NCBI RefSeq assembly: GCF_000382045.1 | Contig: NZ_KB907459.1 | Span: 62,001-126,000, forward strand | Direction of reading: 5' to 3' | DNA length: 64,000 bases | Source: Variovorax atrisoli 110B | Lineage (GTDB): Bacteria; Pseudomonadota; Gammaproteobacteria; Burkholderiales; Burkholderiaceae_C | The notes under the pieces: model-generated | Database searches by the model: none | What the model saw: only the letters and a program-made list of their open reading frames with translations | Told to the model about the DNA's origin: nothing | Part shown: in pieces, positions 1 through 64,000 of the stretch | Position numbering within the stretch: the first letter of the stretch is position 1 | How the letters are laid out: each line of letters starts with the position of its first letter | Position numbers and translations under genes: made by a program

Positions 1-829
1 GCCCCATCGAGCCCGAGATGCATGCGATGACCGACACCGCCAGCGCCTGTCCGAACCTGAAGGGCGTGATGAACGAGAACAGCGCGCCCACCAGGCTCGC
101 CACCGCGATGCCGATGGCCCAGCTGGTCCAGTTGAAGCTGCGGCTCACGTTGGGCGCGAAGGGTTCGCGCTGCATGCGCCGCGAGATCAGGTGCTGCACC
201 AGCACCGAGGTCTGCACCACGAACACCAGGAAGAACACGAGGAACGCGCTCTTGCCCTCGTAGCCCGGAAAGCTCAGCAGCAGCAGCGCCGGCACGTGGC
301 TCATGCCGTAGACGCAGACCATGATGCCCCACTGCAGCTTGGCGTTGCGCTCCAGGAACTGGCTCGGGTCGTTGGCCAGCGCGCTGGCCACCGGGATCGC
401 GAGGAACACGTACACCGGGATGAACACGGTGAAGAGGTCGAAGCGCGCGGTGGCCACCAGCCAGAACTGGATCGGCAGCACCACGAAGAAGGCCAGGATC
501 AGGCTGCGGTGGTCGCCGCGCCGCGTGGGCGAGAGCGTGATGAACTCGCGCAGCGCGAAGAAGGAGATGAGCGCGAAAAGCACCGTGGCCACCGTCTCGC
601 CGAGCGCCCAGCCGATCCAGAAGACCAGCGCCATGAACCAGCTCGTGCCGAGCAGCTTGCGGAAGTGCGCCAGCTCGGCCTGCCAGGCCGCGTCGTGCAC
701 GGGGTTGCGCTTCTCCCTGAAGCTCAGGAAGAACGCGGTGGCGCTCACGATCGCGAGCACGCCGAAGACGATGAGAAAGAGCGCCGCGACCTGCTGGGTC
801 GGGCTGAGGCTGCGCAGGAACTGGTTCAT
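1..829 (-). CDS. CdsA-like phosphatidate cytidylyltransferase, C-terminus outside window
   Basis: Partial gene running off the left edge. The visible 276 residues start MNQFLRSL and contain about six to seven hydrophobic helices separated by short basic loops. This matches the CDP-diglyceride synthase (CdsA/YnbB) type membrane enzyme, which makes CDP-diacylglycerol from phosphatidate and CTP. The signature end of the family lies outside the window, so the assignment rests on topology, on FALREFITL-like segments and on the neighbour: a PlsC-type acyltransferase ends only 7 bp upstream on the same strand. The two probably form a lipid operon. It may be a second CdsA paralogue rather than the housekeeping one. 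The family call is fairly secure, the exact substrate is not. Confidence 0.72.
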   Translation of the reverse strand, partial: MNQFLRSLSPTQQVAALFLIVFGVLAIVSATAFFLSFREKRNPVHDAAWQAELAHFRKLLGTSWFMALVFWIGWALGETVATVLFALISFFALREFITLSPTRRGDHRSLILAFFVVLPIQFWLVATARFDLFTVFIPVYVFLAIPVASALANDPSQFLERNAKLQWGIMVCVYGMSHVPALLLLSFPGYEGKSAFLVFFLVFVVQTSVLVQHLISRRMQREPFAPNVSRSFNWTSWAIGIAVASLVGALFSFITPFRFGQALAVSVIACISGSMG

Positions 830-836
830 GTCGTCG

Positions 837-1730
837 TCAGACGTCGCGCAGGGCGATCACGGCGGCGCGCGCCCGGTCGAGAAAAGGGCGACGCTCCTCG
901 CCCGGCTCCACGCGGATCGGCGCGCCGAAGGTGACGGAGCAAAGAATGGGCACCGGCACGATCTCGCCCTTGGGCATGACGCGCTGCACGTTGTCGATCC
1001 ATGCGGGCACCAGCACCACCTCGGGGAACATGCTGGCCAGCGTGTAGAGGCCCGACTTGAACTTCTGCGGCTCGCCGGTGTGGCCGCGCGTGCCTTCGGG
1101 AAAGATGATGATCGAGTCGCCGCTGCGCAGGGCTTCGACCAGCGGAGCGAGTGGATCGGAGGCGGTTGCTGCCGTTGCAGGAGGAGGTGCGGGTTCGGGT
1201 GTTGGGGGAGGCAGCGGCGGAGGCGGCGGTGCGGGGGGCTCGGGAAGGTCGAGCTGGCCCTGCGCACCGGGTGCCGTTTCGGCGGGAGCGGCTGGCGACT
1301 CTAGAGGCAGCAGCGGCTCCATCGAGGGCTCGATGCGCTCGGCTGGCGGTTGTGCGACGGATGGCGTGGCAGGCACCGGCGACGGGGGCTCGGCAACGAC
1401 GGATGCTGTCGCTGCAGGAGGCACAGCGGGCGCCATGGCGGGTGCCGTCGCGGCCTGCCGCTCCACGTACACCGCATTGAACACCTCGGTGGTGATCCAG
1501 CGCTTGACCGGCGTGTTGGCCCAGTAGTCGCGTGCCGCGATGGGCCGCGTGATGCTGCGCAGTTCCTCCGGCAGCGCCGCCCAGATCATCACCAGGTCGG
1601 CGTGGCTCTGGTGGTTCGCGAAGTAGATGCGCTGCTCGGCCTTGGGCGGACAGCCGTACCAGCGCGCCTGTGCGCCCGTGAGCAGTCGGACGATTCCCAA
1701 CAGCAGCCAACCCGTGAGCTTTGCCAGCAT
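837..1730 (-). CDS. PlsC-type 1-acylglycerol-3-phosphate acyltransferase with proline-rich insert
   Basis: 297 residues. An N-terminal hydrophobic segment is followed by the acyltransferase HX4D motif (NHQSHAD, His40 to Asp45). The substrate-binding block FPEGTRG lies at about residues 210-216, and VLVPAWIDN follows it. Family members transfer an acyl chain to lysophosphatidate at the inner membrane face. Between the blocks, at about residues 92-192, is an Ala/Pro-rich stretch with runs of prolines, where relatives normally have a short linker. The start codon forms CATATG with the start of the divergent gene, so either real start could be further inside. The CdsA-like gene follows 7 bp downstream, which suggests consecutive phospholipid steps. 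Confidence 0.8.
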   Translation of the reverse strand: MLAKLTGWLLLGIVRLLTGAQARWYGCPPKAEQRIYFANHQSHADLVMIWAALPEELRSITRPIAARDYWANTPVKRWITTEVFNAVYVERQAATAPAMAPAVPPAATASVVAEPPSPVPATPSVAQPPAERIEPSMEPLLPLESPAAPAETAPGAQGQLDLPEPPAPPPPPLPPPTPEPAPPPATAATASDPLAPLVEALRSGDSIIIFPEGTRGHTGEPQKFKSGLYTLASMFPEVVLVPAWIDNVQRVMPKGEIVPVPILCSVTFGAPIRVEPGEERRPFLDRARAAVIALRDV

Positions 1731-2159
1731 ATGGGCGCGATGATACGGGTCATGCGATGGCGTTTCGATCCTCTTTCACTGGCGTGGGCGGTGGCCCTGT
1801 TTCTCGTCCTGCTGCTGCTGGCCACCGTCGGCGCGCGCTGGGGCTGGCTGCGCAGCTTCTTCGGCGACGTGCTGGCAGTGGTGTGGGTGTACTTCGTGTT
1901 CAAGACCGCGATCGGCGCGCGCGTGCTGCCGCTGGCGTTGGCCGCGCTGGGCGTGGGCCTCGCGGTCGAGCTCGGGCAGGACCTCGCTGCGGCATGGCAC
2001 CTGCACACTCCGAACCGCGCATTGCGCATCGTGCTCGGCAGCACGGCCGACTGGTGGGACGTGCTGGCCTACAGCATCGGCTTCGCCGCCGTGCTGGCCA
2101 TCGAGGGCCTGCGCGGCGGATCCGTCAGGGCAGCTCGGCCGCGGGCATCCGCGCCATGA
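1731..2159 (+). CDS. DUF2809-like small membrane protein
   Basis: 142 residues from the ATG at 1731; in-frame ATGs at 1740 and 1752 are equally possible starts. Four hydrophobic segments are visible. The block VWVYFVFKTAIG followed by ALGVGLAVELGQD resembles the DUF2809 family, whose function is unknown. A conserved-looking DWWDVLAYSIG segment precedes the last helix. The gene is divergent from the acyltransferase, with adjoining start codons, and its 3' end overlaps the mtgA 3' end by about 35 bp in convergent orientation. Nothing in the sequence suggests a substrate. Confidence 0.62.
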   Translation: MGAMIRVMRWRFDPLSLAWAVALFLVLLLLATVGARWGWLRSFFGDVLAVVWVYFVFKTAIGARVLPLALAALGVGLAVELGQDLAAAWHLHTPNRALRIVLGSTADWWDVLAYSIGFAAVLAIEGLRGGSVRAARPRASAP

Positions 2160-2868
2160 CGGTGGCGGCGCGCCCGCTCAGGTAGGGTGAGCCGGGGCGC
2201 CGCTCGAAGAACTTGGGGCTGGGCAGCATCACCGCGAGCCGTGCGGCCTCGTTGGCGCTCAGGCGCGAGGCCGGCTTGCGGAAGTAGTACTGCGATGCCG
2301 CCTCGGCGCCGAACACGCCTTCGCCCCACTCCACGCTGTTGAGGTAGATCTCGAGGATGCGCCGCTTGTCGAGCAGCACTTCGAGCAGCGTGGCCAGCAC
2401 CAGCTCCTGCCCCTTGCGCAGCATGGTGCGCTCGCCCGACAGCAGCAGGTTCTTCGCGAGCTGCTGCGTGATGGTGGAGCCGCCGCGCAGCTGCACGGGC
2501 CGCACCGGCTTGCCGCGTGCGGCGGCACGCGCGGCACGCCTGGCGGCGAGTTCCTCGGCCTTGGCGTTGCGCTGGCGGGCCCGCTCGATGGCCTCCCATT
2601 CCACGCCGTTGTGGTCGACGAAGCCCGAGTCCTCGCTCGCGATCACCGCGCGCTTGAGCGTGTCGTTGATCTGCGCGTAGGGCACCCACTCCTGGCGCCA
2701 GCCCCCGCCGCGGCCTTGATGAACGGCGATCTGGAAAGCCTCGGAGCGCTGGAAGGCGGTGCTCTGCGGATCGATCACCGCCATCGCCGCGATGCGCACC
2801 AGGAAGAACAACTGCAGTGCAACGCCGGCCACCGCGAGGCAGGCGATGAGGCGCAGTACGGCCTTCAT
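2125..2868 (-). CDS. mtgA: Monofunctional peptidoglycan glycosyltransferase
   Basis: 247 residues. One N-terminal membrane anchor (about residues 5-28) precedes a GT51 domain. The catalytic-Glu motif appears as ASEDSGF, followed by GGSTITQQLAKNLLLSGERT and RRILEIYLNSVEWGEGVFG, all hallmarks of MtgA. It polymerises lipid II glycan chains without a transpeptidase domain. The ATG overlaps the aroE stop as ATGA, which fixes the start and implies translational coupling. One family variation is a basic Ala/Arg-rich insert (about residues 100-117) between the first two catalytic motifs. Confidence 0.95.
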   Translation of the reverse strand: MKAVLRLIACLAVAGVALQLFFLVRIAAMAVIDPQSTAFQRSEAFQIAVHQGRGGGWRQEWVPYAQINDTLKRAVIASEDSGFVDHNGVEWEAIERARQRNAKAEELAARRAARAAARGKPVRPVQLRGGSTITQQLAKNLLLSGERTMLRKGQELVLATLLEVLLDKRRILEIYLNSVEWGEGVFGAEAASQYYFRKPASRLSANEAARLAVMLPSPKFFERRPGSPYLSGRAATVMARMPAAELP

Positions 2869-3719
2869 TTGCTGATCAGCTCGGCCCGGATCTCGTCCAG
2901 CACCTGCGCCGACGGCGGCCGCACGCCGCGCCAGATCTCGAAGGACTCCGCCGCCTGCTCGACCAGCATGCCGAGCCCGTCGCGCGCTACCGCGCCGTGC
3001 GCCTCGGCCCAGGCCATGAAGCCGGCGGCGGCGGGGCCGTACATCATGTCGACCGCGAGCCCGCCTTCGCGCAGCACGCTGGCCTTCACCGGCACCGCGT
3101 CGCCCGCGAGGCTTGAAGCGGTGGCGTTGACCACCACGTCGAAGGCCCCCGGTATCTCGTCGAGCGCCCAGGCCTCCAGCGAGGCGCCGTGCCGCAGCGC
3201 GATGGCTGCATGGCGGCGCACAAGCTCCGCGGCCTTCTCGACGGTGCGGTTCGCCACCACGACGCGCGTGGCGCCCGCATCGAGCAGCGGCCCCAGCACG
3301 CCAGCCGCGGCACCGCCCGCGCCGATCAGCAGCAGCGCCTTGCCCTGAAGCGGCACGCCCGCGTTGCGCACGATGTCGTTGACCAGGCCGATGCCGTCGG
3401 TGTTGTCCGCATGGACGCTGCCGTCGGCCTCGAAGCGCAGCGTGTTCACCGCCTGCGCGAGCAGGGCGCGCTCGCTGGCGTGCTGCGCGAGCGCCGCGGC
3501 CTCGAGCTTGAACGGCACGGTGATGTTGCAGCCGCGCGCGATGTCGCCGCGCTCGGCGGCCTCGCTGCGGAAGGCCGCGATGCCTTCGGCGAATGCGCCG
3601 AGCGGAACGAGCCGCCGGCCGTATCCCATCTGCTGGCCGCACAGCTGCGCGAAGCGCGCGTGGATGCGAGGCGAGCGGCTGTGCTCGACGGGGTTGCCCA
3701 TGACGCAGTACAGGTCCAT
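2865..3719 (-). CDS. aroE: Shikimate dehydrogenase
   Basis: 284 residues, the usual length. The shikimate-binding N-terminus (GNPVEHSRSP), NITVPFK with the catalytic Lys, NTDGIG with the catalytic Asp and the NADP-binding loop GAGGAA are all present. The enzyme reduces 3-dehydroshikimate with NADPH in the cytosolic shikimate pathway. It lies in a leftward cluster, exonuclease - TonB-like - aroE - mtgA, and overlaps mtgA by four bases. The same pathway's first enzyme is encoded at 14235-15353 in this window. Confidence 0.96.
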   Translation of the reverse strand: MDLYCVMGNPVEHSRSPRIHARFAQLCGQQMGYGRRLVPLGAFAEGIAAFRSEAAERGDIARGCNITVPFKLEAAALAQHASERALLAQAVNTLRFEADGSVHADNTDGIGLVNDIVRNAGVPLQGKALLLIGAGGAAAGVLGPLLDAGATRVVVANRTVEKAAELVRRHAAIALRHGASLEAWALDEIPGAFDVVVNATASSLAGDAVPVKASVLREGGLAVDMMYGPAAAGFMAWAEAHGAVARDGLGMLVEQAAESFEIWRGVRPPSAQVLDEIRAELISK

Positions 3720-3789
3720 GGTGTCTGTCTTCCTTGATTGCGCCTGCTGTCTTGCGCGGCTGTTCCGGTGTTCTGTCGCTGCGCCGTTC

Positions 3790-4647
3790 TTACTGCTGCG
3801 AGGAGAGTTCGACCGACCCGTCGTGCGCGAAGCGGAAGTGCGGGCGGATCACGATCTGGTCCGCGTGCTCCCTGCGCATCGCATCGGTGAAGCTGCCGAA
3901 ACTGCCCACGCTCGCGACGATCGCCTGCGCGCGCTTGTCCAGCACGGGCTGGCCGGAGCTCTCGTCGATCACCGTCGAGAGCAGGCGGCCGTCGAAGTTG
4001 ACGGTGATGGTCATCGTGAGTTCGCCGTAGAGCTTCTTGCCGGCGAGCGTCGGGAAGTTGGCCGTGCCCTGCGCCTCCACGCGGCGGCGCAGCGAATCGA
4101 CGTAGGTGGCGAAGGCGGCCTCGCGCGTGAAGGGGCTGAGGTAGCGCTTCTTGGGGCGCGCGTTCTCTTCGTTCACGCGGCGTTCGATCTCGGCCAGCAG
4201 GTTGATCATCTGGCGGCGCTTTTCCTCCTGCGCCTTGGCCTCTGCCGGATCGCCGGCGTTGCGCGGATCGGGCGCGGGCATCGCGGCCAGGTCGCGCTTG
4301 AGCTGGGTGAGCATCTGCATCTGCTCGGCCTGCATCGCGTCGACCTTGCGCTGCGCGTCCTCGAACGAGTCGCCCACGGTGGTGAAGCTCGACGGCGGAA
4401 GCGGGCTGGTGGCGCGGCCCTTGTCGAGGTCGCCGCCGCCCGCGAGCGAGGTCTGCGCGCGCAGCCGGGCGGCGGGGTCAGGCCTGTCGTTGGTCTTGGT
4501 GTTGACCAGGATGACCTCCAGCGGCGTGTCGCTGAAGACCTTGTTGAAGGATTCGGGATCTACGAAACGCACCGTGAGCAGCGCGGCGTGCACAACGACC
4601 GACACGCCCAGTGCGATCTGCAGCGTGCTGAGGTCCTTGAAGTTCAT
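3790..4647 (-). CDS. TonB-family C-terminal domain protein (energy transducer-like)
   Basis: 285 residues. There is a short cytosolic N-terminus, one membrane anchor (about residues 10-26) and a long charged periplasmic linker with predicted coiled-coil character (about 85-150, rich in Gln, Glu and Arg). The C-terminal domain has the TonB-like block LYGELTMTITVNFDGRLLSTVIDESSG. TonB proteins couple the proton-motive force to outer-membrane receptors, but no exbB or exbD is nearby. A structural or cell-envelope role is therefore equally possible. It sits 49 bp after the RNB exonuclease and 70 bp before aroE. Confidence 0.8.
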   Translation of the reverse strand: MNFKDLSTLQIALGVSVVVHAALLTVRFVDPESFNKVFSDTPLEVILVNTKTNDRPDPAARLRAQTSLAGGGDLDKGRATSPLPPSSFTTVGDSFEDAQRKVDAMQAEQMQMLTQLKRDLAAMPAPDPRNAGDPAEAKAQEEKRRQMINLLAEIERRVNEENARPKKRYLSPFTREAAFATYVDSLRRRVEAQGTANFPTLAGKKLYGELTMTITVNFDGRLLSTVIDESSGQPVLDKRAQAIVASVGSFGSFTDAMRREHADQIVIRPHFRFAHDGSVELSSQQ

Positions 4648-4696
4648 TCTCTAGACTCCTCCAGGGGCCGCACTTCTCCGGACGATCCGCCGGGGT

Positions 4697-6766
4697 TCAT
4701 GCTGGCGTTTTTTCTTCGGGGGCGGCCTCGCTGTCGTTCAGGTCGACGGCGATGGCGATCGGGCCCGCAACCACTTCTTCTTCCCCGTCGTCGCCTTCCT
4801 CCTCGGCGGCAGCCTCGCCGGCCTTCGGTGCATCGAGGCGTTCCAGCACGGTGCCGCTCACGTCGAGGGCGATCTCGTCGATCTCGCCGAGCTTCACGCG
4901 CAGGCGCGCGCCGCGCTCCTGCTGCCCGGCCACGGGGAACACCAGCGGCAGCGTGTCGGCACGCACCAGCGCGCCGTTGGGCATGTCCTTGATGACGGTG
5001 GCCTCCAGCTCGGTGATGCCCTGCTGCTGCAGGTACTTCAGCGTCCAGAAACGCTCCATGCCGCCCTGGTAGGCGTTGTAGGCGGTGTAGGCCGCGTCGA
5101 AGCCCGAGAGGATGGAGAACAGGTCGGCGTCCTTCGGCTTGAACGGCGCGGCCAGCGCGGCCGTCTTGCCGTGGCGCGCGGCCGCGATGATCTGCCACTG
5201 GTTCACCAGGTCGGTGTAGCGGCGCAGCGGCGAGGTGCTCCAGGCGTAGCTCTTCACACCCAGGCCCGCGTGCGGCAGCGCGCGCGTGCCCATGCGCACC
5301 TTGATGCCGGGCGCGAGGCTGGCCTGGCTGCGGTAGAGCGCGGGCACGCCGAGCTCGCCGAGCCAGCCGCCCCAGCTGCTGTTGGCCAGGATCATCGCCT
5401 CGGACACGATCAGGTCGAGCGGCGCGCCGCGCTGGCGGGTGCTGATCTGAACCTGCTCGCTGCCGGTGGGCTCGGCGCCGTCGTTGCCGACGAGGCGGAA
5501 GTTGTAGTCGGGCCGGTTGAAGCTCTCGGGCTTGCCGCGCACCACCTCGCGCTGCGCCTTCAGCTGCTTCGCGAGGCGGAACAGGAACGACAGGGGCGCG
5601 CGCATGCGGGCCGCGGCCTCGGGTGTGCCGTCGGCGTTGAAGGTGGCGTCTTCCAGCCACTGCTGCGTCACGACGGTGTCGAGCTGGTCGTGGCGCAGGT
5701 TCGCCGCGATGGGCACCCGCTCCAGCTTCGTCTCGGTGCCCTGCAGCTCCAGCGTGGCCTCGTCGAAGCGCGCATAGAGCGACACGGCCGGGCGGTCGCC
5801 GCCTTCGAGCAGCGTGTAGGTGTCGACCACCTCGTCGGGCAGCATCGTGATCTTGTAGCCCGGCATGTAGACCGTGGACATGCGCGCACGCGCCACGTTG
5901 TCGATCGGGCTGCCCGGCGCCAGCGCCAGCGCCGGCGCGGCGATGTGGATGCCGACCGTCACGGTGCCGGTGCCCAGGCCCTGCACCGAGAGCGCGTCGT
6001 CGATCTCGGTGGTCTGCGAATCGTCGATGGAGAAGGCCTGCACGCCCTCGGCCCGCGGCAGGTCGTCGGCGATGGCCGGCGCCGCGAGGGCCGGGAAGCC
6101 GGTGCCCTTGGGGAAGTTCTCGAACAGGAAGCGCCGCCAGTGGAACTGGTAGGGCGAATCGATGGCACCGGCACGCTCCAGCAGGTCGAGCGGCGGGCGC
6201 TGCGTGGCGCGCGCGGCCTCGACCACGGCCTTGTATTCGGGGGCGTTCTTGTCGGGACGGAAAAGAATCTTGTAGAGCTGCTCGCGCACGGGGGCCGGGC
6301 ACACGCCCTCGGCCAGCTGCGCCGCCCACTCGGCGATCTGCGCCTGGATGGCCTTCTTCTTCTCGATGGCGGCCAGCGCCTGCTGGACGATCTCGGCCGG
6401 TGCCTTCTTGAAGCGCCCCTTGCCGGCGCGGCGGAAGTAGTGCGGCGCCTCGAAGAGGGCGAACAGGGCGGCCGCCTGCTGGGCCAGCGAGGGCTTCTCG
6501 CTGAAATACTCGGCGGCCAGCTCGGCGAAGCCGAATTCGCCCTCGGGCGCGAATTCCCAGGCGAGGTCGAGGTCCATGCCGGCGGCGAGGTCGCGAGCCT
6601 CGGCGATCAGGTCGGCGGGCGAGGGCTTCTCGAAACGCAGGACGATGTTGGCGCCCTTGACCTTGACGCGCTTGCCGGTGTCGAGCTCGACCTGCGCCGA
6701 TGCTTCGGCCTCCGACAGCACGCGGCCGCCGAGGTACTTGCCGGCTTCTTCAAACAATACAAACAT
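4697..6766 (-). CDS. RNase II/R-family 3'-5' exoribonuclease
   Basis: 689 residues from the ATG at 6766 (MFVLFEEAGKYL). The RNB catalytic block is clear: a DDSQTTEIDDALSV motif with the metal-binding aspartates, and the later STSPLRRYTDLVNQ block. The protein degrades single-stranded RNA from the 3' end. It lacks an evident complete S1 domain with a basic tail as in RNase R, and it ends in an acidic Glu/Asp-rich tail. An open frame continues upstream to about 6976, but that extension is only translated repeat sequence (6814-6998) and I reject it. The gene heads the cluster with the TonB-like gene, aroE and mtgA. Confidence 0.9.
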   Translation of the reverse strand: MFVLFEEAGKYLGGRVLSEAEASAQVELDTGKRVKVKGANIVLRFEKPSPADLIAEARDLAAGMDLDLAWEFAPEGEFGFAELAAEYFSEKPSLAQQAAALFALFEAPHYFRRAGKGRFKKAPAEIVQQALAAIEKKKAIQAQIAEWAAQLAEGVCPAPVREQLYKILFRPDKNAPEYKAVVEAARATQRPPLDLLERAGAIDSPYQFHWRRFLFENFPKGTGFPALAAPAIADDLPRAEGVQAFSIDDSQTTEIDDALSVQGLGTGTVTVGIHIAAPALALAPGSPIDNVARARMSTVYMPGYKITMLPDEVVDTYTLLEGGDRPAVSLYARFDEATLELQGTETKLERVPIAANLRHDQLDTVVTQQWLEDATFNADGTPEAAARMRAPLSFLFRLAKQLKAQREVVRGKPESFNRPDYNFRLVGNDGAEPTGSEQVQISTRQRGAPLDLIVSEAMILANSSWGGWLGELGVPALYRSQASLAPGIKVRMGTRALPHAGLGVKSYAWSTSPLRRYTDLVNQWQIIAAARHGKTAALAAPFKPKDADLFSILSGFDAAYTAYNAYQGGMERFWTLKYLQQQGITELEATVIKDMPNGALVRADTLPLVFPVAGQQERGARLRVKLGEIDEIALDVSGTVLERLDAPKAGEAAAEEEGDDGEEEVVAGPIAIAVDLNDSEAAPEEKTPA

Positions 6767-6813
6767 CCCTCGATTGTCCCACGCTGAACCCGGCGCCCCC
6801 ATTCCGGGGATGC

Positions 6814-6901
6814 CGCGGAACCGGCTTTGCCGGGCCGCAGGCATCGCCCCCCCGGAGAGGGGGCCGGCGTAGCGACACGAAGTGCGCGGAGCCTGGGGGG
6901 A
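6814..6901 (+). repeat. Dispersed intergenic repeat, copy A
   Basis: About 88 bp beginning CGCGGAACCGGCTTTGCCGG and ending near AGCCTGGGGG. It contains the small dyad CCGGCTTTGCCGG, a C-run/G-run dyad and the block GCGACACGAAGTGCGCGGAG. It is nearly identical to copy B, which starts 12 bp after it, and is related to copies at 11808 and 20472. All copies are intergenic. Confidence 0.85.
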
Positions 6902-6912
6902 GACCAAGGCCT

Positions 6913-6998
6913 CGCGGAACCGGCTTTGCCGGGCCGCAGGCATCGCCCCCCGGGAGGGGGGCTGGCGTAGCGACACGAAGTGCGCGGAGCCTGGGGGA
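6913..6998 (+). repeat. Dispersed intergenic repeat, copy B
   Basis: Tandem partner of copy A with only a few differences, mainly in the length of the central C/G runs. It ends 5 bp before the stop codon of the leftward esterase gene at 7003. The pair fills the whole space between the esterase gene and the exonuclease gene, so any exonuclease promoter must lie in or beside it. Confidence 0.85.
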
Positions 6999-7002
6999 AT
7001 GC

Positions 7003-7596
7003 TCAGACCGGGTTGATGAAGGCCATCACGTCGTCGAGGTGGGCCTTCTCGAAGTCCGACAGGGCGTGGTCGCCGCCTTCGAGCAGCTTGATGTTGCTGT
7101 CGGGGTAGCGCGCGGACATCTCGTGCCAGTCGAGCGCCTCGTCACCCTTGGCGATGATGGCGAACACGCGCTCGGGCCGCGTCAGCGGGCCGACTTCCAT
7201 GGCGCGCAGCTCGTGGATGTACTCCGGGCGGAAGTAGAAATGCTCCGCCGGATCGTGCCAGGCGGTCTGGTCGCCGATGTAGCGCATCAGGTCGCGGGCG
7301 GGATGCACGGCCGGATTGAGCAGCACCGCACGGCAGCGCGTCATGCCGGCGACGTAGGTGGCGTAGTAGCCGCCGAGCGACGAGCCGATCACCGCCATCG
7401 ACTTGCGCGGCCAGTGGGCGATGCCCTTCATCACCATGTCGATGGCGTCGTGCGGCGACGGCGGCAGCTGCGGACACCACCATTGCAGGTTCGGATGTCG
7501 CCGCGCGACGCGGTCCGCAACGATCCGGGCCTTGGTCGAACGAGGCGAAGAGCGGAAGCCGTGCAGATAGAGCAGGTGGGTTGTTTGCGGATCCAT
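7003..7596 (-). CDS. YqiA/UPF0227-type alpha/beta-hydrolase (putative esterase)
   Basis: 197 residues from the ATG at 7596 (MDPQTTHLLYLHGF). The oxyanion segment LYLHGFRSS, the nucleophile elbow GSSLGGYYA (GxSxG) and a late GGDHALSDF with the catalytic His make an alpha/beta-hydrolase of the YqiA type. E. coli YqiA acts on short-chain esters in vitro; the natural substrate is unknown. A longer start at 7659 would add a proline-rich leader that relatives lack. The gene is divergent from the response regulator at 7982. Confidence 0.85.
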   Translation of the reverse strand: MDPQTTHLLYLHGFRSSPRSTKARIVADRVARRHPNLQWWCPQLPPSPHDAIDMVMKGIAHWPRKSMAVIGSSLGGYYATYVAGMTRCRAVLLNPAVHPARDLMRYIGDQTAWHDPAEHFYFRPEYIHELRAMEVGPLTRPERVFAIIAKGDEALDWHEMSARYPDSNIKLLEGGDHALSDFEKAHLDDVMAFINPV

Positions 7597-7981
7597 GCGA
7601 GGTAAGGGAGGGCAGTGCGGCGGTGGAGCCTCGCTTGTCGGGAACGGGTAATTCTGCATGAGGTCTGTTCTCGCGAGGCCGCTTCCGGCACACAAAAACC
7701 GGCTGGTCGGGTTCTTCGGCAGGCCGCAGCCTGCCGTGCCCCCGGGGCGCACCGGCGTTCCGCAACTCCCTGCGCCTGGGACTTGCTGCGCATCTGCAAT
7801 TCGAAAGTACTCAGGTCGAGTTCGCCTTGCTGCAAATCGCCTACGTTCCGCTTACTTGTCCATCCGGTACAGCGGCCGCAGGCCCGGAAAAAAGCGGCCC
7901 GAGTGTCGAACAAAGCCTGTTCTCGCAGATATCCCATGAACGGGGGAGGTACGCGCGGATACCCCGTGCCCGCCGAGGCTT
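7597..7981. other. Non-coding divergent interval between esterase and regulator genes
   Basis: About 385 bp without a convincing gene. It holds a perfect 8-bp inverted repeat (CGGCAGGC at 7717-7724 and GCCTGCCG at 7729-7736, loop CGCA). The surrounding CCGGCTGGTCGGGTTC could be a decayed copy of the dispersed repeat. The promoters of both divergent genes presumably lie here, but I cannot place them with confidence. Confidence 0.5.
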
Positions 7982-8728
7982 ATGCTTGGAGGAATGAACA
8001 TTGAGGCTCAGGACGACACGTCGCTACGCCGCTGGGGCGTGCTCGTGGTCGAGGACGACAGTCGCGCGCGCGCCTTTTTCGAGGCGAGCGTGCAGCGCAG
8101 CCCGCGGCTTTTCTGGCTCGGCAGCGCGGGTACCGTGCAGGAAGCGCTGGGCTGGCTCTCGCGCACGACCACCATTCCCGATGTGTTGCTGGTCGACCTC
8201 GGCATGCCCGACGGCACCGGCCTCGACGTGATCCGCGAGGCCGTCGCGCGCTTTCCGGGCTGCGAGCCGCTGGTGGTGTCGGTCTTCGGCGACGAGGAAA
8301 ACGTCCTCGCCAGCATCGAGGCCGGCGCCGTGGGCTACATCCACAAGGATGCCGCGCCCGAGGACATCGCGCAGACCATCGTCGAGATGAAGGCCGGCGC
8401 CTCGCCGATCTCGCCCATGATCGCGCGGCGCGTGCTTGCCAAGTACCGCAGCCTGCAGACGGCCGCACCCGCCGGCGCAGCGCCGGGCGCCGCGCCCGAG
8501 GCAGCGGCCGAGGAGGCCGACCGCGGCCTGCTCTCGGTGCGCGAGCACGAGGTTCTGACGCTGATCGCGCGCGGTTTCTCCTATGCCGAGATCGCCCGTC
8601 TCAAGGGCCTGAGCGTTCACACGGTCCAGACCCACATCAAGAATCTCTACGGAAAGCTCGCGGTGCATTCCAAGAGCGAGGCGGTCTTCGAGGCGACGCG
8701 TCTCGGCCTGCTGTCTCATCCGGGCTGA
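7982..8728 (+). CDS. NarL/FixJ-family response regulator
   Basis: 248 residues from 7982. An alternative ATG at 7994 sits only one base after GGAGG, which is too close, so the upstream ATG is preferred. The receiver domain has the acidic pair (VVEDD), the phospho-acceptor Asp72 (LLVDLGMPDGTG) and the conserved Lys (HKDAAPED). An Ala/Pro/Glu linker leads to a C-terminal LuxR-type helix-turn-helix (LSVREHEVLTLIARGFSYAEIA). It should be a DNA-binding output partner of the kinase that begins 6 bp later. Targets are unknown. Confidence 0.93.
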   Translation: MLGGMNIEAQDDTSLRRWGVLVVEDDSRARAFFEASVQRSPRLFWLGSAGTVQEALGWLSRTTTIPDVLLVDLGMPDGTGLDVIREAVARFPGCEPLVVSVFGDEENVLASIEAGAVGYIHKDAAPEDIAQTIVEMKAGASPISPMIARRVLAKYRSLQTAAPAGAAPGAAPEAAAEEADRGLLSVREHEVLTLIARGFSYAEIARLKGLSVHTVQTHIKNLYGKLAVHSKSEAVFEATRLGLLSHPG

Positions 8729-8734
8729 GCGCAG

Positions 8735-10603
8735 ATGCGGCCGAACCGGGTGTCGCTGGTGATGTCGTGGCTGGCGATGCTCCTGATGGGCATCGCAGGC
8801 GTTTGTGGCCTGTTCGGCGTTTCGGGCGCGTTCGCTGCCGAGGTGCCGATCGAACTGCGCCAGGGCACGGTGACGACCACGATCGATGGCGTCGCGCGCA
8901 CCGAGCCCGTCGAGCTGTCCTACCACTGGGACCGGCAGCACAACGGCCGCCCCGGCACCGCCAGCTTCGACCTGCCATTCACGCTCGAGGCCGAGCCCGA
9001 GGTGCCCTGGGGCATCTTCATCCCGCGCGTGGGCAATGTCTTCGAGGTGCAGCTCAACGACACGCTGCTGCAGACCTACGGCGACATGAAGCGCAGCAAC
9101 GACGCCGACTATGCCAAGGCGCCGATCTACGTCCCCGTGCCCGGCAAGCTGCTGCGCAAGGGCGACAACCTGCTGCAGATCCGCCTGCATGCCGACACCG
9201 CCCGCCTCGCGGGGCTGTCGCAGGTGGTGATCGGGCCGGCCGCGACGGTGCGCAGCGAGCTCTTCGAGGGCGCCAACGCGTGGCGCTTCATCGGCTCGGT
9301 GCTGCTGATGGCCTTCAGCCTGATCGTGGGCGGCATCGCGCTGGCGCTGTGGCTCACGCAGCTCGACGTCGACGTCGACGCGGGCGGCGTGCCGCGGCGC
9401 GTGGGCATCTATCTCTGGGCCGCGCTGGCCGAGTTCTCCTGGGCGGTGCGGATGGCCGACGGGCTGGTCGCCGAGCCGCCGCTGTCCTGGGGGCCGTGGG
9501 GCGTGCTGATGGCCGCCTCCTATGCCGGCTGGGCGGCCGCCTCCATGATGTTCGTCTACCACCTCGCCGGCTGGGCGAACGAGCAGCGCCACCGCTGGGT
9601 GCGCTGGCCGGTGGCCGGCGTGGTGGTGGGAACGGTGCTGTTCAGCACGCTGTCTCTGCAGCGGGACGAGCCTGCGTGGTTCACCGGCTGGCTCGCGGTG
9701 GAGCTGGTGCTCGTCGCCGCTTTCGTCGGCGCCTTCGCCTTGGCCACGCTGCGCCACCCGAACGACGACCGCCTGCTGATGGCCGGCGCTGCGCTGCTCA
9801 CGCTGGCCTTCGCCGCGCGCGACTGGCTGGTGGTCCGCCTGAGCGACGCCTACGGCGAGACCACCTGGGTGAGCTATTCGTCGGTGTTCTTCGGCGCGGT
9901 GCTGCTCCTGATCGTGCTGCGGCGCTTCCGCGCTGCGGCCCTGCAGGCGCGGGGCTCGGTTGCCGCCCTGGCCGAGCGGGTGGCGCAGCGCGAGCGCGAA
10001 CTGGCTGCGACCTACGCCGAGCTGGAGGCCGCGGCGCAGGTCCAGGCGCGCACCCACGAGCGCGAGCGCATCCTGCGCGAGATGCACGACGGCGTGGGCT
10101 CGCACATCAGCTCGGCCATCCGCCAGCTGCAGTCGGGCCAGAGCAGCTCGGGCGACCTGCTGCGCACCCTGCGCGATTCGCTCGACCAGCTCAAGCTGCA
10201 GATCGATTCCATCCACCTGCCGCCGGGCGACGTGGGCGCGCTGCTCGCGGCGGCGCGCTACCGGCTGGAGCCCAGGCTGGCGTCCTCGGGCATCGAGTTC
10301 GAATGGGCGGTGGACGAGGTGGAGCCGGTGGCAGGGCTGGACGCGCACGGCATGCGGCAGCTGCAGTTCCTGCTGTTCGAATCGATCTCCAACGTGCTGC
10401 GGCACGCCGAGGCCACCGTGCTGCGCTTCGAGGCCGGCATGAAGGGCAAGACGGTGCAATTGCGGGTGATCGACAACGGCAAGGGTTTCGACGCCGCCAA
10501 GCACATGCCCCGCTCGCTGGCGGAGCGCTCCGGTGCCATCGGCGCGCGCCTGACGGTCGAAAGCCGACCGGGGCGCACGGTCGTTCAGCTCGAATTCGAT
10601 TGA
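8735..10603 (+). CDS. 7TM-DISM-like sensor histidine kinase
   Basis: 622 residues. A signal sequence (about 1-35, ending AFAAE) precedes an extracytoplasmic beta-rich domain (about 36-185). Seven hydrophobic helices follow (about 187-395), then a coiled-coil and a HisKA_3-type dimerisation domain with His451 in REMHDGVGSHI. The ATPase domain has the N box (SISNVLRHAEA) and the G box DNGKGFD. This layout fits the 7TM-DISM receptors that sense extracellular ligands, possibly carbohydrates. It pairs with the NarL-type regulator 6 bp upstream. The ligand cannot be read from the sequence. Confidence 0.9.
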   Translation: MRPNRVSLVMSWLAMLLMGIAGVCGLFGVSGAFAAEVPIELRQGTVTTTIDGVARTEPVELSYHWDRQHNGRPGTASFDLPFTLEAEPEVPWGIFIPRVGNVFEVQLNDTLLQTYGDMKRSNDADYAKAPIYVPVPGKLLRKGDNLLQIRLHADTARLAGLSQVVIGPAATVRSELFEGANAWRFIGSVLLMAFSLIVGGIALALWLTQLDVDVDAGGVPRRVGIYLWAALAEFSWAVRMADGLVAEPPLSWGPWGVLMAASYAGWAAASMMFVYHLAGWANEQRHRWVRWPVAGVVVGTVLFSTLSLQRDEPAWFTGWLAVELVLVAAFVGAFALATLRHPNDDRLLMAGAALLTLAFAARDWLVVRLSDAYGETTWVSYSSVFFGAVLLLIVLRRFRAAALQARGSVAALAERVAQRERELAATYAELEAAAQVQARTHERERILREMHDGVGSHISSAIRQLQSGQSSSGDLLRTLRDSLDQLKLQIDSIHLPPGDVGALLAAARYRLEPRLASSGIEFEWAVDEVEPVAGLDAHGMRQLQFLLFESISNVLRHAEATVLRFEAGMKGKTVQLRVIDNGKGFDAAKHMPRSLAERSGAIGARLTVESRPGRTVVQLEFD

Positions 10604-10627
10604 GGGGCCGGGCGGGGCTGGGATAAT
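10600..10627 (+). promoter_or_regulatory. Putative rodA sigma-70 promoter
   Basis: TTGAGG (10600-10605), 16-bp spacer, GATAAT (10622-10627). The predicted transcription start falls one to two bases before the rodA ATG at 10636, so the mRNA would be nearly leaderless. The -35 element overlaps the last codons of the kinase gene. Confidence 0.5.
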
Positions 10628-10635
10628 CCGCCCTC

Positions 10636-11790
10636 ATGTCCGCCGTGTTCAATCAGCCCTCCCTGGCGCGTCGAATTGCGCCCATCTTCCAGGGCTTCGA
10701 CGGCTTCCTGGCCTTTGCCGTGCTGCTGCTCGCCTTCGCCGGGCTGCTCACGATGTATTCATCGGGCTACGACCACGGAACCCGCTTCGTCGACCACGGC
10801 CGCAACATGCTGCTGGCCGGCTTCATCATGTTCGTGGTGGCGCAGGTGCCGCCGCAGCGGCTGATGCTGGCGGCGGTGCCGCTCTACACCATGGGCGTGG
10901 CGCTGCTGGTGGCGGTGGCGCTCTTCGGCATCACAAAGAAGGGCGCCCAGCGCTGGATCAACGTGGGCGTGGTGATCCAGCCCAGCGAGATCCTGAAGAT
11001 CGCCATGCCGCTGATGCTGGCCTGGTGGTTCCAGCGGCGCGAGGGCCAGCTGCGGCCGCTCGACTTCGTGGTGGCGACGGTGCTGCTGGCGGTGCCGGTG
11101 GGGCTCATCATGAAGCAGCCCGACCTGGGCACTTCGCTGCTGGTGCTGGCGGCGGGGCTGTCGGTGATCTTCTTCGCCGGGCTGCCCTGGAAGCTGATCG
11201 TGCCGCCCGTGGTGATCGGAGCAGTGGCCATCACGCTGATCGTGAGCTTCGAGTCGCGGCTGTGCGCCGACGGCGTCGACTGGCGCGTGCTGCACGACTA
11301 CCAGAAGCAGCGCGTGTGCACGCTGCTCGACCCCACCAAGGACCCGCTGGGCAAGGGCTTCCACATCATCCAGGGAATGATCGCCATCGGCTCGGGCGGC
11401 GTGGGCGGCAAGGGTTTCATGCAGGGCACGCAGACGCACCTCGAATTCATCCCCGAGCGCACCACCGACTTCATCTTCGCGGCCTATTCCGAGGAATTCG
11501 GGCTCATGGGCAACCTGGCGCTGATCTCGGCCTTCATCCTGCTGATCTTCCGGGGGCTGGTGATCGCGGCCAACGCGGGCACGCTGTTCTCGCGCCTGCT
11601 GGCGGGCGCCATGACGATGATCTTCTTCACCTACGCCTTCGTGAACATGGGCATGGTCAGCGGCATCCTGCCGGTGGTGGGCGTGCCGCTGCCCTTCATC
11701 AGCTACGGCGGCACGGCTATGGTGACGCTGGGGCTGGGTCTGGGGATCCTGATGTCGATCGCCAGGGCGAGGAAGCTGGCCCAGAACTGA
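10636..11790 (+). CDS. rodA: Rod-shape SEDS peptidoglycan glycosyltransferase RodA
   Basis: 384 residues with about ten membrane helices. SEDS signatures are visible: GAQRWINVG, QPSEILKIAMPLMLAWWF, KQPDLGTSL and the C-terminal GGTAMVTLGLGLGILMSI. RodA polymerises glycan strands in the elongasome together with PBP2. The mreBCD and mrdA genes that usually accompany it in betaproteobacteria are not visible upstream; a two-component pair lies there instead. The next gene, tldD, is separated by a copy of the dispersed repeat. Confidence 0.96.
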   Translation: MSAVFNQPSLARRIAPIFQGFDGFLAFAVLLLAFAGLLTMYSSGYDHGTRFVDHGRNMLLAGFIMFVVAQVPPQRLMLAAVPLYTMGVALLVAVALFGITKKGAQRWINVGVVIQPSEILKIAMPLMLAWWFQRREGQLRPLDFVVATVLLAVPVGLIMKQPDLGTSLLVLAAGLSVIFFAGLPWKLIVPPVVIGAVAITLIVSFESRLCADGVDWRVLHDYQKQRVCTLLDPTKDPLGKGFHIIQGMIAIGSGGVGGKGFMQGTQTHLEFIPERTTDFIFAAYSEEFGLMGNLALISAFILLIFRGLVIAANAGTLFSRLLAGAMTMIFFTYAFVNMGMVSGILPVVGVPLPFISYGGTAMVTLGLGLGILMSIARARKLAQN

Positions 11791-11807
11791 GCCAGGCAAC
11801 GAACACC

Positions 11808-11895
11808 GGGGAACCGAACCGGCTTTGCCGGGCCCCTGGCGTTGGCCCCGGCACGGGCGTGGCGAAGCGACACGGAGTGCGCGCAGCCTGGGGGC
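11808..11895 (+). repeat. Dispersed intergenic repeat, copy C (divergent)
   Basis: Same element as 6814-6998, with the blocks GAACCGAACCGGCTTTGCCGG and GCGAAGCGACACGGAGTGCG, ending in CCTGGGGG. It is more diverged than copies A and B. It lies between rodA and tldD and abuts the predicted tldD -10 element. Confidence 0.75.
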
Positions 11896-11901
11896 GGGCC
11901 A

Positions 11902-11907
11902 TAGAAT
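11902..11907 (+). promoter_or_regulatory. Putative tldD -10 element
   Basis: TAGAAT six bases before the tldD ATG at 11914. If used, transcription would begin at or beside the start codon. There is no good -35 hexamer; that position is occupied by the end of the dispersed repeat. Confidence 0.35.
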
Positions 11908-11913
11908 CCCGAA

Positions 11914-13374
11914 ATGATCTCCCGCGAACCCACCATCGAGCGCCTCGCCACGGCGCAACAGCTCCTTCTCGCGCCGTTCGGCCTCGACGAATCGCACCTG
12001 GGCAAGGCCCTGGCCGAGATCACCGCGCACCGGGTGGACGACGCCGACCTGTACTTCCAGTACACCCGCAGCGAAGGCTGGAGCCTCGAGGAGGGCATCG
12101 TCAAGACCGGCAGCTTCAGCATCGACCAGGGCGTCGGCGTGCGCGCGGTGAGCGGCGAGAAGACCGCCTTCGCCTATTCCGACGACATTTCCGAGGCCTC
12201 GCTGCTCGACGCGGCGCGCACCGTGCGCTCCATCTCTTCCGCAGGCCGCGCCGGCAAGGTGAAGACGGCGCCCCGCAAGATCGCCTCCAGCCGCTCGCTC
12301 TACGAGGGCATCGACCCCATCGCCACGCTCGACAGCACCGCCAAGGTGAAGTTGCTCGAGAAGGTCGAGAAGCTCGCGCGCTCGCGCGACCCGCGCGTGG
12401 CGCAGGTGATGGCGGGGCTGGCCAGCGAATACGACGTGGTGCTCGTGGCCCGCGCCGACGGCACGCTCGCCGCCGATGTGCGGCCTCTGGTGCGCCTGTC
12501 GGTCACGGTGATCGCCGAGCAGAACGGCCGCCGCGAGATCGGCTCCGGCGGTGGCGGCGGGCGCTTCGGCCTGGCGTACTTCTCCGACGAGCAGATCGCC
12601 GAGTACGTCGACCATGCCGTGAAGGCGGCGCTGACCAACCTCGAGGCGCGCCCGGCCCCGGCCGGCGAAATGACCGTGGTGCTCGGCTCCGGCTGGCCCG
12701 GCATCCTGCTGCACGAAGCCATCGGCCACGGGCTGGAGGGCGACTTCAACCGCAAGGGCTCGAGCGCGTTCTCGGGCCGCATCGGCCAGCGCGTGGCGGC
12801 CAAGGGCGTGACGGTGCTCGACGACGGCACCATCGCCGACCGCCGCGGCTCGCTCAACGTCGACGACGAGGGCAATGCCAGCCAGCGCAACGTGCTGATC
12901 GAGGACGGCATCCTCAAGGGCTACATCCAGGACGCGCTCAACGCGCGCCTCATGAAGGTCAAGCCGACCGGCAACGGCCGCCGCGAAAGCTACGCCCATG
13001 TGCCGATGCCGCGCATGACCAACACCTACATGCTCGGCGGCGACAAGGAGCCCGACGAGATCGTCGCCAGCATCAAGAAGGGCCTGTACGCCACCAACTT
13101 CGGCGGCGGCCAGGTCGACATCACCAGCGGCAAGTTCGTGTTCTCTGCCAGCGAGGCCTACTGGGTCGAGAACGGCAAGATCCAGTACCCGGTGAAGGGC
13201 GCGACCATCGTGGGCAACGGCCCCGACGCACTCACCCGCGTGACCATGATCGGCAACGACATGGCGCTCGACTCGGGCGTGGGCACCTGCGGCAAGGAAG
13301 GCCAGAGCGTGCCCGTGGGCGTGGGCCAGCCCACCCTGCGCATCGACGGCCTGACTGTAGGTGGAACGGCTTAG
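11914..13374 (+). CDS. tldD: TldD metalloprotease subunit
   Basis: 486 residues, the normal TldD length. The zinc motif HEAIGHGLEGDFNR (His267, Glu268, His272) is intact, and the C-terminal block GVGTCGKEGQSVPVGVGQPTLRI is typical. TldD with TldE/PmbA forms a heterodimeric cytosolic protease that trims peptides, including microcin precursors and the CcdA antitoxin. The pmbA partner is not in this window, as is common for these two genes. Confidence 0.96.
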   Translation: MISREPTIERLATAQQLLLAPFGLDESHLGKALAEITAHRVDDADLYFQYTRSEGWSLEEGIVKTGSFSIDQGVGVRAVSGEKTAFAYSDDISEASLLDAARTVRSISSAGRAGKVKTAPRKIASSRSLYEGIDPIATLDSTAKVKLLEKVEKLARSRDPRVAQVMAGLASEYDVVLVARADGTLAADVRPLVRLSVTVIAEQNGRREIGSGGGGGRFGLAYFSDEQIAEYVDHAVKAALTNLEARPAPAGEMTVVLGSGWPGILLHEAIGHGLEGDFNRKGSSAFSGRIGQRVAAKGVTVLDDGTIADRRGSLNVDDEGNASQRNVLIEDGILKGYIQDALNARLMKVKPTGNGRRESYAHVPMPRMTNTYMLGGDKEPDEIVASIKKGLYATNFGGGQVDITSGKFVFSASEAYWVENGKIQYPVKGATIVGNGPDALTRVTMIGNDMALDSGVGTCGKEGQSVPVGVGQPTLRIDGLTVGGTA

Positions 13375-13454
13375 GACTTTCGGCACTTGTCGGCTGTTTC
13401 CTCCGGTTGCTAAGCTGCGCTCCTTTTGCCGACAACGAATCAAGGAGCATCTCG

Positions 13455-13997
13455 ATGGGGAACAGGATCAACTCGCCCGCCGTTCTGTGGGCCGTGACCG
13501 CCGTGGTGGCGCTGGCCACTGCCGGTTGCGCATCCCGCGGCGGATCGTCGGGTAGCCAGCCCGCAGCGGCGCCCGCACCTGCCGCAGCTGCTCCGGCACC
13601 CGCGGCGCGCGGCGGCGCCAAGCCGGGCATGGACGCCCAGGGCAACGTGGTCGACTCGTCCAAGGTCGAGGCCGGCAGCGGCCGCACCGTGAAGGGCCTG
13701 AACGGCTACGAAGGCGAGATCACCGGCAACCCGGCCCGCAACAGCAAGTTCGCGCGGCTGCAGATCGGCATGAGCGCCAAACAGGTCACCGACCTCGCCG
13801 GACCGCCGACGGACCAGGGCGCATATGTAACCGGCAAGGCCTTCATTCCCTTCTATTTCGGCAGCGACCGCCATCGCTTCGAGATGACCTACAAGGGCCA
13901 GGGACGCCTGATCTTCGCGGGCGGCGGCATGGGAGATTTCTCTTCCGGCAACCTGATCTGGATCATCCACAACCCCAACGAATCGGGCTACCGGTAA
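13455..13997 (+). CDS. Lipoprotein with SmpA/BamE-like domain
   Basis: 180 residues. The start at 13455 is supported by AAGGAG (13442-13447). A signal peptide ends in the lipobox ATAGC with Cys25, followed by an Ala/Pro-rich disordered linker to about residue 60. The C-terminal domain RLQIGMSAKQVTDLAGPP then FEMTYKGQGRLIFAG resembles the small SmpA/OmlA/BamE fold. That fold is common in outer-membrane lipoproteins, but this is not obviously BamE itself. A clear terminator follows at 14009-14030. Confidence 0.8.
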   Translation: MGNRINSPAVLWAVTAVVALATAGCASRGGSSGSQPAAAPAPAAAAPAPAARGGAKPGMDAQGNVVDSSKVEAGSGRTVKGLNGYEGEITGNPARNSKFARLQIGMSAKQVTDLAGPPTDQGAYVTGKAFIPFYFGSDRHRFEMTYKGQGRLIFAGGGMGDFSSGNLIWIIHNPNESGYR

Positions 13998-14008
13998 ACA
14001 ACAGCAGG

Positions 14009-14030
14009 CCCGGTCGCTTGACCGGGTTTT
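14009..14030 (+). terminator. Rho-independent terminator after the lipoprotein gene
   Basis: Stem CCCGGTC (14009-14015) and GACCGGG (14020-14026) with a GCTT loop, followed by TTTT. It separates the lipoprotein gene from the aromatic leader region. Confidence 0.8.
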
Positions 14031-14048
14031 GCTTTTCCGTGCTACATT
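14018..14048 (+). promoter_or_regulatory. Putative promoter of the DAHP synthase leader
   Basis: TTGACC (14018-14023), 19-bp spacer, extended -10 element TGC-TACATT (hexamer 14043-14048). It overlaps the upstream terminator. Transcription would begin at about 14055, within a few bases of the leader-peptide ATG at 14057. Confidence 0.5.
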
Positions 14049-14056
14049 GCTAACCC

Positions 14057-14131
14057 ATGTCCGCTGTCCGCGCCTACTTTTTTGCCTACTTTTGGTTCCC
14101 GGTTTCCGGCGGACGAGAGGCGAGCGCGTAA
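14057..14131 (+). CDS. Aromatic leader peptide of the DAHP synthase attenuator
   Basis: A 24-codon open frame (ATG 14057, TAA 14129-14131), too short for ordinary gene calling. Residues 7-14 read YFFAYFWF: two Tyr, four Phe and one Trp in eight codons (14075-14098). No Shine-Dalgarno sequence is visible. The predicted transcription start is at or just before the ATG, so it may be translated leaderless. The codon run is followed immediately by the pairing segments of a terminator/antiterminator. By analogy with PheL and TrpL, it would act as the sensor of charged aromatic tRNAs. This reading is inference from sequence, but the codon bias is very strong. Confidence 0.78.
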   Translation: MSAVRAYFFAYFWFPVSGGREASA

Positions 14132-14190
14132 AAAGCACACACGAATACCCTCCCAGAACCGCCGGTGGCCCCAAGCCCCGGCGGTTTTTT
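14066..14190 (+). promoter_or_regulatory. Transcription attenuator with competing hairpins upstream of DAHP synthase
   Basis: Four mutually exclusive segments can be seen. Segment 1, GTCCGC (14066-14071), can pair with GCGGAC in segment 2 (14109-14114). Segment 2, CCGGCGG (14106-14112), can pair with CCGCCGG in segment 3 (14159-14165). Segment 3, AACCGCCGG (14157-14165), pairs over 9 bp with segment 4, CCGGCGGTT (14178-14186), followed by T residues to 14190: a terminator. A ribosome stalled on the aromatic codons would block 1:2 and favour the 2:3 antiterminator. The terminator ends 45 bp before the DAHP synthase ATG. Confidence 0.78.
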
Positions 14191-14234
14191 CTTGGCCTCT
14201 CGATTCCCACTCCAGCACAAAAGGAAGAAGCACC

Positions 14235-15353
14235 ATGAGCACGAACATCCCCACCGCCAGCGAGAGCTGGTATGCGCGCGTCGAAAAAACCAGCAAGACC
14301 GACGACGAACGCATCAAGGACATCAACGTGCTCCCGCCTCCCGAACACCTCATCCGCTTCTTCCCCATCCGCGGCACCGCGGTCGAGACGCTGATCGAGG
14401 ACACCCGCCAGCGCATCCACAACATCATGGCCGGCAAGGACGACCGGCTGCTGGTGATCATGGGCCCGTGCTCGATCCACGACCCGGCCGCAGCGCTCGA
14501 ATACGCACGCCGCCTCAAGGCCGAGCGCGAGAAGTACGCCGGCACGCTGGAGATCGTGATGCGCGTGTATTTCGAGAAGCCGCGCACCACGGTCGGCTGG
14601 AAGGGCCTCATCAACGACCCGTACCTGGACGAGAGCTTCCGCATCGACGAGGGCCTTCGCATCGCACGCCAGTTGCTGATCGACATCAACCGCATGGGCC
14701 TGCCGGCGGGCAGCGAGTTCCTCGACGTGATCTCGCCGCAGTACATCGGCGACCTGATCTCCTGGGGCGCCATCGGCGCGCGCACCACCGAAAGCCAGGT
14801 GCACCGCGAGCTGGCCTCGGGCCTGTCGGCGCCCATCGGCTTCAAGAACGGCACGGACGGCAACATCCGCATCGCCACCGACGCCATCCAGGCGGCTGCG
14901 CGCGGCCATCACTTCCTCTCGGTGCACAAGAACGGCCAGGTCGCGATCGTGCAGACCAACGGCAACCGCGACTGCCACGTGATCCTGCGCGGCGGCAAGG
15001 CGCCCAACTACGACGCAGCCAGCGTCGAGGCCGCCTGCAAGGACCTGGAGGCCGCCAAGCTGCCGCCTACGCTGATGGTCGACTGCAGCCACGCCAACAG
15101 CTCCAAGCAGCACCAGAAGCAGATCGACGTGGCGAAGGACATCGCCGCGCAGATCGCGGACGGCTCCAAGCGCGTCTTCGGCGTGATGGTCGAGAGCCAC
15201 CTGCAGTCGGGCGCCCAGAAGTTCACGCCCGGCAAGGACCAGCTCGCGGGCCTCGAATACGGCAAGAGCATCACCGACGCCTGCCTGGGCTGGGAAGACT
15301 CGGTGCAGGTGCTGGACACGCTCTCGCAAGCGGTCAAGCGCCGCCGGGGCTGA
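14235..15353 (+). CDS. aroG: 3-deoxy-7-phosphoheptulonate (DAHP) synthase, class I alpha
   Basis: 372 residues from the ATG at 14235, preceded by AAGGAAGAAG. Class Ialpha (AroF/G/H) motifs are present: MGPCSIHDP, FEKPRTTVGWKG, GARTTESQVHRELASGLS, GFKNGTDGN and DCSHANSSKQH. The enzyme condenses phosphoenolpyruvate and erythrose-4-phosphate, the committed step to chorismate and Phe, Tyr and Trp, and is normally feedback-inhibited by one of these. Which of AroF, AroG or AroH it matches is not decided from sequence alone. The leader at 14057-14190 predicts control by aromatic aminoacyl-tRNA supply. A longer in-frame extension to 14082 would run through the attenuator and is rejected. Confidence 0.95.
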   Translation: MSTNIPTASESWYARVEKTSKTDDERIKDINVLPPPEHLIRFFPIRGTAVETLIEDTRQRIHNIMAGKDDRLLVIMGPCSIHDPAAALEYARRLKAEREKYAGTLEIVMRVYFEKPRTTVGWKGLINDPYLDESFRIDEGLRIARQLLIDINRMGLPAGSEFLDVISPQYIGDLISWGAIGARTTESQVHRELASGLSAPIGFKNGTDGNIRIATDAIQAAARGHHFLSVHKNGQVAIVQTNGNRDCHVILRGGKAPNYDAASVEAACKDLEAAKLPPTLMVDCSHANSSKQHQKQIDVAKDIAAQIADGSKRVFGVMVESHLQSGAQKFTPGKDQLAGLEYGKSITDACLGWEDSVQVLDTLSQAVKRRRG

Positions 15354-15360
15354 GCAGGCG

Positions 15361-15879
15361 CTAGAGCAATCCGGCCAGGTCGGGCCAGTGGTGCCGCATC
15401 GACGCAGCCTCGTCGCTGTCGGACGGCACCAGGGAAAAATCGGCGAAATCGAAGCCCGGGCCGACCATGCAGGCGACCAGCGTGTAGTCGCCCGAACTGT
15501 GGCTCTGGATCGGCTGCGCCGCCTGCCACTGGCCGGCGGGCACCACGTGCTGCGGGCGAGTGCCGTGGATGTCGACCGGGCCCAGTCGCGTGTGGGCCGG
15601 CGCGGTCCGCATCGCGGCGTCGCAGGTCCACAGCGCGAGCGGCACGCCTTCAAGGTGCACCCAGACTTCGTCGGACAGCACCCGGTGCCAGCGCGAATGC
15701 TGGCCCGCCTCGAGCAGGTAGTAGATGCTGGTCAGCGCGCTGCGCGGCGGACGCCCGTCGGCCGGGGTGACGCTCGACGCGGAGCGGAACACCTCGCCGT
15801 ACCAGCCGCCTTCGGGGTGCGGCTGCAGCTTCAGCGTCTCGATCAGTTCGCGGGCACGGGCGGCGGACATGGCGGTCAT
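15361..15879 (-). CDS. DUF985/cupin_5 family protein
   Basis: 172 residues. N-terminal LQPHPEGGWYGEVFRS, then SIYYLLEAGQHSRWHRV, DEVWVHLEG and LVACMVGPGFDFADF are the conserved blocks of the DUF985 (cupin_5) family, a small beta-barrel of poorly known function. Its start overlaps the mpl stop as ATGA, so it is translated with mpl. The 3' end converges with the DAHP synthase gene, leaving 7 bp. Confidence 0.85.
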   Translation of the reverse strand: MTAMSAARARELIETLKLQPHPEGGWYGEVFRSASSVTPADGRPPRSALTSIYYLLEAGQHSRWHRVLSDEVWVHLEGVPLALWTCDAAMRTAPAHTRLGPVDIHGTRPQHVVPAGQWQAAQPIQSHSSGDYTLVACMVGPGFDFADFSLVPSDSDEAASMRHHWPDLAGLL

Positions 15880-17279
15880 GATGCCGCCGTCGTGCGCAGG
15901 GCGGCAAGCAGTTTGTCGTGCACGCCGCCGAAGCCGCCGTTGCTCATGCAGACGATGTGATCGCCCGGCCGGGCCGCGGCGACGACCTGCTTCACCAGCG
16001 GCTCGATGGCCCCGGCGACCTGCGCGCGCTCACCCATCGGCGCGAGCGCGGCGGCCACGTCCCAGTCCAGTCCGGCCGTGTGGCAGAACGACAGGTCGGC
16101 CGATTCCAGGCTCCACGGCAGCTGCGCCGCCATGACGCCCAGCTTCATCGTGTTGCTGCGCGGCTCGAAGGCGGCGAGGATGCGCTCACTTTGCCGGCCG
16201 GCGTCGTCCAGCTTCTTGCGCAGGCCGTCGAGCGTGGTGCGGATTGCGGTCGGGTGGTGGGCGAAGTCGTCGTAGACCGTGATCGCGCCGCCGTCGCGCT
16301 CGACCGTGCCGCGCAGTTCCATGCGCCGGCGCACATTGCGGAAACTGCCGAGCGCCCGCGCCGCATCGGCCGGCGCCACGCCCACATGTTCGGCCGCGGC
16401 GATGGCTGCCAGCGCATTCATCTGGTTGTGCAGGCCGGAGAGTTCCCATTCGACTCGGCCGACCGTCTCGCCGCGCAGCAGCACGTCGAAGGCGTCGTGC
16501 GTGCCGCGGGCCTGCCATTCGCCGCCGGAGCCGAAGCGCGCGAGCTCGCTCCAGCAGCCCCGGGCCAGCACGCGCTGCAGGCTTTCCTCGGTGGCGTTCA
16601 CCACCAGCCGGCCTGTGCCGGGCACTGTGCGCACGAGGTGGTGAAACTGGCGTTCGATGGCGGCGAGGTCGTCGAAGATGTCCGCGTGATCGAACTCCAG
16701 GTTGTTCAGCACAGCGGTGCGCGGCCGGTAGTGCACGAACTTGCTGCGCTTGTCGAAGAAGGCCGTGTCGTACTCGTCGGCCTCGATCACGAAGGCGGGG
16801 CCGTCGCCCAGCCGGGCCGAGACGCCGAAGTCCAGCGGCACGCCGCCGACCAGGAAGCCGGGGGCCTTGCCGCCTTTTTCAAGGATCCAGGCGAGCATCG
16901 AGGTGGTCGTCGTCTTGCCGTGGGTGCCGGCCACCGCCAGCACATGGCGGCCCAGCAGAACGTTCTCGGCCAGCCACTGCGGACCGCTGGTGTAGGGCTT
17001 GCCGGCGTCGAGAATGGCCTCCATCAGCGGAAACTTGGGGCTCCCGTCGGCCAGCCGCGTGCGGGACACCACGTTGCCGACCACGAACATGTCGGGGGCG
17101 AGGGAGAGCTGGTCGGCGCCGAAGCCTTCGATCAGGTCGATGCCGAGGGCGCGCAACTGGTCGCTCATCGGGGGGTACACGCCGGCGTCGCAGCCAGTGA
17201 CCCGATGGCCGGCTTCGCGCGCGAGGGCGGCCACTCCGCCCATGAAAGTGCCGCAGATACCCAGGATATGAATGTGCAT
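15876..17279 (-). CDS. mpl: UDP-MurNAc:L-Ala-gamma-D-Glu-meso-DAP ligase (murein recycling)
   Basis: 467 residues. The N-terminus HILGICGTFMGGVAALA and the ATP loop AGTHGKTTTTSMLAW mark a Mur ligase of the Mpl type; MurC has a different N-terminal domain start. Downstream VIEADEYDTAFFDKRSKF and DDFAHHPTAI are present. Mpl re-attaches recycled tripeptide to UDP-MurNAc. AmpD (29560-30177) in the same window acts earlier in the same recycling route. The downstream cupin gene overlaps it. Confidence 0.96.
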   Translation of the reverse strand: MHIHILGICGTFMGGVAALAREAGHRVTGCDAGVYPPMSDQLRALGIDLIEGFGADQLSLAPDMFVVGNVVSRTRLADGSPKFPLMEAILDAGKPYTSGPQWLAENVLLGRHVLAVAGTHGKTTTTSMLAWILEKGGKAPGFLVGGVPLDFGVSARLGDGPAFVIEADEYDTAFFDKRSKFVHYRPRTAVLNNLEFDHADIFDDLAAIERQFHHLVRTVPGTGRLVVNATEESLQRVLARGCWSELARFGSGGEWQARGTHDAFDVLLRGETVGRVEWELSGLHNQMNALAAIAAAEHVGVAPADAARALGSFRNVRRRMELRGTVERDGGAITVYDDFAHHPTAIRTTLDGLRKKLDDAGRQSERILAAFEPRSNTMKLGVMAAQLPWSLESADLSFCHTAGLDWDVAAALAPMGERAQVAGAIEPLVKQVVAAARPGDHIVCMSNGGFGGVHDKLLAALRTTAAS

Positions 17280-17390
17280 CGGTCGATTCTAGGTAAGCGG
17301 TGCAGGCGGCCCTCGGCCGGGCTGCGCGTTTGTCCCGTGCGCCGTACTGATGTTCATGTGAGGGGCGCCCACTGCGGGCAAAATGCCCCG

Positions 17391-17987
17391 ATGGACACGT
17401 CCAAGCGCGAAATCGCCGCCGCAGCAGCCCGCCTCGTCGTGGAGGAGGGGCTCGAGTACGGCCCGGCCAAGCGCCGGGCATTGCGCGACCTGGGCCTCTC
17501 GACGCGCACTGCGCTGCCGAACAACGACGAGGTCGAGGCCGAGGTCCGCGAGTACATCGAACTCTTCTGCGCCGACACTCAGCCGCAGGAATTGCATGCA
17601 TTGCGCATGCTCGCGCTCGAATGGATGGAGCGGATGGCCGTCTTCCGGCCCCATGTGGGTGGTGCCGTGTGGCACGGAACGGCGACGCGACTGTCGGATA
17701 TTTACATCCAGTTGTTCTGTGATGATTCCAAATCGGCGGAGATAGCGCTGATCGATCATCACGTGGACTACGAGCCGCGCATGGTGACCGGCTTCCACGG
17801 CGAGCAGGTCGAGGCCCTGAGCGTGCATGCACCCAGCCGCCTGCTCGGGGAGGAGATCGGCGTGCACCTGCTGGTGTATGACCTCGACGACCTGCGCGGC
17901 GCCCTCAAGCCCGATGCCCAGGGGCGCGTGCCGCGCGGCGATCTGCCTGCATTGCGTCGACTGATTGAACGAGAAAAGGACAAGTGA
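17391..17987 (+). CDS. Conserved hypothetical protein, not recognised
   Basis: 198 residues from the ATG at 17391. The N-terminal third is helical and basic (KREIAAAAARLVVEEGLEYGPAKRRALRDLG), the middle holds an acidic helix pair, and the C-terminal half looks alpha/beta (ALIDHHVDYEP, IGVHLLVYDLDDLRGAL). No signal peptide or membrane helix is present, so it is probably cytosolic. A distant nucleotidyltransferase-like fold is possible, but I see no firm catalytic motif. It is divergent from mpl. The next gene, a TlpA-like protein, starts on the base after its stop codon, so the two are co-transcribed. Confidence 0.75.
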   Translation: MDTSKREIAAAAARLVVEEGLEYGPAKRRALRDLGLSTRTALPNNDEVEAEVREYIELFCADTQPQELHALRMLALEWMERMAVFRPHVGGAVWHGTATRLSDIYIQLFCDDSKSAEIALIDHHVDYEPRMVTGFHGEQVEALSVHAPSRLLGEEIGVHLLVYDLDDLRGALKPDAQGRVPRGDLPALRRLIEREKDK

Positions 17988-18542
17988 ATGACTTCTTCGC
18001 CCACCCGACGCGGCATGCTCTATGCCGGCGTGGCGGCCGCGGCTGCGGCCGCCGGGCTCGGCGGTGCCTGGTGGAAGGAGCGAAGCGCCGGCAGCGGTGC
18101 CGGCGGCAAGGAGCTGCTAGATGCGGCCTTCTGGGCGCAGAGCTTCGAGCGCCCGGAGGGCGGTGATCTCGTTCTGTCGAGCCTGCACGGCAAGCCGCTG
18201 CTGCTGAACTTCTGGGCGACGTGGTGTCCGCCCTGCGTCGAGGAAATGCCCATGATCGACGCCTTCTTTCGTCAAAATGGAGCGAATGGCTGGCAAGTGG
18301 TTGGATTGGCCATCGATCAGCCCAGCGCTGTCCGCAAGTTCCTGCAGCGCACGCCGGTCACCTATCCCACGGGCCTGGCCGGTCTGCAGGGTACCGAACT
18401 GGTCAAGAACCTCGGCAATACGGGCGGTGGGCTTCCCTTCACGCTGGTGCTGGATTCGGACGGATCGGTGGCTGCCCGTAAAATGGGCAAGCTCGAAGCG
18501 ACCGACCTGGAGACTTGGCGGCGTGAACTGGTTCATGGTTAG
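17988..18542 (+). CDS. TlpA/ResA-like thiol:disulfide oxidoreductase
   Basis: 184 residues. A membrane anchor or signal (about residues 9-27, preceded by TRRG) leads to a thioredoxin fold with the active site WCPPC in NFWATWCPPCVEEMP and the cis-Pro region GGLPFTLVLD. Such proteins reduce periplasmic disulfides, for example in cytochrome c maturation. The start directly abuts the upstream hypothetical gene. In many relatives aroQ sits just before accB; here this gene does. Confidence 0.88.
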   Translation: MTSSPTRRGMLYAGVAAAAAAAGLGGAWWKERSAGSGAGGKELLDAAFWAQSFERPEGGDLVLSSLHGKPLLLNFWATWCPPCVEEMPMIDAFFRQNGANGWQVVGLAIDQPSAVRKFLQRTPVTYPTGLAGLQGTELVKNLGNTGGGLPFTLVLDSDGSVAARKMGKLEATDLETWRRELVHG

Positions 18543-18545
18543 AAT
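18516..18545 (+). promoter_or_regulatory. Putative accBC promoter inside the tlpA-like 3' end
   Basis: TTGGCG (18516-18521), 18-bp spacer, TAGAAT (18540-18545). Transcription would start about 90 bases before accB. The leader carries the small dyad CCGGC-ACA-GCCGG (18618-18630). Confidence 0.4.
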
Positions 18546-18642
18546 CAGTTCCTTACGCTGGCGTTAGACGCCGAACGCCGAAAATCAACGATTTTCGAAC
18601 AAGTTATATCCTGAAGACCGGCACAGCCGGCACTGGAGTCCC

Positions 18643-19116
18643 ATGGATCTGCGCAAACTCAAGACACTGATCGATCTGGTGTCCGAATCGAATATTTCCG
18701 AACTGGAAATCACCGAAACCGAAGGCAAGGTTCGCATCGTCAAGGGCGGCGGCGCCGCCCCGGTGCAGTATGTGCAAACCCTGGCCGCGCCCCAGGCCGC
18801 TGCCGCAGCACCGGCCGCCGGCGCGGGCGCTGCAGCGGCTCCTGCCGCGGCGGCAGCACCGGCCGCCGAGGCCGCTCCTGCGGGCCACGCGGTGAAGTCG
18901 CCGATGGTCGGTACCTTCTACCGTTCGTCGAGCCCGGGCGCTGCGGCGTTCGTCGAGGTCGGCAGCAAGGTCAACGAGGGCGACACCCTCTGCATCATCG
19001 AGGCGATGAAGATCCTCAACGAAATCGAGGCCGACAAGTCCGGCACCATCACCCAGATCCTCGGCGAAAACGGCCAGGCGGTCGAATACGGACAGCCGCT
19101 GTTCATCATCGAGTAA
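18643..19116 (+). CDS. accB: Acetyl-CoA carboxylase biotin carboxyl carrier protein
   Basis: 157 residues. The N-terminal [22 protein letters not shown] block, an Ala/Pro linker (about 50-85) and the biotinyl domain ending in EAMKILNEI with Lys123 as the biotinylation site define AccB. It carries the carboxyl group between AccC and AccAD in the first step of fatty-acid synthesis. accC follows after 2 bp, the universal accBC order. Confidence 0.97.
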
Positions 19117-19118
19117 GC

Positions 19119-20468
19119 ATGTTCAAGAAGATCCTGGTTGCAAACCGGGGGGAGATCGCCCTCCGGATTCAGCGCGCCTGCAGCGAGCTCGGCATCAAGG
19201 CCGTGATGGTCTATTCCGAGGCCGACCGCGACGCCAAGTACATCAAGCTCGCCGAGGAAGCCGTCTGCATCGGGCCGGCCCCCTCCGCGCAGAGCTACCT
19301 CAACATGCCGGCGATCATCTCGGCGGCCGAGGTGACGGACGCCGAGGCGATCCACCCCGGCTACGGCTTCCTGAGCGAGAACGCCAACTTCGCCGAGCGC
19401 GTGGAGCAAAGCGGCTTCCAGTTCATCGGCCCGACGCCCGACAACATCCGCACCATGGGCGACAAGGTGTCGGCCAAGCAGGCGATGATCAAGGCCGGCG
19501 TGCCCTGCGTGCCCGGCTCGGAGGGTGAGCTCTCGGACGACGCCGCCACCAACAAGCGCATCGCGCGCGCCATCGGCTACCCCGTCATCATCAAGGCGGC
19601 CGGCGGCGGCGGTGGCCGCGGCATGCGCGTGGTGCACACCGAGGCGGCGCTGGTCAACGCGATCCAGATGACGAAGGCGGAAGCCCAGGCGGCCTTCAAC
19701 AATCCGGCCGTGTACATGGAGAAGTTCCTCCAGAACCCGCGCCACATCGAGATCCAGGTGCTTGCCGACAAGCACAAGAACGCCGTCTATCTCGGCGAGC
19801 GCGACTGCTCCATGCAGCGCCGCCACCAGAAGGTGATCGAGGAATCGCCCGCGCCCGGCATTCCGCGCAAGCTGATCGAGAAGATCGGCGAACGCTGCGC
19901 CGCGGCCTGCAAGAAGATCGGCTATCGCGGCGCCGGCACCTTCGAGTTCCTCTACGAGAACGGCGAGTTCTACTTCATCGAGATGAACACGCGCGTGCAG
20001 GTGGAGCACCCGGTGACCGAGTTCACCACCGGCATCGACATCGTCAAGACGCAGATCATGGTCGCCGCCGGCGAGAAGCTGCCGTTCACGCAGCGCCAGA
20101 TCCAGATGCACGGCCACGCGATCGAATGCCGCATCAACGCGGAAGACGCCTGGAAGTTCATTCCCTCGCCGGGCCGCATCACCATGTGGCACCCGCCGGG
20201 CGGCCCGGGCGTGCGCGTCGACTCGCATGCGTACACCAACTACTTCGTGCCACCGAACTACGACTCGATGATCGGCAAGATCATCGTCTACGGCGACACG
20301 CGCGAGCAGGCCATGGCCCGCATGCGCACGGCGCTGAACGAGACGGTGATCGAAGGCATCCAGACCAACATCCCGCTGCACCGCGAGCTGATGGTCGACG
20401 CCAAGTTCATGAGCGGGGGCACGAACATCCACTATCTGGAAGAGTGGCTCGCCGCGCACAAACGATGA
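19119..20468 (+). CDS. accC: Acetyl-CoA carboxylase biotin carboxylase
   Basis: 449 residues, the normal length. Seen are [14 protein letters not shown] at the N-terminus, the Gly-rich ATP loop [12 protein letters not shown], the [16 protein letters not shown] block and [14 protein letters not shown]. It carboxylates AccB-bound biotin using ATP and bicarbonate. It is co-transcribed with accB. A copy of the dispersed repeat follows immediately. Confidence 0.97.
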
Positions 20469-20471
20469 ACA

Positions 20472-20566
20472 CCCCCCAGGCTCCGCGCACTTCGTGTCGC
20501 TTCGCCAACCCCCTCGCCGGGGGCAACACCGGAGGCCCGGCAAAGCCGGTTCCTCGGTGTTCCTTG
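20472..20566 (-). repeat. Dispersed intergenic repeat, copy D (inverted)
   Basis: Reverse-complement copy of the element at 6814: CCCCAGGCTCCGCGCACTTC then GTGTCGCTTCGCCA, a C-run/G-run dyad, and CCGGCAAAGCCGGTTCCTCG. It begins 4 bp after the accC stop and ends just before the prmA ribosome-binding region. Confidence 0.85.
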
Positions 20567-20583
20567 TGAAGAAGGAGCTTGTC

Positions 20584-21474
20584 ATGTTTGAACTGCGCCT
20601 CATGGCGCCCGAAGATCGGGTCGAGACGCTGTGCGAGGCACTCGATGCATTCGATGCATTGAGCGTGTCGGTGGAAGACGCCGACGCGCAGACCGACGCC
20701 GAGCAGGCGCTGTTCGGCGAGCCGGGCATGCCGCCGCCCAAGGAGGGCTGGCAGCGTTCGCGCGTGATCGCGCTCTTTCCCGACGAAGCCCAGGCGAAGG
20801 AAACTGCGTCCGTGCTTGCGCTGCAGGACTTCTTCGAAGGCTGCGAGGTGCTCGGCATCGCGACGGTGCCCGAGCAGGACTGGGTGCGGCTCACGCAAGC
20901 GCAGTTCGCACCCGTCGAAGTCACGCCCGAGTTCTGGATCGTGCCCACCTGGCACGAGCCGCCCGAGCAGGCGAAGCAGGTGATCCGGCTCGATCCGGGC
21001 CTGGCCTTCGGCACCGGTACGCATCCCACCACCCGCATGTGCCTGCGCTGGATCGCCACGCGAGGCGAGGGAACACTGGCTGGCAAGCGCGTGCTCGACT
21101 ACGGTTGCGGCTCCGGCATCCTGGCGATCGGCGCCGCGAAGTTCGGTGCCACGGACATCGATGCGGTCGACATCGACGAGGCGGCGGTCTCCTCGACCGT
21201 GCTCAACGCCGAAGCCAACGGCGTGAAGCTCAAGGCCGGCCTGCCCGATGCGGCCAAGGGCGAGTACGACATCGTGCTGGCCAACATCCTGGCCACGCCG
21301 CTCAAGCTGCTCGCGCCGCTGCTGCGCGGCCATGTGAAGGCGGGCGGATCGCTCGTGATGGCCGGCATCCTCGAACGCCAGGCCGACGAACTGAAGGAAG
21401 CCTACGCGCCGTACGCGGCGCTCGAAGTCAGCGACAGCGAGGACGGCTGGATCCTCATGACCGCCCGCTGCTGA
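20584..21474 (+). CDS. prmA: Ribosomal protein L11 methyltransferase
   Basis: 296 residues. The N-terminal substrate domain leads to DPGLAFGTGTHPTTRMCL, the SAM loop VLDYGCGSGILAIGAAKFGA, DIDEAAV and ANILATPLKLL, all diagnostic of PrmA. It trimethylates lysines and the N-terminus of L11. AAGGAG lies about 10 bases before the ATG. accBC - prmA - DUF3426 is a familiar betaproteobacterial order. Confidence 0.96.
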   Translation: MFELRLMAPEDRVETLCEALDAFDALSVSVEDADAQTDAEQALFGEPGMPPPKEGWQRSRVIALFPDEAQAKETASVLALQDFFEGCEVLGIATVPEQDWVRLTQAQFAPVEVTPEFWIVPTWHEPPEQAKQVIRLDPGLAFGTGTHPTTRMCLRWIATRGEGTLAGKRVLDYGCGSGILAIGAAKFGATDIDAVDIDEAAVSSTVLNAEANGVKLKAGLPDAAKGEYDIVLANILATPLKLLAPLLRGHVKAGGSLVMAGILERQADELKEAYAPYAALEVSDSEDGWILMTARC

Positions 21475-21556
21475 GCCGTCGCGCTGTGCGCGGCCGGTTT
21501 TCTGCGTGGCCTTGAGCCCCCGCGCGGCGAGGGCCCAACCCTACAATCGCCCGGTC

Positions 21557-23086
21557 ATGAGTCTCGTCACGCGCTGCCCCGCCTGCACCACCACCTTCAA
21601 GGTGGTGCGCGACCAGCTTCGCATCTCGGACGGCTGGGTGCGCTGCGGTCGCTGCAGCAACGTGTTCGACGCGACGCTCGACCTGCACGAGACACCCGAC
21701 GGCGTCGGCAGCACTGCCGCCGCGCCCGGTGCTTCGTCGGCGGCGCAGGGCAGTGGTTTCATGCCAGGGCTGGTCGAACGGCCTGCTTCGCAGCCGGCGC
21801 CTTCACCCGAACCCGCCGCGCCGCCGTCTTCTGCCGAGCCGGAGTCCCTGCCGCCGGAAGAGCCCGAGCCGGCAGAACCGGAGCAGCCCTTGTCGTCATC
21901 CGCCGAGGATGCGGACTTCTTCGACGACGAGCCCGAACACCAGCGCCAGCGCAAGGATTGGCTGACGGAAGATGAGCACCTGCTTCCGCCGGATGCCCTG
22001 GTCCTTGACCAGGTGCCGAAGACCGTTCCGCCGCCGGTTCAATCGCCGCCTGCTTCTCCGCTGCCCGCCTTCTCGCTGACGCTGCCGGAGCACGGCATCG
22101 CTGCCGACGAGCCATGGTCCGATCTCGACGCCACGCAGCCCGCCTGGAAGCCCCCGCCGAGTACGCTGCCGCCGTTTCCGAACATCGACCTGAATCTTGC
22201 GTCCCCGCCGCCTGCGTCGCCACCACCGGCGCCGCCGCTGCCGGTCACGCCGCGCGTCTTCAAGACGCGCGCATTCATCGAGCGAGCGAGCGATGAGGGC
22301 GATGCGGGAGGTGCGGCGGATGAACGCGAGCAGCTCGAGAAGGACCACGACCAGGTGCAGATGCAGAAGGCGCTGCGCCGCGCCCGCGCCAAGTCGGCCA
22401 AGATCGCAAGCGCCAAGGCTCGCGAGGAACGCGCTGCGGCGAAGGCTCCGGCCGTGGTCGTCCGCGAGGAAACCGAAACCGACACCGAAAGCCAAGCCGG
22501 CGAGCCCGATCCGGTGCTCTCGCCGATCTTCGAGCCGCCCCCTGGGCATCCCTTCGCGGAGGACGACGAGCCACTGGAGAACGCGCCGGGCTTCTGGCAG
22601 CGCAGGGGCGTTCGCGTGGTGCTGATCCTGCTGGTGGTCCTTGCTGCGCTGCTGCTCGTGCTGCAGATCGTTCGCCATGAACGCGACGGCATCGTCGCGC
22701 GCCAACCCAATCTGCGGCCCGCGGTCGCTGCGCTGTGCGAGTACACGGGCTGCGAACTCGGCGCGCTGCGCCAGATCGGCGACATCGTGATCGAAGGCGC
22801 GGCCTTCGCTCGCGAGAAGAGCGGCGGCAACGACTACCGCCTGAGTTTCACCTTGCGCAACGGCGCCACCGTGCCGCTTGCGATGCCGGCCATCGAGCTC
22901 TCGCTGCTCGATACGCAGGAGCGCGCCGTGGTGCGCCGCGTGCTGATGCCGGCCGACTTCGGCGCTCCGTCGGTGCTGCCTGCGCGCGCGGATCGCGCTG
23001 CCTCGCTGCCCCTGACCTTGTCGGCCTCCGAAGCAGCAGCGCTGCCGCCCGTCGCGGGTTATCGCGTCGAGGCTTTCTATCCCTGA
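21557..23086 (+). CDS. Zinc-ribbon DUF3426 membrane protein with long disordered middle
   Basis: 509 residues. An N-terminal MJ0042-type zinc ribbon has two Cys pairs, CPAC and CGRC. A Pro/Ala/Glu/Ser-rich disordered region (about 45-340) includes a basic helical patch (about 275-305). One membrane helix (about 353-373, VVLILLVVLAALLLVLQIV) precedes a C-terminal periplasmic DUF3426 domain. Function is unknown. TACAAT at 21542-21547 lies 9 bases before the ATG, so the mRNA may be nearly leaderless. The position after prmA is conserved in many betaproteobacteria. Confidence 0.85.
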   Translation: MSLVTRCPACTTTFKVVRDQLRISDGWVRCGRCSNVFDATLDLHETPDGVGSTAAAPGASSAAQGSGFMPGLVERPASQPAPSPEPAAPPSSAEPESLPPEEPEPAEPEQPLSSSAEDADFFDDEPEHQRQRKDWLTEDEHLLPPDALVLDQVPKTVPPPVQSPPASPLPAFSLTLPEHGIAADEPWSDLDATQPAWKPPPSTLPPFPNIDLNLASPPPASPPPAPPLPVTPRVFKTRAFIERASDEGDAGGAADEREQLEKDHDQVQMQKALRRARAKSAKIASAKAREERAAAKAPAVVVREETETDTESQAGEPDPVLSPIFEPPPGHPFAEDDEPLENAPGFWQRRGVRVVLILLVVLAALLLVLQIVRHERDGIVARQPNLRPAVAALCEYTGCELGALRQIGDIVIEGAAFAREKSGGNDYRLSFTLRNGATVPLAMPAIELSLLDTQERAVVRRVLMPADFGAPSVLPARADRAASLPLTLSASEAAALPPVAGYRVEAFYP

Positions 23087-23145
23087 GCGCGGCGCGTGCA
23101 CGCGTCCCGCTCGCTTTCATCCACTCAACCACTCAACGGCTAACC

Positions 23146-24048
23146 ATGGCAACTGTGATCTGCGGTTCCCTCGCATTCGACACCATCATGACTTTCGAGG
23201 GCCGGTTCGCCGACCAGATCCTTCCCGACCAGCTGCACATCCTGAATGTGTCGTTCCTCGTGCCCACGCTACGTCGCGACTTCGGCGGCTGCGCGGGCAA
23301 CATCTCCTACAGCCTCAATGCGCTCGGCGGCACGGCGCTGCCGATGGCAACGCTCGGCAGCGACGGTGCCACCTACCTCGAGCGCATGCGCTCGCTGGGC
23401 ATCAGCACGGAGTTCGTGCGGCAGCTCGACGACACCTTCACCGCGCAGGCGATGATCATGAGCGACGTCGACAACAACCAGATCACCGCCTTCCACCCCG
23501 GCGCGATGCAGCAGGCGCACATCACGAAGGTCGCCGCGCGAGAGGACATCAAGCTCGGCATCGTCGCCCCCGACGGACGCGAAGCGATGCTGCAGCACGC
23601 GGAGCAGTTCGCTGCGGCGGGCATCCCGTTCGTGTTCGATCCGGGCCAGGGCCTGCCGATGTTCGACGGCGAGGCGCTGCGCCACTTCGTCGATCTGGCG
23701 AGCTGGGTGGTGGTGAACGACTACGAAGGAAAGATGCTCTCGCAGCGCACCGGCTGGAGCCTGGCCGAGATATCGAAGCGCGTGCGCGGCCTCGTGGTCA
23801 CGCTGGCGGCCGAGGGCTGCGAGATCTGGACCGACGGCGAGCGCGAGCATGTGCCGGGCGTGGTGGCCACCGAGGTGGTCGAGCCCACGGGCTGCGGCGA
23901 CGCATGGCGCGGTGCGCTGCTCTTCGGCCTGGAAAAGGGCTGGCCGCTCGCGCAGTGCGCGGAACTGGGCAACAAGGTCGGCGCGATCAAGATCGCTCAG
24001 CGCGGCCCGCAGAACTACGAGATCGACCGCAAGGCGCTGAGCGTCTGA
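23146..24048 (+). CDS. PfkB-family sugar/nucleoside kinase (adenosine kinase-like)
   Basis: 300 residues. FGGCAGNISYSLNALGG at the N-terminal substrate site, VVNDYEGKML and the PfkB signature with catalytic Asp, EPTGCGDAWRGALLFGLEKG, are clear. The early GSLAFDTIM and the lid resemble adenosine kinases more than ribokinase, so adenosine is a likely but unproven substrate. A strong bidirectional terminator separates it from the convergent H1-like gene. Confidence 0.88.
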   Translation: MATVICGSLAFDTIMTFEGRFADQILPDQLHILNVSFLVPTLRRDFGGCAGNISYSLNALGGTALPMATLGSDGATYLERMRSLGISTEFVRQLDDTFTAQAMIMSDVDNNQITAFHPGAMQQAHITKVAAREDIKLGIVAPDGREAMLQHAEQFAAAGIPFVFDPGQGLPMFDGEALRHFVDLASWVVVNDYEGKMLSQRTGWSLAEISKRVRGLVVTLAAEGCEIWTDGEREHVPGVVATEVVEPTGCGDAWRGALLFGLEKGWPLAQCAELGNKVGAIKIAQRGPQNYEIDRKALSV

Positions 24049-24083
24049 TCTTCTTCCCGGAAGAGCGCCCGCAAGGGCGATAA

Positions 24084-24115
24084 AAAAGCCCGGCACCGTG
24101 AGGTGCCGGGCTTTT
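24084..24115. terminator. Bidirectional rho-independent terminator
   Basis: A perfect 14-bp stem, AAAAGCCCGGCACC (24084-24097) and GGTGCCGGGCTTTT (24102-24115), loop GTGA, between the convergent kinase and H1-like genes. A/T tracts on both sides let it serve both strands. Confidence 0.93.
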
Positions 24116-24137
24116 GCCTTCAAGGCCGCTGAGAAAC

Positions 24138-24647
24138 TCAGGGCTTGCTGGCCGTGGGGAACGGCCATGCTGCCTGAGGATTCAGCGTCGTTTGCGCCGC
24201 AGGGGCAGGCGCTACGGCGGCAGCCTTGGCAGGGGCAGCGGCCTTGGGAGCCTTCTTCGCAGCAGGCTTCTTGGCAGCAGGCTTTTTCGCGGCTTTCTTG
24301 GCAGCAGCCTTTTTGGCAGGGGCCTTCTTGGCGGCAGCCTTCTTCGCAGGAGCCTTCTTGGCAGCGGCCTTTTTCGCCGGGGCCTTCTTGGCAGCAGCCT
24401 TCTTCGCAGGCGCCTTCTTCGCTACGGCCTTCTTGGCAGGAGCCTTCTTGGCAGCGGCCTTCTTCGCCGGTGCTGCCTTCTTCGCTGCTACCTTCTTTGC
24501 CGGAGCCTTCTTGGCAGCGACCTTCTTGGCCGGTGCCTTCTTGGCGGCTACCTTCTTGGCAGGAGCCTTCTTCGCGGCGACGGCCTTCTTGGCCGGGGCC
24601 TTCTTTGCAGCGGCTTTCTTAGCCGGAGCTTTCTTTGCAGTTGCCAT
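24138..24647 (-). CDS. Histone H1-like lysine/alanine-rich DNA-binding protein
   Basis: 169 residues from the ATG at 24647, with AAGGAG well placed before it. Residues 1-125 are tandem variants of a short AAKKAPAKK-type unit, giving a very basic, flexible protein. The C-terminus loses the repeat and ends in [10 protein letters not shown]. Such H1/HctB-like proteins in betaproteobacteria bind DNA and compact or modulate the nucleoid. There is no folded domain. Repeat number is expected to vary between strains by slippage. Confidence 0.9.
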
Positions 24648-24721
24648 TTCTATTTCTCCTTGATCAAGTTGAAAAATCAACCTATTGAAGCACTCCACGC
24701 ACCTCGGGTGCCGTGAAGCGA

Positions 24722-24757
24722 TTCATGGTGTTGGAATCTCTGCTCCAGCACCATGAA
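24722..24757. repeat. Long hairpin between nrdB and the H1-like gene
   Basis: TTCATGGTGTTGGA (24722-24735) and TCCAGCACCATGAA (24744-24757) form a 14-bp stem with one T-G position and an 8-base loop. No T-run follows in the leftward transcript, so it is not a classical terminator. It may be an mRNA-stabilising or processing hairpin, or an operator. Confidence 0.65.
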
Positions 24758-24842
24758 CACCTGAGCCCTCGTCCATGTCGCGCTCTTCGGCGCGATCGGT
24801 GGCAAGGGCAATTCTTGAATTCATTAATTCTTTTCGAAAGAT

Positions 24843-26102
24843 TCAATCCCAGGAGAGCGCGCCACCCGACTGGTATTCGATCACGCGGGTTTCGAAGAAA
24901 TTGCGCTCTTTCTTCAGGTCAATCATTTCGCTCATCCACGGGAACGGATTTTCCTCGTTCGGGAAGAGCGTTTCGAGGCCGATCTGCTGCGCGCGCCGAT
25001 TGGCGATGTAGCGCAGGTAGCCCTTGAACATGGAGGCGTTCATGCCGAGCACGCCACGAGGCATGGTGTCTTCGGCGTATCTGTATTCGAGCTCGACGGC
25101 ACGCAGGAACAGCGCCTTGATCTCCGCCTTGAATTCCGCCGTCCAGAGGCCGGGGTTCTCGAGCTTGAGCTGGTTGATCAGGTCGATGCCGAAATTGCAG
25201 TGCATCGACTCGTCGCGCAGGATGTACTGGTACTGCTCGGCAGCGCCGGTCATCTTGTTCTGGCGACCCAGCGCGAGGATCTGCGTGAAGCCGACGTAGA
25301 AGAAGAGGCCTTCCATCAGGCAGGCGAACACGATGAGCGACTTGAGCAGCTTCTGGTCGGCCTCGGGCGTGCCGGTGTGGAAGTTGGGGTCGCTGATGGC
25401 GTCGATGAACGGGATCAGGAACTGGTCCTTCTCGCGGATCGACGGCACTTCGTTGTAGGCGTTGAAGATCTCGCTCTCGTCCAGGCCGAGCGATTCGACG
25501 ATGTACTGGTACGCGTGCGTGTGGATCGCTTCCTCGAAGGCCTGGCGCAGCAGGAACTGGCGGCATTCGGGCGCCGTGATGTGGCGGTAGGTGCCCAGCA
25601 CGATGTTGTTGGCGGCCAGCGAGTCGGCGGTCACGAAGAAGCCGAGGTTGCGCTTGACGATGCGGCGCTCGTCTTCGCTCAGGCCGTTCGGGTCTTTCCA
25701 CAGCGCGATGTCGCGCGTCATGTTCACTTCCTGCGGCATCCAGTGGTTGGCGCAGGTGGCGAGGTACTTTTCCCACGCCCACTTGTACTTGAACGGCACC
25801 AGCTGGTTGACGTCGGTCTGGCCGTTGATGATGCGCTTGTCGGACGCCTTGACGCGCTGCGTGGATTGGGCGGCAACTGCGGGCGCTGCTGCTGCAGAAG
25901 CGGTGGTGGCAACCGGGCGCACCTGCGCGCCGTCATCGAGCGTGCTGAAGGTGCGCAGGGCGGGTTGCGCGATGGAAGACGAAGCCGGAGCGTCCACCGA
26001 ACGGCCTGCGGGAGATCCGCCGGTCGATGCGTTGTGATGCTGCAAACCTTGTTGCATATCCTTTGGTAAGGAGGGCTTGACTTCTTCGTCCCAGGTCAAC
26101 AT
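24843..26102 (-). CDS. nrdB: Class Ia ribonucleotide reductase, beta subunit
   Basis: 419 residues from the ATG at 26102 (MLTWDEEV); the frame open to 26114 begins with TTG and is not needed. The diiron ligand regions are visible in [37 protein letters not shown] and DESMHCNFG. NrdB houses the tyrosyl radical for NrdA. An Ala-rich, probably disordered segment at about residues 35-80 precedes the catalytic body. It is transcribed after nrdA across a structured 191-bp spacer. Confidence 0.96.
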
Positions 26103-26134
26103 AGAAAAATCCAATGCTCAAATTATCGGAGCAA

Positions 26135-26258
26135 CGATGTGAGTTGCAAAGTGCTCGTTCACATCGCACGCCATTTATGTGGTTGTTATGTTGCTCGCAT
26201 GCATCGCGCGATGTCAGTCAATGCCTTCATTGAATGAACGTCGCGCGATCTTGCATGC
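26135..26258. repeat. Paired inverted repeats in the nrdA-nrdB spacer
   Basis: First dyad: CGATGTGA (26135-26142) and TCACATCG (26159-26166). Second, nested dyad around 26225: TCAATG/CATTGA (26218-26223, 26228-26233), TCGCGCGA (26204-26211 and 26241-26248) and GCATGC (26197-26202 and 26253-26258). No T-tract is present. The transcript between nrdA and nrdB would be strongly folded. Confidence 0.6.
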
Positions 26259-26293
26259 GCCTCACTGACTTGTCGTCGCGAGCATCGACGTGC

Positions 26294-29209
26294 TTATTGG
26301 CACGCTTCGCAGGTCGGATCGTCCACGCCGCAGAACGCGATGTCGGTGGCGGGAATCGCGCTCATCTGCGCCTTTGCGGCTGCTGCAGCGGCTTCGAGCG
26401 CGCTCATGCCGGAAGACGATTCGTTGCCCGACGACACGGCGTTGAGACGGCCCGACTGCACCGTCGACTTCTCGGCGTGCGTCGCGCTCTGCGTGCGCAG
26501 GTAGTAGGTCGTCTTCAGGCCGCGCAGCCATGCGAGCTTGTAGGTGTCGTCGAGCTTCTTGCCCGATGCGCCGGCCATGTAGATGTTCAGCGACTGCGCC
26601 TGGTCGATCCACTTCTGGCGGCGCGCGGCGGCTTCCACCAGCCACGTGGTCTCGATCTCGAACGCGGTGGCGTAGAGCGCCTTCACGTCCTGCGGCACGC
26701 GGTCGATGGGGCGCAGCGAGCCGTCGAAGTGCTTCAGGTCCATGACCATGACGTCGTCCCACAGGCCCAGGCGCTTGAGGTCGCGAACCAGGTAGTGGTT
26801 GATAACGGTGAACTCGCCCGACAGGTTCGACTTGACCGAGAGGTTGCCGAAGCAGGGCTCGATCGAGGCGTCCACGCCGATGATGTTCGAGATGGTCGCG
26901 GTCGGGGCGATGGCCACGCAGTTCGAGTTGCGCATGCCGTCGGCCTTGATCTTCGAGCGCAGCGCGTCCCAGTCGAGGGTGGCCGAGCGGTCGACCTCGA
27001 CATAGCCGCCGCGTGCCTTCTCGAGCAGGTCCAGCGAGTCGATCGGCAGGATGCCCTTGTCCCACAGCGAGCCCTTGTAGCTCGAGTACTTGCCGCGCTC
27101 CTTGGCGAGCTCGGTCGAGGCCCAGTAGGCGTGGTAGCAGATGGCTTCCATCGACTCGTCGGCGAACTGCACGGCTTCCTGCGAGGCGTAGGGAATGCGC
27201 AGTTCGTACAGCGCGTCCTGGAAGCCCATCAGGCCCAGGCCGACCGGACGGTGGCGCAGGTTCGAGTCGCGCGCCTTCTTCACGGCGTAGTAGTTGATGT
27301 CGATCACGTTGTCGAGCATGCGCATCGCGGTCGACACGGTCTTCTTCAGCTTCTCCTGGTCGACCTTGCCGTCCTTCAGGTGCTGCAGCAGGTTCACGGA
27401 ACCCAGGTTGCACACGGCGGTTTCGGTGTCGCTGGTGTTCAGCGTGATCTCGGTGCACAGGTTCGACGAGTGAACCACGCCGGCGTGCTGCTGCGGCGAA
27501 CGCACGTTGCAGGCGTCCTTGAACGTGATCCAGGGGTGGCCGGTCTCGAACAGCATCGTGAGCATCTTGCGCCACAGGTCGGTCGCCTGGACGGTGCGGC
27601 TCGGCTTGATCTCGCCGCGGGCGGCCTTCTCTTCGTAGGCGACGTAGGCCTTCTCGAAGTCGGCGCCGAACAGGTCGTGCAGGTCGGGCACGTTGGAGGG
27701 CGAGAACAGCGTCCAGGTGCCCTTTTCCATCACGCGGCGCATGAACAGGTCGGGGATCCAGTTGGCCGTGTTCATGTCGTGCGTGCGGCGGCGGTCGTCG
27801 CCGGTGTTCTTGCGCAGTTCCAGGAACTCCTCGATGTCGAGGTGCCAGGTTTCGAGGTACGTGCAGACGGCGCCCTTGCGCTTGCCGCCCTGGTTCACGG
27901 CCACGGCCGTGTCGTTCACCACCTTCAGGAAGGGCACCACGCCCTGCGATTCGCCGTTCGTGCCCTTGATGTGGCTGCCGAGCGCGCGCACGCGGGTCCA
28001 GTCGTTGCCCAGGCCGCCGGCGAACTTCGACAGCAGCGCGTTCTCCTTGATCGACTCGTAGATGCCGTCCAGGTCATCGGGCACGGTGGTCAGGTAGCAG
28101 CTCGACAGCTGCGAGCGCAGCGTGCCGGCGTTGAACAGGGTGGGCGTGCTCGACATGAAGTCGAACGACGACAGCACCTCGTAGAACTCGATGGCGCGCG
28201 CTTCGCGGTCGATCTCATTGAGCGACAGGCCCATGGCCACGCGCATGAAGAAAGCCTGCGGCAGCTCGATGCGGGTCTTGCGCACGTGCAGGAAGTAGCG
28301 GTCGTACAGGGTCTGCAGGCCGAGGTAGTCGAACTGGTTGTCGCGCTCGGGCTTCAGGGCCGCGCCCAGGCGGGGCAGGTCGTACTGCAGCAGCTTCTCG
28401 TCGAGCAGGTCGTTGTCCACGCCCTTCTTGATGAACTGCGGGAAGTAGTCGGCGTAGGCGGTTGCGCGTTCGGCGGGCAGCACTTCGCGGCCGATGATCT
28501 CCTTGAAGATCGTGTGCAGCAGCAGGCGCGCGGTGGCGAAGGTGTAGTCAGGGTCCTTCTCGATCAGCGTGCGGGCCGCCAGGATCGATGCCTTGTAGAC
28601 CTCGTCGAGCGGCACGCCGTCGTACAGGTTGCGCATCGTCTCGGCGACGATCGGCGCGGCGGTGATGCTCTCGCCCAGGCCTTCGCAGGCCGATTCGATC
28701 AGGCTCTTGAGCTCGTTCACGTCGAGCGCGACCAGCTCGCCCTTGTCCAGCACGTGCAGCGCGGGCGTGGCCGGCGCGGTCTGCTCGCCCTGCTTGGAGC
28801 GTTCCTGCGTGCGGCGCTCGCGATACAGCACGTAGGCGCGGGCGATCTCATGGTGGCCGCCGCGCATCAGGCCGAGCTCGACCTGGTCCTGCACGTCCTC
28901 GATGTGGAAGGTGCCGCCGCCCGGACGCGAACGCACCAGCGCGCGGATCACGCCCTGCGTGAGCGTGTCGACCGTCTCGCGCACGCTGGCCGAAGCCGCG
29001 CCCTGCGTGCCGTGAACGGCCAGGAAGGCCTTCATCATCGCGATGGCGATCTTGTTCGGCTCGAAGGGCACCACCGCGCCGTTGCGGCGGATGATCTGGT
29101 AGTGGGCCAGGTTCTGGCTGGTGGGGGAGCCGGCAGTGTCTCGCTGCGGCTGCGACGGCGTGGAGGGGATTGCACGCGGGGTCGATTGGGGATTCAGGGC
29201 TGTTTGCAT
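26294..29209 (-). CDS. nrdA: Class Ia ribonucleotide reductase, alpha subunit
   Basis: 971 residues from the ATG at 29209, which has GAGAGGAAG before it. An N-terminal ATP-cone (YQIIRRNGAVVPFEPNKIAIAMMKA) precedes the catalytic barrel with FNAGTLRSQLSSCYL, NLCTEI, GLMGFQDALY and AIAPTATISNIIG. The C-terminus ends in a Cys-containing tail (DDPTCEACQ) that passes electrons to the active site. It reduces ribonucleoside diphosphates. The ATP-cone implies dATP feedback. Two NrdR boxes overlap its promoter. Confidence 0.97.
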   Translation of the reverse strand: MQTALNPQSTPRAIPSTPSQPQRDTAGSPTSQNLAHYQIIRRNGAVVPFEPNKIAIAMMKAFLAVHGTQGAASASVRETVDTLTQGVIRALVRSRPGGGTFHIEDVQDQVELGLMRGGHHEIARAYVLYRERRTQERSKQGEQTAPATPALHVLDKGELVALDVNELKSLIESACEGLGESITAAPIVAETMRNLYDGVPLDEVYKASILAARTLIEKDPDYTFATARLLLHTIFKEIIGREVLPAERATAYADYFPQFIKKGVDNDLLDEKLLQYDLPRLGAALKPERDNQFDYLGLQTLYDRYFLHVRKTRIELPQAFFMRVAMGLSLNEIDREARAIEFYEVLSSFDFMSSTPTLFNAGTLRSQLSSCYLTTVPDDLDGIYESIKENALLSKFAGGLGNDWTRVRALGSHIKGTNGESQGVVPFLKVVNDTAVAVNQGGKRKGAVCTYLETWHLDIEEFLELRKNTGDDRRRTHDMNTANWIPDLFMRRVMEKGTWTLFSPSNVPDLHDLFGADFEKAYVAYEEKAARGEIKPSRTVQATDLWRKMLTMLFETGHPWITFKDACNVRSPQQHAGVVHSSNLCTEITLNTSDTETAVCNLGSVNLLQHLKDGKVDQEKLKKTVSTAMRMLDNVIDINYYAVKKARDSNLRHRPVGLGLMGFQDALYELRIPYASQEAVQFADESMEAICYHAYWASTELAKERGKYSSYKGSLWDKGILPIDSLDLLEKARGGYVEVDRSATLDWDALRSKIKADGMRNSNCVAIAPTATISNIIGVDASIEPCFGNLSVKSNLSGEFTVINHYLVRDLKRLGLWDDVMVMDLKHFDGSLRPIDRVPQDVKALYATAFEIETTWLVEAAARRQKWIDQAQSLNIYMAGASGKKLDDTYKLAWLRGLKTTYYLRTQSATHAEKSTVQSGRLNAVSSGNESSSGMSALEAAAAAAKAQMSAIPATDIAFCGVDDPTCEACQ

Positions 29210-29559
29210 TCGCTTCCTCTCGGTTGGCAATTCTTGTTGGATGGCGACGCCTGGCCCGGCGCCGCACCGGTGTACGGGACCGGACGGAAGACACTATATC
29301 TAGGGTGCAGGGGGCATACAACCCACTAGATGTAGCGTTTTCGAAAGGATACAAGGATTTCCGGTACTACTTCCGACATAGGACACCTGCGAAGATGCCC
29401 CATGAATACTGGCCTATGGTCCCGCAACCCGCATGCGCTGTGGCTTGCAGGCCGATTTGGGCTTGCAGGGCGCATGGTTGCTGCATTGCGCCCTTCGGAT
29501 TTTCTCTTCGCTGCAGCGCGGTGGCGGTGCATCGCGAGGCGCCGCGCGATTGAAAAAAA
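29210..29559. other. Non-coding interval holding the nrdA promoter
   Basis: About 350 bp between the ampD 3' end and nrdA, both leftward. The nrdA-proximal part holds the promoter and NrdR boxes listed separately. I see no gene or terminator hairpin of note in 29345-29559. Confidence 0.55.
29291..29338 (-). promoter_or_regulatory. nrdA promoter with two NrdR boxes
   Basis: On the minus strand, TTGTAT (29316-29321) and TATAGT (29293-29298) are 17 bp apart. ACACTATATCTAGGGT (29291-29306) matches the NrdR consensus ACACTATATATAGTGT at 13 of 16 positions and covers the -10. A second box (29323-29338) matches at 12 of 16 and lies just upstream of the -35. The centres are 32 bp apart, three helical turns, the usual NrdR spacing. 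Confidence 0.8.
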
Positions 29560-30163
29560 TTAGCGCCCGACGACCTGCTCAGGAAACATCTGTGGCTTCC
29601 AGCCGAGTTGTTCGCGCAGAAGGCGCCAGTCGAAACCGGCGCCCGGGTCTTGCTTGCGGCCCGGCGCGATGTGCTCGTGGCCGGCGATGTACGCCACCGG
29701 AAAATGCTGCGCGATGGCGGCGCACAGGCTCGCGAGCGTCTCGTATTGCGGCTCCTCGAAATGCTGGCCTTCGAGGCCCTCGAGTTCGATGCCGATGGAG
29801 TCGTCATTGCAGTTGCCGCGGCCGCGCCACGTCGACACGCCCGCATGCCAGGCGCGGTCGTCGCAGCTCACGAACTGCCAGAGCTCGCCGTTGCGCCGCA
29901 CGTAGAAGTGCGAGGAGACCTCCAGCCCGCGGATCGACTGGAAGTAGGGGTGTGCGTCCCAGTCGAGCCGGTTGGTGAAGAGCCGCTGCACCGCGTCGCC
30001 GCCGTACTCGCCGGGCGGCAGGCTGATCGAGTGCAGCACGATGAGGTCGATCTGCGCGCCCTGCGGCCTGGGCCCGAAATTGGGCGAGGGCAGCGCCTTC
30101 GCGAAGCGGTACCAGCCGGCCTGCCAGAGTGCGTCGCCGGACTCGGCCGCGCGCGCTTCTTCT

Positions 30164-30177
<14 letters not shown>
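29560..30177 (-). CDS. ampD: 1,6-anhydro-N-acetylmuramyl-L-alanine amidase AmpD
   Basis: 205 residues without a signal peptide, as expected for cytosolic AmpD. The amidase_2 fold shows LIVLHSISLPPGEYGG, SSHFYVRRNGELWQFV, the DRAWHAGVSTWRGRGNCNDDSIGIELEG block typical of AmpD, and GHEHIAPGRKQDPG. It cleaves anhydro-muropeptides during murein recycling. Its start overlaps the end of pilR by a few bases. Confidence 0.96.
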
Positions 30178-31741
<1,564 letters not shown>

Positions 31742-31746
31742 GGGCG

Positions 31747-33444
31747 CTATTGTGTCAGCCGGTTTTCGCTGGGGGCAAAGCTGACGAAGAATTCGTTGCC
31801 CTCGGGCCCGCCCGGCACCAGCGCGCGGCGCTCGTAGCCGATGGTGGCGCCGTGCCGCCGGCACAGTTCGCGGCACAGGAAGAGACCCAGCCCGCTGGAG
31901 CGGCTTTCCGAAGAGAAGAAAGGCTCGAACAGGTGCCGCTGCACCGCGGGCTCGAGCGGCGCGCCGTCGCTCCATACCATCAGGCTCGGCCTGGCGACGC
32001 CGCCTCGCTGCATCGCGGTCAGCACCTGGATCGCGCCTTCACGCGTGCTGGCGTAGCGCGATGCGTTGTCCAGCAGGTTCACGATCAGGCGGCGCAGGTG
32101 CTCGGCGTCGAAGCGCACCTCGCTCGCGGGCGCATCGAGCGACACCAGCACGCCCTTGCGCTGCGTCTGGCGCACCCATTCCTCGGCCAGCACCTGCACG
32201 GCCGGGTCGAGCACCAGCTGCTCGCCCAGCGAGAGCACGCGCTGCTGGCGCGCGCGGGAGACGTCGAGCACGTCGTCCACGATGCGCGCGAGGCGCTGCG
32301 CGTTGTGCTGCACCATGCTCGTGAGCTTGCGGTGTGCGGGGTCGGTCAGGTCTTCGTTGAGCAGCGCGCTGGCCTGCGTGATGGCGGCCAGCGGATTGCG
32401 GATCTCGTGCGCCACGGCCGCCGACATGCGGCCCATCGCCGCCAGCTTCTCGGTACGGATGCGGGCCTCGAGTTCGCGCAGGTCCTGCAGGAACATCACG
32501 CACAGGCTGTCGGCGCGCTTCTCGCTGGCGGGCGTGAGCCGCGTGCGCACGCGCACCTCGCGCGCTGCGCCTCGCGCCTGCGCCACCGGAATCTCCTCGG
32601 CCTGCGGCGCCCGCCGCGCGAAGGTCTGGCGCGCCAGCGCGGCCAGCGCGTGCCAGGCGGGCTGGGCATGCAGCGGGAAGGGCAGCGTCAGCTTGGCCAG
32701 GCCCTGGCCAAGGATCGCGTCGGCCGCGGGATTCGCCGCGTGCACCAGGCCCTCGGCGTCGATCACCAGCACGCCTTCGCTCAGCGTCTCGATCACGAGG
32801 TCGTTGACCTGCGCCTGCATCCGCGCGCTGCTGCGATTGCGCTGCGCCACCGCTTCCTCGCGCGCCAGCCGGCGGGCCATCTCGTGGGCAAGCAGCGCCA
32901 CCACGAAGAAGCCCGTGCCGGTGAGCGCCGCCTGCACGAATCGCGACGACGAATCGCCCGGCTGCTGCAGCCAGTGCCAGCCCGCGTCGCCCAGCAGAAG
33001 CAGCGTGACGGAGGCGGTGGTTCCGAGGCTCACGATCATGGTGCCCAGCACCGCGCTCATCAGCACCGGCAGCGCGAACAGCGGCGTGTAGTTGACGTTG
33101 CCGCCCTGCAGCACCTGCAAGGCGGTGAAGGCCGCCAGGTCGATGCCGATGGTCAGCAGCCACAGTGGCGTGAAGCCGCGGATCGGCGGCTGGAAGGCGG
33201 TGTAGCGCATGCCCAGCCAGGCCGCGACGAGGTAGATCGCCGAGATCGCGATGGCCGCTGCCTGCATGTTCTGCCCGATCGCGAAGGACACGGCCTGCAG
33301 CAGCACCAGCACCAGGGCGACGAAGCAGCGCGCTCCCATGAAGCCGCGCCAGAGGCGGCCCAGTGCCGAACTCTCGGCCGGGCCCTGGTCGAGCACGTCC
33401 CAGTCGGTGACCGGCTCGCCGCGCGACCAGAGGGGCGTGCTCAT
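31747..33444 (-). CDS. pilS: PilS-type sensor histidine kinase
   Basis: 565 residues from the ATG at 33444. About six membrane helices (residues 35-200) precede a PAS-like segment (LSEGVLVIDAEGLVHAANPAA), the phospho-acceptor VAHEIRNPLAAI and an ATPase domain with NLLDNASRYA and SSGLGLFLCREL. PilS senses pilin in the membrane and controls PilR. The upstream PP0621-like gene overlaps it as ATGA. Confidence 0.9.
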   Translation of the reverse strand: MSTPLWSRGEPVTDWDVLDQGPAESSALGRLWRGFMGARCFVALVLVLLQAVSFAIGQNMQAAAIAISAIYLVAAWLGMRYTAFQPPIRGFTPLWLLTIGIDLAAFTALQVLQGGNVNYTPLFALPVLMSAVLGTMIVSLGTTASVTLLLLGDAGWHWLQQPGDSSSRFVQAALTGTGFFVVALLAHEMARRLAREEAVAQRNRSSARMQAQVNDLVIETLSEGVLVIDAEGLVHAANPAADAILGQGLAKLTLPFPLHAQPAWHALAALARQTFARRAPQAEEIPVAQARGAAREVRVRTRLTPASEKRADSLCVMFLQDLRELEARIRTEKLAAMGRMSAAVAHEIRNPLAAITQASALLNEDLTDPAHRKLTSMVQHNAQRLARIVDDVLDVSRARQQRVLSLGEQLVLDPAVQVLAEEWVRQTQRKGVLVSLDAPASEVRFDAEHLRRLIVNLLDNASRYASTREGAIQVLTAMQRGGVARPSLMVWSDGAPLEPAVQRHLFEPFFSSESRSSGLGLFLCRELCRRHGATIGYERRALVPGGPEGNEFFVSFAPSENRLTQ

Positions 33445-33698
33445 TGCCGGGTGGCGGCCTCGCGGTGCGCGGTGCTGCAGTAGACCGCGCCGCCGGGACC
33501 GGCGATGGCTTCGGTGGCCGGCAGGTGCAGGCCGCAATGGGCGCAGCGCACCATCGCCTGCGGCGGTCCGGACGGCGCGGGCGTGCGTTGCGCCTTGGCT
33601 GCGCGCTCGCGCATGGCGTCCTGCATTTCTTCGCGCCGGTTCTTGCGCCAGAGCCAGATCGCGACCCAGAGCACCGCGAGGACGAGGAGGTATTTCAT
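33441..33698 (-). CDS. PP0621-family small membrane protein
   Basis: 85 residues. One N-terminal helix (KYLLVLAVLWVAIWLW) is followed by a basic stretch and a Cys-containing C-terminus, VRCAHCGLHLPATEA then AVYCSTAHRE, which looks like a small treble-clef metal site. Family function is unknown. It lies between the CcsA-like gene (1 bp gap) and pilS (ATGA overlap). Confidence 0.78.
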   Translation of the reverse strand: MKYLLVLAVLWVAIWLWRKNRREEMQDAMRERAAKAQRTPAPSGPPQAMVRCAHCGLHLPATEAIAGPGGAVYCSTAHREAATRQ

Positions 33699-33699
33699 T

Positions 33700-34515
33700 T
33701 CAGACGGGAGGGCGCGCGAGAACCACTTCGAGCACGAAGCGCGAACCGACGTAGGCGAGCAGCAGCAGCGCCGAGCCGGCATACAGCACGCGCCGCGCGG
33801 TGCGCCCGCGCCAGCCGAAGCGGGCCCGGCCGATCAGCAGGATCGCGAAACTGATCCAGGCGAGCACCGAGAAGATGGTCTTGTGGTCCCACTTCCAGGC
33901 GCGGCCGGCCAGCCCGTACAGCTGCTCGCTGAAGAGCAGGCCGGCCAGCAGCGTGGCCGAGAGCAGCACGAAGCCGGCGGTGACGAAGCGGAAGGTGAGC
34001 CGCTCAAGCGTGAGCAGCGGCACGCCGCCCTGCGGCTCCACGGCCGCGGCCAGGCGGATCTGCTTTTCGGCGCGGGTGATCAGCCAGGCATGTACCACGG
34101 CGGCGCCGAACAGGCCGTAGGAGGCGATGCCCAGCGCCAGGTGCAGCGGCAGCCACGGCGATGCCGTGACGTGCAGCGGCGTGCCGGGAAACAGGATGGC
34201 CAGCAGCACGGCGGCCGCGCCCAGCCAGGCGAGTGCGCGCCGCACCTTCAGCTGGGGATACATGCGGCTTTCGACGGCGTAGACGGTCAGCACCAGCCAC
34301 GCCGTGACCGACAGCGCCGGCGCGAAACCGAAGCGCGGCTCGCTGCCGACGAGACCATGGGCGAGAGCGGCGGCATGCAGCAGCCATGCGATCCCGAGCG
34401 TCCATTGGGTCGACTGGCGGCTGAATCTGGCGCCGGCGGCGGCGACAAAACCGTAGGCAACCGCGGTGGCGATGCCCAGAGCCACGCCGAGCGGGGAGGG
34501 GATCGCTAAAATCAT
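33700..34515 (-). CDS. CcsA/YpjD-type inner-membrane protein
   Basis: 271 residues with about eight helices. The block WLPLHLALGIASYGLFG and the His-containing WKWDHKTIFSVLAWISFAILL are the cytochrome c assembly (CcsA/CcmC superfamily) signature, here in the short YpjD/CorE variant. True haem export is not established for this variant. It is divergent from ffh, the arrangement seen in many proteobacteria. Confidence 0.87.
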   Translation of the reverse strand: MILAIPSPLGVALGIATAVAYGFVAAAGARFSRQSTQWTLGIAWLLHAAALAHGLVGSEPRFGFAPALSVTAWLVLTVYAVESRMYPQLKVRRALAWLGAAAVLLAILFPGTPLHVTASPWLPLHLALGIASYGLFGAAVVHAWLITRAEKQIRLAAAVEPQGGVPLLTLERLTFRFVTAGFVLLSATLLAGLLFSEQLYGLAGRAWKWDHKTIFSVLAWISFAILLIGRARFGWRGRTARRVLYAGSALLLLAYVGSRFVLEVVLARPPV

Positions 34516-34630
34516 CGGCCGGAGTTTAGCGTCTCGCTATTGCGTTCCCGGCGCCCGGCTTCAAGTTCTTTCCCGTCTCCCAGGCTTCTCACCCGGCCCG
34601 CGCCATAGCGGGCAGCAAGGCATCCCCCTC

Positions 34631-36019
34631 ATGGCCACCGCCCTCACAGAAAAGTTCTCCCGCCTCGTCAAGACGATGAGCGGCCAGGCCCGCATCACCG
34701 AAAGCAACGTGCAGGACATGCTGCGCGAGGTGCGCATGGCGCTGCTGGAAGCCGACGTGGCCCTGCCCGTGGTGCGCGATTTCGTCGCCCGCGTGAAGGA
34801 AAAGGCCCTTGGCCAGGAAGTGCTGGGCTCGCTCAAGCCGGGTCAGGCGCTGGTGGGCATCGTCAACCGCGAACTCGCCGCCACCATGGGCGAGGGCGTG
34901 TCCGACATCAACCTCGCGGCCCAGCCGCCGGCCGTGATCCTCATGGCCGGCCTGCAGGGCGCCGGCAAGACCACCACCACCGCCAAGCTCGCCAAGCACC
35001 TGATCGAGAAGCGCAAGAAGAAGGTGCTCACCGTGTCGGGCGACGTCTACCGTCCCGCCGCCATCGAGCAGCTCAAGACCGTCACCAGGCAGGCGGGCGC
35101 CGAATGGTTCCCCAGCACGCCCGACCAGAAGCCGCTGGACATCGCGCGCGCCGCGCTCGACCACGCCCGACGCCACTATTTCGACGTGCTGCTGGTCGAC
35201 ACGGCCGGCCGCCTCGCCATCGACGAAGTTCTGATGGCCGAGATCAAGCAGCTGCATGCTGCGCTCGACCCGGTCGAAACGCTCTTCGTGGTCGATGCCA
35301 TGCAGGGCCAGGACGCGATCAACACCGCCAAGGCCTTCAAGGAAGCGCTGCCGCTCACCGGCATCATCCTGACCAAGACCGACGGCGATTCGCGCGGCGG
35401 CGCTGCGCTGTCGGTGCGCCAGGTGACGGGTGTGCCGATCAAGTTCGCTGGCGTGAGCGAGAAGATCGACGGCCTCGAAGTGTTCGACGCCGAGCGCCAT
35501 GCAGGCCGCATCCTGGGCATGGGCGACATCGTCGCGCTGGTCGAGCAGGTCACGGCCGGCGTCGACGTGGCGGCGGCGCAGAAGCTCGCGGCCAAGGTCA
35601 AGAGCGGCGCGGGCTTCGACCTCAACGACTTCCTCGGCCAGCTGCAGCAGATGAAGCAGATGGGCGGCCTATCCAGCCTGATGGACAAGCTGCCCACGCA
35701 GATGGCCGCCAAGGCCAGCGAGGCCGACCTGAGCCGCGCCGAGCGCGACATCCGCCGCAAGGAAGGCATCATCAACAGCATGACGCCGCTGGAGCGCCGC
35801 AAGCCCGAACTGCTGAAGGCCACGCGCAAACGCCGCATCGCCGCGGGCGCTGGCGTCCAGGTCCAGGAAGTGAACCGCCTGCTCAACGAGTTCGAGCAGA
35901 TGCAGGGCATGATGAAGAAGATGAAGGGCGGCGGCCTCATGAAGATGATGAAGCGCATGGGCGGCATGAAGGGCCTCGGCGGAATGGGCGGCCCCGGTGG
36001 GCCGAAGCTGCCGTTCTGA
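34631..36019 (+). CDS. ffh: Signal recognition particle GTPase
   Basis: 462 residues. The N domain leads to a G domain with GLQGAGKTTTTAKLA, DTAGRLAID, TKTDGDSRGGAAL and GVGEK-like GVSEKIDGLE. A methionine-rich M domain ends GMMKKMKGGGLMKMMKRMGG. It binds 4.5S RNA and signal sequences during co-translational targeting. I see no 4.5S RNA gene nearby. A strong terminator follows. Confidence 0.97.
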   Translation: MATALTEKFSRLVKTMSGQARITESNVQDMLREVRMALLEADVALPVVRDFVARVKEKALGQEVLGSLKPGQALVGIVNRELAATMGEGVSDINLAAQPPAVILMAGLQGAGKTTTTAKLAKHLIEKRKKKVLTVSGDVYRPAAIEQLKTVTRQAGAEWFPSTPDQKPLDIARAALDHARRHYFDVLLVDTAGRLAIDEVLMAEIKQLHAALDPVETLFVVDAMQGQDAINTAKAFKEALPLTGIILTKTDGDSRGGAALSVRQVTGVPIKFAGVSEKIDGLEVFDAERHAGRILGMGDIVALVEQVTAGVDVAAAQKLAAKVKSGAGFDLNDFLGQLQQMKQMGGLSSLMDKLPTQMAAKASEADLSRAERDIRRKEGIINSMTPLERRKPELLKATRKRRIAAGAGVQVQEVNRLLNEFEQMQGMMKKMKGGGLMKMMKRMGGMKGLGGMGGPGGPKLPF

Positions 36020-36048
36020 GCGCACGCCGCACGCGCACATATATATGA

Positions 36049-36087
36049 GAAGGCCCGCCGGGGTGAACCGGCGGGCCTTCTGCTTTT
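36049..36087 (+). terminator. Rho-independent terminator after ffh
   Basis: Stem GAAGGCCCGCCGG (36049-36061) and CCGGCGGGCCTTC (36068-36080), loop GGTGAA, then TGCTTTT. It lies between the convergent ffh and HD-Pnk genes and may also help end the leftward transcript. Confidence 0.9.
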
Positions 36088-36103
36088 CAGGTCCGCGCTT
36101 CCT

Positions 36104-37243
36104 TCAGGTCTGCACTTCGTAGACCGTCTCGTGCGCCTCCACCGGCGTTGGCAGTTCCCAGCGATGCAGCATGCGCTCGATGCCCGCGTTCGACAGCGTG
36201 GTGTCGCGCTCGCGGTTGCGGCGCATCAGCTCCGGGTGGGGCACTTCCAGATACACCAATTCGATGTGCGCGTGGTAGGCCCACAGCAGGTCCAGCGTCT
36301 TGGTGCGCATCTGCTGGCTCAGGTGCGTGGCGTTCCAGACGAAGCGCTCCTGCCTGCGCAGCAGCGCCTTCGCCTGGTCGACCGCGTGGTGCGCGGCGAG
36401 GCCGTCGTTCTCGCCGTGCTTCAGGCCGAGCTCGGCGCGCGCATCGTCGAAGGACACCACCGGCCAGCCCTTTCGATGCTGCGCCACCCAGTGGTTCTTG
36501 CCGCTGGCGGGCAGCCCGCACATCACCGTCACCTGCGATCCGGCGTTCTGGAACAGCGGGTAGTCGGGGCTGGTGTCGGCGCCGCGGAAGTAGGCCAGGC
36601 GCGTGTGGGCGTCTGCCATCTTCCGCGGGCCGTCCCAGCAGCCTTCCTCCTGTGCCAGCTGCTCGAAGAGCGCGATGTCGGCCATGCTGTCCGCGCGCTT
36701 CTCGTAGTGGCGCCCGAGCATGTCGCAGCGCGCCACGCAGCACAGGTCGGGCAGGCTCAGCTCCCACGAGAGCCTGTGCGCGAGCCACTCGGGCCGCACG
36801 CCCTTGCGCGAGGCGAAGGCATGGAACGGCACCTGGTGCACCGCGATGATCCGGCACACCGCCTCGCGCAGCGCGAAAGGTACGCGGGCCTTCCACATCA
36901 GCACGCGCACGTCGACCGCGCCCCGGCGCGAGTGGCCCGGCTGGCCGATGCGGCCGCTGGCCTCGTCGATCACCGTGGTGTCGGGCTTGGCGATGTCGTG
37001 CAGCAGGCAGGCCATGAACAGCACGAAGCGGCGGTCGGCGTCGGCACGGCGGTAGTGTTCGTCCTGCATCAGCGCGTCGAGCACCATGCGGGTGTGGATG
37101 CCGACGTTGCCTTCGGCGTGGTAGTACGGGTCCTGAGGCGTCTCCTCGAGGCGCAGCAGGGCCGGCAGCAGTTCGCAGCATTGCGTCCAGTCGACGCCCT
37201 TGCCGGGCTCGGGCACCAGGGCGCGGAGATCGTCGAAGTTCAT
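36104..37243 (-). CDS. HD-Pnk: HD phosphoesterase fused to polynucleotide 5'-kinase
   Basis: 379 residues. The N-terminal HD phosphohydrolase domain has His50, His82-Asp83 (LLHDIAKPD) and His104 (GQPGHSRRG). The C-terminal P-loop kinase has GLPASGKN (Gly243 to Lys249), a following SFDDAR and an Arg-rich lid (RRNRERD). This is the domain order of the HD-Pnk end-healing enzymes (Runella type), which remove a 2',3'-cyclic phosphate and phosphorylate a 5'-OH. The start overlaps the RNA ligase stop as ATGA. The function is inferred from domain order and neighbour. Confidence 0.88.
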   Translation of the reverse strand: MNFDDLRALVPEPGKGVDWTQCCELLPALLRLEETPQDPYYHAEGNVGIHTRMVLDALMQDEHYRRADADRRFVLFMACLLHDIAKPDTTVIDEASGRIGQPGHSRRGAVDVRVLMWKARVPFALREAVCRIIAVHQVPFHAFASRKGVRPEWLAHRLSWELSLPDLCCVARCDMLGRHYEKRADSMADIALFEQLAQEEGCWDGPRKMADAHTRLAYFRGADTSPDYPLFQNAGSQVTVMCGLPASGKNHWVAQHRKGWPVVSFDDARAELGLKHGENDGLAAHHAVDQAKALLRRQERFVWNATHLSQQMRTKTLDLLWAYHAHIELVYLEVPHPELMRRNRERDTTLSNAGIERMLHRWELPTPVEAHETVYEVQT

Positions 37244-38139
37244 CGCTTCCTCCCTGCGGCGGTCAGCTCGGCCGGGTCGCGCAATGTGCGCAGGCCCAGG
37301 TCCTGCCAGGTCAGCTGCGGCGTCGGCGCATAGAGATCCACGCCCGGCGCCAGCTGGTTGGGCAGTACCGGACGGCGACTGTGGTGCGAGCCCGAGTCGA
37401 GGATGGTCTGGACGAAATCCGGGCGCACCCACTTGTAGCGGCCTGTCACCTGGCCATCGGACTCGGTCTTGAGGTACAGGCCCTCGGCGAGGTCGGACAG
37501 GTCGGTTTGCTGCCGCACGAGTTCGAGCGGCTGGCCTTCTTGCGCCACGGCGGCTTCGAAGGCGGGCTTCCAGTCTGAGCTGCGCGCCAGCGAGGGCCGC
37601 ACCAGCGTCTGCAATGCCTTCGCGCTGCGCGGCATCTCGCCTTCGTAGAGCACGGGCACCGGCAGCACCGGGCCGCCTTCGAGCAGCGCATGCCGTGCCG
37701 GCGTCGACAGGAAGCTCTGCGACTGCCGGTCGTAGATGTCGAACTCCAGGAAGAAGGCGGGCAGCCGGTCGTACCAGCAGCTGTGCTTGGCGAAGCACCA
37801 CTCGCCGTACATCACGTAGCGGTCTTCGAGCCGCTCCAGCAGCGTCGCTTCATGGGCGGCAGCCCAGTGCTTGAACAGGTTGAACTGGCGCTCGCCAGCG
37901 CCGCCCGCGAGGTAATGGCCGCGAGACTGCAGCAGCAACTCGCCTGCTGGCGTGAACGACACGGCCGCATTGGCGCCATCGAGCTTTTCCTCGATGACGA
38001 CATGCATGCCCTGCAGTTCGGACAACGGCGTCTGGCCGTCGTCGCTGTCGCCGGCCTGCAGCCGGGAGCCTTCCAGGTGCGCAGTACGCGGGTACTTGAG
38101 CAGCGGGATCGATGAAAGAGAAGAAGAGAGAGGAAACAC
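37240..38139 (-). CDS. ATP-dependent RNA ligase
   Basis: 299 residues from the GTG at 38139, supported by GGAG seven bases upstream; a longer frame to 38256 lacks such support. The nucleotidyltransferase motif I is EKLDGAN with Lys52 as the likely adenylation site. A later EGLYLK and YKWVR correspond to motifs IV and V. YVMYGEWCFAKHS matches the RNA_ligase (PF09414) type. It seals 3'-OH/5'-phosphate RNA ends. It is translationally coupled to HD-Pnk, which prepares such ends, so the two form an RNA repair cassette. It might also act on nicked tRNAs after toxin cleavage (inference). Confidence 0.87.
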   Translation of the reverse strand: MFPLSSSLSSIPLLKYPRTAHLEGSRLQAGDSDDGQTPLSELQGMHVVIEEKLDGANAAVSFTPAGELLLQSRGHYLAGGAGERQFNLFKHWAAAHEATLLERLEDRYVMYGEWCFAKHSCWYDRLPAFFLEFDIYDRQSQSFLSTPARHALLEGGPVLPVPVLYEGEMPRSAKALQTLVRPSLARSSDWKPAFEAAVAQEGQPLELVRQQTDLSDLAEGLYLKTESDGQVTGRYKWVRPDFVQTILDSGSHHSRRPVLPNQLAPGVDLYAPTPQLTWQDLGLRTLRDPAELTAAGRKR

Positions 38140-38379
38140 GTTTGTTCTCCGGATGGAACCAGGAAGAACCGACAACGTGCGGGAGCGAAGCTGGAGAGCT
38201 GGGGAACGGATTGCGGTCAGCGGAAAGCGCAGCTTGGCGCCCGACATGACCGGCAATGAAGCGGCGTTGTCGGCGTCAGAGGGTGATGACGGCGAGACGG
38301 GGCACTTGGCGCTCCTGTGGATCGAAGGGATCCGTGGGTGGATGAAAAGAAGTCGGCGATTCTAGCCACGCGCCATAAA

Positions 38380-38405
38380 AAAAGCCGGCCCAGGGGCCGG
38401 CTTTT
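38380..38405 (-). terminator. Rho-independent terminator after opgH
   Basis: AAAAGCCGGCC (38380-38390) and GGCCGGCTTTT (38395-38405) with a four-base loop. The A-run on the plus strand gives a T-run on the leftward opgH transcript. It also isolates the RNA repair pair from opgH. Confidence 0.88.
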
Positions 38406-38428
38406 CGAGGCGGTGTGTCTTCAGCGCA

Positions 38429-40441
38429 TCAGGCGGTGGCCAGCGCTGCCGGGCGAGCCAGGCGCAGCGCGTGCATCCATGCGCGGCGCAGCACGGCCGG
38501 CGAGCGCGATTCCTCGGGAATCAGCAGATAGCCGCGGTCGCGCAGCGTGGTGCCCAGCGCGATCTGGCTGGTCAGCACGGTCAGCGGGATCGCCAGCAGC
38601 AGCGGCAGGCCGACGGGCATGAGCCACACCAGCGCGCTCGGGTCGATCATGGCGACGCCAACGGCCAGCATCGCGATCACCAGCGTCATGGGAGCCAGCT
38701 GCGAGGCAGCGACCTTCCACGGCACGGCGGCGGCTTCACGCGGGGGCGACTTCCAGTCGAGCTTGATGCCGGTGAGGGCGACCAGCACGAAGAGCGAGTG
38801 AGCCAGCATGCGCACCGGTGCCTGAACGATGGCCAGGCCGGCTTCCATCACCGAGCTCTTCACCAGGCCCCAGAGGCCACCGTACTGGCGCTGCTCGCCG
38901 CGCATCAGTACGGCGGCGATGCCCAGCACGCGCGGCAGGAACAGCAGGCACAGGGTCCAGACCCACAGGCCGGCCAGTTCGGCGGGCAGCACGCTCCAGC
39001 TGGAGACCAGGCTCGAGCCGCTCAGCCACAGGGCCGTGCCCAGCGTCAGGAACGCGAGCCACAGCGGGGCCGAGACGTAGGCCATGGTGCCGGTCACGAA
39101 CATCGCGCGGTGGACCGAGTGGATGCCGGGCTCTGCCATCAGGCGGGCGTTCTGCAGGTTGCCCTGGCACCAGCGGCGGTCGCGCTGGAGTTCGGCCAGC
39201 AGGTCCGGCGGTTGCTGTTCGTAGCTGCCGACGAGGTCGGACACCAGCCACACGTTGTAGCCGGCGCGGCGCATCAGAGCGGCCTCGACGAAGTCGTGCG
39301 ACATGATGCCGCCCGACATGCCGCCGGTGCCCTTGATGGGAGCCAGCGCGCAGTGCTTCATGAAGGGCTCGACGCGGATGATCGCGTTGTGGCCCCAGTA
39401 GTGCGACTCGCCCAGTTGCCAGAACTGCATGCCCAGCGTGAACAGGCGGCCCGTGACGCGCGAGGCGAACTGCTGTGCGCGTGCGTGCAGGGTGACGTGG
39501 CCGATGGCCTGCGTCGCGGTCTGGATGATGCCGGCGGTGGGGTTGGCTTCCATCAGCTTGACCATCGAGGTCAGGCAGTCGCCGCTCATCACCGAGTCGG
39601 CGTCGAGCACGACCATGTAGCGGTAGTCCTTGCCCCAGCGGCGGCAGAAGTCGGCCACGTTGCCGGCCTTGCGGTGCGTGCGGCGGGTGCGCAGGCGGTA
39701 GTAGACCTCGACCTGCGGCTGGTTGGGGCTTTCGGCCAGCGCGGCGCGCAGGTCTTCCCAGGCGGCGCGCTCGGCGGCGGCGGTCTCGGGGTTGTAGCTG
39801 TCGGACAGCACGAACACGTCGAACTGCCTGGCGTGGCCGGTGACCGCCACCGATTCACAGGTGGCGCGCAGGCCGGCGAACACGGTGGCCACGTCCTCGT
39901 TGCAGATCGGCATGATGATCGCGGTGCGCGCCTCGGGGTTCATCGGGTGGTGGGCCACCTGCTTCGCCGAGAGGGAGTACTTGTCACCGCGCACGGAGAC
40001 GTAGAAGCCCATGAGCGCCGTCACGAAGCCGGTCACGACCCAGCCCGAGAGCAGGCCGTACAGGCCGATCTGGCCGTATTCGAGCCAGAGGTTGTCGTAG
40101 TCGGGCTGCACGCTGGCGAAGAGCGAGGACGCGATCACGGTGCTCAGCAGCGTGAGCATCATGAAGGCGAAGCGGCGGCGGGCGGCGGCGCGCTGCCAGG
40201 GCTGCTTCGTTTCGTTGGCGGGGTGAGCGCCGGCTTCGGCGTCACGGCCTGCGCCGAGCTTGACCAGCGCTGCCGTGCCGAGGCTGTTCCAGAAGCCGCG
40301 CCACGGGCGGGGCGTCATCGAGCCGCGGTTGATCGGAGGTGCGGTGACCGAGTTGGGATGGCGTTCCTCGCGGACCGGGCTGCGGCGCGAGAAATCGGTG
40401 TCGGCCAGCACGTTCAGTTGGGAGAAGTCGTTCGGCTTCAT
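38429..40441 (-). CDS. mdoH: Glucans biosynthesis glucosyltransferase H
   Basis: 670 residues from the ATG at 40441 (MKPNDFSQL). Two N-terminal helices precede a large cytosolic GT2 domain with PICNEDVATVFAGL, LDADSVMSG and QRDRRWCQGNL, then several C-terminal helices. OpgH (MdoH) polymerises and exports the backbone of osmoregulated periplasmic glucans. The usual partner opgG/mdoG is not adjacent; the next gene upstream is a leftward response regulator. The frame continues to 40669, but that extension has no family support. Confidence 0.93.
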   Translation of the reverse strand: MKPNDFSQLNVLADTDFSRRSPVREERHPNSVTAPPINRGSMTPRPWRGFWNSLGTAALVKLGAGRDAEAGAHPANETKQPWQRAAARRRFAFMMLTLLSTVIASSLFASVQPDYDNLWLEYGQIGLYGLLSGWVVTGFVTALMGFYVSVRGDKYSLSAKQVAHHPMNPEARTAIIMPICNEDVATVFAGLRATCESVAVTGHARQFDVFVLSDSYNPETAAAERAAWEDLRAALAESPNQPQVEVYYRLRTRRTHRKAGNVADFCRRWGKDYRYMVVLDADSVMSGDCLTSMVKLMEANPTAGIIQTATQAIGHVTLHARAQQFASRVTGRLFTLGMQFWQLGESHYWGHNAIIRVEPFMKHCALAPIKGTGGMSGGIMSHDFVEAALMRRAGYNVWLVSDLVGSYEQQPPDLLAELQRDRRWCQGNLQNARLMAEPGIHSVHRAMFVTGTMAYVSAPLWLAFLTLGTALWLSGSSLVSSWSVLPAELAGLWVWTLCLLFLPRVLGIAAVLMRGEQRQYGGLWGLVKSSVMEAGLAIVQAPVRMLAHSLFVLVALTGIKLDWKSPPREAAAVPWKVAASQLAPMTLVIAMLAVGVAMIDPSALVWLMPVGLPLLLAIPLTVLTSQIALGTTLRDRGYLLIPEESRSPAVLRRAWMHALRLARPAALATA

Positions 40442-40846
40442 GTGATTTACCAACGTTGCTTGTCGATGGAGGAGGGGGTGTCGCCAATGGCCGGAAGGCG
40501 CTTGAAGACACAGTCGGAAGAGGCGCCGCCGGCGCTTGCGAGCGCGGCCAGCGAATGCCCCGCGGCACGGGGCCGCGAGGAGGAAAACTGCTTTTGACGC
40601 AGGCCGTCGCGCTGCTGGCGCAGTGCGAAAGAAGGGCTGGTAAGTGCTGTCATGCCGGTACAGGGGCAAACCCTGTGCCAGGCTGGAAAAACGCTTTCAG
40701 ATCAACGACTTGGCGGTGATCCGATGCATTTTTCGGGCTGGAGCGTCGCTGAAGTGGCTCCAAACCCCCGATTTTGTCGCCGAATCCCGACAAGCCTGGA
40801 TTGCCAGTGGGCTTTGCCCAATGAAATCAACGACTTAGCAGCGTCG
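40442..40846. other. Non-coding interval upstream of opgH
   Basis: About 405 bp between the qseF-type gene and opgH, both leftward. It contains two direct copies of ATCAACGACTT (40701-40711 and 40825-40835) and a 6-bp dyad ACAGGG-GCAAA-CCCTGT (40660-40676). No gene is convincing. The opgH promoter should be here but I cannot place it. Confidence 0.5.
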
Positions 40847-42235
<1,389 letters not shown>

Positions 42236-42299
42236 CGAAGAATCTCCATGCTTGGCGCTGCGGTGCTGCGGGCTTGCCTGGGGCGGCGCTGCAGCACGC

Positions 42300-42959
42300 T
42301 CATTGGCTCGGCTTGCTGCCCGCAGGCGGCGCGGCCGGTGCCGGGTTCATGTTGGGCCGCGCGAAGCTGCGCTCGATGGCGCGCAGCGCTTCGATGCGGT
42401 CGTTGAGCTGGTCGATGCGCCGCTGGCTGTCGCGCAGCTGCTGCACCTGCCTGTCGCGGTCGTCTTCCACGCGGCGCTGCTCCACGTAGCGCGCGGCCAG
42501 CGCGCGGGCCAGCGGCTGCAGCGGCTGCGCCTCGGGCGCGGGGTTGGCGATCACGCGCTGCAGCAGGCCCAGCGCGCGCGCCAGGTCGGCCGGAACGCGG
42601 GTCTGCGAAAGCAGCAGCGCCAGCTGCATCTGCACCGTGGGCGAGTCGCCGGGGTCGCCGATGCGGGCGATCTCGGCGCTGAGGTCGGCGCCGTTGAGCG
42701 GGCGCACCTTGTCGGCGTACGACAGCATCGAGGACACCGGGCCCTGCAACATCGTCGAGAACAGCGACGCGGCGGGCTGCGTGGCCGGCGCCCTGGGTTC
42801 GGCCTCCACCGGCATCACGCGTGGCACGACCGGCGGGGGCGGCAGCGCTTCGGCCTCGGCGGGCGGCTTGGGCTGCGAGGCGCAGGCGGCCAGCAGCAGG
42901 ATGAAAGGCACGGTCATCGCCCCGGCGAAGGAGGAGCGGCGGACGAACGGAAAAGACAT
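42300..42959 (-). CDS. QseG-like lipoprotein
   Basis: 219 residues. The lipobox LLAAC has Cys26, followed by a Pro-rich linker and a helical body with a C-terminal coiled-coil (RQVQQLRDSQRRIDQLNDRIEALRA-like spacing). The position between the QseE-type kinase and the QseF-type regulator identifies it as a QseG-type outer-membrane lipoprotein, which in E. coli stimulates QseE. The sequence itself is low in complexity and gives no other clue. Confidence 0.75.
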   Translation of the reverse strand: MSFPFVRRSSFAGAMTVPFILLLAACASQPKPPAEAEALPPPPVVPRVMPVEAEPRAPATQPAASLFSTMLQGPVSSMLSYADKVRPLNGADLSAEIARIGDPGDSPTVQMQLALLLSQTRVPADLARALGLLQRVIANPAPEAQPLQPLARALAARYVEQRRVEDDRDRQVQQLRDSQRRIDQLNDRIEALRAIERSFARPNMNPAPAAPPAGSKPSQ

Positions 42960-43020
42960 GGGTCGAAGAAGGACGCGAGGCGTTCGGACGGTGTGTTCTG
43001 GAGAGGGGAAGCCGGGGTGG

Positions 43021-44448
43021 TCAGGCCGTGCGCGGCAGCTCGATGCGGAAGTGCGCACCGGGACCGCCGGGCTGCAGTGTGATGCGGCCCCCGTGGGCTG
43101 CAATGTACTCCTGCACGATGGAAAGTCCGATGCCCGTGCCCTTCACGGTGTGTTCGGGCTGGCGCTCGCCGCGGAAGAAAGGCTCGAAGATCCGGTCGCG
43201 GTCCCCCTCTGCGATGCCCGGCCCGGCGTCGTTCACGTCGATGTGCACCGCTTCCGGTGTCTGCGACACGGTCAGCGTGATGACACCTCCCGTTACCGAA
43301 AAGCGGATGGCGTTGCTCAGCAGGTTGGCGATGGCGGTGCCCAGCTTGGCGCGGTCGACCGTGACGGTGACCGCTTCACCCTCGGCGCGCACCCGCAGGC
43401 CGTGCGACTGCCACTGCAGGCGCTGGCCCTCGATCTGCTCCTCGATCAGCGGCAGCAGCTCGGTGCGTTCGCGGCGCAGTTCGCGTGCCTCGAAGGCGGC
43501 GGCGTTGAAGCGCAGCAGCGCCTCGATCTGGCCCTGCAGCGCCACGGTATTCTGGTTGAGGATTTGCGCCACTTCCAGCTGCGCCGGGTTCAGCGGGCCG
43601 GTCACGCCGTCTTCCAGCAGCGACACGCCCTCGCGCAGCGCGGCCAGCGGCGTCTTCAGCTCATGCGACACGTGGCGCAGGAAGCGGGCCTTGTCGGCGT
43701 CGAGCTCGGTCAGGCGCAGGCGCAGCCATTCGAGCTGCTGCGACACGCGACGCACGTCGGCCGGGCCGCGGATGTCGATCGGCTCGTCGAGCCGGTTCTG
43801 GCCGAGTCCGACGATGGCGTGCTCCAGCCGCTTGAACGGCCGCGCCAGCCAGATGCCGAATGCCAGCGCCAGCGAGACCGCCAGCACGCTCGCGGCCACC
43901 ACCTCGCGCATCAGCCGGCGGCGCGCGTTCTCGATGCGCCTGGCCAGCGCATCGTTCTGCGTCTCGATGAGGAACTGCGCCTGCTGGGCGATGTTGGTGT
44001 TGAGCGCGTCGAGTTCGCGGAACTGCATCGCCATCGTGCTCTCGCGGGCCAGGGCGCTGTCGGCGCTGCCGCTCATCAGGCCCTCGATCACGCCGAGCTG
44101 GGTGCGCCACATCTCGATGCCGGCGGGCGGCAGGCCGTTCTTCTCCAGGCGCTCGAGTACCTGGTGCGCCTCGCGCGCGGCGTCGTCGAAGCGGCGGCGC
44201 AGCACCGCGTCGTTCAGCACCAGCGACTGGCGCCCGGCGCGCTCCATCGCCGCGCTGCGCTCGGCCAGCGACTGCGAGGCGCCGGACAGGCGCAGCGCGC
44301 GCGCGGCCGCGTCGCGGCTCTGGGTCATGAGCGCGTCGTACTGCAGCACCGAGCGAATCGCCACGCCCACCAGCAGGGCGGTGATCAGCAGGAAGGCGAA
44401 GAGCAGGAGCTGCTGGAACGAGCCCCGCATGGATGGACGCTTCGCCAT
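43021..44448 (-). CDS. glrK: QseE/GlrK-type sensor histidine kinase
   Basis: 475 residues from the ATG at 44448. An N-terminal helix (LLLFAFLLITALLVGVAI), a helical periplasmic domain (about 35-160), a second helix and a HAMP-like linker precede the phospho-acceptor HVSHELKTPLAAL. The ATPase has NLLSNAIRFS and DAGPGIAEGDRDRIFEPFFRG. Its ATG shares one base with the miaB stop (TGATG), so it is coupled to miaB. Confidence 0.9.
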   Translation of the reverse strand: MAKRPSMRGSFQQLLLFAFLLITALLVGVAIRSVLQYDALMTQSRDAAARALRLSGASQSLAERSAAMERAGRQSLVLNDAVLRRRFDDAAREAHQVLERLEKNGLPPAGIEMWRTQLGVIEGLMSGSADSALARESTMAMQFRELDALNTNIAQQAQFLIETQNDALARRIENARRRLMREVVAASVLAVSLALAFGIWLARPFKRLEHAIVGLGQNRLDEPIDIRGPADVRRVSQQLEWLRLRLTELDADKARFLRHVSHELKTPLAALREGVSLLEDGVTGPLNPAQLEVAQILNQNTVALQGQIEALLRFNAAAFEARELRRERTELLPLIEEQIEGQRLQWQSHGLRVRAEGEAVTVTVDRAKLGTAIANLLSNAIRFSVTGGVITLTVSQTPEAVHIDVNDAGPGIAEGDRDRIFEPFFRGERQPEHTVKGTGIGLSIVQEYIAAHGGRITLQPGGPGAHFRIELPRTA

Positions 44449-45797
44449 CAGTGCTGGGCGAGCGCCATCGGCGATTCGTGGGTGACGACCTCGCCGCGCA
44501 GCGTGTAGGCCAGCGAGCGGGTGATGCGCAGGTCGGCCATCTGGCCCACCAGCCGCGCATCGCCCTCGAAGTTGACGACGCGGTTGCAGGCGGTGCGGCC
44601 CATGAGCTCGGTTGCGTCCTTGCGCGAGGCGCCTTCCACCAGCACGCGCTGCGTGGTGCCGACAAGCGCCTGGCCGAAGCGCTTCACGTTGGCGTCGATC
44701 ACGCCCTGCAGCTTCTGCAGGCGCGCGAGCTTCACCTCGTGCGGCGTGTCGTCGTGTAGCGCGGCCGCCGGCGTGCCGGGGCGCGGGCTGAAGATGAAGC
44801 TGAAGCTGGCGTCGAACTGGCAGTCGTCGATCAGCTTCATCATCTTGTTGAAGTCGTCCTCGGTCTCGCCGGGGAAGCCGACGATGAAGTCGCTGCTCAG
44901 GGCCAGCTCGGGGCGGATGGCGCGCAGCTTGCGCACCGTGCTCTTGTATTCCATGGCGGTGTAGCCGCGCTTCATCGCCATCAGGATGCGGTCGCTGCCG
45001 TGCTGCACCGGCAGGTGCAGGTGGCTCACGAGCTGCGGCACCTTCGCATAGGCCTCGATCAGGCGCGGCGTGAACTCGTTCGGATGGCTGGTGGTGTAGC
45101 GGATGCGCTCGATGCCGGGAATCTCGGCGACGTATTCGATGAGCAGCGCGAAGTCGGCGATCTCGGCGGTGTCGCCCATCCTGCCGCGGTAGGCATTCAC
45201 GTTCTGGCCCAGCAGCGTGATCTCGCGCACGCCCTGGTCGGCCAGGCCGGCGATCTCGACGAGCACGTCGTCGAGCGGACGGTTCACTTCCTCGCCGCGG
45301 GTGTAGGGCACCACGCAGTAGCTGCAGTACTTGGAGCAGCCTTCCATGATCGACACGAAGGCGGTCGCGCCTTCGACGCGCGCGGGCGGCAGGTGGTCGA
45401 ACTTCTCGATCTCGGGGAAGCTGATGTCCACCTGCGGGCGGTCCAGGCGCTCGCGGTCGCTCAGCATCTCGGGCAGGCGGTGCAGGGTCTGCGGGCCGAA
45501 CACGATGTCGACATAGGGCGCGCGCGCGATGATGGCCTCGCCCTCCTGGCTGGCCACGCAGCCGCCGACGCCGATCTTCACGCCCTTGGCCTTCAGGTGC
45601 TTCACGCGGCCGAGGTCGGAGAACACCTTCTCCTGCGCCTTCTCGCGCACCGAGCAGGTGTTGAACAGGATGAGGTCGGCCTCGTCCACGTTCTGGGTGG
45701 GCTCGTAGCCTTGTGCGGCGTTGAGCACGTCGGCCATCTTGTCCGAGTCGTACTCGTTCATCTGGCAGCCGAAGGTCTTGATGAATACTTTTTTCAT
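44448..45797 (-). CDS. miaB: tRNA-2-methylthio-N6-dimethylallyladenosine synthase
   Basis: 449 residues. N-terminal UPF0004 domain ([13 protein letters not shown]), radical-SAM cluster motif [34 protein letters not shown] and a C-terminal TRAM domain. It methylthiolates i6A37 in tRNAs reading UNN codons. Placement of miaB directly before a sensor kinase is unusual; both are coupled by a one-base overlap. Confidence 0.97.
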
Positions 45798-45887
45798 GGG
45801 GAGCTCTCTCTCGCGGCCCCTGCCTTATGCGGGGGCACGGCGGCCGGGCGCGCGGCAACCTGCCGCGCCGGCCGTCTTCTTGCTTGC

Positions 45888-46358
45888 TTACTGCGTGTTG
45901 AGGGTGTCGTTCGAGGTGAACGGCCAGACGTTCAGGAACGGCTTGTTCAGCGATTCGCGGCTGGCGGTGGCCTCGGTCGGCGTGAGGATCCACACCTCGC
46001 GCAGCAGCCCGGCGGCGTCGCGCGTGTAGTTGACCAGGTACTTCTGGCCGATGATGGCCCCGGGCATGACCAGCATGTTCTGGTCGCTGCGGATGCGCGC
46101 GCCGGCGCCCAGGCGGTCGGGCTTGCCGTCGAGCTCGACGTCGGGTGCGTTGGTCACCATGAACTTGCCGCGCAGGGTGCCGACAGGGAAGACGCGGCCG
46201 CCCAGGATCGACTCGTTCTGGGTCTGGGGGCGGGGGACTTCGTCCTGCGCGCTGGCGGCCAGCGGGAAAAGGCCTGCGGCAGCAATGGCTGCTGTGCAAA
46301 GCGCTATGGAAGTGAGAGCATTCGTGGGTTTTTTCTTGCAGCGGTTCATGGGGTTCAT
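45888..46358 (-). CDS. Small exported protein of unknown function
   Basis: 156 residues (or 153 from a second ATG at 46349). A basic N-terminus and a hydrophobic core end in ASAQDEV, a good signal-peptidase I site at about residue 38. The mature part has FPVGTLRGKFMVTNAPDVELDGKPDRLGAG and is predicted beta-rich and periplasmic. I do not recognise the family. It lies 90 bp before miaB on the same strand. Confidence 0.75.
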   Translation of the reverse strand: MNPMNRCKKKPTNALTSIALCTAAIAAAGLFPLAASAQDEVPRPQTQNESILGGRVFPVGTLRGKFMVTNAPDVELDGKPDRLGAGARIRSDQNMLVMPGAIIGQKYLVNYTRDAAGLLREVWILTPTEATASRESLNKPFLNVWPFTSNDTLNTQ

Positions 46359-46503
46359 CCAGAGGCTGTGGACCGGCGATTTTAGCGATGGGCCCCTGTC
46401 CGCCCGTGCCGGCCGCAGCGAGTAGTGCGACTTTCGGTTGACCTGCTTTACATTTCTTTACGGGGCCCGTGATCGCCAGGAGTCGGCCGCTGATCCAATA
46501 GCC

Positions 46504-47784
46504 ATGTCAGCCCAAAGTGCACAAGAACCCATGAAGAAAAATGTCGCCGTCGCCCTCGGGGGCGTGTTGATCGTAGCCGTCGCGCTCGGGTGGTGGAGCA
46601 TGTCTGGGGACAAGTCCGCCGCCCAGACGGCCAAGGCGCCGGGCGCCAAGGGCGGCGCCCCGGCGGGCGGCGCGCCCGCGCTGGTGACGCTGGCCACGGC
46701 GAAGAAGCAGGACGTGCCCGTGACCGTGCAGGTCAACGGCAGCGTGGTCTCCCTCAACAGCGTCGACCTGCGCCCGCAGGTGACCAACACGGTGAGCGCG
46801 GTGCACGTGAAGGAGGGCCAGTTCGTCAAGGCGGGCCAGCTGCTCTTCTCGCTCGACGACCGCAACGACCAGGCCAACCTCGCGCGCGCGAAGGCGCAGC
46901 AGCAGAAGGACGAGGCCACGCTGGCCGACCTCGAGCGCCAGTACAGGCGCAGCCAGGAGCTGGTGGCCCAGAACTTCATCGCCAAGAGCGCGGCCGACGC
47001 CACGCTCTCGCAGCTCGAGGCGCAGCGCGCCGCCGTGGCGGCCGACCGCGCGGCCGTGCAGTCGGCGCAGGTGGCGCTGGGCTATGCCACGCTGCGCGCG
47101 CCCATCGCGGGGCGCATCGGCGCGGTCAACATCTACCCGGGAACGCTGGTGCAGCCGACGCTGTCGCTGGTGACCGTCACGCAGCTCGACCCGATCGCCG
47201 TGAGCTTCCCCGTGCCCGAGGCCAACCTGCAGGACCTGCTGGAGGCCGCGCGCTCGCGCTCGAAGGTCGAGGCCGTCGTCCCCGGCCGCAGGGAGCCGCT
47301 GACGGGCACGCTCGACTTCGTCGACAACACCGTCGATCCGACCATCGGCACCGTGCGCGCCAAGGCCGTGTTCGGCAACCCCGACCAGAGCCTGTGGCCC
47401 GGGCAGTTCGTGGCCACGCGCATCACGGTGCGCACGCTCGGCGGCGCTACGGTGGTGCCGGCGGCGGCGCTGATGATGCTGTCCGACGGCGCCTCGCTCT
47501 ACGTGGTGGACGAGGCCAAGACCGCCACGCGCCGCAAGGTGAAGGCGCTGCACACCTTCGGCACGCAGGTGGCCGTGAGCGGCGTCGAGCCCGGCGAGCA
47601 GGTGGTGATCGAGGGCAGCCAGAACGTGCGCCCGGGCGGCAAGGTGCGCGTGGACGAGAAGGCACCGGCTGCCGCTCCGGGTGCGCCGGGCTCGCCTTCC
47701 AACGGCACCACCGGCGTCACGCCCGGCAGCGCGGCGTCATCCGACGGCACCGACGCCAAGCCGCCGCGCCGGGAACGCGCATGA
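46504..47784 (+). CDS. RND efflux periplasmic adaptor
   Basis: 426 residues; a start at 46531 is also possible. One N-terminal helix (VAVALGGVLIVAVALGWW), a lipoyl half-motif (HVKEGQFVKAGQLLFSLDD), a coiled-coil hairpin (about 125-205), a second lipoyl half (LRAPIAGRIGAVNIYPGTLV) and a beta-barrel domain. This is the MdtA/AcrA order. The C-terminus is a Pro/Ala/Gly-rich tail. The pump gene follows, with GGAGG placed 7 bp before its ATG. Confidence 0.93.
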   Translation: MSAQSAQEPMKKNVAVALGGVLIVAVALGWWSMSGDKSAAQTAKAPGAKGGAPAGGAPALVTLATAKKQDVPVTVQVNGSVVSLNSVDLRPQVTNTVSAVHVKEGQFVKAGQLLFSLDDRNDQANLARAKAQQQKDEATLADLERQYRRSQELVAQNFIAKSAADATLSQLEAQRAAVAADRAAVQSAQVALGYATLRAPIAGRIGAVNIYPGTLVQPTLSLVTVTQLDPIAVSFPVPEANLQDLLEAARSRSKVEAVVPGRREPLTGTLDFVDNTVDPTIGTVRAKAVFGNPDQSLWPGQFVATRITVRTLGGATVVPAAALMMLSDGASLYVVDEAKTATRRKVKALHTFGTQVAVSGVEPGEQVVIEGSQNVRPGGKVRVDEKAPAAAPGAPGSPSNGTTGVTPGSAASSDGTDAKPPRRERA

Positions 47785-47839
47785 GCCGCCGGGCCGCTCC
47801 GAAGGCGAATACCGCAGCGCGAGGCGCGGAGGTCGACCG

Positions 47840-50800
47840 ATGAACATCTCGGAACTCTGCATCCGACGTCCGGCGATGACGGTGCTGCTGTCCGCCGCCG
47901 TGGTGGTCATCGGCATCTTCGCGTACTTCAGCATCCCCGTCGCCGCGCTACCCAGCTACAACACGCCGGTCATCAACGTCAACGCGCAGCTGCCGGGTGC
48001 GAGCCCCGACACCATGGCGTCTTCGGTGGCGCTGCCGCTGGAAAAGCAGTTCTCGACCATCCCGGGCCTGCAGACCATCAGCTCGGTGAACACGCAGGGC
48101 GTGACCTCGCTCACGCTCGAATTCGTCAGCAGCCGCGACATCGACGCCGCGGCCGTCGACGTGCAGGCAGCGCTGCTGCGCGCCCAGCGCCAGCTGCCGC
48201 AGGAGCTGACGCAGCTGCCCTCGTACCGCAAGGTGAACCCGGCCGACGCGCCGGTGCTCTTCATCGCGCTGATCTCGCCGTCGATGAACCCGTCGGAGCT
48301 CAACGACTACGCCGAGAACCTCATCTCGCCCACGCTCTCGACCATCGACGGCGTGGCGCAGGTGGGCGTGTACGGCCGCAAGGCCTTCGCGGTGCGCATC
48401 AAGGCCAACGCCGACCTGCTCAACGCGCGCAACATCACGCTCGACGAGCTGGCCAAGGCGGTGAACACGGCCAACGCCAACACGCCGGTCGGCGTGCTCG
48501 ACGGCCCGCGCCAGACGCTCACCATCCAGGCCAACCGACAGCTCATGAAGGCGGCCGATTTCGCCAAGCTGATCGTCGGACAGCGCAACGGCTCGCCGGT
48601 TCGCCTCGACGAGGTGGCGACCATCGAGGACAGCTTCGAATCGGTGAAGACCGCCAGCAGCTTCAACGGACAGGATTCCATCTCGCTGGCCGTGCAGCGC
48701 CAGCCCAACGCCAACACCGTGCAGGTGGTGGATGCGGTGCGCGCGCTGATCCCCCGCTTCAAGGCGGAGCTGCCGCAGTCGGTCGAGATCCAGATGGTGA
48801 ACGACCGCTCCATCTCCATCCGCGAGGCGGTGCACGACGTGCAGCTCACGCTGCTGGGCACCATCGCGCTGGTGGTGCTGGTGATCTTCCTGTTCCTGCA
48901 CCGGCTGGTGGCCACGCTGATCCCGGCCGCGACCATCCCCATTTCGCTGATCGGCGCGGTGGCGCTGCTCTACGCCTTCGGCTACAGCCTGGACAACATC
49001 TCGCTGCTGGGCATCACGCTCGCGGTGGGCCTGGTGGTGGACGACGCGATCGTGGTGCTGGAGAACATCATGCGCTACGTCGAGAAGGGCATGGACCCGT
49101 TCGCCGCGGCGCTGCGCGGCGCGCGAGAGGTGGGTTTCACCATCGTGTCGATCTCGATCTCGCTGGTGGCGGTTTTCATCCCGATCTTCTTCATGCCGGG
49201 GGTGATCGGCCTGCTGTTCCACGAGTTCGCGGTGGTGGTGGCGCTGGCGGTGCTGGTGTCGGCGGTGGTGTCGCTCACGCTGGTGCCGATGCTCGCGAGC
49301 CGCCTGCTCAAGCAGGTGCCGCGCAAGGAAGGCGCGCTCGACCACGAGGAAGAGCATCCCGAGCCCGGCACCGCCATCGGCCGCGCCTTCGAGCGCGGCT
49401 ATCGCAAGGTGCATGCGACCTACATGAGCACCCTCGACTGGACGCTGGGGCACCGCAAGGTGATGCTGCTGATGGCGGCACTGACCTTCGTCGTCACCGG
49501 CTGGCTGTTCGCGACCATCCCCAAGGGCTTTTTCCCCGAGGAGGACATCGGCCAGATCCAGATCACCACCGAGGCCGCCGAAGACATCTCCTTCGTCGCC
49601 ATGAAGGCGCTGCAGGACCGCGTGGCCGCCGCGCTCAAGGACGATCCGAGCGTCGACTACGTGAGCTCCTTCGTCGGCGTGGGCGGGCCCACCGCCACGC
49701 AGAACTCGGGCCGCCTCTTCGCGGTGCTCAAGCCGCGCAGCGAGCGCCCGCAGATGTCGAAGGTGCTCGAGTCGCTGCGCCAGCGCTTCCGCGAGATACC
49801 GGGCATCGCCGTCTACATGCAGCCGGTGCAGAACCTGCGCCTGGGCGGGCGCCAGAGCAAGGCGCGCTTCCAGTACACGCTGCAGAGCGTGAACGCGGGC
49901 GAGATGGTGCCGTGGGCCACGCGGCTCATGGAGCGCATGCGCGCAGACCCCGACTTCCGCGATGTCACCAGCGACTCGCAGAACCGCGGCCTGCAGGCCA
50001 CACTCGACATCGACCGCGACAAGGCCGGCGTGCTCGGCGTGGCCGTGGGCGACCTGCGCACCGCGCTCTACAACGCCTACGGCGACCGCCAGATCGGCAG
50101 CATCTACGGCCCGAGCAACACCTACCAGGTGATCCTCTCGGCCGCCGACAACGACCGCCAGTTCGAGGAAGACGTCTCGCGCCTGTCGGTGCGCAGCACC
50201 ACCGGCAAGCTGGTGCCGCTGTCGGCCTTCTCGACCGTCAAGCGCACCGTGGGACCCACCGCGGTGAACCACCAGGGCCAGCTGCAGGCGGTGACGGTGT
50301 CGTTCAACCTCGCGCCCGACGTGCCGCTGGGCAACGCGACCGCGAAGATCGACCGCTTCAAGGAAGAGCTGAAGATGCCCGCGTCGATCATCACCACCTA
50401 CGGCGGCGATGCGGCGGTGTTCCAGAGCTCGCAGTCGAGCCAGGCCGTGCTGCTGGTGCTGGCGGTGCTGGTCATCTACGTGCTGCTGGGCGTGCTCTAC
50501 GAGAGCTACATCCACCCCATCACCATCCTGGCGGGCCTGCCTTCGGCCGCAGTGGGCGCGCTGATCTCGCTGAAGATCTTCGGCTTCGACCTCACGCTGA
50601 TCGCCACCATCGGCATCCTGCTGCTGATCGGCATCGTGAAGAAGAACGCGATCATGATGATCGACTTCGCGCTCGAGGCTCAGCGAACCGAGGGCATGAA
50701 GCCGGTCGACGCGATCCGCGAAGCCTGCCGCCTGCGCTTCCGCCCCATCCTGATGACAACGCTGGCCGCGCTCATGGGCGCGCTGCCCCTGGCCCTGGGC

Positions 50801-50998
50801 CTTGGCGCCGGCGCCGAACTGCGCCAGCCCCTGGGTGTGGCGGTGGTGGGCGGCCTGATCTTCTCGCAGGTGATCACGCTGTACATCACGCCGGCGATCT
50901 ACCTCGCCCTCGACCGCTACAGCGGCACCGGCCCGATGGTCGACCTGCCGGGTGAGGCGCAGGCCGAGGTGGCCCACTCGCAGCACTCGCACGCCTGA
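47840..50998 (+). CDS. RND multidrug efflux transporter (MdtB/MdtC/HAE1 type)
   Basis: 1052 residues from the ATG at 47840. Twelve helices in two halves with large periplasmic loops. TM4 carries the proton-relay aspartates (VGLVVDDAIVVLENI). IGIVKKNAIMMIDFALEAQR and the second-half RFRPILMTTLAALMGALP are typical. The N-terminus SIPVAALPSYNTPVINVNAQLPGASP is closest in style to MdtB/MdtC and related single pumps. No outer-membrane factor gene follows, so TolC-like partners must come from elsewhere. Confidence 0.95.
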   Translation: MNISELCIRRPAMTVLLSAAVVVIGIFAYFSIPVAALPSYNTPVINVNAQLPGASPDTMASSVALPLEKQFSTIPGLQTISSVNTQGVTSLTLEFVSSRDIDAAAVDVQAALLRAQRQLPQELTQLPSYRKVNPADAPVLFIALISPSMNPSELNDYAENLISPTLSTIDGVAQVGVYGRKAFAVRIKANADLLNARNITLDELAKAVNTANANTPVGVLDGPRQTLTIQANRQLMKAADFAKLIVGQRNGSPVRLDEVATIEDSFESVKTASSFNGQDSISLAVQRQPNANTVQVVDAVRALIPRFKAELPQSVEIQMVNDRSISIREAVHDVQLTLLGTIALVVLVIFLFLHRLVATLIPAATIPISLIGAVALLYAFGYSLDNISLLGITLAVGLVVDDAIVVLENIMRYVEKGMDPFAAALRGAREVGFTIVSISISLVAVFIPIFFMPGVIGLLFHEFAVVVALAVLVSAVVSLTLVPMLASRLLKQVPRKEGALDHEEEHPEPGTAIGRAFERGYRKVHATYMSTLDWTLGHRKVMLLMAALTFVVTGWLFATIPKGFFPEEDIGQIQITTEAAEDISFVAMKALQDRVAAALKDDPSVDYVSSFVGVGGPTATQNSGRLFAVLKPRSERPQMSKVLESLRQRFREIPGIAVYMQPVQNLRLGGRQSKARFQYTLQSVNAGEMVPWATRLMERMRADPDFRDVTSDSQNRGLQATLDIDRDKAGVLGVAVGDLRTALYNAYGDRQIGSIYGPSNTYQVILSAADNDRQFEEDVSRLSVRSTTGKLVPLSAFSTVKRTVGPTAVNHQGQLQAVTVSFNLAPDVPLGNATAKIDRFKEELKMPASIITTYGGDAAVFQSSQSSQAVLLVLAVLVIYVLLGVLYESYIHPITILAGLPSAAVGALISLKIFGFDLTLIATIGILLLIGIVKKNAIMMIDFALEAQRTEGMKPVDAIREACRLRFRPILMTTLAALMGALPLALGLGAGAELRQPLGVAVVGGLIFSQVITLYITPAIYLALDRYSGTGPMVDLPGEAQAEVAHSQHSHA

Positions 50999-51058
50999 AG
51001 GCGGGAGCGGCAGCCGAACACACAGGTAAGACAGGAAGACAGAAGCTGCGCAAAAGTC

Positions 51059-51097
51059 GCGAAAGAAACCGGGAAACCCTTTCAGGTCTTCTTTCGC
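51059..51097. repeat. Inverted repeat after the efflux gene
   Basis: GCGAAAGAA (51059-51067) and TTCTTTCGC (51089-51097), 21-base loop. It could act as a weak terminator between the convergent efflux pump and phosphatase genes, but there is no T-run. Confidence 0.4.
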
Positions 51098-51131
51098 AGC
51101 CTTTGCGGCCTGCAGCCCGATCCCGCCCGCC

Positions 51132-51773
51132 TCAGGTGGTCGTTTCGTCGAGAGCACCGTCCGTGAGGTGCGTCGTATCGCTCCACCCGACGAGGCTGAA
51201 CCCCTCGCTCGTCCACAGCATGCGGTTGATCGCCGCGTTGCCGAGCTGCCAGGTACGCGGCGCCTGCAGTTCCTGGCGCGTGGCTGCGCGGTAGAGCACG
51301 TCCATCACGCCGCCGTGCGCCACCAGCACCACAAGTTCGCCCGGATGGCGCGCCGCCAGTTCGGCCGCCACGCCCGTGACGCGGTCGCGGAAGGTCAGGA
51401 GGCTCTCGCCGCCCTCGGGTTCGAACTCGGGGTCGCGCTCGCGCCAGCGCCTGGCTTCCACCGGCAGCGTAGCCTCGATCTCGGCGAAGCTCATGCCCTC
51501 GAACTTGCCGAAGGCGCGCTCGCGCAGGCGCGGCTCGGGCTGCACGGCCAGGCCGTGGGGCTCGGCGATGGCCTGCGCGGTCTGCCAGGCGCGCGAGAGG
51601 TCGCTGGCATAGACGACGCCGATGGGCTCGTCGGCCAGCGCCGCGCCCGCGCGCTGCGCCTGCCAGACGCCGGTGGCGTTGAGCCCGATGTCGAGCTGGC
51701 CCTGGATGCGGGTGTCGACGTTCCAGGCGGTCTCGCCGTGGCGAACTGCGATCAGGCGGGTGGGTTCTTCCAT
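51132..51773 (-). CDS. Histidine phosphatase (phosphoglycerate mutase-like)
   Basis: 213 residues from the ATG at 51773. The catalytic RHGETAWN, the acid ASDLSRAWQTAQAI, and VVLVAHGGVMDVLYRA are all there. This is the cobC/GpmB-like branch of histidine phosphatases; substrates vary widely and cannot be named. Confidence 0.9.
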   Translation of the reverse strand: MEEPTRLIAVRHGETAWNVDTRIQGQLDIGLNATGVWQAQRAGAALADEPIGVVYASDLSRAWQTAQAIAEPHGLAVQPEPRLRERAFGKFEGMSFAEIEATLPVEARRWRERDPEFEPEGGESLLTFRDRVTGVAAELAARHPGELVVLVAHGGVMDVLYRAATRQELQAPRTWQLGNAAINRMLWTSEGFSLVGWSDTTHLTDGALDETTT

Positions 51774-51793
51774 CCGGGGAATTCTAGAAGCCG

Positions 51794-52420
51794 CTATTTC
51801 CTGGCCTGCTGGGCCGTCGGCAGTTCGATGTTGACCCGGCGTTCGCCCTGCGGCGGGTTCGGGAAGCCCTGCAGCGCCGCCTGGAACATCACCGGCAGGA
51901 TCGCAGCGCTGGAGGTGTAGGGGCCGTCGTTGCGGGCGCGGGTCTCGTAGACCACCCGATTGGTGCCGGCCTCGCGCAGCACGATGCTCACCTCGCGCTC
52001 GTACCAGGGATTGGCAGGCGGCGCGAACGCCGGGCCGCCATACCAGCCGCCGCCGTACCAGCGCCGGCCGTAGTAGCCATAGCCTCCCCAACCGTAGCCC
52101 CAGGGGCCGTTGTAGAGCCATGGATCGGCCCAGGGCGAGAGGCCGGCCGTCACGCGCGCGCCGATCTGTGCGGTGTACTGGGCCTTGGCGTCGTCGCGGC
52201 GCAGGCCGACCTGATCGAGCGCCGCGCCGGCCATGGCTTCGAGCGATTCCTGCCGCGCGCCGTCGGCCTGCTGCGAGGGCAGGCGGTCGAAGCGGTAGGT
52301 GGCGCCTGGCGCGATGGCGCCGGGGGAGGCGAAGCTCTTCACGTCGCTGTCGACCACCCAGGAGGTGGCGCAGCCCGTCAGGCTTGCGGCGAGAAGAAGA
52401 GCCGAGAACGCAGATTTCAT
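51794..52420 (-). CDS. DUF4136 lipoprotein with Gly/Tyr/Trp-rich insert
   Basis: 208 residues. Lipobox with Cys17 (ASLTGC), then a DUF4136-like body (DVKSFASPGAIAPGATYRFDRLPSQQ). A striking aromatic/glycine segment at about residues 107-130 (GPWGYGWGGYGYYGRRWYGG) interrupts the domain. Function unknown, probably outer-membrane-anchored. GGAG precedes the ATG. Confidence 0.82.
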   Translation of the reverse strand: MKSAFSALLLAASLTGCATSWVVDSDVKSFASPGAIAPGATYRFDRLPSQQADGARQESLEAMAGAALDQVGLRRDDAKAQYTAQIGARVTAGLSPWADPWLYNGPWGYGWGGYGYYGRRWYGGGWYGGPAFAPPANPWYEREVSIVLREAGTNRVVYETRARNDGPYTSSAAILPVMFQAALQGFPNPPQGERRVNIELPTAQQARK

Positions 52421-52467
52421 GAGGGTCTCCGGGCACCGGGTGCCCCAAATTCCCCTGGGTTGCCCGT

Positions 52468-53412
52468 TCAGCCCTGGACGATGCGCAGGGCGGCAGGTGC
52501 CTGGGAGAGCAGATCGAAGGAAGGCGGATCGAAGGCCTTGTCGCCCTCGTCGTCCGCCACGCCGGTCGCCTTCAGACCCTTGAAGTCGTGCTGCGTTCCG
52601 TCGAGCAGGTGCGAAGGCACCACGTTCTGCAGCGCGGTGAACATGTTCTCCACGCGGCCAGGGTACTTCTTGTCCCACTCGCGCAGCATTTCGCCCACCT
52701 GCTTGCGCTGCAGGTTCTCCTGGCTGCCGCACAGCGTGCACGGAATGATCGGGAATTCGCGGTGCTGGGCCCAGCGGATGGTGTCCTTCTCGGACACGTA
52801 GGCCAGCGGGCGGATCACGACGTGCCTGCCGTCGTCGCTCACCAGCTTGGGCGGCATGCTCTTGAGCTTGCCGGCGAAGAACATGTTGAGGAAGAAGGTC
52901 TGCAGCATGTCGTCGCGGTGGTGGCCCAGCGCGACCTTGGTGGCGCCCAGCTCGTCGGCCACGCGGTAGAGGATGCCCCGGCGCAGCCGGCTGCACAGGC
53001 CGCAGGTGGTCTTGCCCTCGGGGATCACGCGCTTGACGATGCTGTAGGTGTCCTGGTTCTCGATGTGGAAGTCCACGCCCAGCTCACTCAGGTACCTGGG
53101 CAGCACCTCCTCGGGAAAGCCGGGCTGCTTCTGGTCGAGGTTGACCGCGACGATGTCGAAGTGGATGGGCGCGCGCGCCTTCAGCTTGAGCAGGATGTCG
53201 AGCAGCGCGTAGCTGTCCTTGCCGCCCGAGACGCACACCATGACCTTGTCGCCCTCCTCGATCATGTTGTAGTCGACGATCGCCTGCCCGACCTGGCGGC
53301 ACAGGCGCTTCTCGAGCTTGTGCGTCTCGCGCTCGATCTTCATGGAATTGGCGGGAGAGGAGGCGGTGGCGTCGGCGGTGGCGGGCGCCTCGTCGATCCA
53401 GACGGCGTTCAT
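52468..53412 (-). CDS. ttcA: tRNA 2-thiocytidine biosynthesis protein TtcA
   Basis: 314 residues. The PP-loop [14 protein letters not shown], Cys pair CGLC in [13 protein letters not shown] and the third site PCTLCGSQ fit TtcA, which uses an Fe-S cluster to thiolate cytidine 32 of t[18 protein letters not shown] is also diagnostic. The start at 53412 has no competing in-frame ATG before a Gly/Pro stretch. Confidence 0.95.
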
Positions 53413-53479
53413 GGGCAGGCTGCTTCGGGGAGTCGGGGGAAGGGGGTGATTGTCCCCGATCCCCACTTCATCTGCCATG

Positions 53480-54472
53480 TCACCCGTCATCTCGCCTGTC
53501 ATCCGGCCCATTTCCCGGGGCTCCCGCCGCGGGGATCGGGCTTTCCGGAAAGGCCTGCCGCATCGCCTCCACGAAGAGCCGCAGCCTCGCCGGATAGAAG
53601 CGCGCATACGGATACACGATGTACACCGGCGCCGGCACACCGCGCCACCGGGGCGCCAGGTGCACCAGCCGGCCCGCCTCCAGCTCCTCGGTCAGCATCC
53701 AGGCCGACGACACCCCGACGCCCGCGCCCAGCACGGCCGCGCTGCGCAGGGCGTAGAGGCTGTCGGTGATCATGCGAGGGCGTATCGGCACCCGGTACAC
53801 CTCGCCCGTGCCCTCGTGCGTGAACACCACCTCGGTCCGGTAGAAATTGCGCGCCGCCAGCCAGGGCAGGGCTTCGAGCTCGCCGGGATGCGCCGGCACC
53901 GGCGTGCCGGCCCCGAAGAGCGACGGCGCCCCGACCGCGATGCGAGGAACGTCGAAGAGGCGGATCGCCACGGCATTGGGGTCCGTCACCTCGCCCACGC
54001 GGATCGCGCAGTCGACGCCCTCGGCGATGAAATCGGGCGTGTCGTCGTGCGGGCTGTCGTGCAGCAGCCATTCGACCGCCACCTGCGGATGGCGCTTCAG
54101 ATAGGAGGCCAGCGGCCCGACCAGCAGCTGCTGCCCGAAGGCATGCGGCACCACCACGCGCAGCCGCCCCTCGGGCTGGTCGCCCACGCCGCGCAGCTCG
54201 GCCTCGAAGGCGCCCCAGCTCAGGATCAGCTCCTTGGCGCGGTCGAAGCAGCGCTCGCCGTCTTCCGTGAGCTTCATCGCATGGGTGGATCGCTGCAGCA
54301 GCCGCACGCCCAGCGAGCGTTCGAGCGCCTGCAGGCGGCGGCTCACGGTGGGCTGAGTGGTGCCCATCTGGGCCGCGGCGGCCGACAGGCTGCCGGCCTC
54401 GACGATGCGCACGAAGGTCTGCATCAGCTCGATGCGGTCGGCCGGAGGCGGGGGAGGCAGAAGCGTGGCCAT
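53480..54472 (-). CDS. LysR-family transcriptional regulator
   Basis: 330 residues from the ATG at 54472; 18 bases of extra frame upstream are optional. The N-terminal winged helix-turn-helix reads [32 protein letters not shown], and an effector domain begins at about residue 95 ([16 protein letters not shown]). It is divergent from the MFS transporter and probably controls it. The C-terminus is Pro/Gly/Asp-rich. Confidence 0.9.
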
Positions 54473-54572
54473 GCGTCGAGCGTATATCAATTGTTCGGCC
54501 CGCAGGGCTACCTTCAGAGGGGGATGGCCCGCAAACTCCAGCCCTTGCTTCTCGAAACCAAGGGTTTACACC

Positions 54573-55805
54573 ATGTCTTCCATTCAAAAAGCGCATGAAA
54601 AGCTGCCGGGATCGCTGATCCTGCTGCTGGCTGCCAGCGCCGGCTTCGGCGTCGCGGCGCTCTACTACAGCCAGCCCATGCTGGGCGTGCTCGGCCCCGA
54701 CATCGGCGCCTCCGCCCGCTCCGTGGGCTTCGTGCCCACGCTCACGCAACTGGGCTATGCGCTGGGCATCCTGCTGCTCGCGCCGCTGGGCGACCGCTTC
54801 GACCGGCGCCGCATCATCCTCGCCAAGGCCTCGGTGCTGGTGCTCGCACTGCTGGGCGCGGCCTTCTCGCCCTCGGTCGCGCCGCTGCTGGCGGCGAGCC
54901 TCGTCATCGGGCTCTCTGCCACGCTGGCCCAGGACGTGGTGCCGGCCGCCGCCACACTGGCCCCCGAGGCGCATCGCGGCCGCATCGTCGGCACCGTGAT
55001 GACCGGGCTGCTGCTGGGCATCCTGCTGTCACGCGTGCTCGCCGGCTTCGTGGCCGAGCACTTCGGCTGGCGCACGATGTTCGTCGTCGCGGCCGTGAGC
55101 ATCGCGTTCATCGGCGCCGCCGCGGCGCGCGGCCTTCCGCGCCTGCGCCCGACCACGCACCTGGGCTACGGCGCGCTGCTGGGTTCGCTGGCCGGCCTGT
55201 GGAAGCGCCATGGCGCGCTGCGCCGCGCGACCTTCGCGCAGGCCCTGCTGTCGGTGGGCTTCAGCGCCTTCTGGTCGACGCTGGCCGTGATGCTGCATGG
55301 CGCGCCGTTCCACCTGGGCAGTGCGGCGGCCGGTGCCTTCGGCCTGGCCGGTGCTGCGGGCGCGCTGGCCGCGCCCATCGCCGGGCGCCTTGCCGACCGC
55401 CGCGGTCCCGAGCTGGTGATCCGCATGGGCGCCGTGCTGGTCGCCGTGTCGTTCGCCGCGATGCTGTTCGCACCGCTGCTGGCGACGCCCGCCGCGCGGC
55501 TGGGGCTGATCGTGGTCGCCGCCATCGGCTTCGACTTCGGGCTGCAGGCCGCGCTGATCGCGCACCAGACGGTGGTCTACGGCATCGACCCCGGTGCACG
55601 CAGCCGGCTCAACGCGGTGTTCTTCACGGGTGTGTTCGTCGGCATGGCCACGGGCTCGGCGCTGGGTGCTCTGGTGCTGGCGCAGTGGGGATGGCCGGGC
55701 GTGGCGGCGATGGCCTCGGTGTCGGCGCTCGGGGCGCTGGCAGTGCGCATGTGGCCTGCCGCCTCGAAGAAGAAGGCAGCCGTTGCCTGCGGCTCGGCCG
55801 CCTGA
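54573..55805 (+). CDS. Major facilitator superfamily transporter
   Basis: 410 residues with twelve helices. The MFS motif between TM2 and TM3 reads LGDRFDRRRI, and the second-half counterpart is GRLADRRG. The style (YYSQPMLGVLGPDIGASARSVGFVPTLTQLGYALGILLLAPLGDR) matches the YnfM/arabinose-efflux-type permeases. The substrate is unknown. The LysR gene is divergent, 100 bp away. Confidence 0.9.
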   Translation: MSSIQKAHEKLPGSLILLLAASAGFGVAALYYSQPMLGVLGPDIGASARSVGFVPTLTQLGYALGILLLAPLGDRFDRRRIILAKASVLVLALLGAAFSPSVAPLLAASLVIGLSATLAQDVVPAAATLAPEAHRGRIVGTVMTGLLLGILLSRVLAGFVAEHFGWRTMFVVAAVSIAFIGAAAARGLPRLRPTTHLGYGALLGSLAGLWKRHGALRRATFAQALLSVGFSAFWSTLAVMLHGAPFHLGSAAAGAFGLAGAAGALAAPIAGRLADRRGPELVIRMGAVLVAVSFAAMLFAPLLATPAARLGLIVVAAIGFDFGLQAALIAHQTVVYGIDPGARSRLNAVFFTGVFVGMATGSALGALVLAQWGWPGVAAMASVSALGALAVRMWPAASKKKAAVACGSAA

Positions 55806-55826
55806 AATGCAGGACGTCCGGCTAGC

Positions 55827-56201
55827 TCACCACTGGCCGGCTTCCATGCGGATCGCCACCTCGCAGTCGTCGAAGATCTCGAGCTTGGCGATCTTCACGC
55901 GCACGCCCAGCACGCCGGGCAGCTGCAGCAGCCGCTGCGCCAGCTTGCCGATCAGGCTCTCCAGCAGGTTGACGTGCTCGGCGGTGCACTCGTCGATGAT
56001 GATGCGGCGCACCTTGCGGTAGTCGAGCACGTGGAAGATGTCGTCGTCCTGCGGCAGCAGCGGCTGGGGGCCGAGATTGAGTTCGGCGTCGACCAGGATC
56101 GGCTGGGGCGCCGTCTTCTCCTGCTCGAGGATGCCCAGGTTGGCGTCGAAGCGCAGGCCCTGGAGTGTGAGTGTCTGGTGGCCGTGCGAGGGAGTGGACA
56201 T
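55827..56201 (-). CDS. folB: Dihydroneopterin aldolase
   Basis: 124 residues. LGILEQEKTAPQPILVDAELNL, DYRKVRRII and LLESLIGKLAQRLL with VRVKIAKLEIF are FolB signatures. The enzyme forms 6-hydroxymethyl-dihydropterin in folate synthesis. The FolM-like reductase gene starts upstream on the same strand, 11 bp away. Confidence 0.92.
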   Translation of the reverse strand: MSTPSHGHQTLTLQGLRFDANLGILEQEKTAPQPILVDAELNLGPQPLLPQDDDIFHVLDYRKVRRIIIDECTAEHVNLLESLIGKLAQRLLQLPGVLGVRVKIAKLEIFDDCEVAIRMEAGQW

Positions 56202-56212
56202 GGTGGGTGGGC

Positions 56213-56992
56213 TCACATGAGCGAGAAATCGCGCTCGAATTTCATCAGGTGCTGGCCGCCGTCCACCAGCAGCGTGGTGCCGGTGATGGAGCGGTTCTCC
56301 AGCGCGAACTTCACCGTGGCGGCCACGTCCCCGGGCGTGGAGGAGCGGCCCAGCGGCGAGAGCTTGTGCAGTTGCGCGAACTTGTCGTCGTCGAGCATGT
56401 GGCTCGCCAGCGTGAGGCCGGGCGCCACGCCCACCACGCGCACCCTTGGCGCGAGGGCCAGCGCCAGCAGCGGCGTCGCCGCTTCGAGGGCCGCCTTCGA
56501 CAGCGTGTAGCTCAGGAAGTCGGGGTTCGGGTTCCAGAGCTTCTGGTCGAGCAGGTGCACGACGGCGCCGTGGGCATCGCGCGCGTCCAGGTGCTCGTGC
56601 AGCGCATTCGCCAGCAGGATGGCCGCGCCGGTGTTGCTGCGCGCATGGCGCTCCATGAGCGCATAGCCGAAGGTGGAAGCCTCGTCGTGCTCGAAGAGGG
56701 CGGCGCTGTGCACCACGGCATCGACGCTGCGAAAGCGCGCCACCACGCGGGGCAGCAGGGCGCGGGTGGCCTGCTCGTCGTCGAGGTCGGCTGCGAACAG
56801 GGCCGAGTCGCCCGAGAGCGCGGCGCAGTCGGCGACCGTCTGCTCGGCTTCGGCGCGCGAGCTCCGGTAGTGCACCGCCACCTGCCATCCGCCCGCGGCG
56901 AGCGCGAGCGCGATCTCGCGGCCGAGCCGGCGGCCCGCGCCCGTGACGAGTACCGTGCGGGGGGAGTTGGATGCTGGGGAGGCGGGGCTCAT
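56213..56992 (-). CDS. SDR of the dihydromonapterin/pteridine reductase (FolM-like) type
   Basis: 259 residues from the ATG at 56992. TGAGRRLGREIA, with Arg in the cofactor loop, is the NADPH-binding style of pteridine reductases. The YTLSKAAL block holds the catalytic Tyr and Lys. The neighbour folB supports a role in pterin reduction. The frame upstream to 57025 begins with TTG and is not needed. It is divergent from the methyltransferase; the starts are 24 bp apart. Confidence 0.85.
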   Translation of the reverse strand: MSPASPASNSPRTVLVTGAGRRLGREIALALAAGGWQVAVHYRSSRAEAEQTVADCAALSGDSALFAADLDDEQATRALLPRVVARFRSVDAVVHSAALFEHDEASTFGYALMERHARSNTGAAILLANALHEHLDARDAHGAVVHLLDQKLWNPNPDFLSYTLSKAALEAATPLLALALAPRVRVVGVAPGLTLASHMLDDDKFAQLHKLSPLGRSSTPGDVAATVKFALENRSITGTTLLVDGGQHLMKFERDFSLM

Positions 56993-57015
56993 GCGGGGAG
57001 AGGGAGAATGGCGCT

Positions 57016-58131
57016 GTGACGACAAAGACGACCCCCAGCAGTTTACCTACCGCCCTCGACCACCTCATCGCGCGTTCCATCGAACGCGCGGGCGGCTGGA
57101 TCGGCTTCGACCGCTTCATGGCCCTCGCGCTCTATGCGCCCGGCCTCGGCTACTACGCCAACACCCTGGCCAAGTTCGGCCACATGCCCTCTTCAGGCAG
57201 CGACTTCGTGACCGCGCCCGAACTCACGCCCATGTTCGGCCAGGCCCTGGCCGCGCAGGTGGCCGAGGCGCTGGAAAAGACAGGCACCGACACCGTGTGG
57301 GAATTCGGCGCCGGCTCCGGTGCGCTGGCCGTGCAGTTGCTGCATGCGCTCGACGGCATGGGACGTGGCGACGTGCGCTATCGCATCGTCGACCTGTCGG
57401 GCACCTTGCGCGAGCGGCAGCAGCAGGCGCTCGCCGCACATGCGGGCCGCGTCGAATGGCTCGACGAGCTGCCCGAGGCTATGGAAGGCGTGGTCGTCGG
57501 CAACGAAGTGCTCGATGCGATGCCGGTGCAACTGCTGGCCCGGGTCGGCGGGCAGTGGTTCGAGCGCGGGGTGGTGCGCAACGCCGCCGACGATGGCTGG
57601 GCCTGGGCCGACCGCGAGACCGAACTTCGGCCGCCGGTCGATGTGCCTGGAGAGCATGACTACCTCACCGAGATCCACCCGCAGGCCAGGGCCTTCGTCG
57701 CGACCCTGGCCGATCGCTTGAAGAAGGGAGCTGCGTTCTTCATCGACTACGGCTTTCCCGAGGCCGAGTACTACCACCCGCAGAGGCACATGGGGACCGT
57801 GATGTGCCATCGGGGGCACAAGGCCGATGGGGACCCGCTGTCGGACGTCGGGTTGAAGGACATCACGGCGCACGTCGACTTCACCGGGATTGCGCTGGCT
57901 GGGCAGGATGCGGGGCTTGCCGTGCTGGGCTATACGAGCCAGGCGCGGTTTCTGCTGAACTGCGGGTTGCTTTCCCTGATGGAGCAGGGCTCTGTTGCCG
58001 AGCGGGGGATGGCGGCTCGGCTCATTCATGAGCATGAGATGGGGGAGTTGTTCAAGGTGGTGGGGTTTGCTGTGGGGGGGGATTGGGAGGCGATGGGGTT
58101 TGGTGAGGGGGATCGGAGTCATACGCTCTGA
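57016..58131 (+). CDS. MidA/NDUFAF7-family SAM-dependent methyltransferase
   Basis: 371 residues from a GTG at 57016. FMALALYAPGLGYYA and DFVTAPELTPMFGQ at the N-terminus, SAM loop WEFGAGSGALAVQLL, and GNEVLDAMPVQLL are the DUF185/MidA signatures. In mitochondria the family methylates an Arg of a complex I subunit; the bacterial target is not established. Relatives in betaproteobacteria lie beside folate genes as here. Confidence 0.9.
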   Translation: MTTKTTPSSLPTALDHLIARSIERAGGWIGFDRFMALALYAPGLGYYANTLAKFGHMPSSGSDFVTAPELTPMFGQALAAQVAEALEKTGTDTVWEFGAGSGALAVQLLHALDGMGRGDVRYRIVDLSGTLRERQQQALAAHAGRVEWLDELPEAMEGVVVGNEVLDAMPVQLLARVGGQWFERGVVRNAADDGWAWADRETELRPPVDVPGEHDYLTEIHPQARAFVATLADRLKKGAAFFIDYGFPEAEYYHPQRHMGTVMCHRGHKADGDPLSDVGLKDITAHVDFTGIALAGQDAGLAVLGYTSQARFLLNCGLLSLMEQGSVAERGMAARLIHEHEMGELFKVVGFAVGGDWEAMGFGEGDRSHTL

Positions 58132-58201
58132 TCTCTCTTTGGCTTTTTGGTCGGTGGCGGGGTGGTTGTTTCCCGGGGCCGGGACTCGCCCCGGCGGGCG
58201 A

Positions 58202-58235
58202 CCTACTTTCTTTTGCTTCGCCAAAAGAAAGTAGG
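58202..58235. repeat. 14-bp perfect inverted repeat (CCTACTTTCTTTTG type)
   Basis: CCTACTTTCTTTTG (58202-58215) and CAAAAGAAAGTAGG (58222-58235), loop CTTCGC. This resembles a palindrome known to recur in intergenic regions of Burkholderiales, Xanthomonas and Pseudomonas. Confidence 0.85.
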
Positions 58236-58436
58236 CAAAGAAAAGGCGACCCCGCTGTCTGCGACCCTTCGCTTCGCTGCGGGCAACCTGCGGTGCTCGC
58301 GTTTCGCGGGGTCTCGCCCAAACTCGCTTCGCTCAGACAAGGGCGAGCCCTGATCCGCGAAACGCTGCGCTCCTCGGCGCAGCCAGAGGGGAGGGGGAAC
58401 CCTCGGGCCTTTGCTGCGCTCGGCCTGGCTCCCTCT

Positions 58437-58478
58437 CCCTCTCCCGCTTGCGGGAGAGGGCTGGGGTGAGGGCTGCAG
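58437..58478. repeat. REP-like element (CCCTCTCCCG ... GGGGTGAGGG)
   Basis: CCCTCTCCCG (58437-58446) and CGGGAGAGGG (58451-58460), loop CTTG, followed by CTGGGGTGAGGG. This resembles a REP-type repeat found widely in Xanthomonadaceae and Comamonadaceae intergenic DNA. Confidence 0.85.
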
Positions 58479-58506
58479 CGCCTATGTGCCGTGCTTTCTC
58501 GTTCTT

Positions 58507-59304
58507 TCAGATCATCGGCGTGACCGCACCATCCATCGCCACGATCGCGCCGGTCACATAGCTCGCCTTCGGCGATGCGAGGAACAGCACGGTGTTCGCC
58601 ACTTCTTCCGGCGTCGCGATGCGGCCCAGCGGCAGTCTGGACTTGGCACGCTCCAGTGCTTCGTCGGTGCCGATGCCCTGCAGCTTCGCGTCGGCCTTCA
58701 TGCCTTCCTGCAGGCGCTCGGTGAGGGTGAGGCCGGGGTTCACGGCGTTCACGCGCACGCCCTTGGCGGCGTAGGCGGCGGCCATGCCGGCGCTCACGAG
58801 CATGAGGGCTGCGTTGGCTGCGCCGCCGGCCATGTGGACGGGGCTGGCGACTTTGCCGCCCTGGCCGATGACGTTGACGATGGCGCCGCGGCCGCGACGG
58901 CCCATCCGCTTGACCACCGGGTCGATCATGTGGATGTAGGTGAAGTACTTGGCGTCCATGGCGTCGTGCCACGACGCGGCGGTGAGGTCGTCGGGCGGGG
59001 TGCGGCGGGCGGCGCCTGCGGAATTGACGAGGACGTCGACGGGACCGAATGCCTTTTCGGCGGCGTCGAGGGCGGCAACGGCGCCGGCGGGGTCCTTGAG
59101 GTCGGCGGCGTGGATGGAGACGCGGCCTTCGGCCTGCGCGAACGATTCGAGCAGGGTCTTGCGGCCCTGTTCCAGGTTGGCGAGGTCGCGCGAGACGAGG
59201 CTCACGCGCGCGCCTTCGCGCAGGAAGCCGAGAGCGCAGGCCAGGCCGATGCCCTTGCTGCCGCCGGTGACGAGTACGTGCTGGTCCTGGAGTTGGAGGT
59301 CCAT
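58507..59304 (-). CDS. Short-chain dehydrogenase/reductase family protein without canonical triad
   Basis: 265 residues. The cofactor loop TGGSKGIGLACA and NSAGAARRT are SDR-like, and VNAVNPGLTLTERL follows. The usual Ser-Tyr-Lys triad is not found: the YxxxK position reads HMAGG (His157 and Gly161), and the Ser position is in NVIGQGG. Either it uses another active site or it is a non-catalytic SDR. It lies 96 bp downstream of pgaD without a visible terminator, so it may be co-transcribed. Confidence 0.82.
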   Translation of the reverse strand: MDLQLQDQHVLVTGGSKGIGLACALGFLREGARVSLVSRDLANLEQGRKTLLESFAQAEGRVSIHAADLKDPAGAVAALDAAEKAFGPVDVLVNSAGAARRTPPDDLTAASWHDAMDAKYFTYIHMIDPVVKRMGRRGRGAIVNVIGQGGKVASPVHMAGGAANAALMLVSAGMAAAYAAKGVRVNAVNPGLTLTERLQEGMKADAKLQGIGTDEALERAKSRLPLGRIATPEEVANTVLFLASPKASYVTGAIVAMDGAVTPMI

Positions 59305-59400
59305 GAATCGGGTCCTTGTTGGAGATTGCAGGATGGGTGCGGCGATTCAATCACCACCGCGAAACCCCTGCACGCGCCCGGACGGATGGACCGCGGGCTC

Positions 59401-59976
59401 TCAGCGCTTGTTCTTCGTGGTCTCGGGTTCGAGGGCCGCCGGCGTGGTGTCGATGGCTTCGCGCAGGTGGCCGTCGTTGTCGTGGTGCACCAGCAGCTGG
59501 CGCGTGCGCTGCCAGGACGACAGGCGCGAGGGCGGCACCTCGATGTAGGTGGCCAGGGCGGAGAGGGAGGATTTCTCCTTCACCGGCGCCGGCTCGCGGC
59601 GGTGCTGCCGGCGGCGCCAGGGTGCGATCACCAGCATCGACAGCAGGATGCCGCAGATCACCAGCCCGTAGAGGCTCAGCAGGTGCATCACCTCGGGCTG
59701 GGAGCGCGCGCCCAGCACGTAGGGCCACGCGTACCAGATGGCGCAGAACCAGATCGCGACGGTGACGGCGGGGCGCAGCAGGCGCAGCCACAGGTACATG
59801 GCCAGCGCACGCTGCGGCGAGCGGCTGCTGCCGAAGGCGTGCAGCGGAATGCGCGCGGCGTCGATGATGGGCTCCTCCACCGCCGGTTGCCCCCACGAGC
59901 GGCGGCGGCTCGGGGGCGCCGTGTCGTTGTGCATGTCGGGCGGGTAGCTGGAGGGGAACACGGACTCATGGGACAT
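59401..59976 (-). CDS. pgaD: PgaD poly-N-acetylglucosamine synthase accessory protein
   Basis: 191 residues with two membrane helices (about 65-83 and 94-113), as in PgaD, the c-di-GMP-responsive partner of PgaC. The N-terminus has a Pro/Arg-rich segment longer than in E. coli PgaD, and the C-terminus ends in KNKR. It overlaps pgaC by 11 bp. Confidence 0.85.
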   Translation of the reverse strand: MSHESVFPSSYPPDMHNDTAPPSRRRSWGQPAVEEPIIDAARIPLHAFGSSRSPQRALAMYLWLRLLRPAVTVAIWFCAIWYAWPYVLGARSQPEVMHLLSLYGLVICGILLSMLVIAPWRRRQHRREPAPVKEKSSLSALATYIEVPPSRLSSWQRTRQLLVHHDNDGHLREAIDTTPAALEPETTKNKR

Positions 59977-61246
59977 CGGAAACTCCTCTATCGGGACTTG
60001 TCCACACCGCTCGTTTGCCCCGGCGGCGTATCAGGGCTTTGGGAAAGGCGATCACGGTGGTGGCCATCGTGATGGTCCAGAAGGCGATCGGATACCAGAT
60101 CGTTCCGGCGAAGTAGCGCATCAGGTCCCGGTCGTAGCGACGGTCGATCCACAGGCTCAGCAGCATCTGCAGGATGCAGGTCATGGCCAGCAGCGTGCCC
60201 TGCCAGTGCGGCAGCAGGGCCGAGTGCCACGACGAGTCGGAAGGCAGGAAGGGCCGCACCAGGCTGACGACGAGCACCAGCGCCATCGCATAGGCCCAGA
60301 AGACGCTGGTCATGTACTCGATGTAGATGGGCCACATGCGCCAGTGGCGCGGCCGCAGGATGTGCGAGCTGCAGCGCAGCATGGTCTGGATGCCGCCGAT
60401 GGCCCAGCGCAGGCGCTGCTTCCAGAGGCCGCGCAAGGTCTCGGGCATCAGGATCCAGCACAGCGCGCGCGGCTCGAAGCGCAGCTTCCAGCCGGCGATC
60501 TGCAGCTTCCAGCTCATGTCGATGTCCTCGGTGAGCACGTCGGGGCTCCAGAAGCCCACGTCGATCACCGCGCGGCGGCGGAACATGGCGATCACGCCCG
60601 ACACCGTGAAGAGCGTTCCCACCAGCTGCTGCGAGCGCTTGATGAGGCCGATGATCGAGGAGAACTCGCCCACCTGCATGCGCCCGAGCAGCGTCGTGCG
60701 CGTGCGGATGCGCGGGTTGCCGGTGACCGCGCCGATGCGCTCCGAAGCCAGCATGGGCAGCAGCATCCAGGCGATGGCGTCCTCGTCGATCAGTGCGTCG
60801 CCGTCGATGCCCAGGATGTACTCGCCGCGCGCGAGCTGGCAGGCAGTGTTCAGGCCCACGGCCTTGCCCTGGTTGCTGGCGTTGTGGATCACGCGCAGGC
60901 GGCCGTATTCCTTCGTCATCTCGTCCAGCAGCTCGCCGGTGCCGTCGGTGCTGCCGTCGTTCACCGCGATGACTTCGCAGTAGGGGTAGCGCGTTCGCAT
61001 CAGCTGCTCGATCACCTCGCGCAGGTGCGGCGCCTCGTTGAAGCAGGGCACCACCACCGTGACCAGCGGGCGGGAGGGCAGCAGGTCGAGCGGATTGACG
61101 TCCACGTCGCGCTTGCGCTCGAACACCATCGCATGCGAGAGGCCGCCGGCCATCCAGACGTAGGCCATGAAGAACGGGTAGTAGAAGACGAAGCCGAACA
61201 GCAGCGAGGGCAGCGTCTGCGCGAGGAACTGCGTCGTGGGGCTCAT
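59966..61246 (-). CDS. pgaC: Poly-beta-1,6-N-acetylglucosamine synthase
   Basis: 426 residues. Two N-terminal helices, then GT2 domain with VVPCFNEAPHLREV, VNDGSTDGTGELL, GIDGDALIDED and QRLRWAIGG, then about three more helices. It polymerises PNAG from UDP-GlcNAc across the inner membrane. It overlaps pgaB by ATGA. Confidence 0.95.
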   Translation of the reverse strand: MSPTTQFLAQTLPSLLFGFVFYYPFFMAYVWMAGGLSHAMVFERKRDVDVNPLDLLPSRPLVTVVVPCFNEAPHLREVIEQLMRTRYPYCEVIAVNDGSTDGTGELLDEMTKEYGRLRVIHNASNQGKAVGLNTACQLARGEYILGIDGDALIDEDAIAWMLLPMLASERIGAVTGNPRIRTRTTLLGRMQVGEFSSIIGLIKRSQQLVGTLFTVSGVIAMFRRRAVIDVGFWSPDVLTEDIDMSWKLQIAGWKLRFEPRALCWILMPETLRGLWKQRLRWAIGGIQTMLRCSSHILRPRHWRMWPIYIEYMTSVFWAYAMALVLVVSLVRPFLPSDSSWHSALLPHWQGTLLAMTCILQMLLSLWIDRRYDRDLMRYFAGTIWYPIAFWTITMATTVIAFPKALIRRRGKRAVWTSPDRGVSDVP

Positions 61247-63324
61247 GGCGCACGTCCTCCCTGCGCCGCGGGCGACGGGCCTTCGGGCTGGGCCGGCGTG
61301 CGCAGCGCACGCGGCAGCAGTGTGCGCACCGAGATCGCGCGGCGCACGGTGTCAAGCCCCGGCTGGTCGTTGAGGAAGTCGTCGGGGTAGTAGCCGAGGT
61401 GGCGCACACCGGCGCGCTGCAGCAGCGTCCACTGGCGCGCGAGTTCGGCGTCGGGCACGGGCTTGCCGGTGCGCCAGTCGCGCGCCTGCAGCTCGAACAC
61501 CGTGCCGTCGAGGCCGCGCGGCGTATCGGCGGCGCGCCTGGCCAGCCGCGCGAGCCAGCCTTCCGCGTCGGCCTCGCGCTCCATGCGCGGCATGGCCATC
61601 AGCGCGACGTAGTCGTAGGCCGCGAGCGAGGCCTCGTAGTTCTGCGCGAACCACTGCTCGGCCTGCGGCTCGAGCACCGGCCGGGCGTAGAGGTTGCGCG
61701 CGGTCTCCAGCGCGGGCCGCCACGCGCCGGTGCGTGCGGCAAGCTCCTGCGTGAACTCGATCAGGTGGCGCGTCTTGGCCGCGGTCCAGCGCGCCGCCAG
61801 TTCGGGGTTCGCCCGGATCGCGGCGATGTCGGCCGGCAGGCCCCACTTCGCGTAGGTTTCCAGCGCGGCAGGGCTCGCGTCCTCGTCGTCGGACAGCATC
61901 GCGTCGTCGTGGAACAGCAGGCCCTCGAAGAAGGCGTGGCGGCCCAGGTCCTCGTAGATGTCGCCGACCAGCGCCCGCACCGCGGGGTCGAAAGGCGTGA
62001 GGCGGTGGTAGCGGTCGGCGTGCACCGCACCGTCCTGCGCCGTCACAGTGTGCGTGGCGAGCGGGTTCGACGCCGGCAGCCTGAAGGCCGTGACCGGCAT
62101 CCACGCGTAGACCTTCACGCCGGCGCGGCTGTGCAGTTGCCAGGCCGCGCGGCCGAACAGGTCGGCGCGCACCGGCAGGTGGCGGTTGGGAAAGTACAGC
62201 GCGTCGGCCACGCCGTCGCCGTCGGGGTCGGCGTACGCCTGCAGGAACACCGCGCGCGGATGCACCGCGGCCACGCGGTCGATCAACATCGAGAGGTTGC
62301 GCTCCTGCTGGGCCGGATCGGGGTCGTACACGTAGTCGAGGTCCACGTGCATCACCCGGTTGACCGGCCGCACCTCGCCGCCCACGGGGCTGCGCAGCAT
62401 GCGGTCGAAGGCGGGCGCCTCGTTGTCGTAGGCGGCCAGCGCGCGGCGGATGCGCGCGAGCGGCACCTCGGGCGCGTTGGGCCCGTCGTCGAGCGTGAAG
62501 GTGATGGGCATGCCCGCGCGCTTCGAGGCCTCGACCGCGGCGCTGTTGTAGGCGCCGTAGGGCCACACCATCGAGCGCACCTTCGCGCCGGTGCGCCGCT
62601 CGATGATCTCGCGGCTGCGGCGCAGGTCGGCCTCGACGCGCCGCACATAGGTGTCGTCGTCCTCGTAGCGGCCGGTCTTCGGGTCGTAGCGGTGCGTGGC
62701 CGCGGCCGGCAGCAGGTTGCCCTGCGGGTTGGCGAGGATGCCGGTGTGCAACGCGTCGCTGTGGCTCGCGAACTCGACCAGGCCCGAGCGCGCCATCTCG
62801 GCCGCCTCGCTCCACGAGAGGAAGTTCTCGCGCGGCGCGGGCCTGTCGCCCCAGTGCACCTGCCGGCCCTCGGGCACCTCGAGCCAGCTCGTGACCAGCG
62901 CCATCAGCGCCGGGTAGTTGTAGCGCTTGAGCAGCGGGAAGACCTTGGTGTAGGCGCTGCGGTAGCCGTCGTCGAAGGTCAGCAGCACCGGCTTAGGCGG
63001 CAGCGGCTTGCCGCCCGCGCGAGCGTCGACGATCTGCTGCAGGCTCACCGGGTGGTAGCCGTTGTACTGCAGCCAGGCGAGGGTGTCGGCGAAGGTGCGC
63101 TCGTCCACCGCGGTCTCGTCGGGCGATGCCTCGAAGCTCTGGCGCACGTTGGCGCGCACGTCGTGGAACGCGATCACGCGAAAGCTCAGGCCGTCGTCCG
63201 GGTCTGCGGGCGGCAGCGGCTGCGCGGGCACCGGCAGCGCGCAGGCCGCGAGCAGCGCCAGCAGCAGCCACGGCAAGGTCGAGCGCCAGAAGGCGAGGGG
63301 ATGGGGCTTGGTTTTTCTTCTCAT
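61243..63324 (-). CDS. pgaB: Poly-beta-1,6-N-acetylglucosamine N-deacetylase PgaB
   Basis: 693 residues from the ATG at 63324. Lipobox with Cys28 (LLAAC), N-terminal polysaccharide deacetylase (FHDVR, LLTFDDGYRSAY, FASHSD) and C-terminal glycosyl-hydrolase-like domain (about 330-660). It partially de-N-acetylates PNAG in the periplasm, needed for export through PgaA. One-base overlap with the pgaA stop. Confidence 0.95.
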   Translation of the reverse strand: MRRKTKPHPLAFWRSTLPWLLLALLAACALPVPAQPLPPADPDDGLSFRVIAFHDVRANVRQSFEASPDETAVDERTFADTLAWLQYNGYHPVSLQQIVDARAGGKPLPPKPVLLTFDDGYRSAYTKVFPLLKRYNYPALMALVTSWLEVPEGRQVHWGDRPAPRENFLSWSEAAEMARSGLVEFASHSDALHTGILANPQGNLLPAAATHRYDPKTGRYEDDDTYVRRVEADLRRSREIIERRTGAKVRSMVWPYGAYNSAAVEASKRAGMPITFTLDDGPNAPEVPLARIRRALAAYDNEAPAFDRMLRSPVGGEVRPVNRVMHVDLDYVYDPDPAQQERNLSMLIDRVAAVHPRAVFLQAYADPDGDGVADALYFPNRHLPVRADLFGRAAWQLHSRAGVKVYAWMPVTAFRLPASNPLATHTVTAQDGAVHADRYHRLTPFDPAVRALVGDIYEDLGRHAFFEGLLFHDDAMLSDDEDASPAALETYAKWGLPADIAAIRANPELAARWTAAKTRHLIEFTQELAARTGAWRPALETARNLYARPVLEPQAEQWFAQNYEASLAAYDYVALMAMPRMEREADAEGWLARLARRAADTPRGLDGTVFELQARDWRTGKPVPDAELARQWTLLQRAGVRHLGYYPDDFLNDQPGLDTVRRAISVRTLLPRALRTPAQPEGPSPAAQGGRAP

Positions 63325-64000
63325 CACGGCAGCGGGGTCGAGAGGTTCAGGAAGACGCCGCGCTGTCGCTCGCGCACGCCGTCGTAGGGATGGCCGGAGA
63401 AGACCAGGCCGTAGCGCAGCTTGAGCTTCGGGCCGAGGTTCCAGCGGTGCTCGTAGCGCAGGCTCCACATCGGGCCGCTTCCGAAGCCGGCCTGCCGGTA
63501 GCTGCCGCCGCCGAGCTCCAGCACCTGGAAGAACTGCCGGTCGTCGCGCTTCCAGTTGAGCCACTGCGCGCGCACGCTGAACTGCACGCTGGAGTCGCTC
63601 GACGGGTTGAAGTAGGGCGCATCGACCGCGCGGCCGCGGCTCGCGTCGGCGCCAAGGCGCGTCTCGAGCTGGAAGGCCGGCGTGCTGATCCAGCGCTCGC
63701 GCCAGCCGATGTCGATGCCTTCGCGCCGGTTGCCGTCGCTGAAATCGAGCTGCTGCCACTTGAGATCGAAGCGGCGCGATTCGTCGACCACGTAGCCCGC
63801 GCCCGCGCCGAACTCGTGTGCGCCGATGCCCGCCGCGCGCGCCTTCCACGGCAGCTCCCGGCTGTCGCCGTCGTAGGTGGCCGACAGCCGCCATGCGTCG
63901 CCCGCGCGGTAGTCGAGCCGGCCGGCCACGCTGTTGCGGTACGGCCCGCTGTTCGCGTGCTGGACGATGCCTTCGGCGAGCCAGCGGCCCTGCTCCCAGC
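63324..64000 (-). CDS. pgaA: PgaA outer-membrane PNAG export porin, N-terminus outside window
   Basis: Only the last 225 residues are in the window; the frame is open to the right edge. The sequence is an alternating beta-barrel pattern (LSATYDGDSRELPWKAR, FGAGAGYVVDESRRFDLKWQQL) and ends in LNLSTPLP, as PgaA barrels do. The tetratricopeptide N-terminal domain would lie to the right. Confidence 0.85.
   Translation of the reverse strand, partial: WEQGRWLAEGIVQHANSGPYRNSVAGRLDYRAGDAWRLSATYDGDSRELPWKARAAGIGAHEFGAGAGYVVDESRRFDLKWQQLDFSDGNRREGIDIGWRERWISTPAFQLETRLGADASRGRAVDAPYFNPSSDSSVQFSVRAQWLNWKRDDRQFFQVLELGGGSYRQAGFGSGPMWSLRYEHRWNLGPKLKLRYGLVFSGHPYDGVRERQRGVFLNLSTPLP

Follow-up and report, generated by a model that had tools for sequence, protein, structure and literature searches.

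A candidate transcription attenuator rich in Phe, Tyr and Trp codons upstream of DAHP synthase in Variovorax and related Burkholderiales

DAHP synthase carries out the first step toward Phe, Tyr and Trp, and a gene for this enzyme in Variovorax atrisoli 110B is preceded by a short reading frame crowded with aromatic codons. The locus raises the question of whether a single RNA leader might tie entry into the pathway to its end products, as proposed in an earlier note on the window (the whole stretch of 64,000 nt that was analyzed). We consider it very likely that DAHP synthase is controlled here by ribosome-mediated transcription attenuation of the trp/phe type. The features on which this reading is built are collected in Table 1.

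Table 1 Features of the leader region and of the gene behind it, in positions of the window.
Feature	Position	Strand	Basis or remark
Putative extended -10 promoter element TGCTACATT	14040..14048	+	Promoter role suggested by consensus and position
Predicted transcription start, 0-2 nt before the leader AUG	14055..14057	+	Predicted from -10 spacing and absence of a Shine-Dalgarno motif
Leader peptide ORF MSAVRAYFFAYFWFPVSGGREASA, 24 codons	14057..14131	+	Conserved; aromatic content frame-specific
Candidate regulatory codons Tyr-Phe-Phe-Ala-Tyr-Phe-Trp-Phe (codons 7-14)	14075..14098	+	
Segment 1', candidate 5' arm of the anti-antiterminator, overlapping codons 12-14 (Phe-Trp-Phe)	14089..14102	+	Fold; cognate preference in 87 leaders
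Segment 2, candidate 3' arm of the anti-antiterminator; 14106-14112 and 14117-14120 also 5' side of the antiterminator	14106..14120	+	
Segment 3a (CCUC), partner of GAGG 14117-14120 in the antiterminator	14149..14152	+	Fold; cognate preference
Segment 3 core (CCGCCGG), partner of 14106-14112 (antiterminator) or 14178-14184 (terminator)	14159..14165	+	
Intrinsic terminator hairpin 3:4, arms 14155-14165/14178-14188, inner 3-bp helix 14167-14169/14175-14177	14155..14188	+	
U tract (U6) of the terminator	14185..14190	+	Sequence
Shine-Dalgarno-like AGGAAG of the DAHP synthase gene	14222..14227	+	Motif by inspection
Class I-alpha DAHP synthase (aroFGH family), 372 aa, putatively regulated gene	14235..15353	+	Profile match, solved relatives

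The earlier note had taken the gene behind the leader for a DAHP synthase, and profile comparison confirmed this assignment (TIGR00034 aroFGH, 544 bits versus a cut-off of 173). Its best solved relatives include a Phe-sensitive DAHP synthase, and its product acts in the synthesis of the amino acids that the leader encodes. Another DAHP synthase of the same genome, 58% identical to this one, has no leader of the kind. TrpR was not found in this genome by a search in which the controls E. coli and B. subtilis gave matches. For TyrR there was no match at the family cut-off; twelve matches fell within model positions 189-513, none of them over the N-terminal part. Tandem pairs of DAHP synthase genes were seen elsewhere in the order and class (G021:C1:2636369-2638529; G357:C127:14423-16499).

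The 24-codon frame with its YFFAYFWF run at codons 7-14 was found, to the base, where the earlier note had placed it, so that codons for the products of the pathway are clustered within a short ORF. For comparison we took 80 named loci of relatives from genome contigs, of which one (L031), being without upstream sequence, was left out, yielding 79. An ATG-initiated sORF with at least six Phe, Tyr or Trp residues per ten codons lies upstream of DAHP synthase in 67 of these 79. The same density was reached in none of 760 control windows (400 nt, from the same loci) and in none of 1580 shuffles. Lowering the bar to at least four per ten codons gave 74 of the 79 named loci, versus 22/760 control windows and 77/1580 shuffles. 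The aromatic density upstream of DAHP synthase is not a matter of chance. It is also specific to the reading frame: over 115 leaders, the mean maximum of aromatics per ten codons was 6.69 in the ORF frame versus 2.50 and 1.94 in the other two. Phe is preferentially written TTT in the leaders of the named relatives (202 of 310 Phe codons, versus 133 of 608 in the downstream genes), and the third codon positions of the leaders are variable (TTT/TTC, TAT/TAC).

Behind the aromatic codons follow the segments that could form the alternative hairpins. The earlier note had placed these correctly (GTCCGC, 14066-14071; CCGGCGGAC, 14106-14114; AACCGCCGG, 14157-14165; CCGGCGGTT, 14178-14186; T run, 14185-14190), and its claim of a mutually exclusive antiterminator (2:3) and terminator (3:4) found support, as this arrangement is conserved upstream of DAHP synthase. 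An intrinsic terminator with a U tract lies between leader and gene, and the antiterminator shares segment 3 with it. When the leader was folded, it did better than shuffled sequences (z -2.5; 3 of 200 shuffles were as good). The terminator stretch 14120-14192 folds to -26.3 kcal/mol. The antiterminator, formed by CCGGCGG (14106-14112) with CCGCCGG (14159-14165) and by GAGG with CCUC, reaches -19.7 kcal/mol in a fold of 14106-14175, in which segment 4 is not yet made, and the candidate anti-antiterminator (14089-14102 with 14106-14120) reaches -15.2 kcal/mol in a fold of 14087-14122. In the minimum for the whole leader (14040-14195, segment 4 present), the inner 1':2 helix stands together with the terminator. 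When 14093-14175 was folded, with segment 1' mostly present and no segment 4, the antiterminator was preferred over 1':2 (-26.4 kcal/mol); termination must therefore rely on the order of folding, with 1':2 first, or on a ribosome covering segment 2. A simple terminator scan of 13500-14700 does not list the terminator of Table 1, because its rules want an uninterrupted stem and a loop of 3-8 bases.

A hairpin with a T run follows in all 116 pooled leaders, 74 of which had been picked partly for a GC-rich arm and T run; in the independent part, picked on aromatic content alone, it was present in 42 of 42. From this pooled set one locus (L104) was left out, being at the same place as L171. Alignment of the named relatives (A1, 73 sequences) leaves out a divergent Phe-only leader (L070) and a locus in which no terminator was found (L032). 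In all 73 aligned sequences, five pairs of the terminator core are identical and a sixth is paired; a core so nearly invariant cannot by itself demonstrate covariation. RNAalifold on the 73 sequences returned the terminator only, with no pair changed on both sides.

Co-variation was instead seen in the bases flanking the cores, which change together from C-G-C to T-A-T in segments 2, 3 and 4. It was counted in 105 of the 116 leaders; for the other 11, one of the anchors (segment 2, segment 3 or the T run) was not found. The base next to the core in segments 2/3/4 is C/G/C in 49, T/A/T in 28, A/G/C in 16, T/G/C in 7 and C/A/T in 2, with single leaders for C/C/A, C/G/A and G/C/G. In the 30 leaders with A in segment 3, T stands in segment 4 of all 30 and in segment 2 of 28; in the 73 leaders with G there, segment 4 carries C in 72 and segment 2 carries C, or T as a wobble partner, in 57. 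At this first flank, segment 3 can pair with segment 4 in 103 of the 105 leaders and with segment 2 in 86; the 19 unpaired 2:3 cases are 16 A-G, two C-A and one C-C. In 104 leaders, the flanks of the 2:3 cores pair in 78% of cells in register and in no more than 49% after a shift of 1-4 nt, and a best 2:3 match of at least 7 bp was reached by 75 of 116 leaders versus 73 of 1160 shuffled ones. In L070 (CAIMTJ010000092.1), with the Phe-only leader MKNFLQFGFFKNFLTAPGAAQRV, segments 2/3/4 have jointly changed to GGGCGG/CCGCCC/GGGCGG. In L183 (G394) the terminator arms now read AACCGCTAAA/TTTAGCGGTT, and pairing of segment 2 (TGGCGGT) with segment 3 is retained at 7 positions, wobble included.

For the remaining helices, we compared cognate partners in 87 of 94 leaders, again leaving out those (7) that lacked one of these anchors. 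In this test, which like the counts above ignores relatedness, both the 1':2 pairing (56/87, p 7e-4) and the helix 2b:3a (57/87, p 1e-5) favor cognate partners. In many relatives, 1':2 takes the form of a UUCUC:GAGAG helix, whose five column pairs are standard in 60 to 73 of the 73 sequences. The pairing that the earlier note had drawn between its segment 1 (14066-14071) and segment 2 is possible in this sequence and shows no conservation (cognate in 38/87, p 0.34); this segment was dropped as no co-evolution with segment 2 was seen over the 87 leaders. The likelier anti-antiterminator arm is 14089-14102. In sum, the main line of the earlier note, with the aromatic leader, the 2:3/3:4 switch and its conservation, was upheld, and its segment 1 as drawn was not. 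Three features had escaped it: the putative -10 box abutting the AUG, a candidate hairpin that overlaps the aromatic codons, and GAGG with CCUC as a second 2:3 helix.

Looking at the distribution of the element, the aromatic run and the pairings are kept upstream of DAHP synthase, and this well beyond Variovorax, Acidovorax and Polaromonas, the genera to which the earlier note had pointed for comparison. Of the 74 named loci with an aromatic sORF (at least 4/10), 73 also have a terminator-like arm and T run. The exception, L032 (JAJTCN010000100.1, a Ramlibacter MAG), has an intact aromatic leader ending 14 nt before the enzyme match, with no terminator found, either through a natural deletion or through an assembly fault. 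The leader is absent from 5 of the 79 named loci, four of Polynucleobacter (L071, L075, L078, L080) and one of Cupriavidus (L081). As two further Polynucleobacter loci (L061, L062), of six named ones, do have it, gain or loss of the leader could be traced within this genus. A locus labelled Solimonas (L010, NZ_JAUASX010000005.1) carries the same gene (86% identity) behind a leader and terminator of this kind. Solimonas is a gammaproteobacterium, and the locus would represent either horizontal transfer or contamination of the assembly.

To survey further genomes, a covariance model (R1) was built from 73 sequences including the window's own site, which it scores at 134.8 bits. Within the family, 195 of a sample of 200 genomes gave a match (E 0.01), with matches counted wherever they lay relative to the gene and with some of the relatives used in building possibly among the genomes searched. 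In the order, DAHP synthase was found in 94 of 120 sampled genomes, and an aromatic leader with terminator in 19 of 40 loci. These 40 loci come from the 43 best matches ranking below the window's own, with G102, G045 and G115 passed over, and the proportion therefore leans to closer relatives. In a second, Burkholderia-like family (that of G116, a genome with ncS01), the leader was present at 24 of 30 loci among the matches listed. Outside the order, just 1 of the 20 loci fetched across the class had a convincing leader (L140); another (L133) had a high count, Trp-rich by frame, but no T run behind it. The leader DNA had no match in the plasmid collection.

At gathering score, none of the Rfam families matched the element, those for amino-acid leaders (Trp, Phe and others) included. 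Within 13980-14260, five weak matches up to E 10 were obtained, none of them to an amino-acid leader family. Among the weak matches, RF02865 (ncS01, Burkholderia sRNA 1) was full-length, with 17.8 bits versus a gathering cut-off of 58. ncS01 is present in 0 of 60 genomes of the window's family and in 14 of 41 of the Burkholderia-like family, where none of its copies adjoins a DAHP synthase match (three loci inspected). Because these copies lie away from DAHP synthase, we took the weak match as chance.

The region in front of the leader suggests how its transcription might begin. Between the putative extended -10 box and the leader AUG lie 8 nt. The pattern TGnTAnn(T/G)T lies near the ATG in 71 of 72 named relatives, in 69 of them 6-8 nt before it, and the base preceding the AUG is C or T in 67 of the 72. 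An SD-like motif before the leader AUG was found in only 1 of these 72, and no conserved -35 box was seen in the relatives. A sigma-70 scan of 13500-14700, which requires a -35 box, found no promoter. The usual distance from a -10 box to the start is 6-9 nt. From the spacing of the box to the AUG and the lack of a Shine-Dalgarno motif, we infer that the leader is probably translated from a leaderless, or nearly leaderless, transcript. A terminator-like hairpin (14006-14029) lies behind the upstream gene, directly before the -10 box; one was found, and shuffles gave a mean of 1.0.

The extended -10 pattern within 60 nt of the AUG is absent from 24 of 24 leaders of the Burkholderia-like family and from 14 of 16 order loci, so the leaderless layout is not general and appears mainly as a feature of the window's own family. 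The pattern is common to two Polynucleobacter leaders and L070. Searching the own genome for a -10 box plus ATG gave 3 matches versus 5 for the reversed control; the motif alone is therefore uninformative genome-wide, though 2 of the 3 matches are attenuator leaders. In front of leuA of the same genome (G000:C1:1164163-1164301, L124), a Leu-rich leader MNKISLLALLALPHGRRR is followed by a hairpin with T run, and the same extended -10 box TGTGCTACATT lies 10 nt before its ATG. By this layout, it is probably a second attenuator of the genome and probably leaderless as well. The covariance model matched it weakly (24.4 bits, E 0.195). About 280 nt upstream of the match start of trpE (L185), there is a short ORF with two Trp codons (MFVHHVIQTGEGSRGAWPWRRHTSLTV); this upstream region showed no clear terminator with a U tract and no clear attenuator.

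Taken as an attenuator, the element would work as follows. Transcription would begin at the leader AUG or no more than about 2 nt from it, with a ribosome trailing RNA polymerase through the leader. When charged tRNA-Phe, tRNA-Tyr or tRNA-Trp is scarce, the ribosome would stall in the aromatic run (codons 7-14). Stalled at codons 11-14, it would hide segment 1', and segment 2 (CCGGCGG and GAGG) would be free to pair with segment 3 (CCUC and CCGCCGG), which would block the terminator and allow DAHP synthase to be transcribed. With all three plentiful, the ribosome would reach the stop codon and segment 2 would be held in 1':2 or lie under the ribosome; with segment 2 unavailable, the 3:4 hairpin and the U tract would form and transcription would end near 14190. 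Stalling early, at codons 7-9, would not hide 1' and is predicted to matter less. Over 105 leaders, the median distance from the start of the last aromatic codon to segment 2 is 14 nt; for the last Trp codon it is 17 nt (quartiles 15-18 nt, n=87). These distances are close to the forward reach of a stalled ribosome. In this reading, the attenuator would be complete, as the earlier note had it, and would respond to all three end products.

The last point has one serious competitor, in which the same attenuator senses mainly Phe, or Phe and Tyr, and the Trp codon is incidental. All 116 pooled leaders contain Phe, 113 contain Tyr and 97 contain Trp, with all three present in 96, and the order-wide loci include leaders without Trp, or without both Trp and Tyr (MTRRFFFFFYYFPCLLADGTG, MSRTFGQLFFFFPRPLAEGIV), as this alternative would have it. 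Trp is, however, a rare residue in proteins, and yet at least one Trp is kept in 67 of 72 named relatives, all three aromatics likewise in 67 of 72; moreover, the last Trp stands within the distance given above, a good place for a stall. A precedent for uneven sensing comes from the AroR leader of C. glutamicum, which has Phe-Tyr-Phe yet responds to limitation of Phe and not of Tyr, according to passages of PMC11802643. We regard sensing of mainly Phe, or Phe and Tyr, as a real possibility, at somewhat more than one chance in three.

An additional action in trans of the short terminated RNA or of the peptide, like that of rnTrpL/peTrpL in Sinorhizobium meliloti, appears rather unlikely to us. 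The terminated RNA would measure about 135 nt from a start at or near the AUG and would resemble rnTrpL in this respect (passages of PMC7298713), but the peptide sequence is not conserved between families. Between families the peptides in fact share little beyond their aromatics (MSQRFYFFFYFWSYLSHRRAK, MTRRFFFFFYYFPCLLADGTG, MSLRAPHWFFFGFFLPLAEGIDRRC, MLRTAPYFFWFWYPTLLAAGRK, MSAKFYFYFFWHLKPLADREG). That aromatic composition is kept and residue order is not fits the reading of codons by charged tRNA and argues against a fixed arrest peptide, which would sense a small ligand in the exit tunnel instead. A pattern FWFS...GGRE does recur in many named relatives; its GGRE part, however, is the coding image of RNA segment 2, and in other families the aromatics differ in order, number and flanks, which an arrest peptide could hardly tolerate, so that we hold this explanation for very improbable. 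Practically negligible is the idea that the hairpin simply terminates the upstream gene, whose frame stops at 13997 with 59 nt left to the leader ATG, and that the sORF is an accident of T-rich sequence: another hairpin (14006-14029) lies nearer to that gene, though one such site is expected by chance, the -10 box sits between the two hairpins, the aromatic density is absent from controls and frame-specific, and conservation speaks against it.

The attenuator reading has known counterparts. The enteric leaders pheL-pheA, pheM-pheST and trpL-trpE have codons for the product in the leader and the pairings 1:2, 2:3 and 3:4. Each of them deals with one amino acid, targets a branch enzyme or a tRNA synthetase, and has a 5' UTR with a ribosome-binding site. 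The Variovorax leader is like them in its product codons and its 2:3 and 3:4 pairings, has a candidate for 1:2, and differs in the number of amino acids, the target and the predicted lack of a 5' UTR. A counterpart with the same target is aroF of Corynebacterium glutamicum, for which attenuation through the leader peptide AroR, acting upon limitation of Phe and not of Tyr, is reported (Neshat et al. 2014, as cited in passages of PMC11802643 and PMC4046766). AroR likewise has Phe and Tyr codons and attenuates a DAHP synthase gene, but belongs to the Actinobacteria and has a Phe-Tyr-Phe stretch, Trp being unmentioned in these passages; we set it beside the Variovorax leader by description only, as an analogue. 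In Acholeplasma, a uORF (uORFC-13-1) with Phe codon(s) beside a terminator was predicted upstream of aroF, again before a DAHP synthase; it differs in its host, in the report of at least one Phe and in being a different RNA (passages of PMC8632094). Attenuation of aroF has also been proposed for E. coli and Shewanella (Camakaris 1980, as cited in passages of PMC2659441 and PMC8632094), sharing with the present case the idea of attenuated DAHP synthase and differing in relying on Tyr-tRNA.

Leaderless RNAs of this kind are described for trpL of S. meliloti (passages of PMC7298713) and for leader peptides of Streptomyces lividans (passages of PMC8079986). There, the RNA begins at the leader AUG, as predicted for the Variovorax leader; the taxa and amino acids are others, and those starts come from data, whereas the one considered here is predicted. 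Regarding the protein regulators, aroF and aroH of E. coli are reported to be under TyrR and TrpR (passages of PMC11802643), and a regulon survey of Proteobacteria describes TrpR and TyrR regulons for gammaproteobacteria lineages (passages of PMC5343134). A leader combining Phe, Tyr and Trp, or this element in Burkholderiales, was not found in the available passages of the literature searched, most subscription journals being outside its scope, and a term look-up in the available text of PMC2965389, PMC6429828, PMC2864571 and PMC1262725 gave no mention of DAHP synthase, aroF or aroG. Attenuation of DAHP synthase is hence already known (Corynebacterium, Phe), and combined sensing of Phe, Tyr and Trp in Burkholderiales is apparently undescribed.

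The broadest proposal is that one leaderless attenuator acts as a three-input OR gate at the committed step, where shortage of Phe, Tyr or Trp would each release DAHP synthase; that the codon order, with Tyr and Phe first and Trp beside the switch hairpin, would weight each input; and that this would replace the enteric TyrR/TrpR control throughout one large family and much of the order. We see the chances for and against this proposal as balanced. Because Phe-only, Phe+Tyr and Phe+Tyr+Trp leaders coexist in the relatives, the effect of codon identity and position on the response is directly testable. The leader may also offer a ready control point for engineering the production of aromatics in these bacteria, and its probable leaderless start would add a case of attenuation without a Shine-Dalgarno motif in this group. 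If the attenuator reading is true, these bacteria would control entry into a central pathway by a regulatory element that is almost family-wide and apparently undescribed, and that pools three end products in one RNA by a simple logic.
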